Source: Pseudomonas sp. BSw22131
GTDB taxonomy: Bacteria; Pseudomonadota; Gammaproteobacteria; Pseudomonadales; Pseudomonadaceae
DNA: 64,000 nt
Assembly: GCF_026810445.1 (NCBI RefSeq)
Contig: NZ_CP113949.1
Location: 1,922,001-1,986,000, forward strand
Direction: 5' to 3'
The stretch's first letter is position 1, and every line of letters starts with the position of its first letter. Shown in pieces: positions 1-64,000 of this stretch. The notes under the pieces are model-generated. The model made no database searches and was not told the DNA's origin. It saw only the letters and a program-made list of their open reading frames with translations. The position numbers and the translations under genes were made by a program.

Positions 1-1
1 C

Positions 2-748
2 GCCAATATTCGCGGGGGGACTATTCCCATCCTCGACCTGGCGTTGGCAACGGGTTCGAAAGCTTTAGAGAACATTGATAATGCCTTCGTGATCATCACG
101 GAGTACAACACCAAGATTCAGGGTTTTCTGGTGCACTCTGTCGAGCGCATCGTCAACATGAACTGGGAAGACATTCATCCGCCACCCCGGGGTACCGGCC
201 GCGACCACTACCTCACGGCGGTGACGCGGATCGATAATCAGTTGGTCGAGATCATCGACGTCGAGAAGATCCTCGCGGAAGTGGCGCCGGTTTCCGAGAA
301 TATCTCGGCCGGAGTGGTTAACGCCGAGGTTCAGCACAAAGCGTTGTCGCTCAAAGTGCTGACCGTGGACGACTCTTCGGTGGCTCGCAAGCAAGTGACT
401 CGCTGTCTGCAAACCGTGGGTGTTGAAGTCACCGCGTTGAATGATGGTCGCCAGGCACTTGAATTCCTGCGCAAACTGGTCGAGGAGGGCAAGAAACCCG
501 AAGAAGAGTTTCTGATGATGATTTCCGACATCGAGATGCCGGAAATGGACGGCTACACGCTGACTGCCGAGATCCGCAGTGATCCGCGCATGCAGAAGTT
601 GCACATCGTTTTGCATACTTCTTTGTCCGGCGTTTTTAACCAGGCGATGGTCAAGAAGGTGGGTGCTGATGATTTTCTGGCCAAGTTCCGGCCGGACGAC
701 CTGGCGGCCAGGGTCGTAGATCGAATCAACGCGGCAGACATTAGCTAG
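2..748 (+). CDS. cheV: Chemotaxis coupling protein CheV (5' truncated)
   Basis: Couples chemoreceptors to the CheA kinase and is itself phosphorylated, acting at the cytoplasmic face of the receptor array. The reading frame is open from base 2, so the true start lies left of the window; the first visible residues (NIRGGTIPILDLALATG) are CheW-domain sequence. About 248 residues are visible: the end of a CheW domain, then a receiver domain from about base 350 with the acidic pair DD at 368-373, the phospho-acceptor Asp in ISDIEMPEMDG at 527-529, and a switch Lys in DDFLAKF. cheR follows after 49 bp, the usual Pseudomonas cheV-cheR order. The TTG at 44 is an internal codon and not a start. Confidence 0.95.
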   Translation, partial: ANIRGGTIPILDLALATGSKALENIDNAFVIITEYNTKIQGFLVHSVERIVNMNWEDIHPPPRGTGRDHYLTAVTRIDNQLVEIIDVEKILAEVAPVSENISAGVVNAEVQHKALSLKVLTVDDSSVARKQVTRCLQTVGVEVTALNDGRQALEFLRKLVEEGKKPEEEFLMMISDIEMPEMDGYTLTAEIRSDPRMQKLHIVLHTSLSGVFNQAMVKKVGADDFLAKFRPDDLAARVVDRINAADIS

Positions 749-797
749 ACAAACCAGAGGCGTCGCCTCTGGTAGTTCACGAATTTTGAGAGGCGGC

Positions 798-1625
798 ATG
801 TCTACAGGTAATTTGGATTTTGAACAGTTCCGGGTCTTCCTGGAAAAAGCCTGTGGCATTTTGCTGGGTGAGAATAAGCAATACCTGGTGTCCAGCCGCC
901 TCAACAAGCTGATGGAGCAGCAGGGTCTCAAGTCGTTGGGTGACTTGATCCAGCGTATTCAGACCCAGCCCCGCAGTGGCTTGCGCGAGCAGGTGGTAGA
1001 TGCCATGACCACCAACGAGACGTTGTGGTTTCGCGACACTTACCCCTTTGAGGTGCTCAAGAACAAGGTGTTGCCTGAGCAACTCAAAGCGAGTCCGGGC
1101 CTGCGACCACGCATCTGGTCGGCGGCCTGTTCGTCCGGGCAGGAACCGTTTTCGTTGTCGATGTCGTTCGACGAGTTTGAGCGCAGCAATCCCGGGCAGT
1201 TGAAGGGCGGGGCGCAAATCGTTGCAACGGATCTGTCGGGGAGCGTGCTTAATACGTGTAAGACCGGCGAGTACGACAGCCTGGCCATTGGCCGGGGGTT
1301 GTCGCCGGAGCGGCTTCAGCGTTATTTCGATCAGAAGACGCCCGGTCGCTGGACGATCAAGACGCCGATCAAGAGTCGCGTCGAGTTTCGCTCGTTCAAC
1401 CTGCTGGACAGCTACGCTGCGCTGGGCAAGTTCGATATCGTATTCTGTCGCAACGTGTTGATTTATTTTTCAGCTGAGGTGAAGAAGGACATTCTGTTGC
1501 GTATTCACGGGACGCTTAAGCCAGGTGGCTATTTGTTTCTCGGTGCATCGGAGGCGTTGAACGGGCTGCCGGAGCACTATCGGATGGTGCAGTGCAGTCC
1601 GGGGATTATTTACCAGGCGAAGTAG
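798..1625 (+). CDS. cheR: Chemotaxis protein methyltransferase CheR
   Basis: S-adenosylmethionine-dependent methyltransferase that methylates glutamates of chemoreceptors, giving adaptation. 275 aa, normal length. An N-terminal helical domain (about 1-75) precedes the Rossmann catalytic domain, with IWSAACSSGQEPFSLSM as SAM-binding motif I, then IVATDLSGSVL and FDIVFCRNVLIYF, all typical of CheR. I chose ATG 798 (MSTGNLDFEQF) over the in-frame TTG at 786 because GAGAGG lies just upstream of the ATG. It follows cheV and is closed by a strong terminator at 1646. Confidence 0.96.
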   Translation: MSTGNLDFEQFRVFLEKACGILLGENKQYLVSSRLNKLMEQQGLKSLGDLIQRIQTQPRSGLREQVVDAMTTNETLWFRDTYPFEVLKNKVLPEQLKASPGLRPRIWSAACSSGQEPFSLSMSFDEFERSNPGQLKGGAQIVATDLSGSVLNTCKTGEYDSLAIGRGLSPERLQRYFDQKTPGRWTIKTPIKSRVEFRSFNLLDSYAALGKFDIVFCRNVLIYFSAEVKKDILLRIHGTLKPGGYLFLGASEALNGLPEHYRMVQCSPGIIYQAK

Positions 1626-1645
1626 GTTGTCGTTTTGAAACAAGA

Positions 1646-1668
1646 ACCCTGCCTTGGCGGGGTTTTTT
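1646..1668 (+). terminator. Intrinsic terminator after cheR
   Basis: AACCCTGCC and GGCGGGGTT form a stem with one G-T pair and a two-base loop, followed by a run of seven T. It ends the cheV-cheR transcript. Confidence 0.9.
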
Positions 1669-1742
1669 TATGGGGCTGTTCTGGGATTGGCGGTTTGGTG
1701 AATAGCCGTATTCGCACATTGTTGTCCTAATCAGAGCCAAAT

Positions 1743-1772
1743 CCTGTAGGCGCGAATTTATTCGAGAGAGGC
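1743..1772 (+). repeat. REP-type repeat (gaattcattcgcgag family), degenerate copy
   Basis: The sequence ctgtaggcgcgaatttattc followed by gagagaggc is a variant of the short palindromic repeat seen again at 2101, 2548, 7861, 30338 and 61512. Pseudomonas REP sequences of this type sit between genes and usually at 3' ends. Confidence 0.75.
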
Positions 1773-1840
1773 CGGTGTGGCTGGCGCTTTCTTTGTGCGC
1801 TAGCCAACGCATCTTGGCTATCTGACGTTTTGATTATTGG

Positions 1841-2480
1841 GTGTATATCCGTTAACTCGGGCGTGGCTTAGATCGGCTTCGCTCTTACAGCGAGTCACTT
1901 TTGCCAAACGCCGCAAAAGTAACCAAAAGGTCTTGCTCCCGTGTCCGGCCCGACTTCGTCGGTTTCCCTCACTCCGGCATTGCTCCGGAGACACGCCGCC
2001 ATCGGCCATCCATGCCGCGCTGCCCCCTGCGCAACGCCTGCGCTCGGCCTCCCAAAGTCGCACTTTGCGGTGTATCCAAAACGCCGGCACGACACATAAC
2101 CTGTAGGAGCGAATTCATTCGCGAGAGGCTGGAGGGGTCGCCACAAACATAGAAGCCCAAACCTCAAGCCCAAGCTAACGGGCTTCGCTCTTGATCTTCA
2201 CCCACGCCAGCCCAAACACCACAAATCGCGACTTGGGTGCAGGCCGAACGCAGGTGATGCGCAGTGGGATGCCCGGCAAGCGCCGTCAGGACATGGATGT
2301 CCGTTCGGCGGGTGCCCACGGTGTATCGCCGGAGTGAGGGAACCCGACAAAGGAGGGCCAAACCGGGAGCAAGACCTTTTGGTTACTTTTGGCTGGGCCG
2401 GCTTCCGGGCCGTTTGCCAAAAGTGACTCGCTGTAAAAGCGAAACCCATATCAGCATCACCCGAGATAACGGATATACAC
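1841..2480. repeat. Large imperfect inverted repeat (arms about 250-280 bp)
   Basis: The left arm (1841-2091) reads outside-in: gtgtatatccgttaactcgg, cagcgagtcacttttgcca, aaaagtaaccaaaaggtctt, gctcccg, ccctcactccgg, then cgctcggcct and gtcgcactttgcggtgt. The reverse complement of 2201-2480 gives the same blocks in the same order (gtgtatatccgttatctcgg, cagcgagtcacttttggca, aaaagtaaccaaaaggtctt, ccctcactccgg, cgttcggcct, gtcgcgatttgtggtgt). The arms are separated by about 110 bp carrying a REP sequence. Open frames inside it look non-coding. It could be two inverted copies of one mobile or repetitive sequence; I do not recognise a named family. Confidence 0.8.
2101..2130 (+). repeat. REP-type repeat in the centre of the large palindrome
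   Basis: ctgtaggagcgaattcattc gcgagaggct is the canonical form of the repeat. Its core gcgaattcattcgc is palindromic and it lies in the loop between the two arms. Confidence 0.85.
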
Positions 2481-2547
2481 ACGATAAGCACCGAGTCATG
2501 CCGCTGAGCCGCATTGTCTAGCGCTCAGAAACAGCAGCGCCCAAACA

Positions 2548-2578
2548 GGCCTCTCGCGAATGAATTCGCTCCTACAAG
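2548..2578 (-). repeat. REP-type repeat, inverted orientation
   Basis: ggcctctcgcgaatgaattc gctcctacaag is the reverse complement of the copy at 2101. Confidence 0.85.
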
Positions 2579-2779
2579 TTGTGCGTCCAGCCTCAACCGG
2601 GCATCCGCCACTCAGCCCCGGCCTCAATCGCAAAAAAACGATCCACCGGCAACCCACCGGCAAAAAAACGGCACCTTGCTTGCCGTTTGCCTCCCTATTA
2701 GCGGAAATCACTTGCCGCTTTTCTGTCATGAACCCGCCGCACCTGCCCCAAACCCCCGTAAAACAACACTTCCGGAAAG

Positions 2780-2795
2780 TGGCACGCCACTTGCT
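2780..2795 (+). promoter_or_regulatory. Sigma-54 promoter of flgBCDE
   Basis: TGGCACGCCACTTGCT matches the -24/-12 consensus TGGCACG-N4-TTGCW, with exactly ten bases between GG and GC. It lies 47 bp upstream of the flgB start. FleQ-dependent activation is expected from the Pseudomonas flagellar hierarchy. Confidence 0.9.
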
Positions 2796-2841
2796 ATGTC
2801 TCAATCAAGAAAATCTGGTCAACCGGTAAAGGTTTCCCGAC

Positions 2842-3249
2842 ATGAGCATCAGCTTTGAAAACGCATTGGGCATCCACGAGAAAGCGCTGAACTTCCGCGC
2901 CCAACGTGCAGAAGTGCTGGCCAACAACATCACCAACGCCGACACGCCTAATTACAAGGCACGTGACCTGGACTTCTCCAAAGTCCTGGCAGCGGAAAAT
3001 GAAAAGTCCACCAAGGGCAGCTTCGCGCTCAACACCACCAACAGCCACCACATCGAAGCGGCTGGCATGGGCAATGAAGACGGTTCGCTGCTCTACCGCA
3101 CCCCGTCGCAGCCATCGTTGGACCAGAACACCGTGGATACTCAGGTCGAGAACGCCAACTACGCCGAAAACGCCATCGGTTTCCAGGCGAGCTTCACATT
3201 GCTCAACAGTAAGTTCAAAGGGCTGGTATCAGCCATTCGCGGAGAGTAA
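2842..3249 (+). CDS. flgB: Flagellar basal-body rod protein FlgB
   Basis: Proximal rod subunit of the flagellar basal body, exported by the flagellar type III system. 135 aa, normal length. The N-terminal rod motif (ANNITNADTPNYKARDLDF, residues about 29-47) and the C-terminal amphipathic helix (ENAIGFQASFTLLNSKFKGL) are clear. It is the first gene after the sigma-54 promoter and flgC begins 3 bp after its stop. Confidence 0.97.
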   Translation: MSISFENALGIHEKALNFRAQRAEVLANNITNADTPNYKARDLDFSKVLAAENEKSTKGSFALNTTNSHHIEAAGMGNEDGSLLYRTPSQPSLDQNTVDTQVENANYAENAIGFQASFTLLNSKFKGLVSAIRGE

Positions 3250-3252
3250 GCC

Positions 3253-3696
3253 ATGTCTCTATCCAGTGTTTTCAACATCGCCGGTAGTGGCATGAGTGCC
3301 CAGAACACTCGCCTCAATACCATCGCCAGTAACATCGCCAACGCCGAAACGGTCGCCTCCAGCATGGACCAGACCTACCGCGCCCGGCACCCGGTGTTCG
3401 CCACCGTGTTTCAGGGCCAGGAATCCGGCGGCAGCGGGTCGCTGTTCGAAGACCAGGGCGCAGCCGGTTCGGGCGTGCAGGTGTCAGGCATCGTCGAAGA
3501 CGCCTCCAACCTGGAAGCGCGCTACGAGCCCAACCACCCGGCCGCTGACAAGAACGGCTACGTGTACTACCCGAATGTCAACGTGGTGAATGAGATGGCT
3601 GACATGATCTCGGCCAGTCGTTCGTTCCAGACCAACGCGGAAATCATGAACACCGCCAAGACAATGATGCAAAAGGTCCTGACCCTGGGTCAGTGA
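3253..3696 (+). CDS. flgC: Flagellar basal-body rod protein FlgC
   Basis: Proximal rod subunit, 147 aa. The N-terminal motif GSGMSAQNTRLNTIASNIANAETV is followed by the C-terminal NVNVVNEMADMISASRSFQTNAEI, both diagnostic for FlgC. A GGAGAG ribosome-binding site overlaps the end of flgB. It continues the flgBCDE operon. Confidence 0.97.
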   Translation: MSLSSVFNIAGSGMSAQNTRLNTIASNIANAETVASSMDQTYRARHPVFATVFQGQESGGSGSLFEDQGAAGSGVQVSGIVEDASNLEARYEPNHPAADKNGYVYYPNVNVVNEMADMISASRSFQTNAEIMNTAKTMMQKVLTLGQ

Positions 3697-3711
3697 TAAG
3701 GGACGCACCCG

Positions 3712-4416
3712 ATGACAACTTCAATCGATAGCAGCACCGCGACAAGCCAATACCTGAAGTCGCTGCAGAAAACCGGCACCACCACCACCGGTGATTCCAC
3801 AACGGGCGCCAGCAGCCTGGGCAAGGATTCTTTCCTGCAGTTGCTGGTCACCCAGATGCAGAACCAGAACCCGCTCGATCCACAGGACAACAGCGAGTTC
3901 GTGGCCCAGCTGGCGCAGTTCAGCAGCCTCGAAACCATGCAGAACCTGGGTACCTCGGTGGATGCGATTGGCGGCATGTATCAATCGTCGCAAGCGCTCC
4001 AGGCCTCGTCTCTGGTTGGCAGCTCAGTGATTGTCGACGTAGGTTCGACTTCCGTTGACACCACCAAGGGTCTGACCGGCACCGTCGTCGTGCCGTCTGC
4101 GACCACGCAAACCTCGGTCAAGGTGTACGACGCTGACGGCAACATTGTGCGCACCCTCGATCTGGGCGAGCAGGCAAAGGCCAGCAGCCTTAAATTTACA
4201 TGGGACGGGACGGATGAATCCGGCAGCGCCCTGCCTTCAGGCACTTACAGCTTCAAAGCGGATGGCAGCATCGGAGGCACCAGCACATCGCTGGCGACGT
4301 ATCTGCCAGCCACGGTCAACAGCGTCACGATGGGCACCGCTAGCACTGGGATGACCCTCAACCTGGCCGATGGCACCAGTATCCTTATGAACAAAGTTAA
4401 ACAAATCGGAATATAG
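3712..4416 (+). CDS. flgD: Flagellar hook cap (hook assembly scaffold) FlgD
   Basis: Forms the temporary cap on which FlgE subunits polymerise. 234 aa. The conserved N-terminal export and assembly segment SLGKDSFLQLLVTQMQNQNPLDPQ is at about residues 35-60 with EFVAQLAQFSSLETMQN after it. The C-terminal half carries the FlgD Ig-like fold (VRTLDLGEQAKASSLKFTWDG, then GTYSFKA). A Ser/Thr-rich N terminus is usual. It lies directly upstream of the hook gene. Confidence 0.96.
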   Translation: MTTSIDSSTATSQYLKSLQKTGTTTTGDSTTGASSLGKDSFLQLLVTQMQNQNPLDPQDNSEFVAQLAQFSSLETMQNLGTSVDAIGGMYQSSQALQASSLVGSSVIVDVGSTSVDTTKGLTGTVVVPSATTQTSVKVYDADGNIVRTLDLGEQAKASSLKFTWDGTDESGSALPSGTYSFKADGSIGGTSTSLATYLPATVNSVTMGTASTGMTLNLADGTSILMNKVKQIGI

Positions 4417-4445
4417 AGCCGATTAACGGCGCAGGAGTTTGAAAC

Positions 4446-5771
4446 ATGTCTTTCAATATCGGCCTTACAGGGCTCTATGCAGCGAATAAAAGTCTCGACG
4501 TGGCCGGCAATAACATTGCCAACGTGGCGACTGTGGGCTTCAAATCTTCCCGTGCGGAGTTTGCAGACCAATATTCAAATTCGATTCGTGGCACTTCTGG
4601 CAGTTCAAATGTCGGCAGCGGTGTATATACGTCGACTGTTTCGCAGCAGTTTACCCAAGGCGCCCTGACCACTGGCACTGGCCGTGACCTGGACCTTGCG
4701 ATCAACGGCAACGGCTTCTTCATGATGAGCAACAACGGCGAGAAACTTTATACCCGCGCCGGCAGTTTCCACACTGATTCGGCGGGATACGTCGTCGATA
4801 ACAGCGGCAATAACTTGCAGGGCTACAGCCTCGACGGCAGCGGCAACGTGGCCGCCGGCGTATTGACAGACCTGCGCGTGGACTCTTCGAACATGGCGGC
4901 GAAGGCCACCAGTACCATGAAAATCGAGTCGAACCTGGATTCGACGAAGCCGATCATTACCGCCGCATTCGATCCCAACGACGTGACCACCTACACCACG
5001 CCGTTGCACACGCCGATCTACGACAGCCAGGGCAATTCACACACTCTGGACCAATATTTTGCGAAGACGGGGACCAATTCCTGGACCATGTACTCGCTGA
5101 TCGACGGCCGTAATATCTCCAATCCGGGCACCACACCGGTTGTTCCCGATCAGACGACTATCACATTCGACTCATACGGCAAGCTGGTGACGACCCCGGC
5201 TCCAACCTCGACGCCCAACGTGGGCATCAACGCTGACGGTACATATCAGATCCAGAACTGGACGCCTGCGACCAGCACCACTGTCGGTTCGACCACTACC
5301 TGGACCTCCAACGGCGCTGTCGGCAACACCGGTGGCATCAAGCTGGACATGCTGGCAACCACCCAGAACAATGCAACGTCGGGCGCATCGGCCAAGAGTC
5401 AGAACGGCAATGCCGTGGGCCAGATCAGCGCCATGAACGTCGATTCGAGTGGCAATCTGTTTGCCACCTACACCAACGGTCAATCCAAGGTGATCGGTCA
5501 GGTGTCGCTGACCTCGTTCGCCAACGTCCAGGGCCTGGCTCCAGCGGGCGGCACCGCATGGCGCGAAACGTTTGCTTCGGGTGTCCCAGTCAGCGGTTCG
5601 CCGCAAACCGGTACGCTGGGCAACCTGACCGGGTCTGCACTGGAAGAGTCCAACGTGGACCTGACCGGCGAGCTGGTTAACCTGATCAAGGCACAAAGTA
5701 ACTATCAGGCGAACGCGAAAACCATTTCGACTCAAAGCACCATTATGCAAACCACTATTCAGATGACCTGA
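4446..5771 (+). CDS. flgE: Flagellar hook protein FlgE
   Basis: Structural subunit of the hook. 441 aa. The N-terminal D0/D1 part (SFNIGLTGLYAANKSLDVAG, NNIANVATVGFKSSRAEFAD) and the C-terminal part (ESNVDLTGELVNLIKAQSNY) are canonical. One D2-type domain begins near residue 175 (FDPNDVTTYTTPLHTPIYDS, then LDQYFAKTGTNSWT) and ends with a Thr-rich stretch near residue 271. GCAGGAG precedes the ATG. A strong terminator follows, ending flgBCDE. A second FlgE-like gene starts 276 bp further on. Confidence 0.97.
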   Translation: MSFNIGLTGLYAANKSLDVAGNNIANVATVGFKSSRAEFADQYSNSIRGTSGSSNVGSGVYTSTVSQQFTQGALTTGTGRDLDLAINGNGFFMMSNNGEKLYTRAGSFHTDSAGYVVDNSGNNLQGYSLDGSGNVAAGVLTDLRVDSSNMAAKATSTMKIESNLDSTKPIITAAFDPNDVTTYTTPLHTPIYDSQGNSHTLDQYFAKTGTNSWTMYSLIDGRNISNPGTTPVVPDQTTITFDSYGKLVTTPAPTSTPNVGINADGTYQIQNWTPATSTTVGSTTTWTSNGAVGNTGGIKLDMLATTQNNATSGASAKSQNGNAVGQISAMNVDSSGNLFATYTNGQSKVIGQVSLTSFANVQGLAPAGGTAWRETFASGVPVSGSPQTGTLGNLTGSALEESNVDLTGELVNLIKAQSNYQANAKTISTQSTIMQTTIQMT

Positions 5772-5796
5772 TAACGGTCGCTGTCCTGCGGTGAAT

Positions 5797-5826
5797 AAAA
5801 GCCTCTTTGCGAAGAGGCTTTTTTTT
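5797..5826 (+). terminator. Intrinsic terminator after flgE
   Basis: GCCTCTT-TGCG-AAGAGGC, flanked by AAAA and a run of eight T, makes a strong hairpin. It separates flgE from the second hook-like gene. Confidence 0.93.
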
Positions 5827-6047
5827 ACCTTTTATTTAGTGCGGTACAGCATGGCGTTATTTACTTAATCCCCGCAGAAAATATATAGAGACGTCCCACT
5901 GCATAACTAGAAAATTCCTACTTTCGATACTGCGAGAATAAAAACGCGACTACATGACTTCGCTCGGTAATTGACGGGCAAGGCATATTTCGCGACACCA
6001 ATCCGCTTATCAATGGAAGTGTCGTCTCCGACGGCTCGGGAGTGTTC

Positions 6048-7853
6048 ATGTCTTTCAATATTGCAGTGGCCGGTTTAAAGGCTTCTCATAAACGGCTTGA
6101 AGTGGCAGGTAACAATATCGCCAACGTGGGGACGGCGGGTTTCAAATCGTCGCGAGCAGAGTTTTCAGCGGTCTATGCATCTACCCATCTGGGCGGCGGC
6201 GCCGCGACAGGCAGTGGTGTGCGGCTGGCCAATGTTTCGCAGAACTTCAGTGCCGGCAGTATATTGACCGGTGCGGAGCGCCAGCTTGATATGCGCATTC
6301 AGGGCAAGGGTTTTTTTGTCATGAGCGATGGCGGTTCGCTGAGCTACAGCCGGGCAGGTGCCTTCCAGAAGGATGCCAATGATTTTGTCGTCGATAGCCA
6401 TGGCAGCCGCTTGCAGGGCTACGGCGTCAACGCCAAGGGTGAGGTGGTCAGCGGCATGCGCACAGACCTGATGATCGGGTCCGCCAACCTGTCGCCCAAG
6501 GCCACGAGCGAGATAGGGCAAACCATCAATCTCGACGCCTCGGCCGCGTCACTCGCCGCGCTGCCAGTGTTCAGCCCTGACGACCCCGGCACCTACACCC
6601 GCGTTCATGTGCAGACTATTCAGGACGCCGGGATGCCGGCAGTCAAAGAGGTCAAGGGTAAGGACGCCAGCGGCAACGAGGTGATCATTACGCACGCCCG
6701 CGCCGCCATTCCACCTCGGGACCATGAGCTCAAGCACTACGTTGTGAAGGCCGACGACGCGCAATGGACGTCTTATGTGTTGATCGATGGCGTTAATCCG
6801 TTTGATCCGTCAAGCCGCTCGCCGCTGCAAATGGGCCTGACCACATCCCCGGGCGGCCACCTGGTGCTGAGCGCTGCGAATGCTGCTGTCGACAAGGTGT
6901 CGGATACCGAGCTTTCACTGCGTAACTGGGTTCCCGCGCAGCAGGTCAATGGGAGCTGGAATGCCAGCGGCGCGGCTAATGCGGGCCCGGTTCCACTGGC
7001 GCTGATCGACGGCGCGACCCCGCTGCTCAATGACGCCGATGCATTGATGACGCGACCGGTGCCGCCGTTCGATCCCAACGATACAACCACTTTCACCAAG
7101 CGCTTTCCCAGCCCCATTTACGACAGCCTCGGCAACCGGCACGACCTGGATCAGTACTTCGTCAAAGAGGGAAGCAACAGCTGGACGCTGCACGTGTTGG
7201 TGAATGGGCGTAACCCTGCGGACCCGACCAGCACGACCCCAGTAACGGCAAGTGTGGTGTTCGATTCCAATGGCGCAGTGCAGTCGTTGACCGGTGGCGC
7301 CGGATTGAGCGCCAACAATGGAAAGTTGACGCTTGGCGGATGGCTGCCTGCCAGGCAAGGCGATGCCCACAGCGGTGGGCACTGGAAGCCCAATGGTGCG
7401 GCAGGCAACGTTGACGGTATTGCCATCGATCTCAACAAGCTCACTCAGCACAACGCCGAAACGGCCCGTCTGTCGCCGCAGATCGACGGACACGCAGCGG
7501 GGCATATCGTCGGTCTGACGATTGACGGCAGGGGCATCATGAGCGCCAGTTTCGACAACGGGCTGCACCGCCAGATTGGTCAGGTCATGCTCGCCAGCTT
7601 CGCCAATGAACAAGGGTTGCAGCCCACCAGCGATACGCGCTGGCGCGAGACTCACGACTCCGGCGTCGCCGAATACGATGGCGCGGGTACCGGATCGTTG
7701 GGAGCGGTGGTGTCGGGTTCGCTGGAAGGGTCGAACGTCCAGTTGACCGATGAGCTGGTGGAACTGATCCAGGCACAGACCTCGTATCAAGCCAACTCGA
7801 AAACCCTATCCACCGAAGCCGAATTGCTGCAAACCCTCATCCGCGCCACGTAA
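6048..7853 (+). CDS. Second FlgE-like hook protein with duplicated D2 domain
   Basis: A full-length hook-protein paralogue of 601 aa. Its N terminus (MSFNIAVAGLKASHKRLEVA, then GNNIANVGTAGFKSSRAEFS) and C terminus (SNVQLTDELVELIQAQTSY) match the flgE product above, so it should enter the flagellar export and assembly pathway. The extra length is a second central domain: one copy starts near residue 175 (FSPDDPGTYT, ending at NWVPAQQ near 293) and another near residue 341 (FDPNDTTTFT, ending at GWLPARQ near 431). The second copy is closer to the single D2 of FlgE; the first has an insert of about 28 residues. I chose ATG 6048 over GTG 6042 because CGGGAG is correctly spaced. No sigma-54 or sigma-28 box is apparent upstream. 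It may replace, mix with or modify the main hook; its role is unknown. Confidence 0.9.
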   Translation: MSFNIAVAGLKASHKRLEVAGNNIANVGTAGFKSSRAEFSAVYASTHLGGGAATGSGVRLANVSQNFSAGSILTGAERQLDMRIQGKGFFVMSDGGSLSYSRAGAFQKDANDFVVDSHGSRLQGYGVNAKGEVVSGMRTDLMIGSANLSPKATSEIGQTINLDASAASLAALPVFSPDDPGTYTRVHVQTIQDAGMPAVKEVKGKDASGNEVIITHARAAIPPRDHELKHYVVKADDAQWTSYVLIDGVNPFDPSSRSPLQMGLTTSPGGHLVLSAANAAVDKVSDTELSLRNWVPAQQVNGSWNASGAANAGPVPLALIDGATPLLNDADALMTRPVPPFDPNDTTTFTKRFPSPIYDSLGNRHDLDQYFVKEGSNSWTLHVLVNGRNPADPTSTTPVTASVVFDSNGAVQSLTGGAGLSANNGKLTLGGWLPARQGDAHSGGHWKPNGAAGNVDGIAIDLNKLTQHNAETARLSPQIDGHAAGHIVGLTIDGRGIMSASFDNGLHRQIGQVMLASFANEQGLQPTSDTRWRETHDSGVAEYDGAGTGSLGAVVSGSLEGSNVQLTDELVELIQAQTSYQANSKTLSTEAELLQTLIRAT

Positions 7854-7860
7854 TCACCCG

Positions 7861-7889
7861 GCCCCTCGCGAATGAATTCGCGGCTACAG
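7861..7889 (-). repeat. REP-type repeat after the second hook gene
   Basis: gcccctcgcgaatgaattcg cggctacag, the inverted form of the gaattcattcgcgag repeat, begins 7 bp after the stop codon. Confidence 0.8.
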
Positions 7890-7923
7890 AGTCAACGCCA
7901 CCAGTCGGAGTCGTAATCGATTT

Positions 7924-7952
7924 CTGTAGGAGCCAACTTGTTGGCGAGACGG
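7924..7952 (+). repeat. REP-type repeat, gccaacttgttggcgag variant
   Basis: ctgtaggagccaacttgttg gcgagacgg has the gtaggag arm and a palindromic core (gccaac/gttggc) typical of a sister REP class. Confidence 0.75.
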
Positions 7953-7978
7953 AATCAGCAAACCTGCATTAAGCCGCT

Positions 7979-8158
7979 TCAGTTCGAGCAATCGGACTTC
8001 ACGTAAGGGCCGGCGATTCGGGTCCAGCCCTTGCCGGGGCTGGTCTGGGCGCAAAAGGTAGCGTCCTTGCCTTGCCATATCCAGTAATGCGCAGGCGCCG
8101 CCAAGGCCATAGCCGTGCAGGCGCTGAAGAGGAGGGCGATGGAGATGCGCAAGGGCAT
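7979..8158 (-). CDS. Small secreted protein of unknown function (59 aa)
   Basis: Not recognised as a named family. The minus strand encodes M P L R I S I A L L F S A C T A M A L A, a good Sec signal peptide ending in ALAAPA, followed by a short mature part AHYWIWQGKDATFCAQ, then TSPGKGWTRIAGPYVKSDCSN. The mature part has two cysteines that could form one disulfide, and several tryptophans and aromatics. The gene is too short for most automatic callers. A weak GGAAAA lies upstream of its ATG. It faces away from flgF and lies 3' of a REP sequence. Coding is inferred from the signal peptide plus paired cysteines. Confidence 0.65.
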   Translation of the reverse strand: MPLRISIALLFSACTAMALAAPAHYWIWQGKDATFCAQTSPGKGWTRIAGPYVKSDCSN

Positions 8159-8360
8159 GTCGGTTTTCCGTTAACTGAAGGCTGGGTGCCGAGGTTGTTG
8201 CAAGGATCGCTCCGCAGGTGCAGTTTTTCTGGCGGCCAGGGAGGGGATTTTTGCTCAAAGCGGCGGTCTGCCGTCGCCCCGTTTATTTTTACGCTCGGGC
8301 CAGCGGCATGCAGGCCCGTAACCATTGGCAAATCAGTGCTTTGTATCAATCTGGAAAAAC

Positions 8361-8376
8361 TGGTTCGATTATTGCT
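8361..8376 (+). promoter_or_regulatory. Sigma-54 promoter of the flgFGHIJKL operon
   Basis: TGGTTCGATTATTGCT keeps TGG, CG and TTGCT of the consensus, with ten bases between GG and GC. It lies 55 bp upstream of the GTG start of flgF. Weaker than the flgB box but well placed. Confidence 0.75.
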
Positions 8377-8430
8377 TTGTCCTCCTTAGAACAGCTACAG
8401 GCGGCAAGCGTCTGTCGAAGGAGGAAGACT

Positions 8431-9171
8431 GTGGACAAGTTGCTTTACGTCGCCATGAGCGGTGCATCCGAAAACGCCATCGCGCAAAAGGCTCACGCCA
8501 ACAACCTGGCGAACGTCTCGACCAACGGATTTCAGCGTGACCTCGAACAGGCTCGCTCAATGCCCGTCTACGGCGAAGTGATGCCCTCGCGCGCCTACGC
8601 CATGAGCGAGCGTCCCGGCACCGACTTCAGTCCCGGTTCGATGGTCGACACCGGCCGTGATCTGGACGTCGCCGTCAAAGGTGATGGCTGGATGGCCGTG
8701 CAGACCGCCGACGGTGGCGAAGCTTACACCCGCACCTCCAGCATGAACATTGACGCCCTGGGCGTATTGCGCGATGGCAACGGATTGCCGGTCATGGGCA
8801 ATGCCGGGCCGATTGCCGTGCCGCCCCAGCAGCAGATCGAGATCGGCGCCGACGGCACGATCAGCGTTCGCTCGCTGGGTGAAAGCCCGCAGGTCATGGC
8901 TCAAATCGACCGCATCAAACTGGTCCGACCGGACATGGCAAACATGGAAAAAGGCCCGGACGGGCTGATGCACACCAAAGACGGCAAAGCCGCTCAGATG
9001 GATGCCACCGTACAGGTCGAGTCCGGTTTCCTGCAGTCGAGTAACGTCAACGCGGTCAATGAAATGACTTCGGTGCTGGCGCTGTCTCGTCAATTCGAAT
9101 TGCACATCAAGATGATGAAGACCGCTGAGCAGGATGACGAGTCGATGGCTCGCGTCTTGCAAATGGGCTAA
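8431..9171 (+). CDS. flgF: Flagellar basal-body rod protein FlgF
   Basis: Proximal/distal rod-junction subunit, 246 aa. I chose GTG 8431 (VDKLLYVAMSGASENAIAQK) because GAAGGAGG stands 7 bp upstream; the open frame extends back to 8218 but that part is leader DNA containing the promoter. The rod motif HANNLANVSTNGFQRDLEQA is at about residues 22-41, and the C terminus SSNVNAVNEMTSVLALSRQF is typical. First gene of flgFGHIJKL. Confidence 0.95.
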   Translation: MDKLLYVAMSGASENAIAQKAHANNLANVSTNGFQRDLEQARSMPVYGEVMPSRAYAMSERPGTDFSPGSMVDTGRDLDVAVKGDGWMAVQTADGGEAYTRTSSMNIDALGVLRDGNGLPVMGNAGPIAVPPQQQIEIGADGTISVRSLGESPQVMAQIDRIKLVRPDMANMEKGPDGLMHTKDGKAAQMDATVQVESGFLQSSNVNAVNEMTSVLALSRQFELHIKMMKTAEQDDESMARVLQMG

Positions 9172-9218
9172 TGACTGACAGCTTGCGCCGATAATCAGGC
9201 GCTCGAGGAGATTGAGAA

Positions 9219-10007
9219 ATGCTTCCTGCACTATATGTCGCAAAAACCGGTCTCGCCGCTCAGGACACGAACCTGACGACGATTTCCAACAACCTGGCCA
9301 ACGTGTCGACCACCGGTTTCAAGAGTGATCGCGCCGAGTTTCAGGACCTGCTTTACCAGATCAAGCGTCAGCCAGGCGCCCAGTCGACTCAGGACAGCGA
9401 ACTGCCGTCCGGTCTGCAGCTGGGTACCGGTGTGCGCATCGTCGGCACGCAGAAAAACTTCACGGCGGGCAGCCTGCAAACCACCAACCAGCCGCTGGAC
9501 ATGGCGGTCAATGGGCGTGGTTTCTTCCAGATCCGTCAGCCTGACGGCACTCTGGCGTACACCCGCGACGGTACGTTCCACCTGGACAGCAACGGCCAGA
9601 TCGTGACCTCCAACGGTTACGCCGTTGAACCCGCCATTGTGGTTCCGCAGGATTCCCAGACCTTTACTGTCGGCGAAGACGGCACCGTGTCGATCACCAC
9701 CTCGACCAACACCGCCACGCCGCAAGTGATCGGTAACCTGCAAACCGCCGACTTCATCAACCCGGCCGGCCTGCAATCCCAAGGTGGCAACCTGTACCTG
9801 GAAACCGCGTCAAGCGGCGCCCCGCAAGTGGGTACTCCGGGCCTGAACGGTTTGGGCGTGGTCAAGCAGAACACTCTGGAAAACTCCAACGTCAGCACCG
9901 TTGAAGAGCTGGTGAACATGATCACCACGCAGCGCGCCTACGAGATGAACTCCAAAGTGATCTCGACCGCTGACTCCATGCTGCAGTACGTCACGCAGAA
10001 CCTGTAA
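9219..10007 (+). CDS. flgG: Flagellar distal rod protein FlgG
   Basis: Main subunit of the distal rod. 262 aa, the standard length. N terminus ALYVAKTGLAAQDTNLTTIS, then NNLANVSTTGFKSDRAEFQD with the FlgG-specific continuation LLYQIKRQPGAQS that makes the rod straight. C terminus ENSNVSTVEELVNMITTQRA. GAGGAG-type ribosome-binding site just upstream. Confidence 0.98.
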   Translation: MLPALYVAKTGLAAQDTNLTTISNNLANVSTTGFKSDRAEFQDLLYQIKRQPGAQSTQDSELPSGLQLGTGVRIVGTQKNFTAGSLQTTNQPLDMAVNGRGFFQIRQPDGTLAYTRDGTFHLDSNGQIVTSNGYAVEPAIVVPQDSQTFTVGEDGTVSITTSTNTATPQVIGNLQTADFINPAGLQSQGGNLYLETASSGAPQVGTPGLNGLGVVKQNTLENSNVSTVEELVNMITTQRAYEMNSKVISTADSMLQYVTQNL

Positions 10008-10088
10008 TACCCGATGCAAACGGATTCGACTGATCAATTGGATGGGGCACCTGATACGTGCCTGCTACACCGCGAGGTTTTAAGTGTC

Positions 10089-10802
10089 ATGAAACGGCTT
10101 CCTGTTGTGCGGCTTTGTGTGTTGGTAGCGTCGGTCTGCGGACTGTCGGTATTGGCGGGCTGCGTTGCGCCTGCAGCCAAGCCCAACGACCCTTATTACG
10201 CGCCGGTGTTACCGCGCACGCCGCTGCCTTCGGCGGCCAATAATGGCTCCATCTATCAGGCCGGTTTCGAGCAGAACCTGTACGGCGACCGCAAGGCTTA
10301 CCGTGTGGGCGACATCATCACCATCACACTCTCGGAAAGAATGGCCGCCAGCAAAGCCGCCAGTTCCGGGATCAGCAAGACCAGCAAAACCAGCGTCGGC
10401 CTGACCTCGCTGTTCGGCGCCGGGGTCAGCACCAACAACCCGGTGGGCGGCGGTAACCTGAGCCTGGACGCTGGCTACAGCGGCGACCGCGCGACCAAGG
10501 GCTCCGGCACCGCAGCGCAGAGCAACACCCTCACAGGTTCGGTGACGGTGACCGTGGCCGACGTGTTGCCCAACGGCATTCTGTCGGTACGTGGCGAGAA
10601 GTGGATGACGCTCAACACCGGTGACGAACTGGTGCGCATCGCAGGCTTGGTCCGGGCGGACGACATCGCCACTGACAACACCGTTTCGTCCACTCGCGTG
10701 GCCGATGCGCGGATTACTTATTCCGGTACAGGCGCGTTTGCCGATTCCAGCCAGCCAGGGTGGTTCGACCGATTCTTCCTCAGCCCGTTGTTCCCTTTCT
10801 GA
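10089..10802 (+). CDS. flgH: Flagellar L-ring lipoprotein FlgH
   Basis: Outer-membrane L-ring subunit, a lipoprotein. 237 aa from ATG 10089; the open frame begins at 10014 but the upstream part lacks a signal sequence. The signal peptide [20 protein letters not shown] ends in lipobox LAGC, so the mature protein starts at Cys25. The body has [35 protein letters not shown] and the C-terminal [17 protein letters not shown] typical of FlgH. It is followed after about 13 bp by flgI. Confidence 0.96.
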
Positions 10803-10815
10803 TCGCGGGATGGCC

Positions 10816-11925
10816 ATGACTAATTTCAAGCAACTGATAGCGGCAGCCTTGCTGATGACCTCAGCCTTCGGTGTTCACGCCGAACGCCTGAAAGACATCG
10901 CCAGCATCTCCGGCGTACGGACCAACCAATTGATCGGTTACGGCCTGGTGGTCGGCCTCAACGGCACGGGCGACCAGACCACACAGACCCCGTTCACGCT
11001 GCAGACCTTCAACAACATGCTGTCGCAGTTCGGCATCAAGGTGCCGGCAGGCTCGGGCACCGTGCAGCTGAAAAACGTGGCGGCGGTCGCGGTGTATGCC
11101 GATTTGCCGGCGTTCTCCAAGCCCGGTCAACAGATCGACATCACGGTTTCGTCCATCGGTAACTCGAAAAGCCTGCGCGGCGGCGCGCTGCTGATGACCC
11201 CGATGAAGGGTATCGACGGCAACGTCTACGCAGTGGCACAGGGCAACCTGGTGGTCGGCGGTTTCGACGCTGAAGGCCGCGACGGTTCGAAGATCACGGT
11301 CAACGTGCCATCGTCTGGTCGTATCCCGGGCGGCGCTTCGGTAGAACGTACCGTGCCGAGCGGCTTCAACCAGGGCAACTCGCTGACGCTGAACCTCAAT
11401 CGCTCCGACTTCACCACCGCCAAGCGCGTAGTCGACAAGATCAACGACATGCTCGGCCCTGGCGTTGCCCAGGCACTGGACGGCGGTTCCGTGCGGGTAA
11501 CCGCGCCGCTCGACCCCAATCAGCGCGTCGATTATCTGTCGGTGCTGGAAAACCTTGAAATCGATCCGGGCCAGACCTCGGCGAAAGTCATCATCAACTC
11601 GCGTACCGGCACCATTGTCATCGGCCAGAACGTCAAAGTGTCGCCAGCGGCCGTTACCCACGGCAGCCTGACCGTGACCATTACCGAAGACCCGATCGTC
11701 AGCCAGCCAGGCGCCTTGTCAGGTGGTCAGACTGCGGTTGTGCCGCGCTCCAAGATCAATGCTCAGCAAGAGCTGCACCCGATGTTCAAATTCGGCCCGG
11801 GCACCACGCTGGACGAAATCGTTCGTGCGGTTAACCAGGTCGGCGCAGCACCGGGCGACCTGATGGCCATTCTCGAAGCCTTGAAACAGGCCGGCGCGTT
11901 GCAAGCCGACCTGATCGTGATTTAA
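10816..11925 (+). CDS. flgI: Flagellar P-ring protein FlgI
   Basis: Periplasmic P-ring subunit, the peptidoglycan bushing for the rod. 369 aa from ATG 10816, the usual Pseudomonas length; an in-frame ATG at 10810 would add two residues but has no spaced ribosome-binding site. Signal peptide residues 1-22 ([22 protein letters not shown]) precede [20 protein letters not shown]. Conserved [17 protein letters not shown] and the C-terminal [21 protein letters not shown] are present. Confidence 0.97.
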
Positions 11926-11937
11926 GAGGCAAACTGA

Positions 11938-13215
11938 ATGAGCATTCCAAGCGGCGGCGTCTCTTCCGGTGATTCAGGTGCGTACACCGACCTCAATCGT
12001 CTGACGGCCATGAAAACCGGTGATCGCGACAGCGAGGGCAACCTCAAGAAAGTCGCGCAGGAATTCGAGTCGCTGTTCGTCAGCCAGATGCTCAAGGCCA
12101 TGCGCTCGGCCAACGAAGTGCTGGCCAAGGACAACCCGATGAACACTGCGGCGACGCGGCAGTATCAGGACATGTATGACCAGCAATTGTCGGTGAGCAT
12201 GTCCCGCGAAGGCGGCGGTATTGGTCTGCAGGACGTGCTGATGCGTCAGCTGTCCAAGACCAAGGCCGGTGTGGTGCCTGCCGCGACCGCTGATACCGGC
12301 GCGGCCAAGACCGATACCGGCGTGGCGCAAACCGGGCTGGCAACACGCATTGCCCAGCGTCCTTTGTGGGCGACACGCTCCGTGGCGGCGGATCAGAATA
12401 CTTCGCTGAACGCTGCCGGCGGCGCTGCGCACAACGACGTTGCCGCGCTCAACTCGCGGCGTCTGGCGCTGCCAAGCAAGCTGGCCGACCGGATCATGGC
12501 CGGCATCGTGCCAGGCAGCGCAGCGGCAGCTGACACACCGGCTGCCGCCACCACGCTTAAAAACCGCATCGACATCGCTCAGGCTGTCGCGGCCGCAAAA
12601 AGTGGCACCAACCAGGGTAACGGCGACTGGACGCTGGGCCCTGCGTATTCAGCTCCGGCGCACCCCTACATGCGCACCATGGCTCAACCGCCACTGGCGC
12701 CGGGCAAGAGTGCCTTTACCAGCCACGACCAGTTTGTCGCGACCATGTTGCCGCTGGCCAAGGAAGCCGCCGCGCGTATCGGCGTCGACCCAGGTGTGCT
12801 GGTGGCTCAGGCGGCACTGGAAACCGGCTGGGGCAAATCGATCATGCGTCAGCAGGACGGCAGCAGCAGCTACAACCTGTTTGGCATCAAGGCCCAGGGC
12901 GGCTGGAAAGGGCCCGAGGCACGCGCGATCACCAGCGAGTTTCGTGACGGGCAAATGGTCAAGGAAACGGCGGACTTCCGCTCCTATGACTCTTACGCCA
13001 GCAGCTTCCATGACCTCGTGAGCTTCCTGCAGAACAACAATCGCTATCAAGAAACGCTGAAATCTGCCGATAACCCTGAACAGTTTGTGAAAGAGCTGCA
13101 GAAGGCCGGTTACGCGACCGACCCTGAGTACGCGAGCAAGATTTCACAGATAGCGAAACAGATGAAGAGTAACCAGACCTACGCAGCCGCATCGGGCTCT
13201 TCCACGACTTTATAA
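11938..13215 (+). CDS. flgJ: Rod cap and peptidoglycan hydrolase FlgJ
   Basis: Bifunctional: the N-terminal rod-cap domain (EFESLFVSQMLKAMRSANEV, about residues 42-61) directs rod assembly and the C-terminal glucosaminidase (from about residue 263) opens the murein layer. The catalytic Glu is in VAQAALETGWGKS, with YNLFGIKA after it. 425 aa, long for FlgJ because of an Ala/Thr-rich linker of about 140 residues between the domains, as seen in other pseudomonads. It lies between flgI and flgK. Confidence 0.96.
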   Translation: MSIPSGGVSSGDSGAYTDLNRLTAMKTGDRDSEGNLKKVAQEFESLFVSQMLKAMRSANEVLAKDNPMNTAATRQYQDMYDQQLSVSMSREGGGIGLQDVLMRQLSKTKAGVVPAATADTGAAKTDTGVAQTGLATRIAQRPLWATRSVAADQNTSLNAAGGAAHNDVAALNSRRLALPSKLADRIMAGIVPGSAAAADTPAAATTLKNRIDIAQAVAAAKSGTNQGNGDWTLGPAYSAPAHPYMRTMAQPPLAPGKSAFTSHDQFVATMLPLAKEAAARIGVDPGVLVAQAALETGWGKSIMRQQDGSSSYNLFGIKAQGGWKGPEARAITSEFRDGQMVKETADFRSYDSYASSFHDLVSFLQNNNRYQETLKSADNPEQFVKELQKAGYATDPEYASKISQIAKQMKSNQTYAAASGSSTTL

Positions 13216-13225
13216 GGCTTGAACC

Positions 13226-15271
13226 ATGTCACTGATTTCAATTGGCCTTTCAGGGCTGTACGCCTCCAGCGCATCAATGACCACCATTGGTAACAACACG
13301 GCAAACGTTGATACCAAGGGATATTCGCGCCAGCAGGTGATGACCGCCGCATCCGCGCAGCAGAACATCGGGGTCGGCTTTATCGGCACCGGTACGACGC
13401 TGTCCGACGTGCGCCGGATCTACAACAGCTACCTCGACAGCCAATTGCAGACCAGTACCTCGCTCAATTCCGACGCCACGGCCTACCTCGGTCAGGCCAG
13501 CAAGATCGACTCGATGCTCTCCGACAGTGCTACCGGGCTGGGCGGTGTGCTGGCAGACTTTTTCACCAAGCTGCAAACCGTCTCGACCAAAGCGGGTGAC
13601 TCGGCCTCACGCGATACGTTTCTGAAAAGCGCTCAGGCCTTGTCCGCTCGCTTCAATTCCACGTCCGCGCAGTTGAAAGACCAGAACGCTTCGATCAACA
13701 CGCAACTGGGTGCAGTAGCCGGGCAAGTCAACTCGTTGGGTTCGACCATCGCCAGCCTCAATGGCCAGATCACCACCGCACGCGGCACAGGCACCGAGCC
13801 CAACTCGCTGCTCGATGCGCGCAACGAAGCGGTGCGTCAGCTCAATGATCTGGTGGGCGCCAAAGTCGTTGAAAACAACGGCAGCTACGAGGTCTCTATC
13901 GGCTCCGGTCAGCCACTGGTGATCGGCAATACGTCGAACACAGTGTCGGCCAGCCCGAGTGACGCCGACCCCAGTCAGTATTCGCTCAAACTGCAGACCC
14001 AGCAGGGCAGCATGGACGTCACTTCGGTCGTGACCGGTGGCACCATCGGCGGTCTGTTGCGCTATCGCAGTGAAGTGCTGCAACCGGCGATCAACCAGTT
14101 GGGCCGTCTGGCCCTGGTGACTTCCGATCAGGTCAACAGCCAGTTGAATCAGGGTGTCGACAGCAACGGCGATTTCGGCGCGAACCTGTTCAACAGCATC
14201 AACGACCCGAGCCTGACCAGCCAGCGCAGCATCGGCGCCAAGGGCAACAGCGCAGGCTCGGGCAACCTTGACGTGACCATCGCCAACACCGGGTCGCTGA
14301 CGTCCAATGACTATCAGGTGACGTTCACCAGCGGCACTGCCTACAGCATCAAACGCCTGCCCGATGGCAAAGCCATGGGCGCCTACGACACCGGTACCAC
14401 GCCGCCGCCAGTGATTGAAGGCTTCTCGCTCAAGCTCAGCGGTGGCGCTGTGGTGGCCGGTGATTCGTTCAAAGTGACGCCAACCCGCAGCGGTGCCGAA
14501 AGCATCAAAACGGTGATGAACGACACCAAGACTCTGGCCATGGCAGCGCCGTTGACTGCTACTGCTGGCGCCAGCAACAAGGGCAGCGGTCAGTTCACGC
14601 AGCCGGCGCTGTCCACTCAGTCGAATATCTACGACAGCGCAGCCACCGCAGACATGCGCAACGCCATCAGCAGTTCGATGCCGGTGCGCGTGGTGTTCGG
14701 CGATGTGGTCGGTGGAGCTCAGAGCTACAAGCTGGTCGACGCCTCCAACAATGCGGTCAAAGACAAATCCGGGAACCCGATCACGGGTTCCGTGGTGCAA
14801 AACCAGGCCAACGACATCAGCTTCGATGTGGGTTACACAGACTCTGCGGGGGCAACGCAGTCGTACACGTTCGGCATGACCATTTCCGGCAGCATGACCT
14901 CGGGCGACACCGTTGCCGTGGACATCACCGGCGCCGGATCCTCGGACAACCGTAACGCCAACGCGACGCTGGCCCTGCAAACAAAGCAGACCGTCGACAC
15001 CGTCAACGGCAATGGCACCGGGATGAGTATTTCGGGCGCCAACACCAGCCTGATCTCGACCGTCGGTGCGCAAGCGGCGCAGGCCAAGGCAGACAGCGCC
15101 GCTACCACGGCAGTGGTCGATCAGGCCACCAGCGCGCGCGATGCGGTGTCGGGGGTGTCGCTGGATGAAGAGGCCGCCAACCTGATCAAATATCAGCAGT
15201 ACTACACGGCGTCTTCGCAAATCATCAAAGCCGCCCAAGCCATTTTCAGCACGCTGATCAACAGTCTTTAA
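13226..15271 (+). CDS. flgK: Hook-filament junction protein FlgK (HAP1)
   Basis: First hook-associated protein, joining hook to filament. 681 aa. The N-terminal motif GLSGLYASSASMTTIGNNTA and the C-terminal helix VSLDEEAANLIKYQQYYTAS are conserved. The central D2/D3 region (about 330-570) is low complexity and variable. A G in the usual NNIAN position gives NNTANVDTKGYSRQQV, a mild variation. flgL follows 13 bp later. Confidence 0.97.
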   Translation: MSLISIGLSGLYASSASMTTIGNNTANVDTKGYSRQQVMTAASAQQNIGVGFIGTGTTLSDVRRIYNSYLDSQLQTSTSLNSDATAYLGQASKIDSMLSDSATGLGGVLADFFTKLQTVSTKAGDSASRDTFLKSAQALSARFNSTSAQLKDQNASINTQLGAVAGQVNSLGSTIASLNGQITTARGTGTEPNSLLDARNEAVRQLNDLVGAKVVENNGSYEVSIGSGQPLVIGNTSNTVSASPSDADPSQYSLKLQTQQGSMDVTSVVTGGTIGGLLRYRSEVLQPAINQLGRLALVTSDQVNSQLNQGVDSNGDFGANLFNSINDPSLTSQRSIGAKGNSAGSGNLDVTIANTGSLTSNDYQVTFTSGTAYSIKRLPDGKAMGAYDTGTTPPPVIEGFSLKLSGGAVVAGDSFKVTPTRSGAESIKTVMNDTKTLAMAAPLTATAGASNKGSGQFTQPALSTQSNIYDSAATADMRNAISSSMPVRVVFGDVVGGAQSYKLVDASNNAVKDKSGNPITGSVVQNQANDISFDVGYTDSAGATQSYTFGMTISGSMTSGDTVAVDITGAGSSDNRNANATLALQTKQTVDTVNGNGTGMSISGANTSLISTVGAQAAQAKADSAATTAVVDQATSARDAVSGVSLDEEAANLIKYQQYYTASSQIIKAAQAIFSTLINSL

Positions 15272-15284
15272 GGGGTCGTAATCC

Positions 15285-16865
15285 ATGCGTATTTCAACTG
15301 CTCAGTTTTACGAAACCAGCGCCGCCAACTACCAGCGCAACTACTCCAACGTCCTCAAGACCAGTGATGAGGTGTCCAGTGAAGTACGCCTGAACACGGC
15401 TGGCGATGACCCCCTTGGCGCCGCGCGCGTTCTGCAACTGCAACAACAGAACGCGTTGCTGACGCAGTACAAATCCAACATCAGCACTGTGAGCACCAAC
15501 GTCACGCAGTCCGAGTCGGCGATGACCGGCATTCAGTCGGCCATTCAGAGCGCGCAGGAGCTGGTCCTCAAGACCGCCAACGCGACCTACACCGACAAGG
15601 ACCGCCAGGCCACCGCAGACGAACTCAAGCAGCTCCAGCAGCAGATTCTCGGCTTGATGAACAGCAAGGACGCCAGCGGCGCCTACCTGTTTTCCGGCTC
15701 CAAGAGCACGACCCCGCCGTACGCGGTCAACCCCGATGGCAGCTACAGCTATCAGGGCGACCAGACCAAGATGAATGTCGACATCGGCACCGGGATCTCG
15801 ATGGCGACCAACACTACCGGCTGGGATGCGTTCGAGCAGGCGATCAACACCACACGCACGTCCACCACGCTGACGGCGCCCGCCACCAACGATGGCGTGG
15901 TTGCGCTGTCGGGGGGCTCGGTGACTTCTTCGGTCGCCTACGACGCCAAGTTTGGCGAGGGCGAGCCGTACAGCGTCAGCTTCCAGAGCAGCACGCAGTT
16001 CAAGATCACCGACAAGAATGGCAACGACGTGACGGCCGATTCGTCTCAGGCCGGCGCGTTTACCTCCAACAACGCGTCCAACCAGACCATCGCCTTTCGC
16101 GGCCTTGAGCTGAACCTGAACATCAACCTGACCACCGCCCAGTATTCGAACTCGGCTGCGGCCGACGCTGCCGTTGCAGGCCACACCTTCACCCTCGGCG
16201 TATCCCCAAGCAGCGTGGCCACTTCGCGCTTGCCGGGCAACACTTCGGCGGCGGTCATCACCGGTTCTACCGTAAGTGACACGGCGACCTACAACAACAG
16301 CTTCCCGTCGGGCGGGGCGATCCTCAAGTTCACCAGCGCCACCGACTTCTCCATGTACGCCTCGCCGTATACCGCAGGCGACAAGTCAATCTCTTCCGGA
16401 ACCATGGCCGGCAACGTGGCTACCGCTGCCGGCATCAGCTTTACCGTCAGCGGCGCGCCGAATGCCAACGATCAGTTCACCGTGCAAGGCTCCACCCAGC
16501 AGACGCAAAACGTGCTCAATACCCTGACCACGGCGATCAAGGCGCTCACCACGCCGGCGGATGGCAAGCCGCAAGTCATGCAGTCGCTACAAGCGACCAT
16601 CACCTCCGCAATCGGCAACCTGAAAAGCGCCAGCCTCAAGGTGGGTTCAGCGATTGCCGAAGGCGGTACCCGCCAGGCCACCTCCGACGACCAGAACGTC
16701 ACCAACCAGTCGATGATCGACAACGCCTCCAACGAGTCGAGCAAGATCACCGCCGCGGACCCGGTCGATTCGGTTGCTCGCCTGACCCTGCAGAAAACCA
16801 TGTTGCAGGCCTCGCAGCTGGTGTTTACCCAATTGTCTGCGCTGAACCTGTTCAGCAAGCTGTAA
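15285..16865 (+). CDS. flgL: Hook-filament junction protein FlgL (HAP3)
   Basis: Second junction protein, flagellin-like at both ends. 526 aa. N terminus MRISTAQFYETSAANYQRNY and C terminus LTLQKTMLQASQLVFTQLSA, then LNLFSKL are diagnostic. The central domain is Ser/Thr/Ala rich. It ends the flgF-L operon; a hairpin without a T-run follows at 16877. Confidence 0.97.
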   Translation: MRISTAQFYETSAANYQRNYSNVLKTSDEVSSEVRLNTAGDDPLGAARVLQLQQQNALLTQYKSNISTVSTNVTQSESAMTGIQSAIQSAQELVLKTANATYTDKDRQATADELKQLQQQILGLMNSKDASGAYLFSGSKSTTPPYAVNPDGSYSYQGDQTKMNVDIGTGISMATNTTGWDAFEQAINTTRTSTTLTAPATNDGVVALSGGSVTSSVAYDAKFGEGEPYSVSFQSSTQFKITDKNGNDVTADSSQAGAFTSNNASNQTIAFRGLELNLNINLTTAQYSNSAAADAAVAGHTFTLGVSPSSVATSRLPGNTSAAVITGSTVSDTATYNNSFPSGGAILKFTSATDFSMYASPYTAGDKSISSGTMAGNVATAAGISFTVSGAPNANDQFTVQGSTQQTQNVLNTLTTAIKALTTPADGKPQVMQSLQATITSAIGNLKSASLKVGSAIAEGGTRQATSDDQNVTNQSMIDNASNESSKITAADPVDSVARLTLQKTMLQASQLVFTQLSALNLFSKL

Positions 16866-16876
16866 TCGCCTGACCG

Positions 16877-16909
16877 GATGGCAGTGTCGGCATCGCCAGC
16901 ACTGCCATC
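16877..16909 (+). terminator. Hairpin between flgL and the glycosyltransferase gene
   Basis: GATGGCAGTG and CACTGCCATC form a perfect 10-bp stem with a 13-base loop. No T-run follows, so termination is uncertain; it may only reduce read-through. Confidence 0.4.
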
Positions 16910-16988
16910 GCAGCGCGCCAACCGTTATTGTCAGCGGTAACCGGGCCCTGCATCGCCTGGGTCAGTCCGCCGCTTGTGAGTTATCCCT

Positions 16989-19900
16989 GTGAATTCAGCT
17001 CCCCTCGTCAGCATTGTCATCCCCGCCTTCAATCCGCGTTTTTTCCAGCGAGCGCTGGAAGGTGCTCTGACGCAGCAGTACGCCCACCTCGAAGTGGTTG
17101 TCTGTGATGACTCTCGCGGTGACGAGATCGAGAAAATCGTCCGCACGTTTGCCGCGTCTACGCCGGTGCCGCTTCGTTATCTTCGCAATCCACAGCGGCT
17201 TGGCTTCGTTGGCAATCTGCGTGAGTGCCTGACGCAGGCACAGGGCGAATACATCAAGTTTCTGTGTGACGACGATCAGTTGTTCCCGCAAGCGGTGTCG
17301 GCCCAGGCCGAGCAATTGAGCCGTCATGCCGACGTGCATCTGGTGTTGGGCCAGCGGCTGTTGTGGGATGCCGATGATGTTCAGTTGCCGGCACGCCTGG
17401 AAAACAGCGCGTTGGCGCCGACCAGCGCGGTGTTCAAGGGCGATGACTTGTTGGCGATCTTCGAAGCGTTTCCGATGAATTTCATCGGCGGGCTGAGCAG
17501 TGCGCTGTTTCGACGTGAAGACCTGCAAACGTATCTCCCCGCGCTGACACAGGCCGGCCATTGTTTTGCGGCAATGCTGGATCTGGCGCTGTACGTGTGC
17601 CTGATGCGGCGCGGCAATGTGATCGTGCTCAACAACGTGCTGAGCGTGGAACGCCTGCACCCGGATCGGCTCAGCCTTCAGCAGGCGATGAAGGTCGCTG
17701 CCGACACCGAGCGCGACTGGCTGGTGCAGATGCTTCAGGCGCGCAGCGGTGAATCGGCCCCCGCCAAAGGCTGGGTGCGTTACCAACCGATGACCGGCCA
17801 GGACACTGTTGACCGCGTCTGGGAAGAGCTGCCATTAAGCCGCGCGCTGGGCACCAAACAGACCACACAACAGTGGCGGGTGGGCGTAACCAGCGAAAGT
17901 TTTGGCGAGCTGTACGCGCAGTGGCTGGGGTGTCGCGCCCTGACCGACCTGCAGCAAGAACAATTGCCGAACACCCTGGCGCACTGGCCATCACGGCCCA
18001 GAATCGTGCCGGTCATCATCGATCAGACTCGCAGTCGTGCCAGCCTCGCGGTGACGCTGGACAGTATCGAAGAGCAGCTGTATCAGCCGGAACTGACGCT
18101 GGTGCTGTCGTCCACTTGCACTGAGTCGCGTCTGGACGGGCGTGTGTTCAGCCTGCCCCTTGAAGACGATGTCCATGCCCAGCTCAACGCGTTGTTGCCG
18201 CAACTGGACGGCGCGCAGTGGTTTTATCTGCTGAGTGCTGGAGATCGGCTGGTCAAACCGGCGCTGCTGATGCTGGCCGAGCGGGTGGCGATGAACGATC
18301 ACCTGCGCTGTGTGTACGGCGATGAGGGCGCGCTGCGCGAAGGCGAGTCGGCGGAGCCGGTGTTCAAGCCGGACTTTAACCTCGACCTGCTGCGAGCCTA
18401 CCCGTATGTGGGCCGCGCATTGGCGTTCAGCCGCGAAGGCATGCTGGGCGTGGGCGGATTCGATTCAGGCTTTGGCGTACTCGCGGCGCACGATGTGCTG
18501 TGGCGACTGATCGAAGCCGAAGGCGACGGTGTGGTCGAGCACATCAGCGAGCTGATGGTCGAGTCGCAATTCGCGCTCTCGCAGTGGCTGGCGCTGCCTG
18601 AGGTGCTCGAGCAGAACATCAAGGTGGTCGAGGCGCATTTGCAGCGCTGCGGCATCGCGCACCGGATTCGTCAGGGCGAGCATGTGTCGTTGGTCAACCG
18701 GATTGACTTCCTGCATGACGCGCAGCCGCTGGTCTCGATTGTGGTGATCGTCAAAGATCAGTTACCCGCCCTGCAACGTTGCGTTGAAAGCTTGCTGGGC
18801 AAGACCGCGTACCAGCATTACGAGTTGCTGATTGTCGATAACGGCAGCGAGCATCCGGAAACCTGCGCCTGGCTGGCGGCCATGGGGCAGCTCGACAGCA
18901 CTCGGTTGCGGGTACTGCGCATGCCTGAAGAGGCTAGCCATCCGGCACTGTTCAACGCTGCTGCACAGGATGCCCGTGGCGATTACCTGGTGTTGCTCAA
19001 TGCGTATGCGGTGATCACCCATGCGCAGTGGCTCACTGAGATGGTGAGTCAGGCTCAGCGTCCGGAAGTGGGCATAGTGGGCGCCAAGCTGTTCGGCCCT
19101 GAGGGCCATGTCGTGCATGCGGGCATGATTCTGGGCTTGCACGGCCCGGCGGGTGTGCCGTTTTTTGGCGAATCGCTCAACGCCAGCGGCTACATGCAGC
19201 GCCTGCAGACGGTTCATGACCTGAGCGCTGTCGGCGGTGATTGCCTGATGGTGCGCAAGGCGGTATTCGAAAGCGTGGGCGGTCTGGAAGCCACCCGCTA
19301 CGGCCATCACCTGAGTGCGGTTGACCTGTGTTTGCGGGTGCGTGAAAGCGGTTATCTGGTGGTGTGGACGCCTCACGCGTTGCTGGCGCTAGGTTCGCAG
19401 CCACCTGTGGTCCGCGACGCGGCCTGGCAAGCACTGCGCGCAAAGGAAGACGAGCAGTTTTACCTGCGCTGGCTGCCGGTGGTCGCACGTGATCCGGCGT
19501 ACAACCCGAACATGGCGCTTAATAGTCTGGGCGGTGCCAGTTTCAGTCTGGAGCCCGGTTTGAAAAGCGGCTGGAGCCCGTTTTCTCGCGCTCATTTGCC
19601 CAAGGTGCTGGCTTTGCCGATCAACGCCTCGGCCATCGGTCACTACCGCGTCACCCAGCCGTTGATCGAACTGGAGTCGGCAGGCAGGGCAGTGGGGGTA
19701 ATCAATTACAACTTGCCGACGATCATCGATATCGAGCGTCAGTCGCCGGACATCATCGTGCTGCAAGGACGCTACAGCGAGGCGCCGATCGACGAGATCG
19801 TCGGCCTGAAAACCTATTCCAATGCGCGGCGCATTTTTGAGCTCGATGACTACGTGATTCACGTCCCGACCAAAAATGCGCATATCCGTAACATGCCCGA

Positions 19901-20588
19901 TCGCCTGGAAATGGAGCGTCTGGTGCGCCGCGGTATCAGCTTGTGCGACCGGGTCGTGGTGTCGACCCAGCCGCTGGCGGACGCGTTATCGCACATGCAC
20001 GACGACATCCGCGTGGTGCCCAACATGCTTTCGCCACACTGGTGGAGCGGCATGACCAGCCAGCGGCGCACGTCTACCCGGCCGCGTGTCGGTTGGGGCG
20101 GCGGCACCAGCCATACGGGTGATCTGGAGATCATTCAGGAGGTGGTGCGTGAACTGGCGGACGAAGTGGACTGGGTGTTCTTTGGCATGTGCCCGGAGGC
20201 TTTGCGGCCTTACGTGCGCGAGTTCCATCCCGTGGTGGACCTGGCGCTGTACCCGGCCAAGCTGGCGAGCCTGAACCTGGACCTCGCACTGGCGCCGCTG
20301 GAGCGTCATATCTTCAACGACTGCAAAAGCAACCTGCGGCTTCTTGAGTACGGCGCCTGCGGTTATCCGGTGATTTGCACCGACACCCTAGCCTATCGCG
20401 GCTACTTGCCATGCACCCGCGTCTACACCAACACCACAGAAGAATGGCGCGACGCGATTCGCAGCCACCTCGCTGACCCCGATGCCAGCTACCGCCAGGG
20501 CGACGCCCTGCGCGAAGCCGTGTTGCGCGACTTCATGCTGCGCGGCGACAACCTCCAGCATTGGGTGAATGGCTGGCTGGCCGACTGA
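16989..20588 (+). CDS. Giant multidomain flagellin glycosyltransferase (Fgt1-like)
   Basis: Probably glycosylates flagellin in the cytoplasm. 1199 aa from GTG 16989. Position between flgL and fliC, size and domain order resemble Fgt1 of P. syringae. Domains seen: an N-terminal GT2 (about 1-230) with PLVSIVIPAFNPRFFQRALE and an acidic CDDDQ motif at 94-96; a degenerate GT2-like block (about 340-560, with VYGDEG); a further GT2 fold from about 580 (PLVSIVVIVKDQLPALQRCV) whose DxD site reads LLNAYAVI and so lacks the metal-binding Asp; and a C-terminal GT-B/GT4-type domain (872-1199) with VGWGGGTSHTGDLEII and CKSNLRLLEYGACGYPVICT. No promoter is obvious upstream. Which sugar each active domain transfers is not known. 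Confidence 0.85.
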   Translation: MNSAPLVSIVIPAFNPRFFQRALEGALTQQYAHLEVVVCDDSRGDEIEKIVRTFAASTPVPLRYLRNPQRLGFVGNLRECLTQAQGEYIKFLCDDDQLFPQAVSAQAEQLSRHADVHLVLGQRLLWDADDVQLPARLENSALAPTSAVFKGDDLLAIFEAFPMNFIGGLSSALFRREDLQTYLPALTQAGHCFAAMLDLALYVCLMRRGNVIVLNNVLSVERLHPDRLSLQQAMKVAADTERDWLVQMLQARSGESAPAKGWVRYQPMTGQDTVDRVWEELPLSRALGTKQTTQQWRVGVTSESFGELYAQWLGCRALTDLQQEQLPNTLAHWPSRPRIVPVIIDQTRSRASLAVTLDSIEEQLYQPELTLVLSSTCTESRLDGRVFSLPLEDDVHAQLNALLPQLDGAQWFYLLSAGDRLVKPALLMLAERVAMNDHLRCVYGDEGALREGESAEPVFKPDFNLDLLRAYPYVGRALAFSREGMLGVGGFDSGFGVLAAHDVLWRLIEAEGDGVVEHISELMVESQFALSQWLALPEVLEQNIKVVEAHLQRCGIAHRIRQGEHVSLVNRIDFLHDAQPLVSIVVIVKDQLPALQRCVESLLGKTAYQHYELLIVDNGSEHPETCAWLAAMGQLDSTRLRVLRMPEEASHPALFNAAAQDARGDYLVLLNAYAVITHAQWLTEMVSQAQRPEVGIVGAKLFGPEGHVVHAGMILGLHGPAGVPFFGESLNASGYMQRLQTVHDLSAVGGDCLMVRKAVFESVGGLEATRYGHHLSAVDLCLRVRESGYLVVWTPHALLALGSQPPVVRDAAWQALRAKEDEQFYLRWLPVVARDPAYNPNMALNSLGGASFSLEPGLKSGWSPFSRAHLPKVLALPINASAIGHYRVTQPLIELESAGRAVGVINYNLPTIIDIERQSPDIIVLQGRYSEAPIDEIVGLKTYSNARRIFELDDYVIHVPTKNAHIRNMPDRLEMERLVRRGISLCDRVVVSTQPLADALSHMHDDIRVVPNMLSPHWWSGMTSQRRTSTRPRVGWGGGTSHTGDLEIIQEVVRELADEVDWVFFGMCPEALRPYVREFHPVVDLALYPAKLASLNLDLALAPLERHIFNDCKSNLRLLEYGACGYPVICTDTLAYRGYLPCTRVYTNTTEEWRDAIRSHLADPDASYRQGDALREAVLRDFMLRGDNLQHWVNGWLAD

Positions 20589-20610
20589 CTAGAGGCACAA
20601 CATCAGGCCC

Positions 20611-20906
20611 CAAACCAATTGGCTTTGGGCCAGAATCAAAATCCCAGGAACGCCGCACATCAATCGGTCTTTGGCCAGAATCAAAGTACTCAGGTACGCC
20701 ACAAATCAATGTAGGAGCGCACGAGCCGTGCGAGGCCGCGATGGGGCGCGCAGCGGCCCTGAAACCAGACGCCGCGGTCATATCTGAACCACCGCGCATG
20801 CAGCATTTACTGCCGCTTCGCGCCAGATCGTCCGATTGCGGCCCAGAGACAAGCCACGCTCCTACGGCCTTCGGTCAGAGTCAAACCCCCAGGTACGCCG
20901 CAAATC
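20611..20906 (+). repeat. Three imperfect direct repeats in the fgt1-fgt2 gap
   Basis: A unit of about 46-50 bp carrying tttgg(g)ccagaatcaaa followed by ccaggaacgccgcacat recurs at about 20611-20660, 20661-20706 (ttggccagaatcaaag, caggtacgccacaaat) and 20864-20906 (cggtcagagtcaaac, caggtacgccgcaaat). The second and third units run straight into REP-type repeats at 20711 and 20909. Confidence 0.7.
20711..20746 (+). repeat. REP-type repeat (gaggccgcgatggg family)
   Basis: gtaggagcgcacgagccgtg cgaggccgcgatgggg has a hairpin core gcacgagccgtgc. Same family as 20909, 30203, 53931, 53981 and 61391. Confidence 0.8.
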
Positions 20907-20908
20907 TC

Positions 20909-20945
20909 TGTAGGTGCCCTCGATCAACACGAGGCTGCGATGGGC
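20909..20945 (+). repeat. REP-type repeat (gaggctgcgatggg family)
   Basis: tgtaggtgccctcgatcaac acgaggctgcgatgggc is a diverged second copy of the repeat at 20711. Confidence 0.75.
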
Positions 20946-21189
20946 GTAATGACGAATCTGCCGTAGCCACGCAAGGAGCTGATCTGGCTCGTTTCCTGCA
21001 AACCCTCCGCATCGCTAGCCAATTCTCTGGCACGCCGCGCGCTGTCCGCTGTTTGACCCGCGTCTGTGCCGGTTTCCGGGCGTTGCGCTCACGTTTCGAA
21101 GTCGCCTCGGCGGTTGGCGGAAGAGAGCGGCGCGCGCAATTGGCTTCCCTGTATCAGTGGCCTGGTCGAACGGGTTTAAGGAATCGGAT

Positions 21190-26317
<5,128 letters not shown>

Positions 26318-26334
<17 letters not shown>

Positions 26335-26938
26335 ACAAGAGCACTTCTGGCAGGGTGATTTCGGTAACGAATACGCGGCCCGCAATCAGGGCAGTGCGCT
26401 GGTCGCTGCCAATGTTGCGTTGTTCGCAAAGGCGCTGGCGCGCTCCCAGTCCATTGGCAGCGTGCTGGAGTTGGGCACCAACACCGGCAATAACCTGCAG
26501 GCAATTAATGCGTTGCTGCCGAGGGCTGAGTTGAGCGGTGTCGAGATTAACGCCAGCGCTCGCGCGCAGGCCCAACGCTTGGGCATCGCCGAAGTCTGGC
26601 AGGGGTCGTTGTTCGATTTCGCGCCGCAACGCACCTACGACCTGACCCTTAGCAAAGGCGTGCTTATCCACCTGGCGCCCGAGCGGCTAGGCGACGCTTA
26701 CGCGCAGCTGTACCGCCTCAGCCGCCGCTACGTGCTGATCGCCGAATACTACAATCCGTCGCCGGTCGAGGTGCTCTATCGCGGCAACAGCGGCAAGCTT
26801 TTCAAACGTGACTTTGCGGGGGACATGCTCGAGCGTTTCGATGATTTGCACCTGCTCGATTACGGCTTCGTTTACCACCGTGACCCTCTGTTCCCCGCCG
26901 ATGACATCACTTGGTTTTTGCTGGAAAAACGCCCATGA
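26318..26938 (+). CDS. Pseudaminic acid biosynthesis-associated methyltransferase
   Basis: SAM-dependent methyltransferase of the family found with pse genes (TIGR03587-like). 206 aa. N terminus TEQEHFWQGDFGNEYAARNQ and SAM motif I VLELGTNTGNNLQAI (residues about 49-63) are characteristic, with LSKGVLIHLAPERL further on. It probably methylates the nonulosonate or a precursor; the position is unknown. It overlaps pseC at the start and pseF at the end. Confidence 0.88.
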
Positions 26939-27636
26939 GCGCGGTGGCGATCATTCCAGCACGCGGCGGCAGTCAGCGCATTGCAAGCAAGAACATCAAG
27001 CTGTTCAACGGTCAGCCGATGATCGCCTGGTCGATCCGGGCAGCGCTCGCCAGTGGATTGTTCGACCGCGTGGTGGTCAGCACCGACGATGAAGACATTG
27101 CGTGCATCGCCCGTGAGCATGGCGCCCAGGTGCCGTTCATGCGCCCGGCTGAGCTGGCCGATGCCCGCACCGGTACGGCGGCGGTGATCCAGCACGCCTT
27201 GGCGACACTCGATCAGGCGTTCGATTACGCGTGTTGCATCTACGCCACCGCGCCGTTGATCCAGGTTCGCTTTCTGCGCCAGGGGTATGAGCTATTGAGC
27301 GCAGCGCCGCTGGCGTCGTATGCGTTCTCGGTGTGCAGCTTTGGTTTTCCGGTGCAGCGCGCATTGCTGATCAACGAAGCGGGCACACTGGCGCCGCTGC
27401 ACCCTGAGTTCCGCAACGTGCGCTCGCAGGATCTCCCGACGGCTTATCAGGACGCCGGTCAATTCTATTGGGGGCGTTCCGACGCGTGGCTAAGGGGCGA
27501 CGTGATTTTTTCGCCCAAGAGCGTGCCGGTGATTCTGCCTCGGCATCTGGTCCAGGACATCGACAGCGAAGAAGACTGGCTACGTGCGCAATACCTATAC
27601 GCCGCGCTCCTGGCAGGCGGAGAGCTGGACGGATGA
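26935..27636 (+). CDS. pseF: CMP-pseudaminic acid synthetase PseF
   Basis: Activates pseudaminic acid with CTP to CMP-Pse, the donor for glycosylation. 233 aa from ATG 26935; an upstream in-frame start at 26911 lies inside the methyltransferase gene. The nucleotide-binding motif AIIPARGGSQRIASKNIKLF is at residues about 4-23, with YATAPLIQ and the C-terminal QDIDSEEDWLRAQYLY. It overlaps the genes on both sides by 4 bp. Confidence 0.95.
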   Translation: MSAVAIIPARGGSQRIASKNIKLFNGQPMIAWSIRAALASGLFDRVVVSTDDEDIACIAREHGAQVPFMRPAELADARTGTAAVIQHALATLDQAFDYACCIYATAPLIQVRFLRQGYELLSAAPLASYAFSVCSFGFPVQRALLINEAGTLAPLHPEFRNVRSQDLPTAYQDAGQFYWGRSDAWLRGDVIFSPKSVPVILPRHLVQDIDSEEDWLRAQYLYAALLAGGELDG

Positions 27637-29132
27637 AGGTATTGATTCGCACAGATGCCTCCATTGCCATCGGCAGCGGGCACATCGCGCGCTGCCTGAC
27701 CCTGGCGCAGGCGTTGCGCAAGCACGGCGCCGAAGTGGTATTTGCCTGCCGTCAGTTGAAGGGGCATCTGTTGCAGCGCGTCATCGAGCATGGCTTTGTT
27801 GCCCATGGTTTGCCTGCGTCTTACCCGCAGGAGAGCGGTGCGGATATCGAAGCTTCACTGCCGTGGCAGTCCGATATTGATGCGCTGACCGATGTGTTGG
27901 GCGATGAGCTTCGTTTCGATTGGCTGATCGTTGATCACTACGGTCTGGATGCGCAGTGGGAAACCGCGGCGCGTCGCTTTGCTGAGCGTCTGATGGCGAT
28001 TGATGACTTGGCCAATCGGCCACACGCAGCGGACCTGCTGCTGGATCAGAACTTTTCAGCGCAGGCTGTCGAGCACGCTTATGCGGCTTGGGTCGGCGCC
28101 GATTGCCAGACCTTGCTCGGCCCTCGTTTCGCGTTGATGCGCGAGGCCTTTGAGTGCCAACCCATCGAGATCCGCCCCAAAGTCACGCGGGTGGTGGTCA
28201 ACTTTGGCGGTTTCGACGCAGCGCGGCAGGTGTTCGCAACCTTGCTCGCGCTGCAATGCTTTACTGAGCTTGAAGTGGATTTCGTTGCCGGTTTGCACAA
28301 CCCCGATTGGGACACGATGAGCGCACTGGCAGCCGCTCGTCCGCAGTGGCGTCTGCACACGCTGGTCGATGATTTTTGCGGGCTGCTGCTGCAGGCTGAT
28401 CTGTTCATCGGCGCGGGCGGCGGCACGACTTGGGAGCGTGCGGCGCTGGGTTTGCCAACGGTCTGTATTTCGGTGGCCAACAATCAGCGCCTGAATGCGC
28501 AGCTGTTGGCACAAGCCGGCGCGCACTTGTATCTGGGTGCGTACGAGCAACTGGATTGCCAGCGACTGACCGAGGCAGTTGCGCTGCTGTGTGGCAACCG
28601 TGAACTGCGCCAGAGTTTTGCTCAGCGCTCCCGTGCGCTGGTCGACGGCAAGGGCGCGATGCGCGTTGTTGCCGCGTTGATGACGCCGGTGCTTGCGCTG
28701 CGTCCGGCCACCGCGCGGGACGCGGACCTGCTGTTTGAGGGCCGAAATGCCGAGCACGTTCGGTGCTGGTCCTTCAACCGCGAGCCGATTGATCGGGGCA
28801 TCCACCAGCGCTGGCTTGATCAGAGTCTGAGCAGCGCCAACCGTTTGCTCCTGATCGCTGAAACCGTGCAGGGCCCGCTGGGCGTGCTGCGTTACGACCG
28901 GCAAGAAGAGCGCGTCGAGGTTTCGATTTACTTGATGGCGGGCCAGCTCGGGCTGGGCTGGGGCAGGGCGCTTTTACAGAGTGGCGAGCGCTACGTGCGC
29001 GAGCATTGGCCTGACGTGCGGATCATCGAAGCTCAGGCCATGGCCGATAACGCTGTGTCTATTACGCTTTTTCAAAAGGCCGGTTACGTGCAGGCCGAGT
29101 GTTATTTTCAGCGAGTGATCAATGATGAGTAG
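27633..29132 (+). CDS. pseG: PseG-PseH fusion: UDP-sugar hydrolase plus N-acetyltransferase
   Basis: 499 aa, about 150 more than PseG alone. Residues 1 to about 350 are PseG, which removes UDP from UDP-2,4-diacetamido-2,4,6-trideoxy-L-altrose: RTDASIAIGSGHIARCLTLA at the N terminus, IDDLANRPHAADLLLDQNF, and the GT28-like GAGGGTTWERAALGLPTVCI. Residues 354-499 are a GNAT acetyltransferase matching the missing PseH step (N4 acetylation): LALRPATARDADLLFEGRNA, VSIYLMAGQLGLGWGRALL as the acetyl-CoA loop, then NAVSITLFQKAGYV. No separate pseH gene exists here. ATG 27633 overlaps pseF by 4 bp; the end overlaps pseI by 8-11 bp. Confidence 0.93.
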   Translation: MKVLIRTDASIAIGSGHIARCLTLAQALRKHGAEVVFACRQLKGHLLQRVIEHGFVAHGLPASYPQESGADIEASLPWQSDIDALTDVLGDELRFDWLIVDHYGLDAQWETAARRFAERLMAIDDLANRPHAADLLLDQNFSAQAVEHAYAAWVGADCQTLLGPRFALMREAFECQPIEIRPKVTRVVVNFGGFDAARQVFATLLALQCFTELEVDFVAGLHNPDWDTMSALAAARPQWRLHTLVDDFCGLLLQADLFIGAGGGTTWERAALGLPTVCISVANNQRLNAQLLAQAGAHLYLGAYEQLDCQRLTEAVALLCGNRELRQSFAQRSRALVDGKGAMRVVAALMTPVLALRPATARDADLLFEGRNAEHVRCWSFNREPIDRGIHQRWLDQSLSSANRLLLIAETVQGPLGVLRYDRQEERVEVSIYLMAGQLGLGWGRALLQSGERYVREHWPDVRIIEAQAMADNAVSITLFQKAGYVQAECYFQRVINDE

Positions 29133-30177
29133 CTTCAAGATCGGTACACGCTCTATCGGCACCGATGCACCCCCGTTTGTGATCGCCGAAATGAGCGGTA
29201 ACCACAACCAGTCACTGGATCAGGCGTTGCGCATCGTCGAGGCGGCCGCCAGGGCGGGGGCACACGCGCTGAAACTGCAAACCTACACCGCTGACACCAT
29301 GACGCTGGATATCGCTGAGGGCGAGTTCTTTATCAAAGACCCGGAAAGCCTCTGGACGGGATCTTCGTTGTATTCGCTGTATGAAAAAGCGCACACGCCA
29401 TGGGCATGGCACTCACCGATTTTTGAACGTGCCAAATCGCTGGGCATGCTGGCGTTCTCGACGCCGTTCGATGAGACCGCCGTAGACTTTCTCGAAAGCC
29501 TGGACGTGCCCGCCTACAAGATCGCCAGCTTCGAGAACACTGATATTCCGCTGATCCGGCGCGTGGCCGCGACCGGCAAGCCCATGATTATTTCCACCGG
29601 CATGGCCAGCATCGCCGAGCTGGATGAAAGCGTGACCGCTGCGCGTGAGGCCGGTTGCAAGGATCTGGTGCTGCTCAAATGCACCAGCACGTACCCGGCC
29701 TCGCCGCTGAACAGCCACCTGCGCACTGTTCCTCATTTGCGTGAATTGTTCGGCTGTCAGGTGGGCCTGTCCGATCACACCATGGGCGTCGGCGTGTCCG
29801 TGGCGGCGGTGGCGCTGGGCGCGACCGTCATTGAAAAACACTTCACGCTGGATCGCGCCGACGGTGGCGTGGATGCGAGCTTTTCACTGGAGCCTGCCGA
29901 ACTGGCAAGCCTGGTGGTCGAGACCGAGCGTGCCTGGCAGGCCATGGGACACGTGCGCTATGGCGCGACGCAGGCCGAGGAGAAGTCGAGGGTATTTCGC
30001 CGTTCGTTATACGTGGTTCAGGACATCGCACCGGGGCAGGCATTGACTGCCGCAAACGTGCGCGCAATCCGTCCAGGCCTTGGTCTGGCGCCCAAACACA
30101 TCGACGCCGTGCTCGGCCGCACAGCGCGAACCGGCCTGCGGCGCGGCACCCCGTTGAGCTGGGATTTGATCCAGTAA
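29122..30177 (+). CDS. pseI: Pseudaminic acid synthase PseI
   Basis: Condenses the 6-deoxy-AltdiNAc product with phosphoenolpyruvate to pseudaminic acid. 351 aa, NeuB family. N-terminal TIM-barrel domain with PFVIAEMSGNHNQSLDQALR and KLQTYTADTMTL; the metal and substrate loop GLSDHTMGVGVSVAAVALGA with EKHFTLDR follows. The C-terminal SAF/antifreeze-like domain (about 290-351) has FRRSLYVVQDIAPGQALTAA. Tandem ATGs at 29122 and 29125 are both possible starts. Last gene of the pse operon; no T-run terminator is seen after it. Confidence 0.95.
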   Translation: MMSSFKIGTRSIGTDAPPFVIAEMSGNHNQSLDQALRIVEAAARAGAHALKLQTYTADTMTLDIAEGEFFIKDPESLWTGSSLYSLYEKAHTPWAWHSPIFERAKSLGMLAFSTPFDETAVDFLESLDVPAYKIASFENTDIPLIRRVAATGKPMIISTGMASIAELDESVTAAREAGCKDLVLLKCTSTYPASPLNSHLRTVPHLRELFGCQVGLSDHTMGVGVSVAAVALGATVIEKHFTLDRADGGVDASFSLEPAELASLVVETERAWQAMGHVRYGATQAEEKSRVFRRSLYVVQDIAPGQALTAANVRAIRPGLGLAPKHIDAVLGRTARTGLRRGTPLSWDLIQ

Positions 30178-30202
30178 AAGCGCGGCGCTGCGTACATCCG
30201 CA

Positions 30203-30240
30203 TGGACCGCATCGCGGCCTCGCACCGGCTCGTCAGCTCC
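30203..30240 (-). repeat. REP-type repeat (gaggctgcgatggg family, inverted)
   Basis: ggaccgcatcgcggcctcgc accggctcgtcagctcc is the reverse complement of the gtaggagctgacgag...gaggccgcgatg repeat. It lies 25 bp after pseI. Confidence 0.75.
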
Positions 30241-30337
30241 AAAGGATTTGTGGCGTTCCCTCGTTTGTTTTGCTCGCGCACGCTTCGTTGAGCACCAACG
30301 TGTTCGCGACCCGTGTTGATGGGTTAAGCCCGTCCCG

Positions 30338-30366
30338 GCCTCTCGCGAATGAATTCGCGCCTACAG
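30338..30366 (-). repeat. REP-type repeat (gaattcattcgcgag family, inverted)
   Basis: gcctctcgcgaatgaattcg cgcctacag, a near-perfect inverted copy of the repeat at 2101. Confidence 0.82.
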
Positions 30367-30668
30367 GGCTGCGACTGCCGCTGAGCGATCACAACTTCAT
30401 GTCAATTGCCTGTCTGAAGCGCCGCCAAGCCTTGCGCGGCGCTTACCGCTCAGCTAAAAGCTTGTAAAACTTTTGGTGACCTATGGGTCATAACGCGCAT
30501 CTTCACTGTATCGTGCAGGTGGGTGACGAAGGCATAAGGTTGATTTCAGACACATTCTGGAAACCCTTTCGCACTGACGTGACCCTTTTTTCCGGCCACA
30601 AACCCCTGATTTTCAATGCCGCACCTCTTCATTTGCGGTGATGTTCAGCAGTTTTTTATTGGGAAGCC

Positions 30669-31598
30669 ATGATGATTGGCATCAAAAGCATCGCGAGTTA
30701 CGTGCCAGCATCCGGCGTCGACAATTACGCCCAGGGTGCCAAATTCGGAAAGGATGACGAGTTCATTCTCGGCAAGATCGGTTCAGCGTTCCTGCCACGC
30801 AAAGACGACACTCAGGAAACATCTGACCTGTGCGTCGAAGCCGTCAACAAGTTGTTCGCCAACAACCCTGCTCTCAAGCGCGAGTCTATCGACGCGCTGA
30901 TTGTCGTTACGCAAAACGGTGACGAAGAAGGGCTGCCACACACCGCAGCCATTGTTCAGGACAAGCTGGGCCTGCCTACCCACGTGGCCGCGTTCGACAT
31001 CTCGCTGGGTTGCTCCGGCTATGTTTACGGCATCTACGCACTGAAGGGCTTCATGGAAGCCGCTGGCCTGAAGAATGGCTTGCTGGTGACCGCCGACCCG
31101 TACTCCAAGATCGTCGACCCTGAAGACCGCAACACCACCATGCTGTTCGGCGATGCGGCCACGGCCACCTGGATGGGCGAAGACGCGCCATGGCAGTTGG
31201 GCAAGGCGAAGTTCGGCACCGACGGCTCAGGCGCACCTTTTCTGAAAACCAGCAACGGCGTGTTCTTCATGAACGGCCGGCAGGTGTTCAACTTCGCACT
31301 GATCAAAGTCCCGGCGCATTTGCATGAGCTGCTCGAAGAATCCGGCCTGCAATCGGCCGACATCGACGCGTTCTGCATTCATCAGGGCAGCGCTGCGATT
31401 GTCGATGCCGTGGCTCGGCGCTTCGAGGGCGAACCGGAAAAATTCCTCAAGGACATGCTCGAAACCGGCAATACGGTGTCTTCGAGCATCCCGCTGCTGC
31501 TTGAAAAACACGTGATCGCTTCCAAGTGGAAGCGCATCGCGGTCAGCGGCTTCGGTGTAGGGTTGTCGTGGGGCTCGGCAATCATTTATCGTCCTTGA
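30669..31598 (+). CDS. Beta-ketoacyl-ACP synthase III-like protein (flagellin glycan modification)
   Basis: 309 aa of the FabH/thiolase fold. The catalytic triad is visible: Cys in FDISLGCSGYVYG, His in AFCIHQGSAA, and Asn in MLETGNTVSSSIP. In P. syringae a KAS III-like gene (orf3) sits after fgt1/fgt2 and is needed for normal flagellin glycosylation, presumably by supplying an acyl group to the glycan; the same position here supports that role. ATG 30669 and ATG 30672 are adjacent. It forms its own unit: 490 bp of leader before it and a perfect terminator hairpin after it. Confidence 0.88.
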   Translation: MMIGIKSIASYVPASGVDNYAQGAKFGKDDEFILGKIGSAFLPRKDDTQETSDLCVEAVNKLFANNPALKRESIDALIVVTQNGDEEGLPHTAAIVQDKLGLPTHVAAFDISLGCSGYVYGIYALKGFMEAAGLKNGLLVTADPYSKIVDPEDRNTTMLFGDAATATWMGEDAPWQLGKAKFGTDGSGAPFLKTSNGVFFMNGRQVFNFALIKVPAHLHELLEESGLQSADIDAFCIHQGSAAIVDAVARRFEGEPEKFLKDMLETGNTVSSSIPLLLEKHVIASKWKRIAVSGFGVGLSWGSAIIYRP

Positions 31599-31613
31599 CC
31601 TGACGCGTTCCCC

Positions 31614-31645
31614 AAAACGGCGACCTGACCCCAGGTCGCCGTTTT
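31614..31645. terminator. Terminator hairpin after the KAS III-like gene
   Basis: AAAACGGCGACCTG and CAGGTCGCCGTTTT form a perfect 14-bp stem with the loop ACCC. The flanking A and T tracts make it able to work in both directions. Confidence 0.88.
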
Positions 31646-31681
31646 GCGTTGTGCACCGATCACCCTGAATGGATGGCTGTG

Positions 31682-32977
31682 ATGAGCGAAATCTTCCCGC
31701 GTAACTGCGCGGTCGTCGAACAACGCTGGCCCGGTGTCTTGCAGCGTTTGCTCGCCGAAGACGTCGAGTCGGTAGCCGTCGAGCTGGTTGAAGGGGCAAG
31801 CCCGACGTTGAGGGTGAATGGCATACAGCTCACCAGCCGCCACGATGGGCTCAAGGAAGCGCAGCTTCAAGCCGACAGCCTGCCCGACCACCCGCGTCAC
31901 GTGCATGTTTACGGCACTGGCCTGGGTGATCTGCAACGTCTGCTGTTGACCGGGGAAGGCCTTGAGCGCGTGGATGTGCACATCCTCAACGGCGCCTTGT
32001 TCAGGGTCGTGCTTGAGGTGCTGGAGCAGGACGACTGGCTGTCCGATCCGCGTGTGACATTGGCGTATGCCGATGAGTCCCCAGAAATCAAACTGCCTTT
32101 TTTTGCGCTGCCCGCCGAACTGGTGCTGGCCGACGACGCCAGCGCCCGGATCCGCGACCGCCTGGTAAGTGAGGTGCATCTGACCTTCAACAACCAGACG
32201 TTCGATCCGGGCACGGAGGCTAATCAGCGGCAACTTCGGCAGGGGTTGGCGTTGCTGCAAAGCGACAAGGACGTCGGCGAGTTGTTCGGCACTCAGGCTG
32301 GTCGAGAAGCGTTGATCCTCGCGACCGGACCGAGCCTGCATCAGCATCTGGCGAGACTGTGCGCCTTGAAGGACGAGGCAGAGCGGCCGCTGTTCATCTG
32401 CGTCGATACCGCGCTGGTGCCGCTGCGCAACGCCGGTATCGAACCCGATGTGGTCGTCAGCATTGATCACCAGATCACCGCGCGGCACCTGGCTCCCGAC
32501 GACACGGCGCACATCGCGCTGGTCTACCTGCCGGGGCTGGATGCCAACATGCTCGCCGCATGGCAAGGCCCCCGGTATGTCGGCTATTCCAGCAGCCCGC
32601 TGTACGAGCAGCTTCGCCAGCGATTCCCGCGTGGCCCTTTATTCGTCGGCGGCAGCGTGATTCATCCTGCGATTGATCTGGCCGTGCAGATGGGCGCGAG
32701 CCGCATCAGCCTGCTGGGGGCGGACTTTGCCTTTCCGGGGGATAAAACCCACACCGGCTGGCAAGACGGCGATCTGGGGCCAAAGGCAAATGTCTCACGG
32801 CACTGGGTGCTGGACGGCCGTGGCAACAAGGTCAAAACCCAGCTCAACTTTCGCAGCTACCTGATCGAGCTTGAGCGCTACATCACCCGGCATCCTGAGG
32901 TGAGTTTCTTCAACACCAGCCGCGACGGCGCGCTGATCGTAGGCACTGCGTTCGACCCCGACTGGACCGCCCCATGA
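31682..32977 (+). CDS. Motility accessory factor (Maf/DUF115) family protein
   Basis: 431 aa. The core is the Maf/DUF115 domain, related to GT42-like sialyltransferase folds: REALILATGPSLHQHLARLC (from about residue 213), then ICVDTALVPLRNAGIEPDVV, VSIDHQ, and SRISLLGADFAFPGDKTHTG. In Aeromonas, Campylobacter and Magnetospirillum, Maf proteins transfer pseudaminic-type sugars to flagellin in the cytoplasm; the complete pse operon upstream makes that role likely here. I chose ATG 31682, preceded by GGATGG; ATG 31673 is in frame nine bases earlier. It overlaps the next small gene by 4 bp. Confidence 0.87.
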   Translation: MSEIFPRNCAVVEQRWPGVLQRLLAEDVESVAVELVEGASPTLRVNGIQLTSRHDGLKEAQLQADSLPDHPRHVHVYGTGLGDLQRLLLTGEGLERVDVHILNGALFRVVLEVLEQDDWLSDPRVTLAYADESPEIKLPFFALPAELVLADDASARIRDRLVSEVHLTFNNQTFDPGTEANQRQLRQGLALLQSDKDVGELFGTQAGREALILATGPSLHQHLARLCALKDEAERPLFICVDTALVPLRNAGIEPDVVVSIDHQITARHLAPDDTAHIALVYLPGLDANMLAAWQGPRYVGYSSSPLYEQLRQRFPRGPLFVGGSVIHPAIDLAVQMGASRISLLGADFAFPGDKTHTGWQDGDLGPKANVSRHWVLDGRGNKVKTQLNFRSYLIELERYITRHPEVSFFNTSRDGALIVGTAFDPDWTAP

Positions 32978-33237
32978 CTACTCCCGCTGCCGTCATTACC
33001 CAAGCCCTTCGCTGCGCCGACCTGTTTCGCCTGGGCCGCGACATCGAAGCCGCCCTGATCATGGTTGAACTGATCGACGCTGCCATGCCGCCGATGACGG
33101 CCCGCTCGCCGGCTGATCAACACGCTTTCGGCCAAGTGCTGAATACGCTGCTCAACTGCCAGGAGCGGCAAGACTGGATTGGCGTGGCGGATGGGTTGGA
33201 GTTTGAGTTTTTGCCGTTTCTCAACAGCCTTCTTTAG
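32974..33237 (+). CDS. Small conserved-looking protein coupled to the Maf gene
   Basis: 87 aa, not recognised. Predicted all-helical and acidic: AVITQALRCADLFRLGRDIE, then AALIMVELIDAAMPPMTARS, ending WIGVADGLEFEFLPFLNSLL. No signal peptide or membrane span. The start ATG overlaps the maf stop (ATGA), so it is translationally coupled, which suggests a partner or chaperone for the Maf enzyme. That role is inference from position only. Confidence 0.75.
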   Translation: MTTPAAVITQALRCADLFRLGRDIEAALIMVELIDAAMPPMTARSPADQHAFGQVLNTLLNCQERQDWIGVADGLEFEFLPFLNSLL

Positions 33238-33321
33238 CCGAAGGGATCTCGACGAGTAATGCCTTGAGCTGTGAGTGAGTTGTCAGCCTGCATTTGGCAC
33301 ATGACGGCCTGTCTCGTTAAG

Positions 33322-33351
33322 GAGGAGGACCGGTACTGAATGGTCCTCCTC
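33322..33351. terminator. Hairpin between convergent genes
   Basis: GAGGAGGACC and GGTCCTCCTC form a perfect 10-bp stem with a 10-base loop. It sits between the Maf operon on the plus strand and the minus-strand secreted protein. There is no T-run on either side. Confidence 0.45.
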
Positions 33352-33375
33352 TACATTGCACGTCAACCAAACCGA

Positions 33376-33779
33376 TCAGTCAGTCATGTCAAAGCCAACC
33401 CTGTAGTGAAAAGGTGATGAATACCTGCGCACGTTCAATATCACTCCGCAGTTGGACTTGCCGGCTTGAGCGGCAGTGGCGTCTTTGTCCCATTTTGTTG
33501 TGTTGCCCCCATAGCTTCTGTGGGACGCGGTGAAATTGCACGTCTTGCCTGATGCAGTCGTGTAGCTCGTGCTAACCGAACTTCCATCGTTCGGAAAATT
33601 CAGGAATACGGATTGACTGCAGCCGGGCAAGAGGATTCGTGGGGACTCTGATGACGATGTCCGAATGGGTCAGAAGAAAGGTTTTGTATGTGAACCTCTA
33701 CGTCCGTCGCGTGAGTATTTTGAATCGCGATAGCACTGCTCGCAAATAAGGCGAGCATTATCAGTTTTGCAGTCTTCAT
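33376..33779 (-). pseudogene. Frameshifted small secreted protein
   Basis: The minus strand starts at ATG 33779 with a good signal peptide (MKTAKLIMLALFASSAIAIQ, then NTHATDVEVHIQNLSSDPF) but this frame stops at about 33599. The rest of the protein continues in another frame (ILLPGCSQSVFLNFPNDGSS, KTCNFTASHRSYGGNTTKWD, SNCGVILNVRRYSSPFHYRV) to the stop at 33376. The second frame is closed by a TGA just 5' of the switch region, so one indel between about 33630 and 33680 joins the two. Rejoined it would be a secreted protein of about 134 residues with three Cys. Lower GC than the flanking flagellar genes. A sequencing error is also possible. Confidence 0.6.
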
Positions 33780-34070
33780 GATTGTTTCCTGTTTAGATGG
33801 TTAAGCTGTCTCGGTGTGTGATCGATTTCACATAATATTAAGATGAAAAAATTTAAATAAGGACGGGTCCGGCAGTGTTGTGGGAGTTGTCAGCCATTTT
33901 GCGCGTCTGGAATTCTCATGGTGCTGCGAGTTACGGTTGAATTTTTTGAATTTTACTGATTTTTTATTTTTTTATGCTGCGCGTAAGTTATTCAACAGGA
34001 TGAAAGATTTTGAGTACTACATATGACGTGGTGGCATTTTAATTATCCAACTTTATTTGTTTTTTACGGC
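33780..34070. other. AT-rich non-coding region upstream of the first flagellin gene
   Basis: Very AT-rich stretch with T-runs around 33935-33975, no gene visible on either strand. It separates the divergent secreted-protein pseudogene from the sigma-28 promoter at 34071. Such composition is unlike the GC-rich flagellar genes around it. Confidence 0.6.
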
Positions 34071-34097
34071 TAAAGCTGTTTGTCGAGTTGGCGATAA
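34071..34097 (+). promoter_or_regulatory. Sigma-28 (FliA) promoter of the first flagellin gene
   Basis: TAAA, 15 bases, then GGCGATAA, against the consensus TAAA-N15-GCCGATAA (one mismatch). It lies 79 bp upstream of the flagellin ATG. Confidence 0.88.
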
Positions 34098-34176
34098 CGG
34101 AGTTGTAGGCACTCCAAGGGCGTTGGGATTCCCTTCTTGTGGAGAGTCGGTTTTGTCAATCACGAGGGATATAAAG

Positions 34177-35310
34177 ATGGCTTTAACCGTTAATACCAAT
34201 ATTGCTTCATTGTCTGTTCAGCGTAATTTGAACAAGTCGTCTGACGCCTTGAGCACTTCAATGTCACGCTTGTCCTCGGGGCTGCGAATCAACAGCGCCA
34301 AGGACGATGCGGCCGGAATGCAGATTGCAACTCGGCTCGATACCCAAATCCGGGGAATGACCGTTGCAACCCGAAATGCCGGAGCGGCTATTTCAATTAT
34401 TCAGACGGCCGAAGGTGCGCTGGAGAAATCACTTAGTAACTTGCAGCGTATGCGAGAGTTGGCAGTACAGGCTACCAATGGGAATAATGGCCCGAACGAA
34501 CGAATTGCACTGAATGCCGAGTTTCAGCAGTCTGTTGCGGAGTTGACACGCATTGCTCGAGGAACGACGTTTGGTGCTGAGTTGAATCTTCTGGACGGAA
34601 GTGCAGGTGCCCTCAGTTTTCAAGTAGGGGCGAACGTAGGTGCAACTGAAAAAATCAGTCTGTCGCTAAGCGACGACTTTTCCTCTGAATCAATGTTTGT
34701 AGCAGATGCGGATGCAGCCGCCATTCCAGCAGATGCAACGACCAGCGGTTCGAGGGTTGTCGTAAAGGGCGAATACCTGGCGATGTCGATTGATGGCGCT
34801 GGGGTTAGAAATATAGTGAGCTCTGTCACTGACGTAATGAAAGACGCTGTTACTGCTGCTGAAGCGGATCTAAAGACGGCCGAGACGACATTTGCTGCTA
34901 TCACCACCCCACCCACTGATCTTGAAAAGCAAGCACTGGCGACCGCGAAAGCTGCACTCGCTACCGCTGAGAAAGTAGTCAAGGATGCTGGCGACAGTGA
35001 TGAAGTTTTAAATAGGTCAGCCCGCCACGAGAATATAGAAGCCACGATGAAGGCGATCGACAAGGCCTTGAGCCTCGTCAACGCGGCTCGCGCGGACTTG
35101 GGTGCCAAACAGAACCGCTTCACGAGCGCTATTGAGAACCTTCAAAACATGGTGAAAAACGCCACTGCCTCCCAAGGGCAGATCCAGGACGTCGACTTCG
35201 CCGCCGAAACCGCCGAGCTCACCAAGCAACAAACCCTGCAGCAGGCATCCACCGCTGTGCTGGCTCAGGCCAATCAGCTGCCGGCTGCGGTGCTCAAGTT
35301 GCTGCAATAA
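34177..35310 (+). CDS. fliC: Flagellin, first copy (377 aa, variant central domain)
   Basis: Filament subunit. Start is ATG 34177 (MALTVNTNIASLSVQRNLNK) with GAGGGAT upstream; the frame is open from 34057 but that stretch is the promoter and leader. The D0/D1 ends are conserved ([20 protein letters not shown] near residue 30; [20 protein letters not shown] at the C terminus). The centre (about 170-300) is unlike the second flagellin: it includes a charged, helix-prone block (AEADLKTAETTFAAI and LATAKAALATAEKVVKDAGD). The 5' two thirds use AT-rich codons, while from about 35040 the sequence becomes GC-rich like its neighbours, suggesting a recombinant gene. Confidence 0.92.
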   Translation: MALTVNTNIASLSVQRNLNKSSDALSTSMSRLSSGLRINSAKDDAAGMQIATRLDTQIRGMTVATRNAGAAISIIQTAEGALEKSLSNLQRMRELAVQATNGNNGPNERIALNAEFQQSVAELTRIARGTTFGAELNLLDGSAGALSFQVGANVGATEKISLSLSDDFSSESMFVADADAAAIPADATTSGSRVVVKGEYLAMSIDGAGVRNIVSSVTDVMKDAVTAAEADLKTAETTFAAITTPPTDLEKQALATAKAALATAEKVVKDAGDSDEVLNRSARHENIEATMKAIDKALSLVNAARADLGAKQNRFTSAIENLQNMVKNATASQGQIQDVDFAAETAELTKQQTLQQASTAVLAQANQLPAAVLKLLQ

Positions 35311-35361
35311 GGCTTTACCGCTCTTTAACAACTTTATCCGTTTCACGCTGCATGATGATAG

Positions 35362-35387
35362 CCGGACGCTCCCTTGGGCGCGTCCGG
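35362..35387 (+). terminator. Possible terminator after the first flagellin gene
   Basis: CCGGACGC and GCGTCCGG form an 8-bp stem with a 10-base loop 50 bp after the stop codon. No direct T-run, but cgtttta follows within ten bases. Confidence 0.55.
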
Positions 35388-35517
35388 TCAAAGCCTCGTT
35401 TTATGGAGGGAGTTTTAACGTCGTGATTAAAGCTTGAAGGCCTTGCGCCGAAACGCTGTGTAACCCCCGTCAAAAGCAGGGGTGGCGCTCTGGTGGCAAA
35501 TAATTTTCAAAAAGCCC

Positions 35518-35544
35518 TCAAGCTCCTTGCAAATACGACGATAA
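35518..35544 (+). promoter_or_regulatory. Sigma-28 (FliA) promoter of the second flagellin gene
   Basis: TCAA, 15 bases, then GACGATAA, with one mismatch in each half of TAAA-N15-GCCGATAA. It lies 81 bp upstream of the ATG, almost the same distance as for the first flagellin. Confidence 0.85.
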
Positions 35545-35625
35545 CTATTACGAAGGTTCTCTAGGCCAAACCCGGCGGTTGCCAGGGCCGGAAAGCCGCA
35601 GTACCCAATCATTGAGGAATTCATC

Positions 35626-36474
35626 ATGGCTTTAGGCGTAAACACTAACGTTGCTTCCCTGTCTGTTCAAAAGAACCTGGGCAAAGCAAGCGACGCACTG
35701 GCTACTTCCATGCAGCGCCTGTCTTCCGGCCTGAAAATCAACAGCGCCAAAGACGACGCCGCTGGCCTGCAGATCGCCACTCGCGAAACTTCGCAGATCC
35801 GTGGCCAGACCGTAGCAATCAAGAACGCCAACGACGGTATCTCGATGGCTCAGACCGCTGAAGGCGCTCTGCAAGAATCCACCAACATTCTGCAACGTAT
35901 GCGTGAACTGGCTGTTCAGTCGCGAAACGACACCAACGGTTCTGCTGACCGTACCGCTCTGAACGCTGAATTCGGCCAGATGTCTGACGAATTGACCCGT
36001 ATCTCGGCGTCGACCAACCTCAACGGCAAAAACCTGCTCGACGGTACTGCCGGCACCATGTCCCTGCAAGTTGGTTCGGACGTAGGTTCGTCCAACCGCA
36101 TCGACCTGGTACTGAGCGGCAAGTTCGACGCCACTTCGTTGTCGGTTGCCAGCGGCTCGATCGCTATCTCCGGTACCAGCGCCACTGCTTCGGGCAACGT
36201 CGACAAAGCGATCACCGCAATTGACGCCGCTCTGGCAGCGATCAACGCCACTCGTGCAAACCTCGGTGCTTCGCAAAACCGTCTGACCAGCACCATTTCC
36301 AACCTGCAAAACGTCAACGAAAACGCCACCGCTGCACTGGGTCGTATTCAAGACACCGACTTCGCAGCTGAAACCGCTAACCTGACCAAGCAGCAAACTC
36401 TGCAACAGGCTTCCACCGCTGTTCTGGCACAGGCTAACCAACTGCCATCGGCTGTACTGAAACTGCTTCAGTAA
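35626..36474 (+). CDS. fliC: Flagellin, main copy (282 aa)
   Basis: Filament subunit of the length usual for P. syringae and P. fluorescens flagellin (282 aa). N-terminal [20 protein letters not shown], the flg22 region [20 protein letters not shown], and the C-terminal [20 protein letters not shown] are conserved. The central surface domain (about 150-205) is short and Ser/Thr-rich ([20 protein letters not shown]), with likely O-glycosylation sites for the transferases upstream. Strong ribosome-binding site GAGGAATT. A terminator follows. Confidence 0.95.
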
Positions 36475-36492
36475 TATCGGTAATCGGTTTTA

Positions 36493-36529
36493 GCGGGGGA
36501 GCGTGCTTGTCGTGCTCTCCCGCTTTTTT
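36493..36529 (+). terminator. Intrinsic terminator after the main flagellin gene
   Basis: GCGGGGGAGC and GCTCTCCCGC pair with one G-T, then a run of six T. Partial read-through to flaG-fliD is expected, as in other pseudomonads. Confidence 0.92.
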
Positions 36530-36550
36530 ACTTTGTAGAGGTCAACAGAC

Positions 36551-36931
36551 ATGGATATGAGCGTAAAGCTAAGCTTGTCTTACCCAGCGATGCAGCAACC
36601 TGTACCTGTGGTTGCCGAAAAACAGGCTGTGGTGCCTCCGGTGGATCCGGTGTCGGCTGCTTCATCAGACACCAACGCCAATACAGGTAAGAAGCCGGAT
36701 TCAGAAAACACCGAAGCCTTGAAGGTCGCGGTTAAGGAAATCGAAAAGTTTGTTCAGTCAGTACGGCGTAACCTGGAGTTCTCGATTGACGAGGGATCCG
36801 GCAAAGTCGTGGTCAAGGTCATCGCCAGTGAAACGGGTGAAGTGGTGCGGCAATTGCCGTCCGCCGAAGCGCTGAGAATTGCCGACAGTCTGCATAACGC
36901 GCACAGTCTGCTGTTTGATGCGAAAGTTTGA
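36551..36931 (+). CDS. flaG: Flagellar protein FlaG
   Basis: 126 aa. FlaG influences filament length; its biochemical role is not settled. N-terminal half is low complexity; the conserved FlaG domain is in the second half (VKEIEKFVQSVRRNLEFSID, then VVKVIASETGEVVRQLPSAE). It sits between fliC and fliD, its normal place. Confidence 0.93.
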   Translation: MDMSVKLSLSYPAMQQPVPVVAEKQAVVPPVDPVSAASSDTNANTGKKPDSENTEALKVAVKEIEKFVQSVRRNLEFSIDEGSGKVVVKVIASETGEVVRQLPSAEALRIADSLHNAHSLLFDAKV

Positions 36932-37005
36932 ATGGCATGAATCGTGTACGCGTTTTTTGAACGGTGAAGCCGTCAAAAGGCCGACTCAACTGAAAGGAGC
37001 AGCAC

Positions 37006-38430
37006 ATGGCTAGTCCAATTACCCCTGCAACCGGTCTTGGTTCGGGCCTTGCTATCGGGGATATCGTCACCGCACTGGTGAATTCCGATAAGCTCGCCAA
37101 GCAAACCCAGATCACCACGCAAACCAAACTGGTCACCTCCAAGTTGTCCGGTGTTGGCACGTTGCAAAGTGCCATGGATGCGTTTCAGAGCCTGATGAAG
37201 CCTGACACCGGCACCAGCAAATTGCAGTTTGCGGGTTATGCGGCCAAATCGTCGGATGAAACCAAGCTTAAAGTGACATCTGATAACACCGCCGTTCCGG
37301 GTAACTACACCGTCAATGTCACCGAAATAGCGACGTCCTCCAGCGTTGCAACCGCAGCCTTCGACGGCGGCGCTGCCAGTGCCATTCCGAGTGGTAATCT
37401 GAGCATCACTCAAAATGGCATTTCAAAAAGCTACGTGATTCCCGAGGGCTCAACGCTTGCCTCGGTGGTCAAGCAAATCAATGCCGACACCGCGACCACC
37501 AATATCAGCGCCAACATCATCACCGATGACAACGGCTCGCGGCTGGTGCTGGGCTCCACCGCGACGGGTGCCGGATCGGACATCACCACGAGCAGCGACA
37601 TCACCGGTTTCACCATTGCCGCCAACACGGCGCTGGCCACCGGCTCCAAGACGTCTGCCGGCTACATTGGTACACAGGCTGCGAGCGCACAGCTGACCAT
37701 CAACGGGTTGCCGGTGACCAGCAAAAGCAACACCATCGACAAGGCGCTGGGGGGCATGAGCATGACGCTGCTCACCGCCGGCACTTCAACCGTGAACATC
37801 TCCACCAACACCGACGGCTTGAAAGCGTCGCTGCAAAGCTTTATCGATGCCTACAACACGGTCGTGAAGGCAATCAGCACGGTGTCCAAAGCCACTGTCA
37901 GCCAGACGCCAGACGCGAAGACCGGCTCCACCGTGACACCGGCCGCATTGACGGGCGACTCAATGCCGCGCTCGATCTTGTCGGCCATGCGCAACGAGTT
38001 GGTTACAACCGGCGCTGCGGGTGACTTGTCTGTGCTTTCTCAGTTGGGCATTTCGACGTCTCAATCGGACGGTACGTTGTCCCTGGACAACGTCAAGTTC
38101 ACAGCGGCGATGGACAAAGGCCTGGCTGGCAACGTGCAGCAGCTGTTTTCTGGCACCGATACCAAAAACGGTTTGCTGGCGCGAATGGGGGCGGCGATTG
38201 CTCCTTACACCCAGACTGGCGGCATCTTCGACACGCGCACAAGCAGTCTGAACAATCAAAAGAATGATCTGAGCGACCAGCAGACAGCCCTCAATTTGCG
38301 CGTCACTACGCTGACCGCCACGCTGACTGCCAAGTACAACGCGATGGACTTGCTGGTGGGGCAATTGAAGGCCTCGGCATCCAGCGTCACCTCGTTCTTC
38401 GACTCGCTCAATGCGTCAAAGTCGGGCTGA
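37006..38430 (+). CDS. fliD: Flagellar filament cap protein FliD (HAP2)
   Basis: Caps the filament tip and folds incoming flagellin; in Pseudomonas it also binds mucin. 474 aa, typical. N terminus PITPATGLGSGLAIGDIVTA and the FliD_N domain TLQSAMDAFQSLM; C-terminal FliD_C with KASLQSFIDAYNTVVKAIST and the coiled-coil DRTSSLNNQKNDL-type end (RTSSLNNQKNDLSDQQTALN). Strong GGAGCAG ribosome-binding site. A terminator follows. Confidence 0.96.
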   Translation: MASPITPATGLGSGLAIGDIVTALVNSDKLAKQTQITTQTKLVTSKLSGVGTLQSAMDAFQSLMKPDTGTSKLQFAGYAAKSSDETKLKVTSDNTAVPGNYTVNVTEIATSSSVATAAFDGGAASAIPSGNLSITQNGISKSYVIPEGSTLASVVKQINADTATTNISANIITDDNGSRLVLGSTATGAGSDITTSSDITGFTIAANTALATGSKTSAGYIGTQAASAQLTINGLPVTSKSNTIDKALGGMSMTLLTAGTSTVNISTNTDGLKASLQSFIDAYNTVVKAISTVSKATVSQTPDAKTGSTVTPAALTGDSMPRSILSAMRNELVTTGAAGDLSVLSQLGISTSQSDGTLSLDNVKFTAAMDKGLAGNVQQLFSGTDTKNGLLARMGAAIAPYTQTGGIFDTRTSSLNNQKNDLSDQQTALNLRVTTLTATLTAKYNAMDLLVGQLKASASSVTSFFDSLNASKSG

Positions 38431-38451
38431 TTTTTTCGTTTGAAAACAAAG

Positions 38452-38473
38452 ACCCGGCTACTGCCGGGTTTTT
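38452..38473 (+). terminator. Intrinsic terminator after fliD
   Basis: ACCCGGC-TACT-GCCGGGT followed by five T. Confidence 0.92.
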
Positions 38474-38549
38474 GGCATGTGGACTAAAGTTTGTGATCGC
38501 AGCGTCGATAACATGGTTATACGAATTTTGTGTTGTGTGAGGAAAGATC

Positions 38550-38933
38550 ATGAACCGGATGGCAGCCCTTCGGCAGTATCAGAAGGTCAATTCCCATGCT
38601 CAGACGTCCGAGGCCACTCCGCATCGCCTGGTGCAGATGTTGATGGAAGCTGGCCTGGATCGCATTGCTCAGGCAAAAGGGGCAATCGGGCGTAAAGATA
38701 TCCCCGCCAAAGGGGTGTTGATTGGCAAGGCGATTGAAATCATCGGAGGCCTGCGCGAAGGCCTGGACATGGAGAAGCAGGCTAAGGCCCTGGCCCATGT
38801 TGACAATCTTTATGTATACATGATGCAACGCCTGGCTCAGGCAAATATAAAAACTGACCCAAAGATCCTCGACGAAGTGAGCGGTTTGCTGCTCACCGTC
38901 AAGGAAGGCTGGGATGCGATTGCTGCTCACTAG
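38550..38933 (+). CDS. fliS: Flagellin export chaperone FliS
   Basis: Binds the C terminus of flagellin in the cytoplasm and delivers it to the export gate. 127 aa, all helical. Diagnostic motifs are ALRQYQKVNSHAQTSEATPH, RLVQMLMEAGLDRIAQAKGA and LYVYMMQRLAQANIKTDPKI. AGGAAAG ribosome-binding site. Follows fliD, as usual. Confidence 0.96.
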   Translation: MNRMAALRQYQKVNSHAQTSEATPHRLVQMLMEAGLDRIAQAKGAIGRKDIPAKGVLIGKAIEIIGGLREGLDMEKQAKALAHVDNLYVYMMQRLAQANIKTDPKILDEVSGLLLTVKEGWDAIAAH

Positions 38934-38953
38934 CCTGCTGCAAGGAGAACACC

Positions 38954-39250
38954 ATGTCTGCCGCACTCAAGCGTATCGAACAAACCCGTGAAGCCCTGAG
39001 CCATGCCCTGGCGGAGCGCGATTGGGAGGCGATCGGCAAGCTGGATCTGGCCTGCCGCGCCTGCGTCGACGAGGTCATCAGCGAGGCGCCGAAGGACGAG
39101 CCTGAGTTGCGCAGCAATCTGGAAGATTTGTTGGGTGTTTATCGGCAGTTGATCGACGTAGCAGTGGGAGAACGCCAGGCAATCGCCGATGAAATGTCTC
39201 ACATCCAGCGAGCGAAAAGTGCTGCAAAGGTTTACCATCTGTTCGGTTGA
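38954..39250 (+). CDS. FliT-like export chaperone / FliS-associated small protein
   Basis: 98 aa, all-helical, acidic. It occupies the fliT (fliS') position behind fliS. Visible sequence SAALKRIEQTREALSHALAE, then RDWEAIGKLDLACRACVDEV, is compatible with a FliT-type FliD chaperone, but similarity is low and the assignment rests mainly on position and size. AAGGAG ribosome-binding site upstream. Confidence 0.75.
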   Translation: MSAALKRIEQTREALSHALAERDWEAIGKLDLACRACVDEVISEAPKDEPELRSNLEDLLGVYRQLIDVAVGERQAIADEMSHIQRAKSAAKVYHLFG

Positions 39251-39304
39251 CGCTGGGTTGAATGATAAAGATTGTGCGCCATAAATTTGACTGTGTGCGG
39301 TTTT

Positions 39305-39333
39305 TTGACTTAACTAGTGATGTTCACTAATTT
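39305..39333 (+). promoter_or_regulatory. Candidate sigma-70 promoter of fleQ with internal palindrome
   Basis: TTGACT, 17 bases, then TAATTT resembles a -35/-10 pair with a poor -10. The spacer carries the perfect palindrome TAGTGA-TGT-TCACTA (39315-39329), a likely protein-binding site. It lies about 85 bp upstream of fleQ. In P. aeruginosa Vfr controls fleQ from this region, but the half-site spacing here (3 bp) does not fit the Vfr/CRP pattern. Confidence 0.45.
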
Positions 39334-39419
39334 CTGGCTTTTTGTAGAGCCGTCCGGCCATAGAAAGCCAAGCTTGCCCCCGTGATGGGCATCGAGTTGA
39401 CTAGGGAAGTTGCTATTGC

Positions 39420-40895
39420 ATGTGGCGTGAAATCAAGATTCTGCTAATCGATGACGATAGCCAGCGCCGCCGTGACATGGCGGTCATTCTTAATTTTCTC
39501 GGCGATGAGAACCTCTCCTGCTCCAGCACTGACTGGCAAAAGGTTGTCGGTTCCCTTGCGTCGACTCGCGAAGTGCTGTGCGTGATGGTGGGCTCGGTGA
39601 GCGCACCCGGCAGTCTGCAAGGGCTTCTGAAGACCATCGCCGCGTGGGATGAATTTCTCCCGGTGCTGCTCTTGGGCGAGCATTCCTCTGCCGAGCTGCC
39701 CGATGACCTGCGTCGTCGCGTGCTCTCTACCGTCGAGATGCCCCCCAGCTACAGCAAGTTGCTGGACTCCCTGCACCGCGCCCAGGTCTATCGTGAAATG
39801 TACGATCAGGCCCGCGAGCGTGGTCGTCAGCGCGAACCCAACCTGTTCCGCAGCCTCGTCGGCACCAGCCGCGCCATTCAGCACGTGCGTCAGATGATGC
39901 AGCAAGTGGCCGACACCGACGCCAGTGTGTTGATCCTTGGTGAGTCGGGCACAGGCAAAGAAGTCGTTGCGCGCAATCTGCATTACCACTCTAAAAGACG
40001 CGACGGGCCTTTTGTGCCGGTCAACTGTGGCGCGATTCCGGCCGAACTGCTCGAAAGCGAGCTCTTCGGACACGAGAAGGGCGCTTTCACCGGTGCGATC
40101 ACCAGCCGTGCTGGCCGGTTTGAACTGGCCAACGGTGGTACGTTGTTCCTCGATGAAATCGGTGACATGCCGCTGCCGATGCAGGTCAAGCTGTTGCGCG
40201 TGTTGCAGGAGCGTACCTTCGAGCGCGTGGGCAGCAACAAGACCCAGAGCGTGGATGTGCGCATCATTGCGGCCACCCACAAAAATCTTGAAGAGATGAT
40301 CATCACGGGCTCCTTCCGTGAAGACCTCTATTACCGCCTCAATGTGTTCCCGATTGAAATGGCGCCGCTGCGTGAGCGTGTCGAAGACATCCCGTTGTTG
40401 ATGAACGAGTTGATCTCGCGCATGGAGCACGAGAAGCGCGGCTCGATCCGTTTCAATTCCGCATCGATCATGTCGCTGTGCCGTCATGCCTGGCCCGGCA
40501 ACGTCCGCGAGCTGGCCAATCTCGTCGAACGCATGGCGATCATGCACCCGTACGGGGTGATCGGCGTGGTCGAGCTGCCGAAGAAGTTTCGCTACGTGGA
40601 CGATGAAGACGAGCAACTGGTCGACAGTCTGCGCAGCGATCTGGAAGAGCGCGTGGCCATCAACGGCCACACGCCAAATTTCGCCGCAACGGCGATGCTG
40701 CCGCCTGAAGGCCTGGACCTCAAAGACTATCTGGGCGGGCTGGAGCAAGGCCTGATTCAGCAAGCGCTGGACGACGCTAATGGCATCGTTGCCCGCGCCG
40801 CCGAACGTTTGCGTATCCGCCGCACCACGCTGGTGGAGAAGATGCGCAAGTACGGAATGAGTCGTCGCGATGGCGAAGATCAGCTCGAAGAATGA
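39420..40895 (+). CDS. fleQ: Flagellar master regulator FleQ
   Basis: Sigma-54 enhancer-binding protein at the top of the Pseudomonas flagellar hierarchy, also a c-di-GMP responsive regulator of exopolysaccharide genes. 491 aa. N-terminal FleQ-type receiver-like domain ([20 protein letters not shown]) that lacks a normal phosphorylation site, then an AAA+ domain with Walker A GESGTGKE, the sigma-54 loop GAFTGA, and Walker [16 protein letters not shown]-terminal Fis-type HTH ([20 protein letters not shown]). It is separately transcribed, with terminator behind it. Confidence 0.97.
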
Positions 40896-40921
40896 CATCC
40901 TATTGACGCCTGAAAAATAAG

Positions 40922-40947
40922 CCTCTGAATTATCAGGGGTTTTTTTT
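40922..40947 (+). terminator. Intrinsic terminator after fleQ
   Basis: CCTCTGA-ATTA-TCAGGGG (one G-T pair) followed by a run of eight T. The -24 element of the fleS promoter begins immediately after the T-run. Confidence 0.92.
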
Positions 40948-40963
40948 CGGCACGAGGATTGCA
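40948..40963 (+). promoter_or_regulatory. Sigma-54 promoter of fleSR
   Basis: CGGCACGAGGATTGCA matches TGGCACG-N4-TTGCW except for the first base; spacing between GG and GC is ten. It lies 54 bp upstream of fleS and fits FleQ control of fleSR. Confidence 0.88.
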
Positions 40964-41016
40964 ATCGCTCTTGCAACCTACCGTTTACTGACGGTCCGTC
41001 ACGCGAGAGATGATTT

Positions 41017-42258
41017 ATGCCTCAGGCCGCCCAGATGTCTTCCGAGCCAGGTTCAACGCCGGGTTCCGAAATTGGTTTCTCACTGCAGCCGTCCGTCGAG
41101 CTGGAAAGCCGTAAAGGCCTTGAGCATGCGTTTTCGCTGTTCAATCAGATGTCGGCGCAGCTGAATGACTCCTATGGCCTGCTGGAAGCCCGCGTCACCG
41201 AGCTCAAGGGCGAGTTGGCGGTGGTCAGCGCGCAGCGCATGCAGGAGCTGGCCGAGAAAGAGCGTCTTGCCAATCGTCTGCAACACCTGCTGGATCTGCT
41301 GCCTGGCGGTGTGATCGTCATTGATGGGACCGGCCGGGTGCGTGAAGCCAATCCTGCTGCGTGTGACCTGTTGGGTCAGCCGTTGATCGGGATGCTCTGG
41401 CGCGAAGTCATTGCCCGTTGTTTTGCCCCGCGTGAAGACGACGGCCATGAGGTGTCACTCAAGGACGGCCGTCGGCTGTCGATCTCCACGCGTTCGCTCG
41501 ACGCCGAGCCCGGCCAACTGGTGCTGCTCAACGACCTGACCGAGACCCGTCAGTTGCAGGGTCAACTGGCACGTCACGAACGCTTGTCATCGCTGGGCCG
41601 CATGGTTGCCTCGTTGGCGCATCAGATCCGCACGCCACTGTCAGCAGCGATGATCTACGCCAGCCATCTGGCCGAACAGGTATTGCCCGCCGAGACTCAA
41701 CAGCGCTTTGCCGGACGCCTGAAAGAGCGCCTGCATGAGCTTGAGCATCAAGTACGCGACATGTTGGTGTTTGCACGGGGCGAATTGCCGCTCAACGACC
41801 GCGTCGCACCGGCCGATTTGTTTGAGGCGCTTCAAGCTGCGGCGCACACCCATGTTCAGGATGTGGCCGTGCGGTGGCAATGCGACAGCGTCGACGGTCA
41901 ACTGCTGTGTAACCGCGACACGCTGGTAGGCGCCATGCTCAACCTGATTGAAAACGCGGTGCAGGCCAGCCCTGTCAGTGCGCGTATCAAAGTACATGCC
42001 TATACCCGGGGTGACACGCTGCGCCTGTGCATCAGTGATAACGGCAGCGGCATTGGCGCTCAGGCGCTGGCCCGTATGGGCGAGCCATTCTTTACCACCA
42101 AGACGACTGGCACCGGCCTGGGACTGGCGGTAGTGACTGCGGTCACGCGGGCGCATCAGGGTCAGGTGAAGTACCTGTCGCGTGTCGGCCGGGGCACCTG
42201 TGCGCTGGTCTCGTTGCCGTTGATACCGGCGGCGCGCAACGCGAGCGACGTATCATGA
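41017..42258 (+). CDS. fleS: Flagellar two-component sensor kinase FleS
   Basis: Cytoplasmic histidine kinase that phosphorylates FleR. 413 aa. Order: an N-terminal coiled coil (about 40-90), a PAS domain (LLDLLPGGVIVIDGTGRVRE onward), HisKA with the phospho-His in SLAHQIRTPLSAAMIYASHL, and HATPase with LIENAVQASPVSARIKVHAY and FTTKTTGTGLGLAVVTAVTR. No membrane span is visible. The stop overlaps fleR by 4 bp. Confidence 0.95.
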   Translation: MPQAAQMSSEPGSTPGSEIGFSLQPSVELESRKGLEHAFSLFNQMSAQLNDSYGLLEARVTELKGELAVVSAQRMQELAEKERLANRLQHLLDLLPGGVIVIDGTGRVREANPAACDLLGQPLIGMLWREVIARCFAPREDDGHEVSLKDGRRLSISTRSLDAEPGQLVLLNDLTETRQLQGQLARHERLSSLGRMVASLAHQIRTPLSAAMIYASHLAEQVLPAETQQRFAGRLKERLHELEHQVRDMLVFARGELPLNDRVAPADLFEALQAAAHTHVQDVAVRWQCDSVDGQLLCNRDTLVGAMLNLIENAVQASPVSARIKVHAYTRGDTLRLCISDNGSGIGAQALARMGEPFFTTKTTGTGLGLAVVTAVTRAHQGQVKYLSRVGRGTCALVSLPLIPAARNASDVS

Positions 42259-43682
42259 CAATCAAAGTGCTGCTGGTCGAAGACGATCCTTCCCTGCGTG
42301 AAGCGTTGGGTGAAACGCTGTCGCTGGCCGGGCATCAGTACGAGGCGGTCGGCTCTGCTGAAGACGCCTTGATCGCAGCAGGTAAAGAGGCGTTTAACCT
42401 CGTGGTCAGCGACGTCAACATGCCGGGCATGGACGGTCATCAATTGTTGAGCCAGTTGCGCAGCCGCTATCCGCAGTTGCCGGTGCTGCTGATGACCGCC
42501 CATGGCGCAGTTGAACGCGCCGTGGACGCCATGCGCCAGGGCGCTGCGGATTATCTGGTCAAACCGTTCGAGCCCAAGGCATTGCTGGCGCTGGTGGCGC
42601 GGCATGCGCTGGGGCGGCTCGGGCCGGCGGAAGGCGAGGGACCGATTGCGGTCGAGCCCGCCAGTATTCAGTTGTTGAGCCTGGCGAGCCGGGTTGCCAA
42701 AAGCGATTCAACGGTGTTGATCTCCGGGGAATCCGGCACGGGCAAGGAAGTGCTGGCGCGTTTCATTCACCAGCAATCACCGCGCGCCGACAAGCCGTTC
42801 ATCGCCATCAACTGTGCCGCGATTCCCGACAACATGCTGGAAGCCACGCTGTTTGGGCACGAAAAGGGTTCGTTCACCGGTGCCATTGCGGCGCAGGCTG
42901 GCAAGTTCGAGCAAGCCGATGGCGGGACCATTCTGCTTGATGAAATTTCTGAGATGCCCATGGGCCTGCAGGCCAAACTGTTGCGCGTGCTGCAGGAGCG
43001 TGAGGTTGAGCGTGTAGGCGCTCGCAAACCCATATCGCTGGACATCCGGGTGTTGGCGACGACTAACCGCGATCTGGCGGGAGAAGTGGCGGCGGGGCGC
43101 TTCCGTGAAGACCTGTTTTATCGGTTGTCGGTATTTCCACTGGCGTGGCAGTCGCTGCGCCAGCGTCCTGCCGACATTCTGCCGCTGGCCGAGCGACTGA
43201 TCGGCAAGCACGTCAATAAAATGAAGCACGCGCCGGTCAGGCTCTCCGCGCAAGCTGAAGCGTGTCTGGTGTCATACGCGTGGCCTGGCAATGTCCGCGA
43301 ACTGGACAACGCCATTCAGCGGGCACTGATCCTTCAACAGGGTGGAGTGATTCAGGCAGAGGATTTCTGTCTGGCGGGGCCCATCACGTTTGCTGCTTCA
43401 AGCAATCCGGTGTCGCCTCCGGTCTCCTTGCCCGCTTCGCCGCTCTCCGGCCGTGTTGACTCGGTGTCGGCCGAGTCAGGGACGGGCGAGGCGGCTGGCG
43501 CATTGGGCGAAGACCTGCGTCGGCGTGAGTTTCAGATGATCATCGACACCCTTCGCGCTGAACGCGGTCGTCGCAAGGAAGCCGCCGAGCGTTTGGGCAT
43601 CAGTCCTCGGACCTTGCGTTACAAGCTGGCGCAGATGCGAGACGCCGGCATGGACGTGGAAGGCTACCTTTTCGCCAGCTGA
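42255..43682 (+). CDS. fleR: Flagellar response regulator FleR
   Basis: Sigma-54 activator of class III flagellar operons, phosphorylated by FleS. 475 aa. Receiver domain with VEDDPS and phospho-Asp in VVSDVNMPGMDGHQLL; AAA+ domain with [24 protein letters not shown] and GGTILLDEISEMPM; a Ser/Pro-rich linker (about 375-415); and a C-terminal Fis-type HTH (RKEAAERLGISPRTLRYKL). ATGA overlap with fleS. Confidence 0.96.
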   Translation: MTIKVLLVEDDPSLREALGETLSLAGHQYEAVGSAEDALIAAGKEAFNLVVSDVNMPGMDGHQLLSQLRSRYPQLPVLLMTAHGAVERAVDAMRQGAADYLVKPFEPKALLALVARHALGRLGPAEGEGPIAVEPASIQLLSLASRVAKSDSTVLISGESGTGKEVLARFIHQQSPRADKPFIAINCAAIPDNMLEATLFGHEKGSFTGAIAAQAGKFEQADGGTILLDEISEMPMGLQAKLLRVLQEREVERVGARKPISLDIRVLATTNRDLAGEVAAGRFREDLFYRLSVFPLAWQSLRQRPADILPLAERLIGKHVNKMKHAPVRLSAQAEACLVSYAWPGNVRELDNAIQRALILQQGGVIQAEDFCLAGPITFAASSNPVSPPVSLPASPLSGRVDSVSAESGTGEAAGALGEDLRRREFQMIIDTLRAERGRRKEAAERLGISPRTLRYKLAQMRDAGMDVEGYLFAS

Positions 43683-44009
43683 GTTTTCCTCTCGCAAGAC
43701 CCTTTCTGTCACCGGGCGGTGATGGCTTCGGATCTGTTGGCGAGAACTCATGCGCCAGAAAGCGGAATGGATTCAGCCGCTGGTCGCCCAACGCCAACAA
43801 CTTGGCTCCTGCAGATACCCCCAGATGCACCTGCCGCATCCGCCGCGCCTGGTCCCGCGCGCTCAAATGATGTCCTGTTTGCAACGCTCGCAGTACTTTC
43901 ACATTGGTGTGGCAAGGTGCCACTGTCTGGCTGGCATCGTTGTTGCTAATACTTGGTTAACCGCTGAATCAGTGTCAAAAATTTGCGGGCCTTTTTGAGA
44001 GAGACGTCC
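43683..44009. other. Intergenic region between fleR and fliE
   Basis: About 330 bp. The first 250 bp have short open frames on both strands without start signals or family features, so I call no gene. The end carries the sigma-54 promoter of fliE. Confidence 0.7.
43932..43947 (+). promoter_or_regulatory. Sigma-54 promoter of fliEFGHIJ
   Basis: TGGCATCGTTGTTGCT, with ten bases between GG and GC, keeps TGGCA, the C at position 7-8 and TTGCT of the consensus. It lies 63 bp upstream of fliE. Confidence 0.87.
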
Positions 44010-44339
44010 ATGAGCCAAGGTGTTGAATTTAATCGCTTGATGTTGGACATGCGTTCCATGCAGATGGACGCTATGGCCATGCCCAAGGTTGCGCAACAAG
44101 CACCCGAAGTCGGCGCAAGCAGCTTTTCCGACATGCTCGGTATGGCCGTGAACAAGGTCAACGATACCCAACAAGCCTCTAACCAATTGTCCAGCGCATT
44201 TGAAATGGGCAAGAGTGGGGTAGATCTCACCGACGTGATGATTTCGTCGCAGAAAGCCAGCGTTTCGTTTCAGGCGTTGAGCCAGGTACGCAACAAGCTG
44301 GTTCAGGCGTACCAAGACATCATGCAAATGCCGGTTTGA
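44010..44339 (+). CDS. fliE: Flagellar hook-basal body protein FliE
   Basis: Joins the MS ring to the proximal rod. 109 aa from ATG 44010 ([20 protein letters not shown]); the open frame begins 27 bp earlier but AGAGAGACG precedes this ATG. The C-terminal part [20 protein letters not shown], then [17 protein letters not shown] is diagnostic. First gene of fliEFGHIJ. Confidence 0.96.
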
Positions 44340-44353
44340 GGACGATTTAAGTC

Positions 44354-46129
44354 ATGGCTGAAGCCGCCGTCGATAACGTGCCTGCAAAAGCGGGCGCGAC
44401 AGGAAAGAAGCCACCGGTGTTCGGGCTGGCCTTCCTGCAAAATCTCTCCGAGATGACCATGCTGCGTCAGGTCGGCCTCATGGTCGGTCTTGCCGCGAGC
44501 GTGGCGATTGGTTTTGCCGTGGTACTTTGGTCGCAGCAACCTGACTACAAGCCACTTTATGGCAGCCTGTCCGGCATGGACACCAAGCAGATCATGGACA
44601 CCCTGGCCCAGGCGGACATTCCCTACACAGTCGAGCCAAACTCCGGCGCGCTGCTGGTCAAGTCCGAGGACTTGTCCCGCGCCCGCATCAAGCTGGCCGG
44701 TGCCGGCATTGCGCAAAACGACGGCAACGTCGGTTTTGAGATTCTCGACAAGGACCAAGGCCTGGGCACCAGCCAGTTCATGGAAGCCACACGCTATCGC
44801 CGGGGTCTGGAAGGCGAGCTGGCGCGCACCATCTCAAGCCTGAACAACGTCAAGGGTGCTCGCGTTCACCTGGCCATCCCTAAAAGCTCGGTGTTTGTGC
44901 GCGACGAGCGCAAGCCGAGTGCTTCAATTCTGGTGGAGCTGTACGCCGGCCGCTCCCTTGAGCCAAGCCAGGTATTGGCGATCGTCAATCTGGTGGCGAC
45001 CAGCGTTCCCGAGCTGAGCAAATCGCAGATCACCGTCGTCGATCAGAAGGGCCACCTGCTCTCTGATATGGGCGAGAACTCCGAACTGAGCATGGCCGGC
45101 AAGCAGTTTGACTACACCCGCCGCATGGAAGGCATGCTGACCCAGCGTGTGCAAAACATCCTGCAGCCGGTGTTGGGCAACGACCGCTATAAAGCCGAAG
45201 TGTCGGCTGACCTGGACTTCAGCGCCGTGGAATCCACCGCTGAAAGCTTCAACCCTGACCAGCCTGCGTTGCGCAGCGAGCAGTCGGTCAACGAACAGCG
45301 CTCCAGCGGCAGCGGCCCGCAAGGTGTGCCGGGTGCCTTGAGCAACCAGCCACCAGGCCCGGCGACTGCGCCACAAACTGCCGCTGCTGCAGGTGGCGCC
45401 GCCGGTGCAATCGCCCCAGGCCAGCCGCTGCTCGACGCCAACGGCCAACAGATCATGGACCCGGCCACCGGTCAGCCGATGCTGGCGCCGTACCCGGCCG
45501 ACAAGCGCGTGCAGTCGACCAAGAACTTCGAGCTTGATCGCTCCATCAGCCACACCAAACAGCAGCAAGGCCGCATCAATCGCCTGTCGGTTGCGGTGGT
45601 GGTCGATGATCAGGTCAAGGTTAACCCGGCCAACGGCGAAACCACGACCGTGCCCTGGACCACCGATCAACTGGCGCGTTTCACGCGTCTGGTGCAAGAC
45701 GCAGTAGGCTTTGATGCCAGCCGTGGCGACAGTGTGAGCGTGGTCAACGTGCCGTTCTCCCTCCAGCGCGGTGAAGTGATCCCGGACATTCCGTTCTACT
45801 CGCAGCCCTGGTTCTGGGACGTGCTCAAGCAAGCCATGGGTGTGATCTTCATCCTGGTACTGGTGTTTGGTGTTCTGCGCCCTGTGCTGAATAACATCAC
45901 CAGCCCGAAGAGCAAAACAGCCGATGGCGATGTGGAGTTGGGCGGCATGGTCGGTATGGACGGCGAACTGGCCAACGACCGCGTGAGTCTGGGTGGTCCC
46001 CAAAGCATTCTGTTGCCTAGCCCGAGTGAGGGTTATGACGCGCAGTTGAATGCGATCAAGAGTCTGGTAGCAGAGGATCCGGGTCGTGTGGCCCAGGTCG
46101 TGAAGGAATGGATCAACGCTGATGAGTGA
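44354..46129 (+). CDS. fliF: Flagellar MS-ring protein FliF
   Basis: Inner-membrane ring on which the whole flagellum is built. 591 aa. First membrane span at about residues 39-58 (VGLMVGLAASVAIGFAVVLW), ring-building motifs DYKPLYGSLSGMD, GTSQFMEATRYRRGLEGELA and VHLAIPKSSVFVRDERKPSA; second span about 480-505 (WDVLKQAMGVIFILVLVFGV). The C terminus LVAEDPGRVAQVVKEWINAD binds FliG. An Ala/Pro/Gln-rich linker near residue 330-380 is usual. The stop overlaps fliG by 8 bp. Confidence 0.97.
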   Translation: MAEAAVDNVPAKAGATGKKPPVFGLAFLQNLSEMTMLRQVGLMVGLAASVAIGFAVVLWSQQPDYKPLYGSLSGMDTKQIMDTLAQADIPYTVEPNSGALLVKSEDLSRARIKLAGAGIAQNDGNVGFEILDKDQGLGTSQFMEATRYRRGLEGELARTISSLNNVKGARVHLAIPKSSVFVRDERKPSASILVELYAGRSLEPSQVLAIVNLVATSVPELSKSQITVVDQKGHLLSDMGENSELSMAGKQFDYTRRMEGMLTQRVQNILQPVLGNDRYKAEVSADLDFSAVESTAESFNPDQPALRSEQSVNEQRSSGSGPQGVPGALSNQPPGPATAPQTAAAAGGAAGAIAPGQPLLDANGQQIMDPATGQPMLAPYPADKRVQSTKNFELDRSISHTKQQQGRINRLSVAVVVDDQVKVNPANGETTTVPWTTDQLARFTRLVQDAVGFDASRGDSVSVVNVPFSLQRGEVIPDIPFYSQPWFWDVLKQAMGVIFILVLVFGVLRPVLNNITSPKSKTADGDVELGGMVGMDGELANDRVSLGGPQSILLPSPSEGYDAQLNAIKSLVAEDPGRVAQVVKEWINADE

Positions 46130-47141
46130 TAATCGTATGGCTGCCGTCAAATTAAGCCGTGTCGACAAGGCTGCGATTTTGCTGCTCACACTGGGCGAAA
46201 CCGACGCTGCACAGGTGCTGCGGCATATGGGGCCCAAAGAGGTTCAGCGCGTGGGTGTGGCGATGGCGCAGATGCGCAACGTCCACCGCGAGCAGGTCGA
46301 GCAGGTGATGAGCGAGTTCGTCGACGTCGTGGGCGACCAGACCAACGTCGGCGTCGGCTCTGACACGTATATCCGCAAAATGCTGACTCAGGCGCTGGGC
46401 GAAGACAAAGCCAACGGCCTGATCGACCGCATCCTGCTGGGCGGCAACACCAGCGGCCTTGACAGCCTGAAATGGATGGAGCCGCGTGCGGTGGCTGACG
46501 TCATCCGCTTCGAGCACCCGCAGATCCAGGCCATCGTGGTTGCGTACCTGGATGCCGACCAGGCCGGTGAAGTGCTCGGTCATTTCGATCACAAGGTCCG
46601 GCTGGACATCATCCTGCGCGTGTCGTCTTTGAACACCGTGCAACCGGCCGCGCTGAAAGAACTCAACCAGATCCTCGAGAAGCAGTTCTCGGGCAACGCC
46701 AACACCTCTCGTACCAGTCTGGGCGGCATCAAGCGTGCGGCCGATATCATGAACTTCCTCGACAGTTCGATGGAAGGCCAGCTCATGGACTCGATCCGCG
46801 AAGTGGACGAAGATCTGTCGACCCAGATCGAAGACCTCATGTTCGTCTTCAACAACCTGTCCGATGTCGACGACCGCGGGATTCAGGCGCTGTTGCGCGA
46901 AGTGTCTTCGGACGTGCTGGTCCTGGCGCTCAAAGGCTCGGACGAGGCGATCAAGGAAAAGATTTTCAAGAACATGTCCAAGCGCGCCGCCGAGTTGCTG
47001 CGCGACGATCTGGAGGCCAAGGGCCCGGTTCGCGTCAGCGATGTGGAAACCGCCCAGAAAGAAATCCTCACCATTGCGCGCCGTATGGCCGAGGCCGGGG
47101 AAATTGTTCTCGGCGGCAAGGGTGGCGAGGAAATGATCTAA
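46122..47141 (+). CDS. fliG: Flagellar motor switch protein FliG
   Basis: Rotor protein that couples ion flow through the stators to rotation. 339 aa, standard. N-terminal domain LSRVDKAAILLLTLGETDAA, middle EHPQIQAIVVAYL (EHPQ motif) and C-terminal torque helix DDRGIQALLREVSSDVLVLA with the charged residues of torque generation in KRAAELLRDDLEAKGPVRVS. It overlaps fliF by 8 bp. Confidence 0.97.
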   Translation: MSDNRMAAVKLSRVDKAAILLLTLGETDAAQVLRHMGPKEVQRVGVAMAQMRNVHREQVEQVMSEFVDVVGDQTNVGVGSDTYIRKMLTQALGEDKANGLIDRILLGGNTSGLDSLKWMEPRAVADVIRFEHPQIQAIVVAYLDADQAGEVLGHFDHKVRLDIILRVSSLNTVQPAALKELNQILEKQFSGNANTSRTSLGGIKRAADIMNFLDSSMEGQLMDSIREVDEDLSTQIEDLMFVFNNLSDVDDRGIQALLREVSSDVLVLALKGSDEAIKEKIFKNMSKRAAELLRDDLEAKGPVRVSDVETAQKEILTIARRMAEAGEIVLGGKGGEEMI

Positions 47142-47159
47142 AGATTGAAGGTGCAGTCG

Positions 47160-47972
47160 ATGTCCAGCTCCGATAAAGATTCATCCAGTGAGCTCATTCG
47201 CGCCAAGGATGTGAGCGGTCTCGATATCTGGTCTTTGCCCAGTTTCGATCCGCATGTAGAGACACCCGAGCCTGCCCCCGTCGTTGATGCTGCGCCTGCC
47301 GAGAGTGAAGAAGTGCCGCTGGAGGAAGTCCAGCCGATGACGCTCGAAGAGTTGGAAAGCATCCGTCAGGACGCCTACAACGAAGGTTTTGCCATTGGCG
47401 AGAAGGACGGCTTTCATGGCGCGCAGCTCAAGGTACGCCAGGAAGCAGACGTTGCAGTGGCGGCCAAGCTGGACAAGCTTGAGCAACTGATGACGCACCT
47501 GCTGGAACCCATCGCCGATCAGGATGCGCAGATCGAAAAGTCGATGATTCAATTGGTTGAGCACATCGCCCGCCAGGTGATTCAGCGAGAACTGACCACA
47601 GACTCGACTCAGATCGGCAGCGTACTGCGTGAGGCATTGCGCCTGCTGCCAATGGGCGCGACCAACGTGCGGATTCTGGTCAATCCTCAGGATTTCGTGC
47701 AGATAAAAGCGTTGCGCGAGCGGCACGAAGAAACATGGCGCATCCTTGAGGACGACACGTTGATGCCCGGCGGTTGCCGCGTCGAAAGCGAACACAGCCG
47801 CATTGATGCCACCGTCGAGAGCCGCATCGGACTGGCCATCGGGAAAATGTTCGATCAGCTTCACGAACAAGCCCTGCATCCGGCGTTGCCAGACTTGAGC
47901 GTGGAACTGGAGGCGGCCATTCAAAGCGCCGAAAAAACCGTTTATCCACTGGGAGCCTCGGATGCTCCTTGA
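47160..47972 (+). CDS. fliH: Flagellar assembly protein FliH
   Basis: Stator-like regulator of the export ATPase FliI. 270 aa from ATG 47160; a TTG at 47145 is in frame but GAAGGTG is well spaced for the ATG. The conserved segment [20 protein letters not shown] (GxxxG-type repeats) is followed by helices and the C-terminal domain [20 protein letters not shown]. An acidic N terminus is normal. It overlaps fliI by 11 bp. Confidence 0.94.
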
Positions 47973-49320
47973 GCGCACCAGCTTTGCCAAGCGCCTGAGT
48001 ACTTACGCCGAAGCCATTACCTTGCCGGTGCAAGCAGTGGTGGAAGGGCGTTTGCTGCGCATGGTCGGGCTCACGCTCGAAGCCGAGGGCTTGCGCGCTG
48101 CCATGGGCAGCCGCTGCGTGGTGATCAACGACGGCAGCCACCAGCCTGTTGAGGTCGAAGCCGAAGTCATGGGCTTTTCCGGCGGCAAAGTATTCTTGAT
48201 GCCGGTCGGCAGCGTGGCGGGCATTGCGCCGGGCGCGCGCGTGGTGCCATTGCCGGACACCGGTCGCCTGCCGATGGGCATGAGCATGCTCGGACGGGTG
48301 CTTGATGGCGCCGGTCGTCCGCTGGACGGCAAAGGTGGGATGAAGGCCGAAGACTGGGTGCCGTTGGACGGCCCTACGATCAACCCGCTCAACCGTAACC
48401 CCATCAGCCAGCCGCTTGACGTTGGCATTCGCTCGATAAACGGATTATTGACGGTCGGCCGCGGCCAGCGTCTTGGTCTATTCGCCGGTACAGGCGTGGG
48501 CAAGAGTGTGCTGCTGGGCATGATGACGCGCTTCACCGAGGCCGACATCATCGTCGTCGGGCTGATCGGTGAACGGGGTCGCGAGGTCAAGGAGTTCATC
48601 GAGCACAGCCTTGGTGAAGAAGGGCTCAAGCGTTCGGTGGTGGTGGCGTCGCCCGCCGACGATGCGCCGCTCATGCGTTTGCGCGCGGCGATGTACTGCA
48701 CGCGGATCGCCGAATATTTTCGCGACAAGGGCAAGAACGTCCTGTTGCTGATGGATTCACTCACGCGTTTCGCCCAGGCCCAGCGGGAAATCGCCCTGGC
48801 CATCGGCGAGCCGCCCGCGACCAAAGGGTATCCGCCGTCGGTGTTCGCCAAGCTGCCCAAGCTGGTAGAACGTGCCGGTAATGCCGAGGCGGGCGGCGGC
48901 TCGATCACTGCGTTCTACACCGTATTGTCCGAAGGTGACGACCAGCAAGACCCCATCGCCGACTCGGCGCGGGGTGTGCTCGACGGCCACATTGTGTTGT
49001 CCAGGCGTCTGGCTGAAGAGGGGCATTACCCGGCCATCGACATCGAAGCGTCAATCAGTAGGGTCATGCCGTCTGTCGTGGACCCGCAGCACATGGGCCA
49101 GGCTCAGCATTTCAAACAGCTGTGGTCGCGTTACCAGCAGGCGCGTGACCTGATCAGCGTCGGCGCCTACGTGGCGGGCGGTGATCGCGAGACGGACATG
49201 GCGATTGCCTTGCACCCGCAATTGGTGAAATACCTGCGCCAGGGCCTCAACGACAACGAAAGCATGCAAAACAGCGGCGATCAACTGGCGGCTATTTTCA
49301 ATCCAGCGGCGAGCGGCTGA
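47962..49320 (+). CDS. fliI: Flagellar export ATPase FliI
   Basis: ATPase of the flagellar type III export apparatus, at the cytoplasmic base. 452 aa. F1-beta-like fold with Walker [21 protein letters not shown], Walker [21 protein letters not shown], and [20 protein letters not shown], the family signature. GTG-free ATG start 47962 lies inside the end of fliH. fliJ follows after 6 bp. Confidence 0.97.
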
Positions 49321-49326
49321 TAACCC

Positions 49327-49776
49327 ATGGCGCAAAGTAGAGCGGCCCGCCTGGCGCCGGTCGTGGACATGGCCGAGAGTACCGAGCGTGCGGCCGCCCA
49401 GCGGCTGGGGCATTTTCAGGGGCAGGTTCGGCTGGCGGAAACCAAGCTGGGTGAGTTGGAGAACTTCCGCCTCGATTACCAGCAGCAATGGATCGACAAA
49501 GGCGCGCACGGTGTTTCCGGCCAGTGGCTGATGAATTACCAGAGCTTCCTCAATCAACTGGAAACAGCGGTCAGCCAACAGCGGCAAAGTCTGGCCTGGC
49601 ACCAGCAGAATCTTGCGAAAGCGCGTGACGTCTGGCAAAAGGCCTACGCTCGTGTCGAAGGTTTGCGCAAGCTGGTGCAACGCTACATCGACGAGGCCCG
49701 AGCGCTGGAAGACAAGCGGGAACAAAAGCTGCTGGATGAATTGTCCCAGCGGTTGCCCAGGCATGAACAATTTTGA
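49327..49776 (+). CDS. fliJ: Flagellar export chaperone-escort protein FliJ
   Basis: Small coiled-coil protein that fits into the FliI ring like F1-gamma and escorts export substrates. 149 aa, almost all alpha-helical with heptads (AAAQRLGHFQGQVRLAETKL, RQSLAWHQQNLAKARDVWQK). Typical length. Last gene of the fliE-J operon. Confidence 0.94.
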   Translation: MAQSRAARLAPVVDMAESTERAAAQRLGHFQGQVRLAETKLGELENFRLDYQQQWIDKGAHGVSGQWLMNYQSFLNQLETAVSQQRQSLAWHQQNLAKARDVWQKAYARVEGLRKLVQRYIDEARALEDKREQKLLDELSQRLPRHEQF

Positions 49777-49947
49777 GGGGTGCAGCGAACACCCCCATGG
49801 CCCATCGCGGGCAAGCCCCTTACTGCACAGGCTTCAACAGGATTTATGTGCCCACTGCCTTCAACGTCAGCGCTTATTTGCAGCACTTTCAAACCCCTGC
49901 TACACCTTTAAGCCTCTGACGCTGATTCATGAAAAAGGATTCGCTTT

Positions 49948-50253
49948 ATGTCAGTAACTTCCGAGCTCTCCGAAGACAAGCAGCAATTGACCATCAACAT
50001 TCGGGGGCGCTTCGATTTTTCTGCGCACCAGGATTTTCGTAACGCCTACCAAAACTTTGAGCAAGAAAAAGGTCGCTATGTCGTCGATTTAAATGGCACC
50101 ACCTACCTGGACAGCTCGGCGTTGGGCATGTTGTTGCTGCTGCGTGACCATGCAGGTGGCGAGCGCGCCAATGTGCGCCTGATCAACGCCAGCGACGATG
50201 TGCTGAAGACCCTGCACATTTCAAACTTCACCAAACTGTTCCTCATGGGTTGA
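49948..50253 (+). CDS. STAS-domain anti-sigma-factor antagonist
   Basis: 101 aa. STAS fold: LTINIRGRFDFSAHQDFRNA and the helix with the phosphorylatable serine in TTYLDSSALGMLLLLRDHAG. It should be phosphorylated or dephosphorylated by the protein encoded next (kinase-like HATPase and SpoIIE-type phosphatase). The position between fliJ and fliK suggests a role in flagellar or surface-behaviour control. Ribosome-binding site is weak (AAAAGGATT). 171 bp separate it from fliJ, so it may have its own promoter, which I cannot place. Confidence 0.9.
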   Translation: MSVTSELSEDKQQLTINIRGRFDFSAHQDFRNAYQNFEQEKGRYVVDLNGTTYLDSSALGMLLLLRDHAGGERANVRLINASDDVLKTLHISNFTKLFLMG

Positions 50254-50256
50254 TCG

Positions 50257-51963
50257 GTGAGTCTTGCGCCAGAGCGGTTGAGTATTCTCATTGCCGATGA
50301 CAACGCAAGCGACCGCTTGCTTTTATCGGCCATCATCGGCCGTCAGGGGCACGCGGTGCTCAGTGCCAGCAATGGCGCCGAAGCCGTCGCGCTGTTTGAG
50401 GAAAATCGTCCGCAACTGGTGTTGATGGACGCGCTGATGCCGGTCATGGACGGTTTCGAGGCCGCACGCCGGATCAAGCAGATGGCCGGTGAAGCGCTGG
50501 TGCCGATCATCTTCCTGACCTCGCTGACCGAAGGCGAGGCATTGGCGCGTTGCCTGGACGCGGGCGGCGACGACTTTATCGCCAAGCCTTACAACCAGGT
50601 GATCCTGGCCGCCAAGATCAATGCCATGAACCGCTTGCGGCTGTTGCAGGAAACCGTGCTGCGTCAGCGCGACCTGATTGCCCGTCACCACGACTACCTG
50701 CTCAACGAACAGCGTGTGGCCAAGGCGGTATTCGATCAGGTCGCGCATTCCGGCTGTCTCAGTGCGCCGAACGTTCGTTATCTGCAATCGCCATATGCGC
50801 TGTTCAACGGGGACCTGCTGCTTGCCGCGTGGACGCCGACAGGCAACATGCATGTGCTGCTGGGGGATTTCACCGGCCATGGTCTGCCGGCTGCGGTGGG
50901 CGCGATGCCGCTGGCCGAAGTGTTCTATGGCATGACCGCCAAGGGCTATGGACTGCCGGAAACCCTTCGCGAAATGAACGCCAAGCTCAAGCGCATCCTG
51001 CCGGTGGACATGTTCTGCTGCGCTGCGCTGTTGTGCGTGAATTTCAATCAACAGCTCGTGGAAGTGTGGAACGGCGGTTTGCCGGATGGCTATTTGCTGC
51101 ACGCAGACGGGCGCGTACACACGCCGTTGGTGTCCCGCCACTTACCGCTGGGCGTGCTGAGCGCCGACAGTTTTGATGACAACACGCAGGTCCACCCCTT
51201 CGCCCATGGCGACCGGATTTTTCTGCTTTCGGACGGTGTGGTCGAGAGCAGCGATAACGAAGGAGAGCTTTTTGGCGTGGATCGCCTGCAACAGGTGTTC
51301 GTCGCTAATCGTCAGCCAGAGCGGCTGATCGAGGAAGTCCAGTGGGCGGTCACACGTTTTCGGGCCAAGGCGCGCGACGATGTGAGCATGGTCGAAGTGG
51401 CGTTCATCGAACCTCAGATGCTTGGCCCCCAGGCTGTGATCTACTCGGACAGCGGGGCCTCCAGTCCGCTTGACTGGTCCGCCAGCTTCGAATTTCGCGC
51501 CGCGACTCTCAAACGCTTCAATCCATTGCCTTATCTTTCACAGTTGTTGCAGGAGGTGCACGGCCTGCGCATGCAGAGCAGCGCGTTGTACATCGTGCTG
51601 TCGGAGCTTTATAGCAATGCGCTGGAGCACGGCGTGTTGGGGCTGGATTCTTCCCTTAAGTGCGACGCCAAGGGTTTTGCGCAGTATTACCAGCAGCGCT
51701 GCGAACGGCTCGATGATTTGCAGTCAGGCTTCATCCGCATCCATCTGCAAGTGTTGCAGGAAGGCAAGGGTGGTCGCCTGATCATTCGCGTGGAAGACAG
51801 CGGCAACGGTTTTGATCCCGATCATGTGCTCTCACGCCCGCCAGCGGTCAACGAGCTGTCAGGGCGTGGATTGTCTCTGGTGCAGCGATTGAGCGAGCAA
51901 TGCAGGTGGTCGTCGGATGGTCGTACTGCGTCTGTGGAGTTTGCGTGGGAGGGTCTGGCATAA
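50257..51963 (+). CDS. Fused response regulator, SpoIIE-type phosphatase and HATPase
   Basis: 568 aa from GTG 50257, 3 bp after the STAS gene. Receiver domain (about 5-125) with IADDNASDR and phospho-Asp in VLMDALMPVMDGFEAARR. PP2C/SpoIIE phosphatase (about 150-390) with LGDFTGHGLPAAVGAMPLAE and FLLSDGVVESSDNEGELFGV carrying the metal-binding Asp residues. C-terminal HATPase_c (about 430-568) with the N-box YIVLSELYSNALEHGVLGLD and G1 VEDSGNGFDPDHV. The layout parallels HsbR of P. aeruginosa, which switches a STAS partner. Receiver input probably comes from the Hpt protein encoded next. Confidence 0.92.
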   Translation: MSLAPERLSILIADDNASDRLLLSAIIGRQGHAVLSASNGAEAVALFEENRPQLVLMDALMPVMDGFEAARRIKQMAGEALVPIIFLTSLTEGEALARCLDAGGDDFIAKPYNQVILAAKINAMNRLRLLQETVLRQRDLIARHHDYLLNEQRVAKAVFDQVAHSGCLSAPNVRYLQSPYALFNGDLLLAAWTPTGNMHVLLGDFTGHGLPAAVGAMPLAEVFYGMTAKGYGLPETLREMNAKLKRILPVDMFCCAALLCVNFNQQLVEVWNGGLPDGYLLHADGRVHTPLVSRHLPLGVLSADSFDDNTQVHPFAHGDRIFLLSDGVVESSDNEGELFGVDRLQQVFVANRQPERLIEEVQWAVTRFRAKARDDVSMVEVAFIEPQMLGPQAVIYSDSGASSPLDWSASFEFRAATLKRFNPLPYLSQLLQEVHGLRMQSSALYIVLSELYSNALEHGVLGLDSSLKCDAKGFAQYYQQRCERLDDLQSGFIRIHLQVLQEGKGGRLIIRVEDSGNGFDPDHVLSRPPAVNELSGRGLSLVQRLSEQCRWSSDGRTASVEFAWEGLA

Positions 51964-51993
51964 TCCGCCGATTCTTGATCAAGGAGTGAACAA

Positions 51994-52395
51994 GTGCCGC
52001 TTACTCATCTGGACGACAATGTCCTCATTACCTTGCGCGACGTTATGGGCGACGAATACACGGCACTGGTCGAGGTGTTCCTCAAGGACTCGGACGAGCG
52101 TATCCAGGCGCTGCATCAGTTGCTTGGCATCGGTGAGCATTCAATGGGTGCTCAACCGGCCGATCCTGACACGACTGCGCTTGGCCTGATGGCCCACAGC
52201 TTCAAGGGCAGCAGCAGTAACATGGGCGCCGTGCAATTGGCGGACTTGTGCCTTCAGCTCGAAGTGCTTGCCCGCTCCACCATCCCCGCCAGCCGTTCGG
52301 CGCTGGTTGAACTGACTCAACGCGTCGAACGTGAATACCAGATCGTGCGCCGTCTGTTCGACCTTGAGCGGCAGTTGCTGACTGTGCGGGACTGA
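51994..52395 (+). CDS. Hpt-domain phosphotransfer protein
   Basis: 133 aa from GTG 51994 with AAGGAG upstream. Four-helix Hpt fold with the phospho-His in LMAHSFKGSSSNMGAVQLAD. No kinase domain of its own. It is likely to pass phosphate to or from the receiver of the preceding protein; which hybrid kinase loads it is unknown. Confidence 0.88.
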   Translation: MPLTHLDDNVLITLRDVMGDEYTALVEVFLKDSDERIQALHQLLGIGEHSMGAQPADPDTTALGLMAHSFKGSSSNMGAVQLADLCLQLEVLARSTIPASRSALVELTQRVEREYQIVRRLFDLERQLLTVRD

Positions 52396-52490
52396 TCCGC
52401 TGCTCGATCGCTTGCGGCTTCGATTTAATCTTTCACTGTGGCCCGCCAATTGCAGGTCTCTGCGTAATAGTGTTTTTTGCGGAGATCATC

Positions 52491-53909
52491 ATGGCCCTTG
52501 CCACCAACCCATTACTTCAAGCTCTGACGGCGGCCAAAGCCCAGAAAGCCAGTGCCAGCCAATCGGCAAAGGCCCCCGACCCCGTCAAGAACAACGCTTC
52601 CAGCTTCTCGGACGTCTACGCCAAGCAGGCCAGTGTCAAGCCTGCCAGCGTGGATAACCCTGCGCCAAAGCCTGCCGCCGCCAAATCTTCGGCAGCGGAC
52701 AGCAAGCATGCCGCCAGCGATACGTCTGCCGCCGATAACAAAACCGTTGCCGATAACGGCAATGCATTGCCTGACAAGACAGTTGCCGGTGTTGCAGACA
52801 AAGCCAGCGGCAACGACACCGCCGACACGCGCGACAATGCCGATGACGTAACCGATCAGGTGTTGGCCGATGGTTCGGTGACGGTTCCGGTGCCAGACCC
52901 GACAACACTGGTTGTGGCGCAGGAGCCGGTTGTTGCGCCTGTGACCGATCCCGCCGCTCAAACACCTGTGGTTGATCCCGCCTTGCTGGCCAGCGCCATG
53001 CCGCAGACAGTGCCCGCGCCGGTTGTGGATGCGAGCACCACCACCAACGACGACCCCGGATTTGATCCCGATGCCGATCCGCTGGAGGGGCTGACTGCGG
53101 TTCAGGTCGCACTGGAGAACAAGGCTCAACAGAGCGCCCAGACCAGCAAAGCGACCGCCGACGCCAGCAAACCTGGCAAGAGCGATAACGCCAACACCGA
53201 TCCGGTGCAGGCGCTGGCCGGCAATCTGGCGGCGCTGGGTGACAAGCCCGTCGATAAGAACGCCACAGAAAGCGGCGACGACAAAGGGTTCAGCAGCCTG
53301 ATCGCCGATGGCCTCAAAGATCTGAAAGGCGCTTCCGGCGATACCCGTGTGGACAACTTCGCCGATCGCCTGGCCGCGTTGTCCCAGGCCGCTCAGGTCA
53401 AGACCACCGCATCGCCGACTGCACCGCTGCTCAATCAGCCACTGGCGATGAACCAGAGCGGCTGGACCGAAGGCGTGGTCAATCGCGTGATGTACCTGTC
53501 CAGCATGAACCTCAAGCAGGCTGATATTCAGCTGGAGCCCGCTGAGCTCGGCCGCCTGGACATCCGCGTCAATATGGCGGCGGACCAGCAGACGCAGATC
53601 ACCTTCATGAGCGCCCACGTCGGCGTGCGTGATGCACTGGAAAGTCAGATGTCGCGCCTGCGGGACTCGTTCGCCCAGCAGGGTATGGGTCAGGTGGATG
53701 TCAACGTCTCGGATCAGTCACGAGGCTGGCAGCAACAGGCGCAACAGCAGCAATCCGATGATGCTCAGCGCGGCACGGGCAGCAGCGGCACAGGCCGAGC
53801 CGGTGGTGTTGATGGCATAGCCGATGGCTCGCCCACCGATCCCGCCGCAATCGCCGCAGCCCAACCGCTCACAGTGGTCGGGTCGAGCGCTGTGGATTAT
53901 TACGCCTGA
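52491..53909 (+). CDS. fliK: Flagellar hook-length control protein FliK
   Basis: Secreted molecular ruler; its C-terminal domain switches FlhB from hook to filament substrates. 472 aa from ATG 52491 with GCGGAG upstream; the GTG at 52470 is less likely. The N-terminal two thirds are Ala/Asp/Thr/Lys-rich and low complexity. The conserved Flg_hook domain spans about 320-430 (GWTEGVVNRVMYLSSMNLKQ, ADIQLEPAELGRLDIRVNMA). Gln/Gly-rich tail. The length may matter because this genome encodes two hook proteins. Confidence 0.94.
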   Translation: MALATNPLLQALTAAKAQKASASQSAKAPDPVKNNASSFSDVYAKQASVKPASVDNPAPKPAAAKSSAADSKHAASDTSAADNKTVADNGNALPDKTVAGVADKASGNDTADTRDNADDVTDQVLADGSVTVPVPDPTTLVVAQEPVVAPVTDPAAQTPVVDPALLASAMPQTVPAPVVDASTTTNDDPGFDPDADPLEGLTAVQVALENKAQQSAQTSKATADASKPGKSDNANTDPVQALAGNLAALGDKPVDKNATESGDDKGFSSLIADGLKDLKGASGDTRVDNFADRLAALSQAAQVKTTASPTAPLLNQPLAMNQSGWTEGVVNRVMYLSSMNLKQADIQLEPAELGRLDIRVNMAADQQTQITFMSAHVGVRDALESQMSRLRDSFAQQGMGQVDVNVSDQSRGWQQQAQQQQSDDAQRGTGSSGTGRAGGVDGIADGSPTDPAAIAAAQPLTVVGSSAVDYYA

Positions 53910-53930
53910 CCATCGCCGATCTGGATCGTT

Positions 53931-54017
53931 GTAGGCGCTGACGAGCCCGTGCGAGGCTGCGATGAGGTACATCTGACACACCGCAATCGCAGCCTCGCAT
54001 AGGCTCGTCAGCTCCTA
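53931..54017. repeat. Inverted pair of REP-type repeats (gaggctgcgatg family)
   Basis: gtaggcgctgacgagcccgt gcgaggctgcgatgag (53931-53966) and its inverted partner cgcaatcgcagcctcgcata ggctcgtcagctcctag (53981-54017) can fold into a long hairpin with a 14-base loop. It starts 22 bp after the fliK stop and may terminate or protect that transcript. Confidence 0.85.
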
Positions 54018-54058
54018 GAGGTCGTGCGTTCCGTCAGCTCGCCGTTTCTGTCGCAGGC

Positions 54059-54146
54059 GCAGGAGCGCGCTTGCCCGCGAAGAGGCTGGTTAATTCCACA
54101 CCCACCAGTGCTCGCCGTATCGCAATCGCGGGCGAGCGCGTTCCTT
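54059..54146. repeat. Second inverted REP-like pair after fliK
   Basis: aggagcgcgcttgcccgcga (54061-54080) and tcgcgggcgagcgcgttcct (54127-54146) are near-perfect reverse complements, separated by 46 bp. It is a different REP class from the pair just before it. Confidence 0.82.
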
Positions 54147-54276
54147 CAGGCGGCGGGTTGCGTCAGGACAATTGGCTCCTGACCCAATTCGCCGCTTTTA
54201 CTTACCGCTTATAGCTTGCCGCTTGTAGCTGCTTTTCCACTTGCCGCTTCAAGCTTAAAGCGTGCAGCTGCTTTTA

Positions 54277-54292
54277 TGGCACAACCCTTGCT
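54277..54292 (+). promoter_or_regulatory. Sigma-54 promoter of fliLMNOPQR-flhB
   Basis: TGGCACAACCCTTGCT is a full match to the -24/-12 core (TGGCAC, N5, TTGCT). It lies 51 bp upstream of fliL. Confidence 0.92.
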
Positions 54293-54342
54293 CTCCCTCT
54301 GTCACGCATCAGCGAACCCCTGAATAGTGACGGATTATTGGC

Positions 54343-54852
54343 ATGGCGAAGAGTGACGACGCAGCAGTTGTAGACCCCGCGAAAAAAGGCAAGCTCAAGC
54401 TGATAATCATCGTGGTCGTGGCCTTGCTGCTGGCGATTGGTGTGTCTGTGGGCGCCACCTGGTTCATCATGCACAAAGCCCAGAACAAGCCGGACGAAGC
54501 GGCCGTGGCCGCCGCCGCTGCCAACACCAAAAAAGAAGCGATTTTCGAGCCGCTCACGCCGGCTTTCGTTGTCAACTACAACGTTAACGGCCGTCAGCGC
54601 TACATGCAGGTCAGCATTACCATGCTGGCGCGCGACCACGCCGACCTTGAGGCGCTCAAGGTGCACATGCCGGTCATCCGCAATAATCTGGTGATGATGT
54701 TCTCGGGCCAACCCTTCGATACCATTGCCACGCCCGTGGGCATGGAAATGCTGCGTCAGAAGGCCACCGCGAGTGTCCAGGAAGTGGCGCAAAAAGAACT
54801 CGGCAAGACCGTGATCGATCAGCTGCTTTTCACTAACTTCGTATTGCAGTAG
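54343..54852 (+). CDS. fliL: Flagellar basal body-associated protein FliL
   Basis: Single-span membrane protein around the stators, needed for full torque. 169 aa. Basic cytoplasmic N terminus, membrane span about 22-44 (LKLIIIVVVALLLAIGVSVG), then the periplasmic domain with FEPLTPAFVVNYNVNGRQRY and the C-terminal ELGKTVIDQLLFTNFVLQ. Confidence 0.96.
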   Translation: MAKSDDAAVVDPAKKGKLKLIIIVVVALLLAIGVSVGATWFIMHKAQNKPDEAAVAAAAANTKKEAIFEPLTPAFVVNYNVNGRQRYMQVSITMLARDHADLEALKVHMPVIRNNLVMMFSGQPFDTIATPVGMEMLRQKATASVQEVAQKELGKTVIDQLLFTNFVLQ

Positions 54853-54861
54853 GACCACGAC

Positions 54862-55830
54862 ATGGCCGTGCAAGACCTGCTGTCCCAGGATGAAATCGAC
54901 GCGCTGCTGCATGGCGTGGACGATGGTATGGTGCAGACCGAAAGCATCGTCGAACCTGGCAGCGTCAAAAGTTACGACCTGACCAGTCAGGACAGAATCG
55001 TCCGTGGGCGCATGCCGACCCTGGAGATGATCAACGAGCGTTTTGCCCGCTACACCCGTATCAGCATGTTTAACCTGCTGCGCCGCTCTGCGGACGTGGC
55101 AGTGGGCGGCGTGCAGGTCATGAAGTTCGGCGAGTACGTGCATTCGTTGTACGTGCCCACCAGCCTCAACCTGGTCAAGATCAAACCGCTGCGCGGTACC
55201 GCGTTGTTCATCCTCGACGCCAAGCTGGTGTTCAAGCTGGTGGACAACTTCTTTGGTGGCGATGGCCGTCACGCGAAGATCGAGGGCCGGGAATTCACCC
55301 CGACCGAACTGCGTGTGGTGCGCATCGTGCTGGATCAGGCGTTCATCGACCTCAAGGAGGCGTGGCAGGCGATCATGGAGGTCAACTTTGAGTACATCAA
55401 CTCAGAAGTGAACCCGTCCATGGCCAACATCGTCGGCCCGAGCGAAGCGATTGTGGTGTCAACCTTTCACATCGAACTCGATGGCGGCGGCGGTGACCTG
55501 CACGTGACCATGCCGTACTCGATGATCGAGCCGGTGCGCGAAATGCTCGATGCCGGTTTCCAGTCCGATATCGACGATCAGGACGAACGCTGGGTCAATG
55601 CGCTCAAGCAGGATGTGCTCGACGTATCCGTCCCGCTCAACGCCACCGTTGCCCGTCGTCAGCTCAAACTGCGCGATATCCTGCACATGCAGCCCGGTGA
55701 CGTGATCCCCGTGGATCTGCCGGAAGACATCGTCATGCGCGCCAACGGCGTGCCGGCGTTCAAGGTCAAGCTCGGTTCGCACAAGGGCAATCTGGCCCTG
55801 CAAGTGATTGAACCGATAGAACGACGCTGA
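54862..55830 (+). CDS. fliM: Flagellar motor switch protein FliM
   Basis: C-ring protein that binds phospho-CheY and flips rotation. 322 aa. N-terminal CheY-binding peptide LLSQDEIDALLHGV, middle domain with FMC signature GGDGRHAKIEGREFTPTELR, and C-terminal SpoA domain (DILHMQPGDVIPVDLPEDIV). Ribosome-binding site AGGACCACG. Confidence 0.97.
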   Translation: MAVQDLLSQDEIDALLHGVDDGMVQTESIVEPGSVKSYDLTSQDRIVRGRMPTLEMINERFARYTRISMFNLLRRSADVAVGGVQVMKFGEYVHSLYVPTSLNLVKIKPLRGTALFILDAKLVFKLVDNFFGGDGRHAKIEGREFTPTELRVVRIVLDQAFIDLKEAWQAIMEVNFEYINSEVNPSMANIVGPSEAIVVSTFHIELDGGGGDLHVTMPYSMIEPVREMLDAGFQSDIDDQDERWVNALKQDVLDVSVPLNATVARRQLKLRDILHMQPGDVIPVDLPEDIVMRANGVPAFKVKLGSHKGNLALQVIEPIERR

Positions 55831-55889
55831 GGTTTCGACCCAGCATCAGAAGACAGTGTGTCAATGAATCAATGTTTGCCGAGGGCTCC

Positions 55890-56354
55890 ATGGCTGATGA
55901 TAAAGAAATGACTTCCGCAGAAGACCAGGCCCTGGCCGATGAGTGGGCTGCTGCGTTGGGTGAATCCGGTGATGGCGGTCAGGATGACATCGACGCGCTG
56001 CTGGCCGCCGATGCCGCTCAGTCGTCTTCCAGCCGTTTGCCGATGGAAGAGTTTGGCGGCTTGCCCAAGAACAATAGCCCGGTGACGCTCGATGGCCCCA
56101 ATCTGGACGTGATCCTGGACATCCCGGTGTCGATCTCGATGGAGGTGGGCAGCACCGACATCAACATTCGTAACCTGCTGCAACTCAACCAGGGCTCGGT
56201 GATCGAGCTGGATCGGCTGGCCGGCGAGCCGCTGGACGTGCTGGTCAATGGCACTCTGATCGCGCACGGGGAAGTGGTAGTGGTCAACGAGAAGTTCGGC
56301 ATTCGCCTGACAGACGTGATCAGCCCCAGCGAACGCATCAAGAAGCTGCGCTGA
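55890..56354 (+). CDS. fliN: Flagellar motor switch protein FliN
   Basis: C-ring base protein and docking site for FliH/FliI. 154 aa from ATG 55890, preceded by GAGGG; the open frame starts 18 bp earlier. Acidic N terminus with a FliM-like DEIDALLA-type motif (QDDIDALLAADAAQ), then the SpoA domain (VILDIPVSISMEVGSTDINI; EKFGIRLTDVISPSERIKKL). fliO begins immediately after its stop. Confidence 0.96.
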   Translation: MADDKEMTSAEDQALADEWAAALGESGDGGQDDIDALLAADAAQSSSSRLPMEEFGGLPKNNSPVTLDGPNLDVILDIPVSISMEVGSTDINIRNLLQLNQGSVIELDRLAGEPLDVLVNGTLIAHGEVVVVNEKFGIRLTDVISPSERIKKLR

Positions 56355-56885
56355 ATGAGTCGCTTCAAGAGCGTGCTCTGGGCGGTGCCGGTTTTGTTGC
56401 TGTCGATAGGCGTGATGGCGGCCGAACCGGCTGCGTCTGCGGCGCCGTCTACGGCCGCCGCGCCAGCTCCGGCGGTGTCTACGCTGCCTTCGGCGTCAGG
56501 TGCCATGAGCAGCGGCATTGGCGGTCAGTTGTTGCAACTGCTGCTGGGCCTGGGGCTGGTGGTCGGTCTGATATTCGTGCTGGCCTGGCTGATGCGAAGG
56601 GTTCAGCGCTCAGGGCCTGCGGGCAATCAGGTTATCGAGCTGCTGGGCTCACGGGCACTGGGCCCGCGTGACCGGCTGGTGCTGGTGCAGGTTGGCAACG
56701 AGCAGATTTTGCTGGGTGTCACGCCCGGCCGCATCACCCCGCTGCACGTGATGAACGAGCCGGTTCATGTGCCGCAAACACAGTCCACGACTCCCGAATT
56801 TGCACGTCGCCTGATGGAGGCGCTTGGCAACAAAGGTGGCAGTGACAAGGGTGCGACTCACAAAGGTTCGGGCACGCAGTCGTGA
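56355..56885 (+). CDS. fliO: Flagellar export protein FliO
   Basis: Assembly factor for the FliP ring of the export gate. 176 aa. Signal-like N terminus (MSRFKSVLWAVPVLLLSIGV), an Ala/Pro-rich linker, one membrane span at about 55-77 (LLQLLLGLGLVVGLIFVLAW), then the small cytoplasmic domain with GPRDRLVLVQVGNEQILLGV. Confidence 0.94.
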   Translation: MSRFKSVLWAVPVLLLSIGVMAAEPAASAAPSTAAAPAPAVSTLPSASGAMSSGIGGQLLQLLLGLGLVVGLIFVLAWLMRRVQRSGPAGNQVIELLGSRALGPRDRLVLVQVGNEQILLGVTPGRITPLHVMNEPVHVPQTQSTTPEFARRLMEALGNKGGSDKGATHKGSGTQS

Positions 56886-56913
56886 TTAACCGGGTTCAGA
56901 AGGATAAGAACTG

Positions 56914-57657
56914 ATGCGCATTGTTTTGACGCTGCTGCTGGTGTTGGCAGCGCCGCTGGCCTTCGGCGCCGACCCGCTTTCGATCCCTGCGATCTCGCTG
57001 GGAACCGGCGCCAACGGCCAACAGGAATATTCGGTCAGCCTGCAAATCTTGCTGATCATGACGGCGCTGAGTTTTATTCCAGCGTTCGTCATGCTGATGA
57101 CCAGCTTCACCCGGATCATCATTGTCTTCTCGATTTTGCGTCAGGCCCTGGGCCTGCAACAGACGCCGTCCAACCAGATCCTCACCGGCATGGCGCTGTT
57201 TTTGACAATGTTCATCATGGCCCCGGTGTTCGACCGTGTGAATCAGGACGCCTTGCAGCCTTATCTGGCGGAAAAGCTCACCGCCCAGGACGCCGTTGCC
57301 AAGGCCGAAGTGCCAATCAAGGATTTCATGCTGGCGCAGACCCGTTCCAGTGACCTGGAGTTGTTCATGCGCCTGTCCAAGCGCACGGACATTGCCACTC
57401 CGGATCAGGCGCCACTGACGATTCTGGTTCCAGCGTTTGTCACATCCGAACTTAAAACCGCTTTCCAGATCGGCTTCATGATCTTCATTCCGTTTCTGAT
57501 CATCGACCTGGTGGTTGCCAGTGTGTTGATGGCGATGGGGATGATGATGCTGTCGCCGCTGATCATTTCGCTGCCGTTCAAGATCATGCTGTTCGTGCTG
57601 GTGGATGGCTGGGCGCTGATTATCGGTACGCTGGCCGGCAGTTTCGGCGGCGTATGA
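56914..57657 (+). CDS. fliP: Flagellar export gate protein FliP
   Basis: Core of the export gate, pentameric. 247 aa with a cleavable signal peptide ([20 protein letters not shown]) and four membrane spans. FliP signatures [20 protein letters not shown] and FILVPAF-type ([20 protein letters not shown]) are present. Confidence 0.97.
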
Positions 57658-57682
57658 ACCTGTTTGACGAGGAGGGCGCTGC

Positions 57683-57952
57683 ATGACGCCAGAAGTAGCG
57701 GTTGACCTGTTCCGGGACGCGTTGTGGCTGACCACCACCATGGTGGCGATTCTGGTGGTGCCGAGCCTGATCGTCGGCCTGCTGGTTTCGATGTTTCAGG
57801 CCGCGACGCAGATCAACGAACAGACCTTGAGCTTTCTGCCACGGCTGTTGGTGATGCTGATTACCTTGATCATCGTCGGCCCGTGGCTGGTGCGTACGTT
57901 CATGGAATACATCACCAACCTGTACACCAGCATTCCGCAAGTGATTGGCTGA
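57683..57952 (+). CDS. fliQ: Flagellar export gate protein FliQ
   Basis: Small gate subunit, 89 aa, two membrane spans. VDLFRDALWLTTTMVAILVV and LIVGLLVSMFQAATQINEQT are diagnostic. GAGGAGGG ribosome-binding site. Confidence 0.97.
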   Translation: MTPEVAVDLFRDALWLTTTMVAILVVPSLIVGLLVSMFQAATQINEQTLSFLPRLLVMLITLIIVGPWLVRTFMEYITNLYTSIPQVIG

Positions 57953-57958
57953 CCCGCG

Positions 57959-58744
57959 ATGGAGCCTGTGCTGGCGCTGACCGACATACAGATCAGCACG
58001 TGGGTGGCGACGTTCATGCTGCCGATGTTTCGCATCGCCGCGCTGTTGATGACCATGCCGATCATCGGCACCAAGCTGGTCCCGACGCGGGTGCGTCTGT
58101 ATCTGGCGCTGGCGATGACCGTGGTGGTCGCGCCTTCTTTGCCGCCGATGCCCCAGGTGCATGCCCTGGACCTCAGTGCGTTGTTGTTGATCGCTCAGCA
58201 AATCATCATCGGCGCAGCGCTGGGCCTGTCATTGCAGTTGTTTTTCCAGGCATTCGTGATTGCCGGTCAAGTCGTCGGCATCCAGATGGGCATGGGCTTC
58301 GCGTCGATGGTCGATCCGGTCAACGGCGTGTCGGTGGCGGTGATCGGGCAATTCTTCACCATGCTCGTGACGTTGCTGTTCCTGGCGATGAACGGGCATC
58401 TGGTGGTCTTCGAAACCCTCATTGAAAGCTTCACCACGCTGCCGGTCGGCGAAGGGCTGGTGGTCGCCAACATCTGGCAGTTATTGTTGCGGTTTGGATG
58501 GGTCATGGGCGCTGCGCTGGTGCTGGTGTTACCGGCGATCACTGCGCTGCTGGTGGTCAACATTGCGATGGGCGTCATGACCCGGGCGGCGCCGCAACTG
58601 AATATTTTCTCGATCGGTTTTCCACTGACACTGGTGCTGGGGATGGGGATTTTGTGGATCACCCTCGGCGACATTCTCACTCAGTACCAACCGCTGGCGG
58701 TCGACGCTTTGCAGTTGCTACGCGACATGGTCAGGGCGCGCTGA
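57959..58744 (+). CDS. fliR: Flagellar export gate protein FliR
   Basis: Single-copy gate subunit that completes the FliPQR channel. 261 aa, five to six membrane spans; MLPMFRIAALLMTMPIIGTK, GFASMVDPVNGVSVAVIGQF and AAPQLNIFSIGFPLTLVLGM are conserved. flhB starts 1 bp after its stop. Confidence 0.97.
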   Translation: MEPVLALTDIQISTWVATFMLPMFRIAALLMTMPIIGTKLVPTRVRLYLALAMTVVVAPSLPPMPQVHALDLSALLLIAQQIIIGAALGLSLQLFFQAFVIAGQVVGIQMGMGFASMVDPVNGVSVAVIGQFFTMLVTLLFLAMNGHLVVFETLIESFTTLPVGEGLVVANIWQLLLRFGWVMGAALVLVLPAITALLVVNIAMGVMTRAAPQLNIFSIGFPLTLVLGMGILWITLGDILTQYQPLAVDALQLLRDMVRAR

Positions 58745-58745
58745 T

Positions 58746-59885
58746 ATGGCCGAAAACGAGAACGGTCAGGACAAAACAGAAGACCCCACGGACAAACGAA
58801 AGAAGGATTCCAGAGAGAAGGGCGAGATCGCCCGGTCGAAGGAACTCAACACCGTGGTGGTGATGATCGTCGGGGCTGCCGGTTTGTTGGCGTTCGGCGG
58901 CTCCATGGCCGAAATGATGATGCAGTTGATGCGCGACAATTTCACCATCTCCCGCGAGGCGATCATGGATGAGCGCTCCATGGGGTTGATGGTCATGGCG
59001 TCGGGCAAAGCGGCGCTGCTGTCGATTCAGCCTCTGTTGGTGTCGCTCATGATCGCTTCGTTCATCGCTCCCATTTCTCTGGGGGGGTGGCTCTTTGCGG
59101 CGGGCTCGCTGGCGCCCAAGTTCAGCCGCATGAACCCAGCAGCCGGGCTTAAGCGGATGGTCTCCCCCAAATCGCTGATCGAGCTGGTCAAGTCGTTCGC
59201 CAAATTCCTGATTGTTTTGGTTGTCGCGATGGTGGTGTTGGCCAAGGACAAGAACGACTTGGTCGCCATTGCCCACGAGCCTATTGAAATGGCGATCATC
59301 CACAGCTTACAACTGGTGGGGTGGAGCACGTTATGGATGTCCTTCGGGCTGGTCATCATCGCGGTGGTCGATGTGCCGGTGCAGTTGTGGGAAGCGCACA
59401 AGAAACTGCTGATGACCAAGCAGGAAGTGCGCGACGAACACAAGGACAGCGAAGGGAGGCCTGAGGTCAAGCAGCGGATTCGTCAGTTGCAGCGGGACAT
59501 GTCGCAGCGGCGGATGATGTCGGCCATTCCCGAGGCTGATGTGATCATCACCAACCCGACCCACTACGCCGTGGCGCTCAAGTACGATGCGGACAAGGGT
59601 GGGGCGCCGGTGCTGCTGGCCAAGGGCAGTGATTTCATCGCGTTGAAAATCCGCGAGATCGGCGCCCAGCATGGGGTTCTGCTGCTGGAGTCGCCGGCCC
59701 TGGCGCGCTCGATTTACTACAGCACCGAGTTAGACCAGGAAATCCCGGCTGGTTTGTATCTGGCCGTGGCGCAAGTGCTGGCCTACGTCTATCAGATCCG
59801 TCAGTACCACTCCGGCCGCGGCAAACGGCCCAATCCGCTGGGCGATGATTTACCGATTCCGCCGGATTTGAAGCGTGATTCCTGA
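58746..59885 (+). CDS. flhB: Flagellar export switch protein FlhB
   Basis: Export gate protein whose self-cleavage switches substrate specificity when FliK signals that the hook is complete. 379 aa. Four membrane spans in the first 215 residues, then the cytoplasmic domain with autocleavage motif NPTH at residues 270-273 (IITNPTHYAVALKYD). N terminus KTEDPTDKRKKDSREKGEIA is typical. Last gene of fliL-flhB. Confidence 0.97.
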   Translation: MAENENGQDKTEDPTDKRKKDSREKGEIARSKELNTVVVMIVGAAGLLAFGGSMAEMMMQLMRDNFTISREAIMDERSMGLMVMASGKAALLSIQPLLVSLMIASFIAPISLGGWLFAAGSLAPKFSRMNPAAGLKRMVSPKSLIELVKSFAKFLIVLVVAMVVLAKDKNDLVAIAHEPIEMAIIHSLQLVGWSTLWMSFGLVIIAVVDVPVQLWEAHKKLLMTKQEVRDEHKDSEGRPEVKQRIRQLQRDMSQRRMMSAIPEADVIITNPTHYAVALKYDADKGGAPVLLAKGSDFIALKIREIGAQHGVLLLESPALARSIYYSTELDQEIPAGLYLAVAQVLAYVYQIRQYHSGRGKRPNPLGDDLPIPPDLKRDS

Positions 59886-60253
59886 GGATAGGCATGGGTA
59901 TCCGGGGTTTTGTAGGGCTGGATTCAGGCACTCCTAGCCGCAGTCGGAAGTAATATAGCAGTATCATGGCGGCTGCTATGATCAGCGATGAATGCCAGTG
60001 AAGTTTGATAAAAAATTGTAATGCTGGCGGCACTTTTTGTATTTTCCAGGGTTCGATTACTTCCTGTTTTGTATACATGCCGGGCATCATGATCATGAGT
60101 ATCACTCATATTTCCCGCATTCTTCTTCCGAGATAACTGTCGCCGTAGTAGTTCTGGTGTTTTTGGGTAAGCACGATATCGCTCAAGTGATCTTCGATGA
60201 TCTCAAGATACATTCGAAAAAAATGTAAGAGCCGACACTGTGAATGCTCATTG
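59886..60253. other. AT-rich remnant region after flhB
   Basis: On the minus strand there are pieces of small, probably decayed, membrane proteins. One frame reads MFLILLVAMSIHSVGSYIFF, then ECILRSSKIT, an in-frame TGA, and continues AISCLPKNTRTTTATVISEE to a stop near 60105. Another starts near 60091 and gives a short protein with the span SSLIIAAAMILLYYF. Neither has a clear ribosome-binding site or known family. They lie downstream of the broken toxin-like gene in its orientation, where an immunity gene would be expected. Confidence 0.4.
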
Positions 60254-61270
60254 CTACGAGCAAAATGAGAAACATCCATCCTGTTGCAACATATGACAAC
60301 AGGGCCTCCATTCATATAGCACTTCACCCAGCTTTCCTCCCCCCGCTTCGTCAAGCATACCCCCTCCGTAGGCTGCCGCTGCACCGCCAACAATCCCGCA
60401 TCCAATAGCCCCCACACCAAGGGTCGGAATGCCGAAGACCACCACGCAGGCTGTCATGGCGGCAGTTGCGCCTATTCCTCCAGCCCATAATCCTGCTCCT
60501 ACCCCGCCGACAAGCTTCGCGCCTTCTACGTATTTCGCTTTTGTGCACACTACCTGGCGGCCCGTCGAACAGGCCTCTCTTATCTCCAACGCCGTCGCCA
60601 TCATGTTCAATGCAATCCCGATTCCGGTGCCATGCTTAAGCAACTTCGAAGCCTTGGCGATATTACCGATTCTCTGCGCGTAGTTTTGAAGCTCTCATGT
60701 ATGCAGATAATGCTTGGTCGATAACCCCAGCATCTTTTTGATAGAGCCGCGGTTACGTAAACCAGTGCCCCAACGGGCGATACCTTTGAGTTGCGTATCG
60801 AGCGTCGCAAACAGCAATCTTCGCTGGTTAATAAACTGTTGTCGTGCAATGGGCGTCCCGCGCTTGAGCATTAATTGCTAAAGCTGTTCGATGTTTTCAA
60901 GTGTGTTCTGTACGCCGGCAAGATGTTTGCTCCAGACACCGGTCGCTGAGCCAATACCCAGCGATCCATAGTTAAGGATGTTTTGCAGCAAGTCATAGTT
61001 TTCGAGGACTCGGCCATCACTTCCGGCCTGATTCTGCAAAAGTTGGTGGTGAACGATGTTTCCCAACCCAGCCAGTTCAGATTCTTCGGCAGTCACCTTC
61101 AACGTTGATTCGTCTCCCACGACGATGAACTCCCCAGGCATGACCATGGCGCTGCGAAAATGCCTGTTTAGCAGTTCGAATTTTGCGCCGCCGCCTACCC
61201 GTACCTTGAGCGTTGCATAGCGCTGCATTCGGTCATTGATGCGTACGTAAGGTTTGATACCGGATGCCAT
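60254..61270 (-). pseudogene. Broken toxin-like gene: LysM-like start and glycine-zipper membrane region
   Basis: One reading frame of 339 codons from ATG 61270 (MASGIKPYVRINDRMQRYAT) is interrupted by TAG at 60878-60880 and TGA at 60695-60697, with sensible sequence on both sides of each stop. N-terminal part: LysM-like RVGGGAKFELLNRHFRSAMV MPGEFIVVGD. Middle: NILNYGSLGIGSATGVWSKH, then FATLDTQLKGIARWGTGLRN. C-terminal part: GAKLVGGVGAGLWAGGIGAT and GAIGCGIVGGAAAAYGGGML, a glycine-zipper membrane region. This resembles pore-forming secreted effectors in general character; I cannot name a family. Lower GC than the flagellar genes around it. Between flhB and flhA, so an insertion into the flagellar cluster. 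Confidence 0.65.
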
Positions 61271-61390
61271 CTTCCTGCCCTTGAAGTAAGCGAGGCGGGA
61301 GGATAAGGAAAGGGGCACGGCTTACGATGAGTAGGGGCACGGTTTCAGTAAATTCAGAACAATCCCACTTTGAGCTCGCCGTATTCCTAC

Positions 61391-61432
61391 GCAGCCCATC
61401 GCGGCCTCGCGCTGCTCGTGCGCTCCTACAGG
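61391..61432 (-). repeat. REP-type repeat (gaggccgcgatggg family, inverted)
   Basis: gcagcccatcgcggcctcgc gctgctcgtgcgctcctaca gg, the reverse complement of the type found at 20711. Confidence 0.78.
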
Positions 61433-61511
61433 GTTTAGCGGCGTTCGCGGGGAGGTTGCGGTGTTCGCGGGATTTTGATTCTGCCCGGAGGAGCAGTTTG
61501 CTTTGCCTGCA

Positions 61512-61537
61512 TCTTGCGAATGAATTCGCATCTACAG
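61512..61537 (-). repeat. REP-type repeat (gaattcattcgcgag family, inverted)
   Basis: tcttgcgaatgaattcgcat ctacag, a slightly diverged inverted copy. Confidence 0.75.
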
Positions 61538-61642
61538 ATTTCGAAGTCCCGCCGATGAGGAATGCGGCCAAGACCCCGCATTGTGCAGTAATCCCCATTT
61601 CTTGATGCTAGCACTCTGATATTTTTTTACGACGCCAAGAGT

Positions 61643-61658
61643 TGGACCCCTTTTTGCA
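61643..61658 (+). promoter_or_regulatory. Sigma-54 promoter of flhA
   Basis: TGGACCCCTTTTTGCA keeps TGG and TTGCA with ten bases between GG and GC. It lies 63 bp upstream of the GTG start of flhA, in line with FleQ control of flhA-flhF-fleN. Confidence 0.8.
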
Positions 61659-61720
61659 ATATCTCCGTTAAGTCGCCTCAAGGCGTCAAAAGTTTGGTTT
61701 AGCGCGCAGGTACAAAATCG

Positions 61721-63850
61721 GTGGATCGCTCTCAATTACTCAGCAGTGCCCGCAGCAACCTGTCCGGTCTAGGCCGTGGGCAGTTGGGTGTGCCATTGCT
61801 GCTGTTGGTCATGCTGGCAATGATGATGTTGCCCATGCCGCCGTTCCTGCTGGACGTGTTCTTCACGTTCAACATCGCCCTGTCCATCGTCGTCCTGCTG
61901 GTCTGCGTGTACGCACTGCGGCCCCTGGACTTCTCGGTATTCCCGACCATCCTGCTGGTCGCCACGCTGCTGCGCCTGGCACTCAACGTCGCGTCTACAC
62001 GTGTCGTCATGCTCCACGGTCAAGACGGCCACGCCGCTGCCGGTAAGGTGATCCAGGCCTTCGGTGAGGTGGTGATTGGCGGTAACTACGTGGTGGGTAT
62101 CGTGGTGTTTGCGATCCTGATGATCATCAACTTCGTGGTAGTGACCAAAGGTGCCGGCCGTATCTCCGAGGTGAGCGCGCGTTTCACCCTCGATGCGATG
62201 CCTGGCAAACAGATGGCGATCGACGCCGACCTCAACGCGGGTCTGATCGATCAGCCACAGGCCAAGGCCCGTCGTCTGGAAGTCGCCCAGGAAGCCGAGT
62301 TCTACGGTTCCATGGACGGTGCCAGCAAGTTCGTGCGCGGTGACGCCATCGCCGGTTTGCTGATTTTGTTCATTAACCTCATCGGCGGTGTGCTCGTCGG
62401 TATCTTCCAGCACAACATGACCTTCGCCGACGCCGGCAAGGTTTACGCACTGCTGACCATCGGTGACGGTTTGGTGGCGCAACTGCCATCACTGTTGCTG
62501 TCCACCGCCGCTGCGATCATGGTGACCCGTGCTTCCGGTTCGGAAGAAATGGGCAAGCTGATCAATCGCCAGATGTTCAGCACGCCCAAGGCGCTGGCTG
62601 TTTCGGCGGGCATCATGATCGTCATGGGTCTGGTGCCGGGCATGCCGCACTTCTCGTTCATCAGCCTTGGGCTGGTGGCGGCCGGTGCCGCGTATCTGCT
62701 GTGGAAGAAACAGGATCAGGTCAAAGTCATGGCCCTGCAGGAGGTCAAGCGTCAACAGGACCTGCTGCCATCGCCAACCCGTTCTCAGGAATCCAAAGAG
62801 CTGGGCTGGGACGACGTCACACCCATCGACATGATCGGCCTGGAAGTGGGCTATCGCCTGATCCCGCTGGTGGACCGCAATCAGGGTGGTCAGCTGCTGG
62901 CGCGGATCAAGGGTGTGCGCAAGAAGCTCTCCCAGGAGTTGGGCTTCCTGATGCCCACCGTTCACATCCGCGACAACCTGGATCTGGCGCCCAGCGCCTA
63001 CCGCTTGACACTGATGGGCGTGACCCTGGCCGAAGCCGAGATTTACCCGGACCGCGAACTGGCGATCAACCCCGGTCAGGTGTTCGGCAGCCTCAACGGT
63101 ATCAACGCCAAAGACCCGGCGTTTGGCCTGGAAGCGGTCTGGATCGAAATCAGCCAGCGTGCCCAGGCGCAATCGCTCGGCTACACCGTGGTCGATGCCA
63201 GCACTGTGGTGGCGACCCACTTGAACCAGATTCTCTACAAGCACTCTCATGAGCTGATCGGCCACGAAGAAGTGCAGCAATTGATGCAGTTGCTGGCCAA
63301 GGGCTCGCCCAAGCTGGCTGAGGAACTGGTCCCCGGTATTCTTTCGTTGTCTGCGCTGCTCAAAGTGTTGCAGGCGTTGCTCGCCGAACAAGTGCCGGTG
63401 CGCGACATTCGCAGCATCGCGGAAGCCATCGCCAACAACGCTGCGCGGAGTCAAGATACCGCCGCGTTGGTGGCCGCAGTGCGGGTCGGATTGTCCCGCG
63501 CAATCGTCCAAAGCATTGTGGGCATTGAGCCGGAGCTGCCTGTTATCACGCTTGAGCCAAGGTTGGAACAGATATTGCTCAATAGTCTTCAGAAGGCAGG
63601 TCAGGGTCAGGAAGAAGGCGTTCTGCTCGAACCGAGCATGGCTGAAAAGCTGCAACGCTCGTTGATCGAAGCAGCACAGCGTCAGGAGATGCAAGGGCAA
63701 CCCGTGATCTTGCTGGTTGCAGGTCCGGTTCGCGCCATGTTGTCCCGCTTTGGACGCCTGGCAGTACCGAACATGCATGTGTTGGCGTATCAGGAAATTC
63801 CTGACAACAAGCAAGTCACCATCGTAGCGACTGTCGGGCCGAACGGCTGA
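61721..63850 (+). CDS. flhA: Flagellar export gate protein FlhA
   Basis: Large export-gate protein, proton channel and substrate docking platform. 709 aa from GTG 61721 (VDRSQLLSSARSNLSGLGRG). Eight membrane spans in the first 330 residues, with the FHIPEP-family signature region RLALNVASTRVVMLHGQDGH and AGRISEVSARFTLDAMPGKQ. The C-terminal cytoplasmic domain begins near 360. flhF follows after 11 bp. Confidence 0.97.
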   Translation: MDRSQLLSSARSNLSGLGRGQLGVPLLLLVMLAMMMLPMPPFLLDVFFTFNIALSIVVLLVCVYALRPLDFSVFPTILLVATLLRLALNVASTRVVMLHGQDGHAAAGKVIQAFGEVVIGGNYVVGIVVFAILMIINFVVVTKGAGRISEVSARFTLDAMPGKQMAIDADLNAGLIDQPQAKARRLEVAQEAEFYGSMDGASKFVRGDAIAGLLILFINLIGGVLVGIFQHNMTFADAGKVYALLTIGDGLVAQLPSLLLSTAAAIMVTRASGSEEMGKLINRQMFSTPKALAVSAGIMIVMGLVPGMPHFSFISLGLVAAGAAYLLWKKQDQVKVMALQEVKRQQDLLPSPTRSQESKELGWDDVTPIDMIGLEVGYRLIPLVDRNQGGQLLARIKGVRKKLSQELGFLMPTVHIRDNLDLAPSAYRLTLMGVTLAEAEIYPDRELAINPGQVFGSLNGINAKDPAFGLEAVWIEISQRAQAQSLGYTVVDASTVVATHLNQILYKHSHELIGHEEVQQLMQLLAKGSPKLAEELVPGILSLSALLKVLQALLAEQVPVRDIRSIAEAIANNAARSQDTAALVAAVRVGLSRAIVQSIVGIEPELPVITLEPRLEQILLNSLQKAGQGQEEGVLLEPSMAEKLQRSLIEAAQRQEMQGQPVILLVAGPVRAMLSRFGRLAVPNMHVLAYQEIPDNKQVTIVATVGPNG

Positions 63851-63861
63851 GGTAGTGAGTC

Positions 63862-64000
63862 ATGCAAGTTAAGCGTTTTTTCGCCGCCGATATGCGACAA
63901 GCCATGAAACTGGTTCGTGATGAATTGGGCGCCGAGGCGGCCATCATCGGTAACCGGCGGATTGCAGGTGGCGTGGAACTGACTGCCGCGCTGGATTACA
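63862..64000 (+). CDS. flhF: Flagellar placement GTPase FlhF (5' part only)
   Basis: SRP-type GTPase that sets polar flagellum position and number. Only the first 46 residues are in the window: MQVKRFFAADMRQAMKLVRD, then ELGAEAAIIGNRRIAGGVEL, the canonical FlhF N terminus. It directly follows flhA, as in all pseudomonads. Confidence 0.93.
   Translation, partial: MQVKRFFAADMRQAMKLVRDELGAEAAIIGNRRIAGGVELTAALDY

Follow-up and report, generated by a model that had tools for sequence, protein, structure and literature searches.

The diameter and stiffness of the flagellar hook are usually regarded as fixed by one subunit. Hook proteins with an extra domain at or near the edge of D2 considered here are represented by the FlgE proteins of Campylobacter jejuni and Caulobacter crescentus (PDB 5jxl, 5az4 and 5ay6), whose D3/D4 inserts are described as other folds in passages of PMC5069557 and are carried by the main FlgE. 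According to the same source, placing the D3-D4 part of the C. jejuni protein near Thr167/Pro168 in Salmonella gave almost wild-type spreading and a wider, working hook of 25.1 nm. The D3-D4 strain swam at roughly two thirds of the wild-type speed, and insertion of D3 by itself prevented flagellation (PMC5069557); tolerance of an insert is therefore not automatic.

The locus reported here is comparable in the position of the insert, but differs in that the insert is another D2 and in that it is carried by a second gene. It was found in the window, the whole stretch of 64,000 nucleotides from Pseudomonas sp. BSw22131 (NZ_CP113949.1, positions 1,922,001 to 1,986,000) that was analysed. The names flgE2 and FlgE2, and D2a (residues ~172-335) and D2b (~336-483) for its two D2-type domains, are labels coined in this analysis; the FlgE2 of Helicobacter pylori (PDB 5npy) shares the name through this labelling, and its sequence match is limited to the N-terminal part. 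A literature search found no paper on this FlgE2 paralogue; the phrase "two flgE genes" occurs in a Bdellovibrio paper (PMC2277423).

The flgE2 gene and its two D2 domains

The first-pass annotation proposed that a complete FlgE paralogue lies right after flgE, that its central region holds two D2-type domains where FlgE itself has one, and that the ends needed for export and polymerisation are kept. Each of these points is borne out by the features of the locus and by the comparisons given below.

4446 to 5771, + strand: flgE, the normal hook protein of 441 aa with a single D2 domain (open reading frame and Pfam)
6048 to 7853, + strand: flgE2, the second hook protein of 601 aa with two D2-type domains (open reading frame and profile searches)
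6048 to 6542, + strand: N-terminal D0/D1 part of FlgE2, residues 1-165; F39 and Y43 occupy the position of the export gate recognition motif
6561 to 7052, + strand: D2a, the extra D2-type domain, residues ~172-335, with a variable loop
7053 to 7496, + strand: D2b, the canonical D2, residues ~336-483
7497 to 7850, + strand: D1/D0 C-terminal part of FlgE2, residues 484-601

The flgE2 frame is unbroken from the ATG at 6048 through the stop to 7853 and begins 276 bases downstream of the end of flgE. FlgE2 scores above the Pfam cut-offs for the N-terminal Flg_bb_rod, D1, D2 and the C-terminal Flg_bbr_C, so both termini retain the FlgE/F/G families, and it reaches 448.9 bits, summed over three stretches, against the NCBIfam FlgE equivalog NF004238 (cut-off 400). 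It lies under the cut-offs of the remaining FlgE equivalog models, as does the FlgE of the window for several of them. Scores with FlgE models far exceed those with FlgF, FlgG or FlgK models, and the matches of FlgE2 in its own genome fall in one flg cluster. Public records name the protein "flagellar hook protein FlgE", a name that conceals the existence of a second gene.

Pfam FlgE_D2 matches two stretches in FlgE2 and one in FlgE. This agrees with the two hits anticipated by the first-pass annotation, with the qualification that, when the copies are scored separately, copy 2 reaches 88.7 bits whereas copy 1 stops exactly at the curated cut-off with 22.7 bits and aligns to no more than profile positions 35-113 of 142. 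Direct comparison of the two copies gave a Smith-Waterman score of 139, with a maximum of 53 among 1000 shuffles, and 41 of 111 positions identical; a profile-profile comparison of 33 first with 33 second copies gave a probability of 99.9% and an E-value of 2e-33. Since these two tests support it, the D2 duplication is independent of Pfam, and the homology of the copies is far beyond chance. The repeated order of motifs that had been described was likewise found, with W..P at 294/296 and 432/434, YVVK/YFVK and NP in both copies and SPIYDS in copy 2 only, while a loop of variable length is present in copy 1 and absent from copy 2.

In a structure model of FlgE2, which was aligned whole with Foldseek and VIA, D2a and D2b are each predicted with good confidence, and copy 1 appears to sit within the edge of the canonical D2, past its first strand. 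D2a falls between the residues aligned to Salmonella FlgE ~159 and Thr167/Pro168, within about eight aligned residues of the site mentioned above. Profile comparison with D2b and with the D2 of FlgE assigns D2a to the D2 type, and it is thus not an insert of D3/D4 fold.

Conservation, distribution and origin of FlgE2

The core of FlgE2 is conserved. Among 100 core positions that are at least 97% invariant in 80 FlgE proteins, 74 have the same residue in 90% or more of 34 FlgE2 proteins and five are replaced. The gate recognition motif region was defined from the constructs described in PMC8983047, among them one of FlgE with residues 39-43 deleted. FlgE2 has F39 and an aromatic residue at position 43 in this region; F39 and Y43 are invariant in 58 of 58 FlgE2 proteins, and in a further comparison they occur in 34 of 34 and 33 of 34, respectively. 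Residue 41, which is one of the five replaced positions, is D in 79 of 80 FlgE proteins (the other has a gap there) and A in all 34 FlgE2 proteins.

Purifying selection on FlgE2 equals that on FlgE. In 67 matched pairs from 27 species the median dN/dS of FlgE2 was 0.150 for D0D1, 0.268 for D2a and 0.216 for D2b, and that of FlgE was 0.150 for D0D1 and 0.260 for D2. These figures leave out the P. cerasi locus (L055), which has a frame change near the N-terminus, and including it (71 pairs) made little difference (0.148, 0.260 and 0.215 for FlgE2; 0.137 and 0.254 for FlgE). Values from unmatched pairs (35 FlgE2 and 200 FlgE pairs), 0.074-0.152 against 0.149-0.292, were superseded by the matched pairs.

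The survey of pseudomonads that had been proposed for a gene beside flgE did recover it. A search with a D2a profile matched 28 of 398 Pseudomonas species genomes at E ≤ 2e-55, among them that of the window, and the next-best match in this set was 1.3e-25, in a 444-aa frame. In a draw of 298 genomes from the family, nine carried FlgE2 at the same threshold, all of the window's genus and six of them already among the 28. The names of carriers include P. syringae, P. amygdali, P. viridiflava, P. graminis and P. petrae. In P. syringae B728a, where flgE is Psyr_3478 and flgF is Psyr_3476 according to a passage of PMC3329529, the numbering suggests that flgE2 is probably Psyr_3477. Two one-D2 FlgE frames of 446 aa each, about 3 kb apart, were seen in another Pseudomonas (G092, C44:31240-36914).

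The immediate surroundings were followed in 31 named flgE2 loci (L036-L066), drawn from the best 80 of 299 relatives. Within these best 80, the flgE2 frame is intact in 28 of the 31 loci, and in 27 of the 31 an intact flgE2 lies immediately behind a normal one-D2 flgE; the remaining intact locus (L060) starts at a contig edge. In the genus survey, 25 of the 28 carriers have a single frame from N- to C-terminus. The exceptions are G126 (L041), with an in-frame stop, G192 (L055, P. cerasi), with the frame change already mentioned, and G299 (L116), where the frame is broken and a full-length flgE match is present; in L041 and L055 the broken gene adjoins an intact flgE. Broken copies thus number three of 28 survey genomes and three of 31 named loci, with two genomes common to both sets. 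The third broken named locus is L053 (P. graminis PDD-13b-3, 5190-6968), in which the D2a part is inverted within flgE2; this inversion could be real or an assembly fault. Since flgE2 is rare in the genus (28 of 398) and broken in three of the 28, it would be dispensable; the broken frames of L041, L055 and L116 reflect either such dispensability in some lineages or, in part, sequencing faults.

The origin of FlgE2 was addressed with a core tree rooted by 14 outgroup FlgE proteins, for which about a third of the FlgE rows from L070-L115 were retained before building. It held 35 FlgE2 rows and was repeated with 34, L055 being left out; the 35-row tree and a core tree without outgroups included L055, which misses an N-terminal stretch. 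In the rooted tree the FlgE2 cores form one clade (100/100), sister to P. putida-group FlgE, including that of L067, L068, L069, L072 and L085 (100/99), and the co-resident FlgE cores form a separate clade (100/100). Eleven diagnostic columns tie FlgE2 to P. putida FlgE and one ties it to its neighbours, although seven of the eleven also show the commonest outgroup state. The tree without outgroups could not discriminate the origin. Forcing FlgE2 and co-resident FlgE together was 31 log units worse (p-AU 0.005), and 30 log units worse without L055 (p-AU 0.009). Local tandem duplication of the adjacent flgE, which the first-pass annotation had taken as the starting event, is thereby rejected by the rooted core tree. 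Since the common clade is rejected, FlgE2 seems, as judged by these trees, to be an older paralogue or a transferred gene and not a derivative of the neighbouring flgE. The two share D0, D1, the canonical D2, the C-terminal families, purifying selection and the flg cluster, but the FlgE of the window does not group with FlgE2 in the rooted trees.

The second part of the earlier proposal, an internal duplication, is compatible with the trees. A rooted D2 tree, from which the sources of five long rows and 11 near-duplicate species were left out, joined D2a, D2b and the P. putida D2 on one side (99/96), and sisterhood of D2a and D2b was not rejected (AU p = 0.28). A larger, unrooted tree of D2 units conflicts with this in placing D2b with non-putida FlgE D2. 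The rooted tree is preferred for the placement of D2b, although it has 136 columns and the long stem of D2a makes long-branch pull possible.

The number of D2 units varies among relatives. Eight of the 120 homologues listed are proteins of 739-740 aa with three D2 units spaced 138-139 aa; no four-copy protein was found among 120 listed proteins. One of the eight, from Pseudomonas sp. JUb42, shows the same strand pattern three times in predicted secondary structure, and its model has a mean pLDDT of 69.9. On the core tree without outgroups, the copy number must have switched between two and three at least twice, and the first copies of both three-copy groups cluster with 94/95 in the unrooted unit tree and 86/36 in the rooted D2 tree.

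Two D2 domains are also found in FlgE of some members of the P. putida group, with 584-587 aa in the five loci named above (within the best 80 of 299 relatives). In three of three genomes checked (G081, G157 and G227), a two-D2 frame of 591-592 aa is the sole FlgE found, unlike FlgE2. The D2 units of two P. putida-group proteins compared are 60-62% identical to each other, and this duplication is therefore separate from and younger than that of FlgE2; by this measure, some P. putida-group strains have doubled the D2 of their only FlgE independently. Judging from their sequences, this suggests that a two-D2 subunit alone can form a working hook. The FlgE of two records labelled Pantoea sp. (L086 and L100) falls within the P. 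putida group, and these labels are likely wrong. A 565-aa FlgE from another family (L204, G661) has two partial D2 matches, at 174-225 and at 313-363, which may reflect another duplication of D2. In the order-wide genomes G641, G683, G673, G645 and G650, frames with FlgE matches reach 1163-1584 aa; as seen from the frames alone, very large inserts may be a common feature of hook proteins across the order.

The region between flgE and flgE2

The terminator after flgE and a conserved promoter-like element ahead of flgE2 are newly described here. They are listed with two sites that serve as a contrast.

2780 to 2795, + strand: perfect sigma-54 site before flgB, 11/11
5797 to 5822, + strand: intrinsic terminator after flgE, stem of 11 pairs with T tail
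5886 to 5899, + strand: upstream box TAGAGACGTCCCAC of the conserved promoter-like element, resembling the downstream box
5908 to 5921, + strand: downstream box TAGAAAATTCCTAC, which would overlap the -35 region
5931 to 5939, + strand: predicted extended -10, TGCGAGAAT
8361 to 8376, + strand: sigma-54-like site before flgF, 9/11

A similar hairpin with a T run is present in all 29 aligned flgE-flgE2 intergenic regions. The element of the window consists of GA-N4-TCCCAC, ten bases, GAAAATTCCTAC, nine bases and TGCGAGAAT, with the upstream and downstream boxes 22 bp apart. It was recognised in 30 of 30 loci examined, namely the 29 aligned regions and L053. The pattern TCC(C/T)AC-N9-TG-N-GA(G/C)A(A/C)T fits 28 of the 29 regions (L037 has GAGCAT), the spacer from box to -10 being 9 in all 28, whereas the upstream box is less strict in relatives. 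Columns conserved at 90% or more amount to 23 of 52 inside the element and 3 of 50 outside it (28 regions). The element stands at no fixed distance from the start codon, in most cases 63-68 or 130-149 bases, as for a promoter. The core pattern, at up to three mismatches, has one match in this genome, as does the 19-base box. A simple sigma-70 scan did not report the element, and Rfam gave no match at gathering score between flgE and flgE2, with weak matches around the terminator. We infer that the element is a promoter in need of an activator, its two boxes being separated by two helical turns; the motif TTCCTA may resemble the half-sites of RcsB/BvgA-type regulators.

Unlike flgE2, the flgE of the window belongs to the run of genes that follows the flgB sigma-54 site. 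No site of the TGGCAC-N5-TTGC type was found between flgE and flgE2 in the window, where the best GG-N10-GC candidate scored 6/11; the best scores in the regions of relatives were 4-8 of 11, with 9 in L055, within its coding part. Over the window, the pattern with two mismatches occurred 48 times against 50.8 by chance, and therefore only the perfect flgB site counts. On this evidence the promoter-like element of flgE2 is conserved, private to this gene and different from the sigma-54 site that precedes flgB.

Function of FlgE2 and the mechanics of the hook

We consider it somewhat probable that FlgE2 is a working hook subunit with the extra D2 stacked outside the ordinary one, which makes an alternative or mixed hook under separate signals. 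What the sequences display in this regard is the homologous D2 pair, the conserved core, the purifying selection, the placement, the promoter-like element and the insertion near a permissive site. The two-D2 FlgE of the P. putida group, the sister lineage, also speaks for this reading, whereas the limited tolerance seen in Salmonella, the dispensability of flgE2 and the change of D41 to A speak against it. The cell's flagellar export system would export FlgE2, which would polymerise through its D0/D1 core under the FlgD cap, either with FlgE or replacing it. A hook or hook segment containing FlgE2 would carry more mass on its outside and would probably be stiffer. Set apart from the hook operon by the terminator, flgE2 would have its own promoter, and a signal that is not part of the sigma-54 flagellar cascade would determine what share of the hook FlgE2 takes.

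It seems unlikely that FlgE2 is instead a minor subunit at a fixed place, for instance at the hook base by the L-ring or at the tip near FlgK. The main hook protein is kept, with a normal flgE beside flgE2 in 27 of the 28 intact named loci, and the confinement of own-genome matches to one flg cluster also agrees with such a role, but the wide lead of FlgE models over those for FlgF, FlgG and FlgK argues against it, as does the sister lineage, which includes strains where a two-D2 protein is the only FlgE.

An exported surface or secreted protein that exposes its D2 array as adhesin, immune decoy or phage-receptor mask is very unlikely in our estimate. It is the exposed D2 part that varies in copy number, two or three, and, going by their names alone, many of the named carriers live in association with plants; yet the D0/D1 core is constrained as much as that of FlgE and D2a evolves like any D2, with dN/dS of 0.27 against 0.26. 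The same low probability is given to the view that FlgE2 is a remnant, of little functional importance, of a flgE that is old or was acquired by transfer, since the patchy distribution and the broken copies in G126, G192, G299 and L053 are set against a single complete frame in 25 of 28 survey carriers, dN/dS of 0.15-0.27 over the 67 pairs and conservation of the promoter-like element. Least probable of all is a competing export substrate that tunes FlgE export or hook length and is not built in, for although D41 of the gate recognition motif region is replaced by A, F39 and Y43 are retained and the conserved doubled D2 is left unexplained.

If FlgE2 is a working hook subunit, a cell that bears it may be capable of making its flagellar joint thicker or of mixed composition. 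It is possible, though we hold it doubtful, that a subset of pseudomonads swaps or blends hooks in this way, using a P. putida-type protein with two or three D2 domains behind a private activator-dependent promoter to thicken and stiffen the joint for a surface or host condition. Across hook proteins, a single type of core is combined with one, two or three D2 domains, which constitutes a natural series. Because this series is combined with a second hook gene and a separate promoter-like element, two questions become directly testable: whether D2 copy number sets the diameter and bending stiffness of the hook, and whether regulation lets a cell change its hook. If subunit swapping is true, the mechanics of the hook would be subject to regulation and, in the course of evolution, graded by the number of D2 copies.
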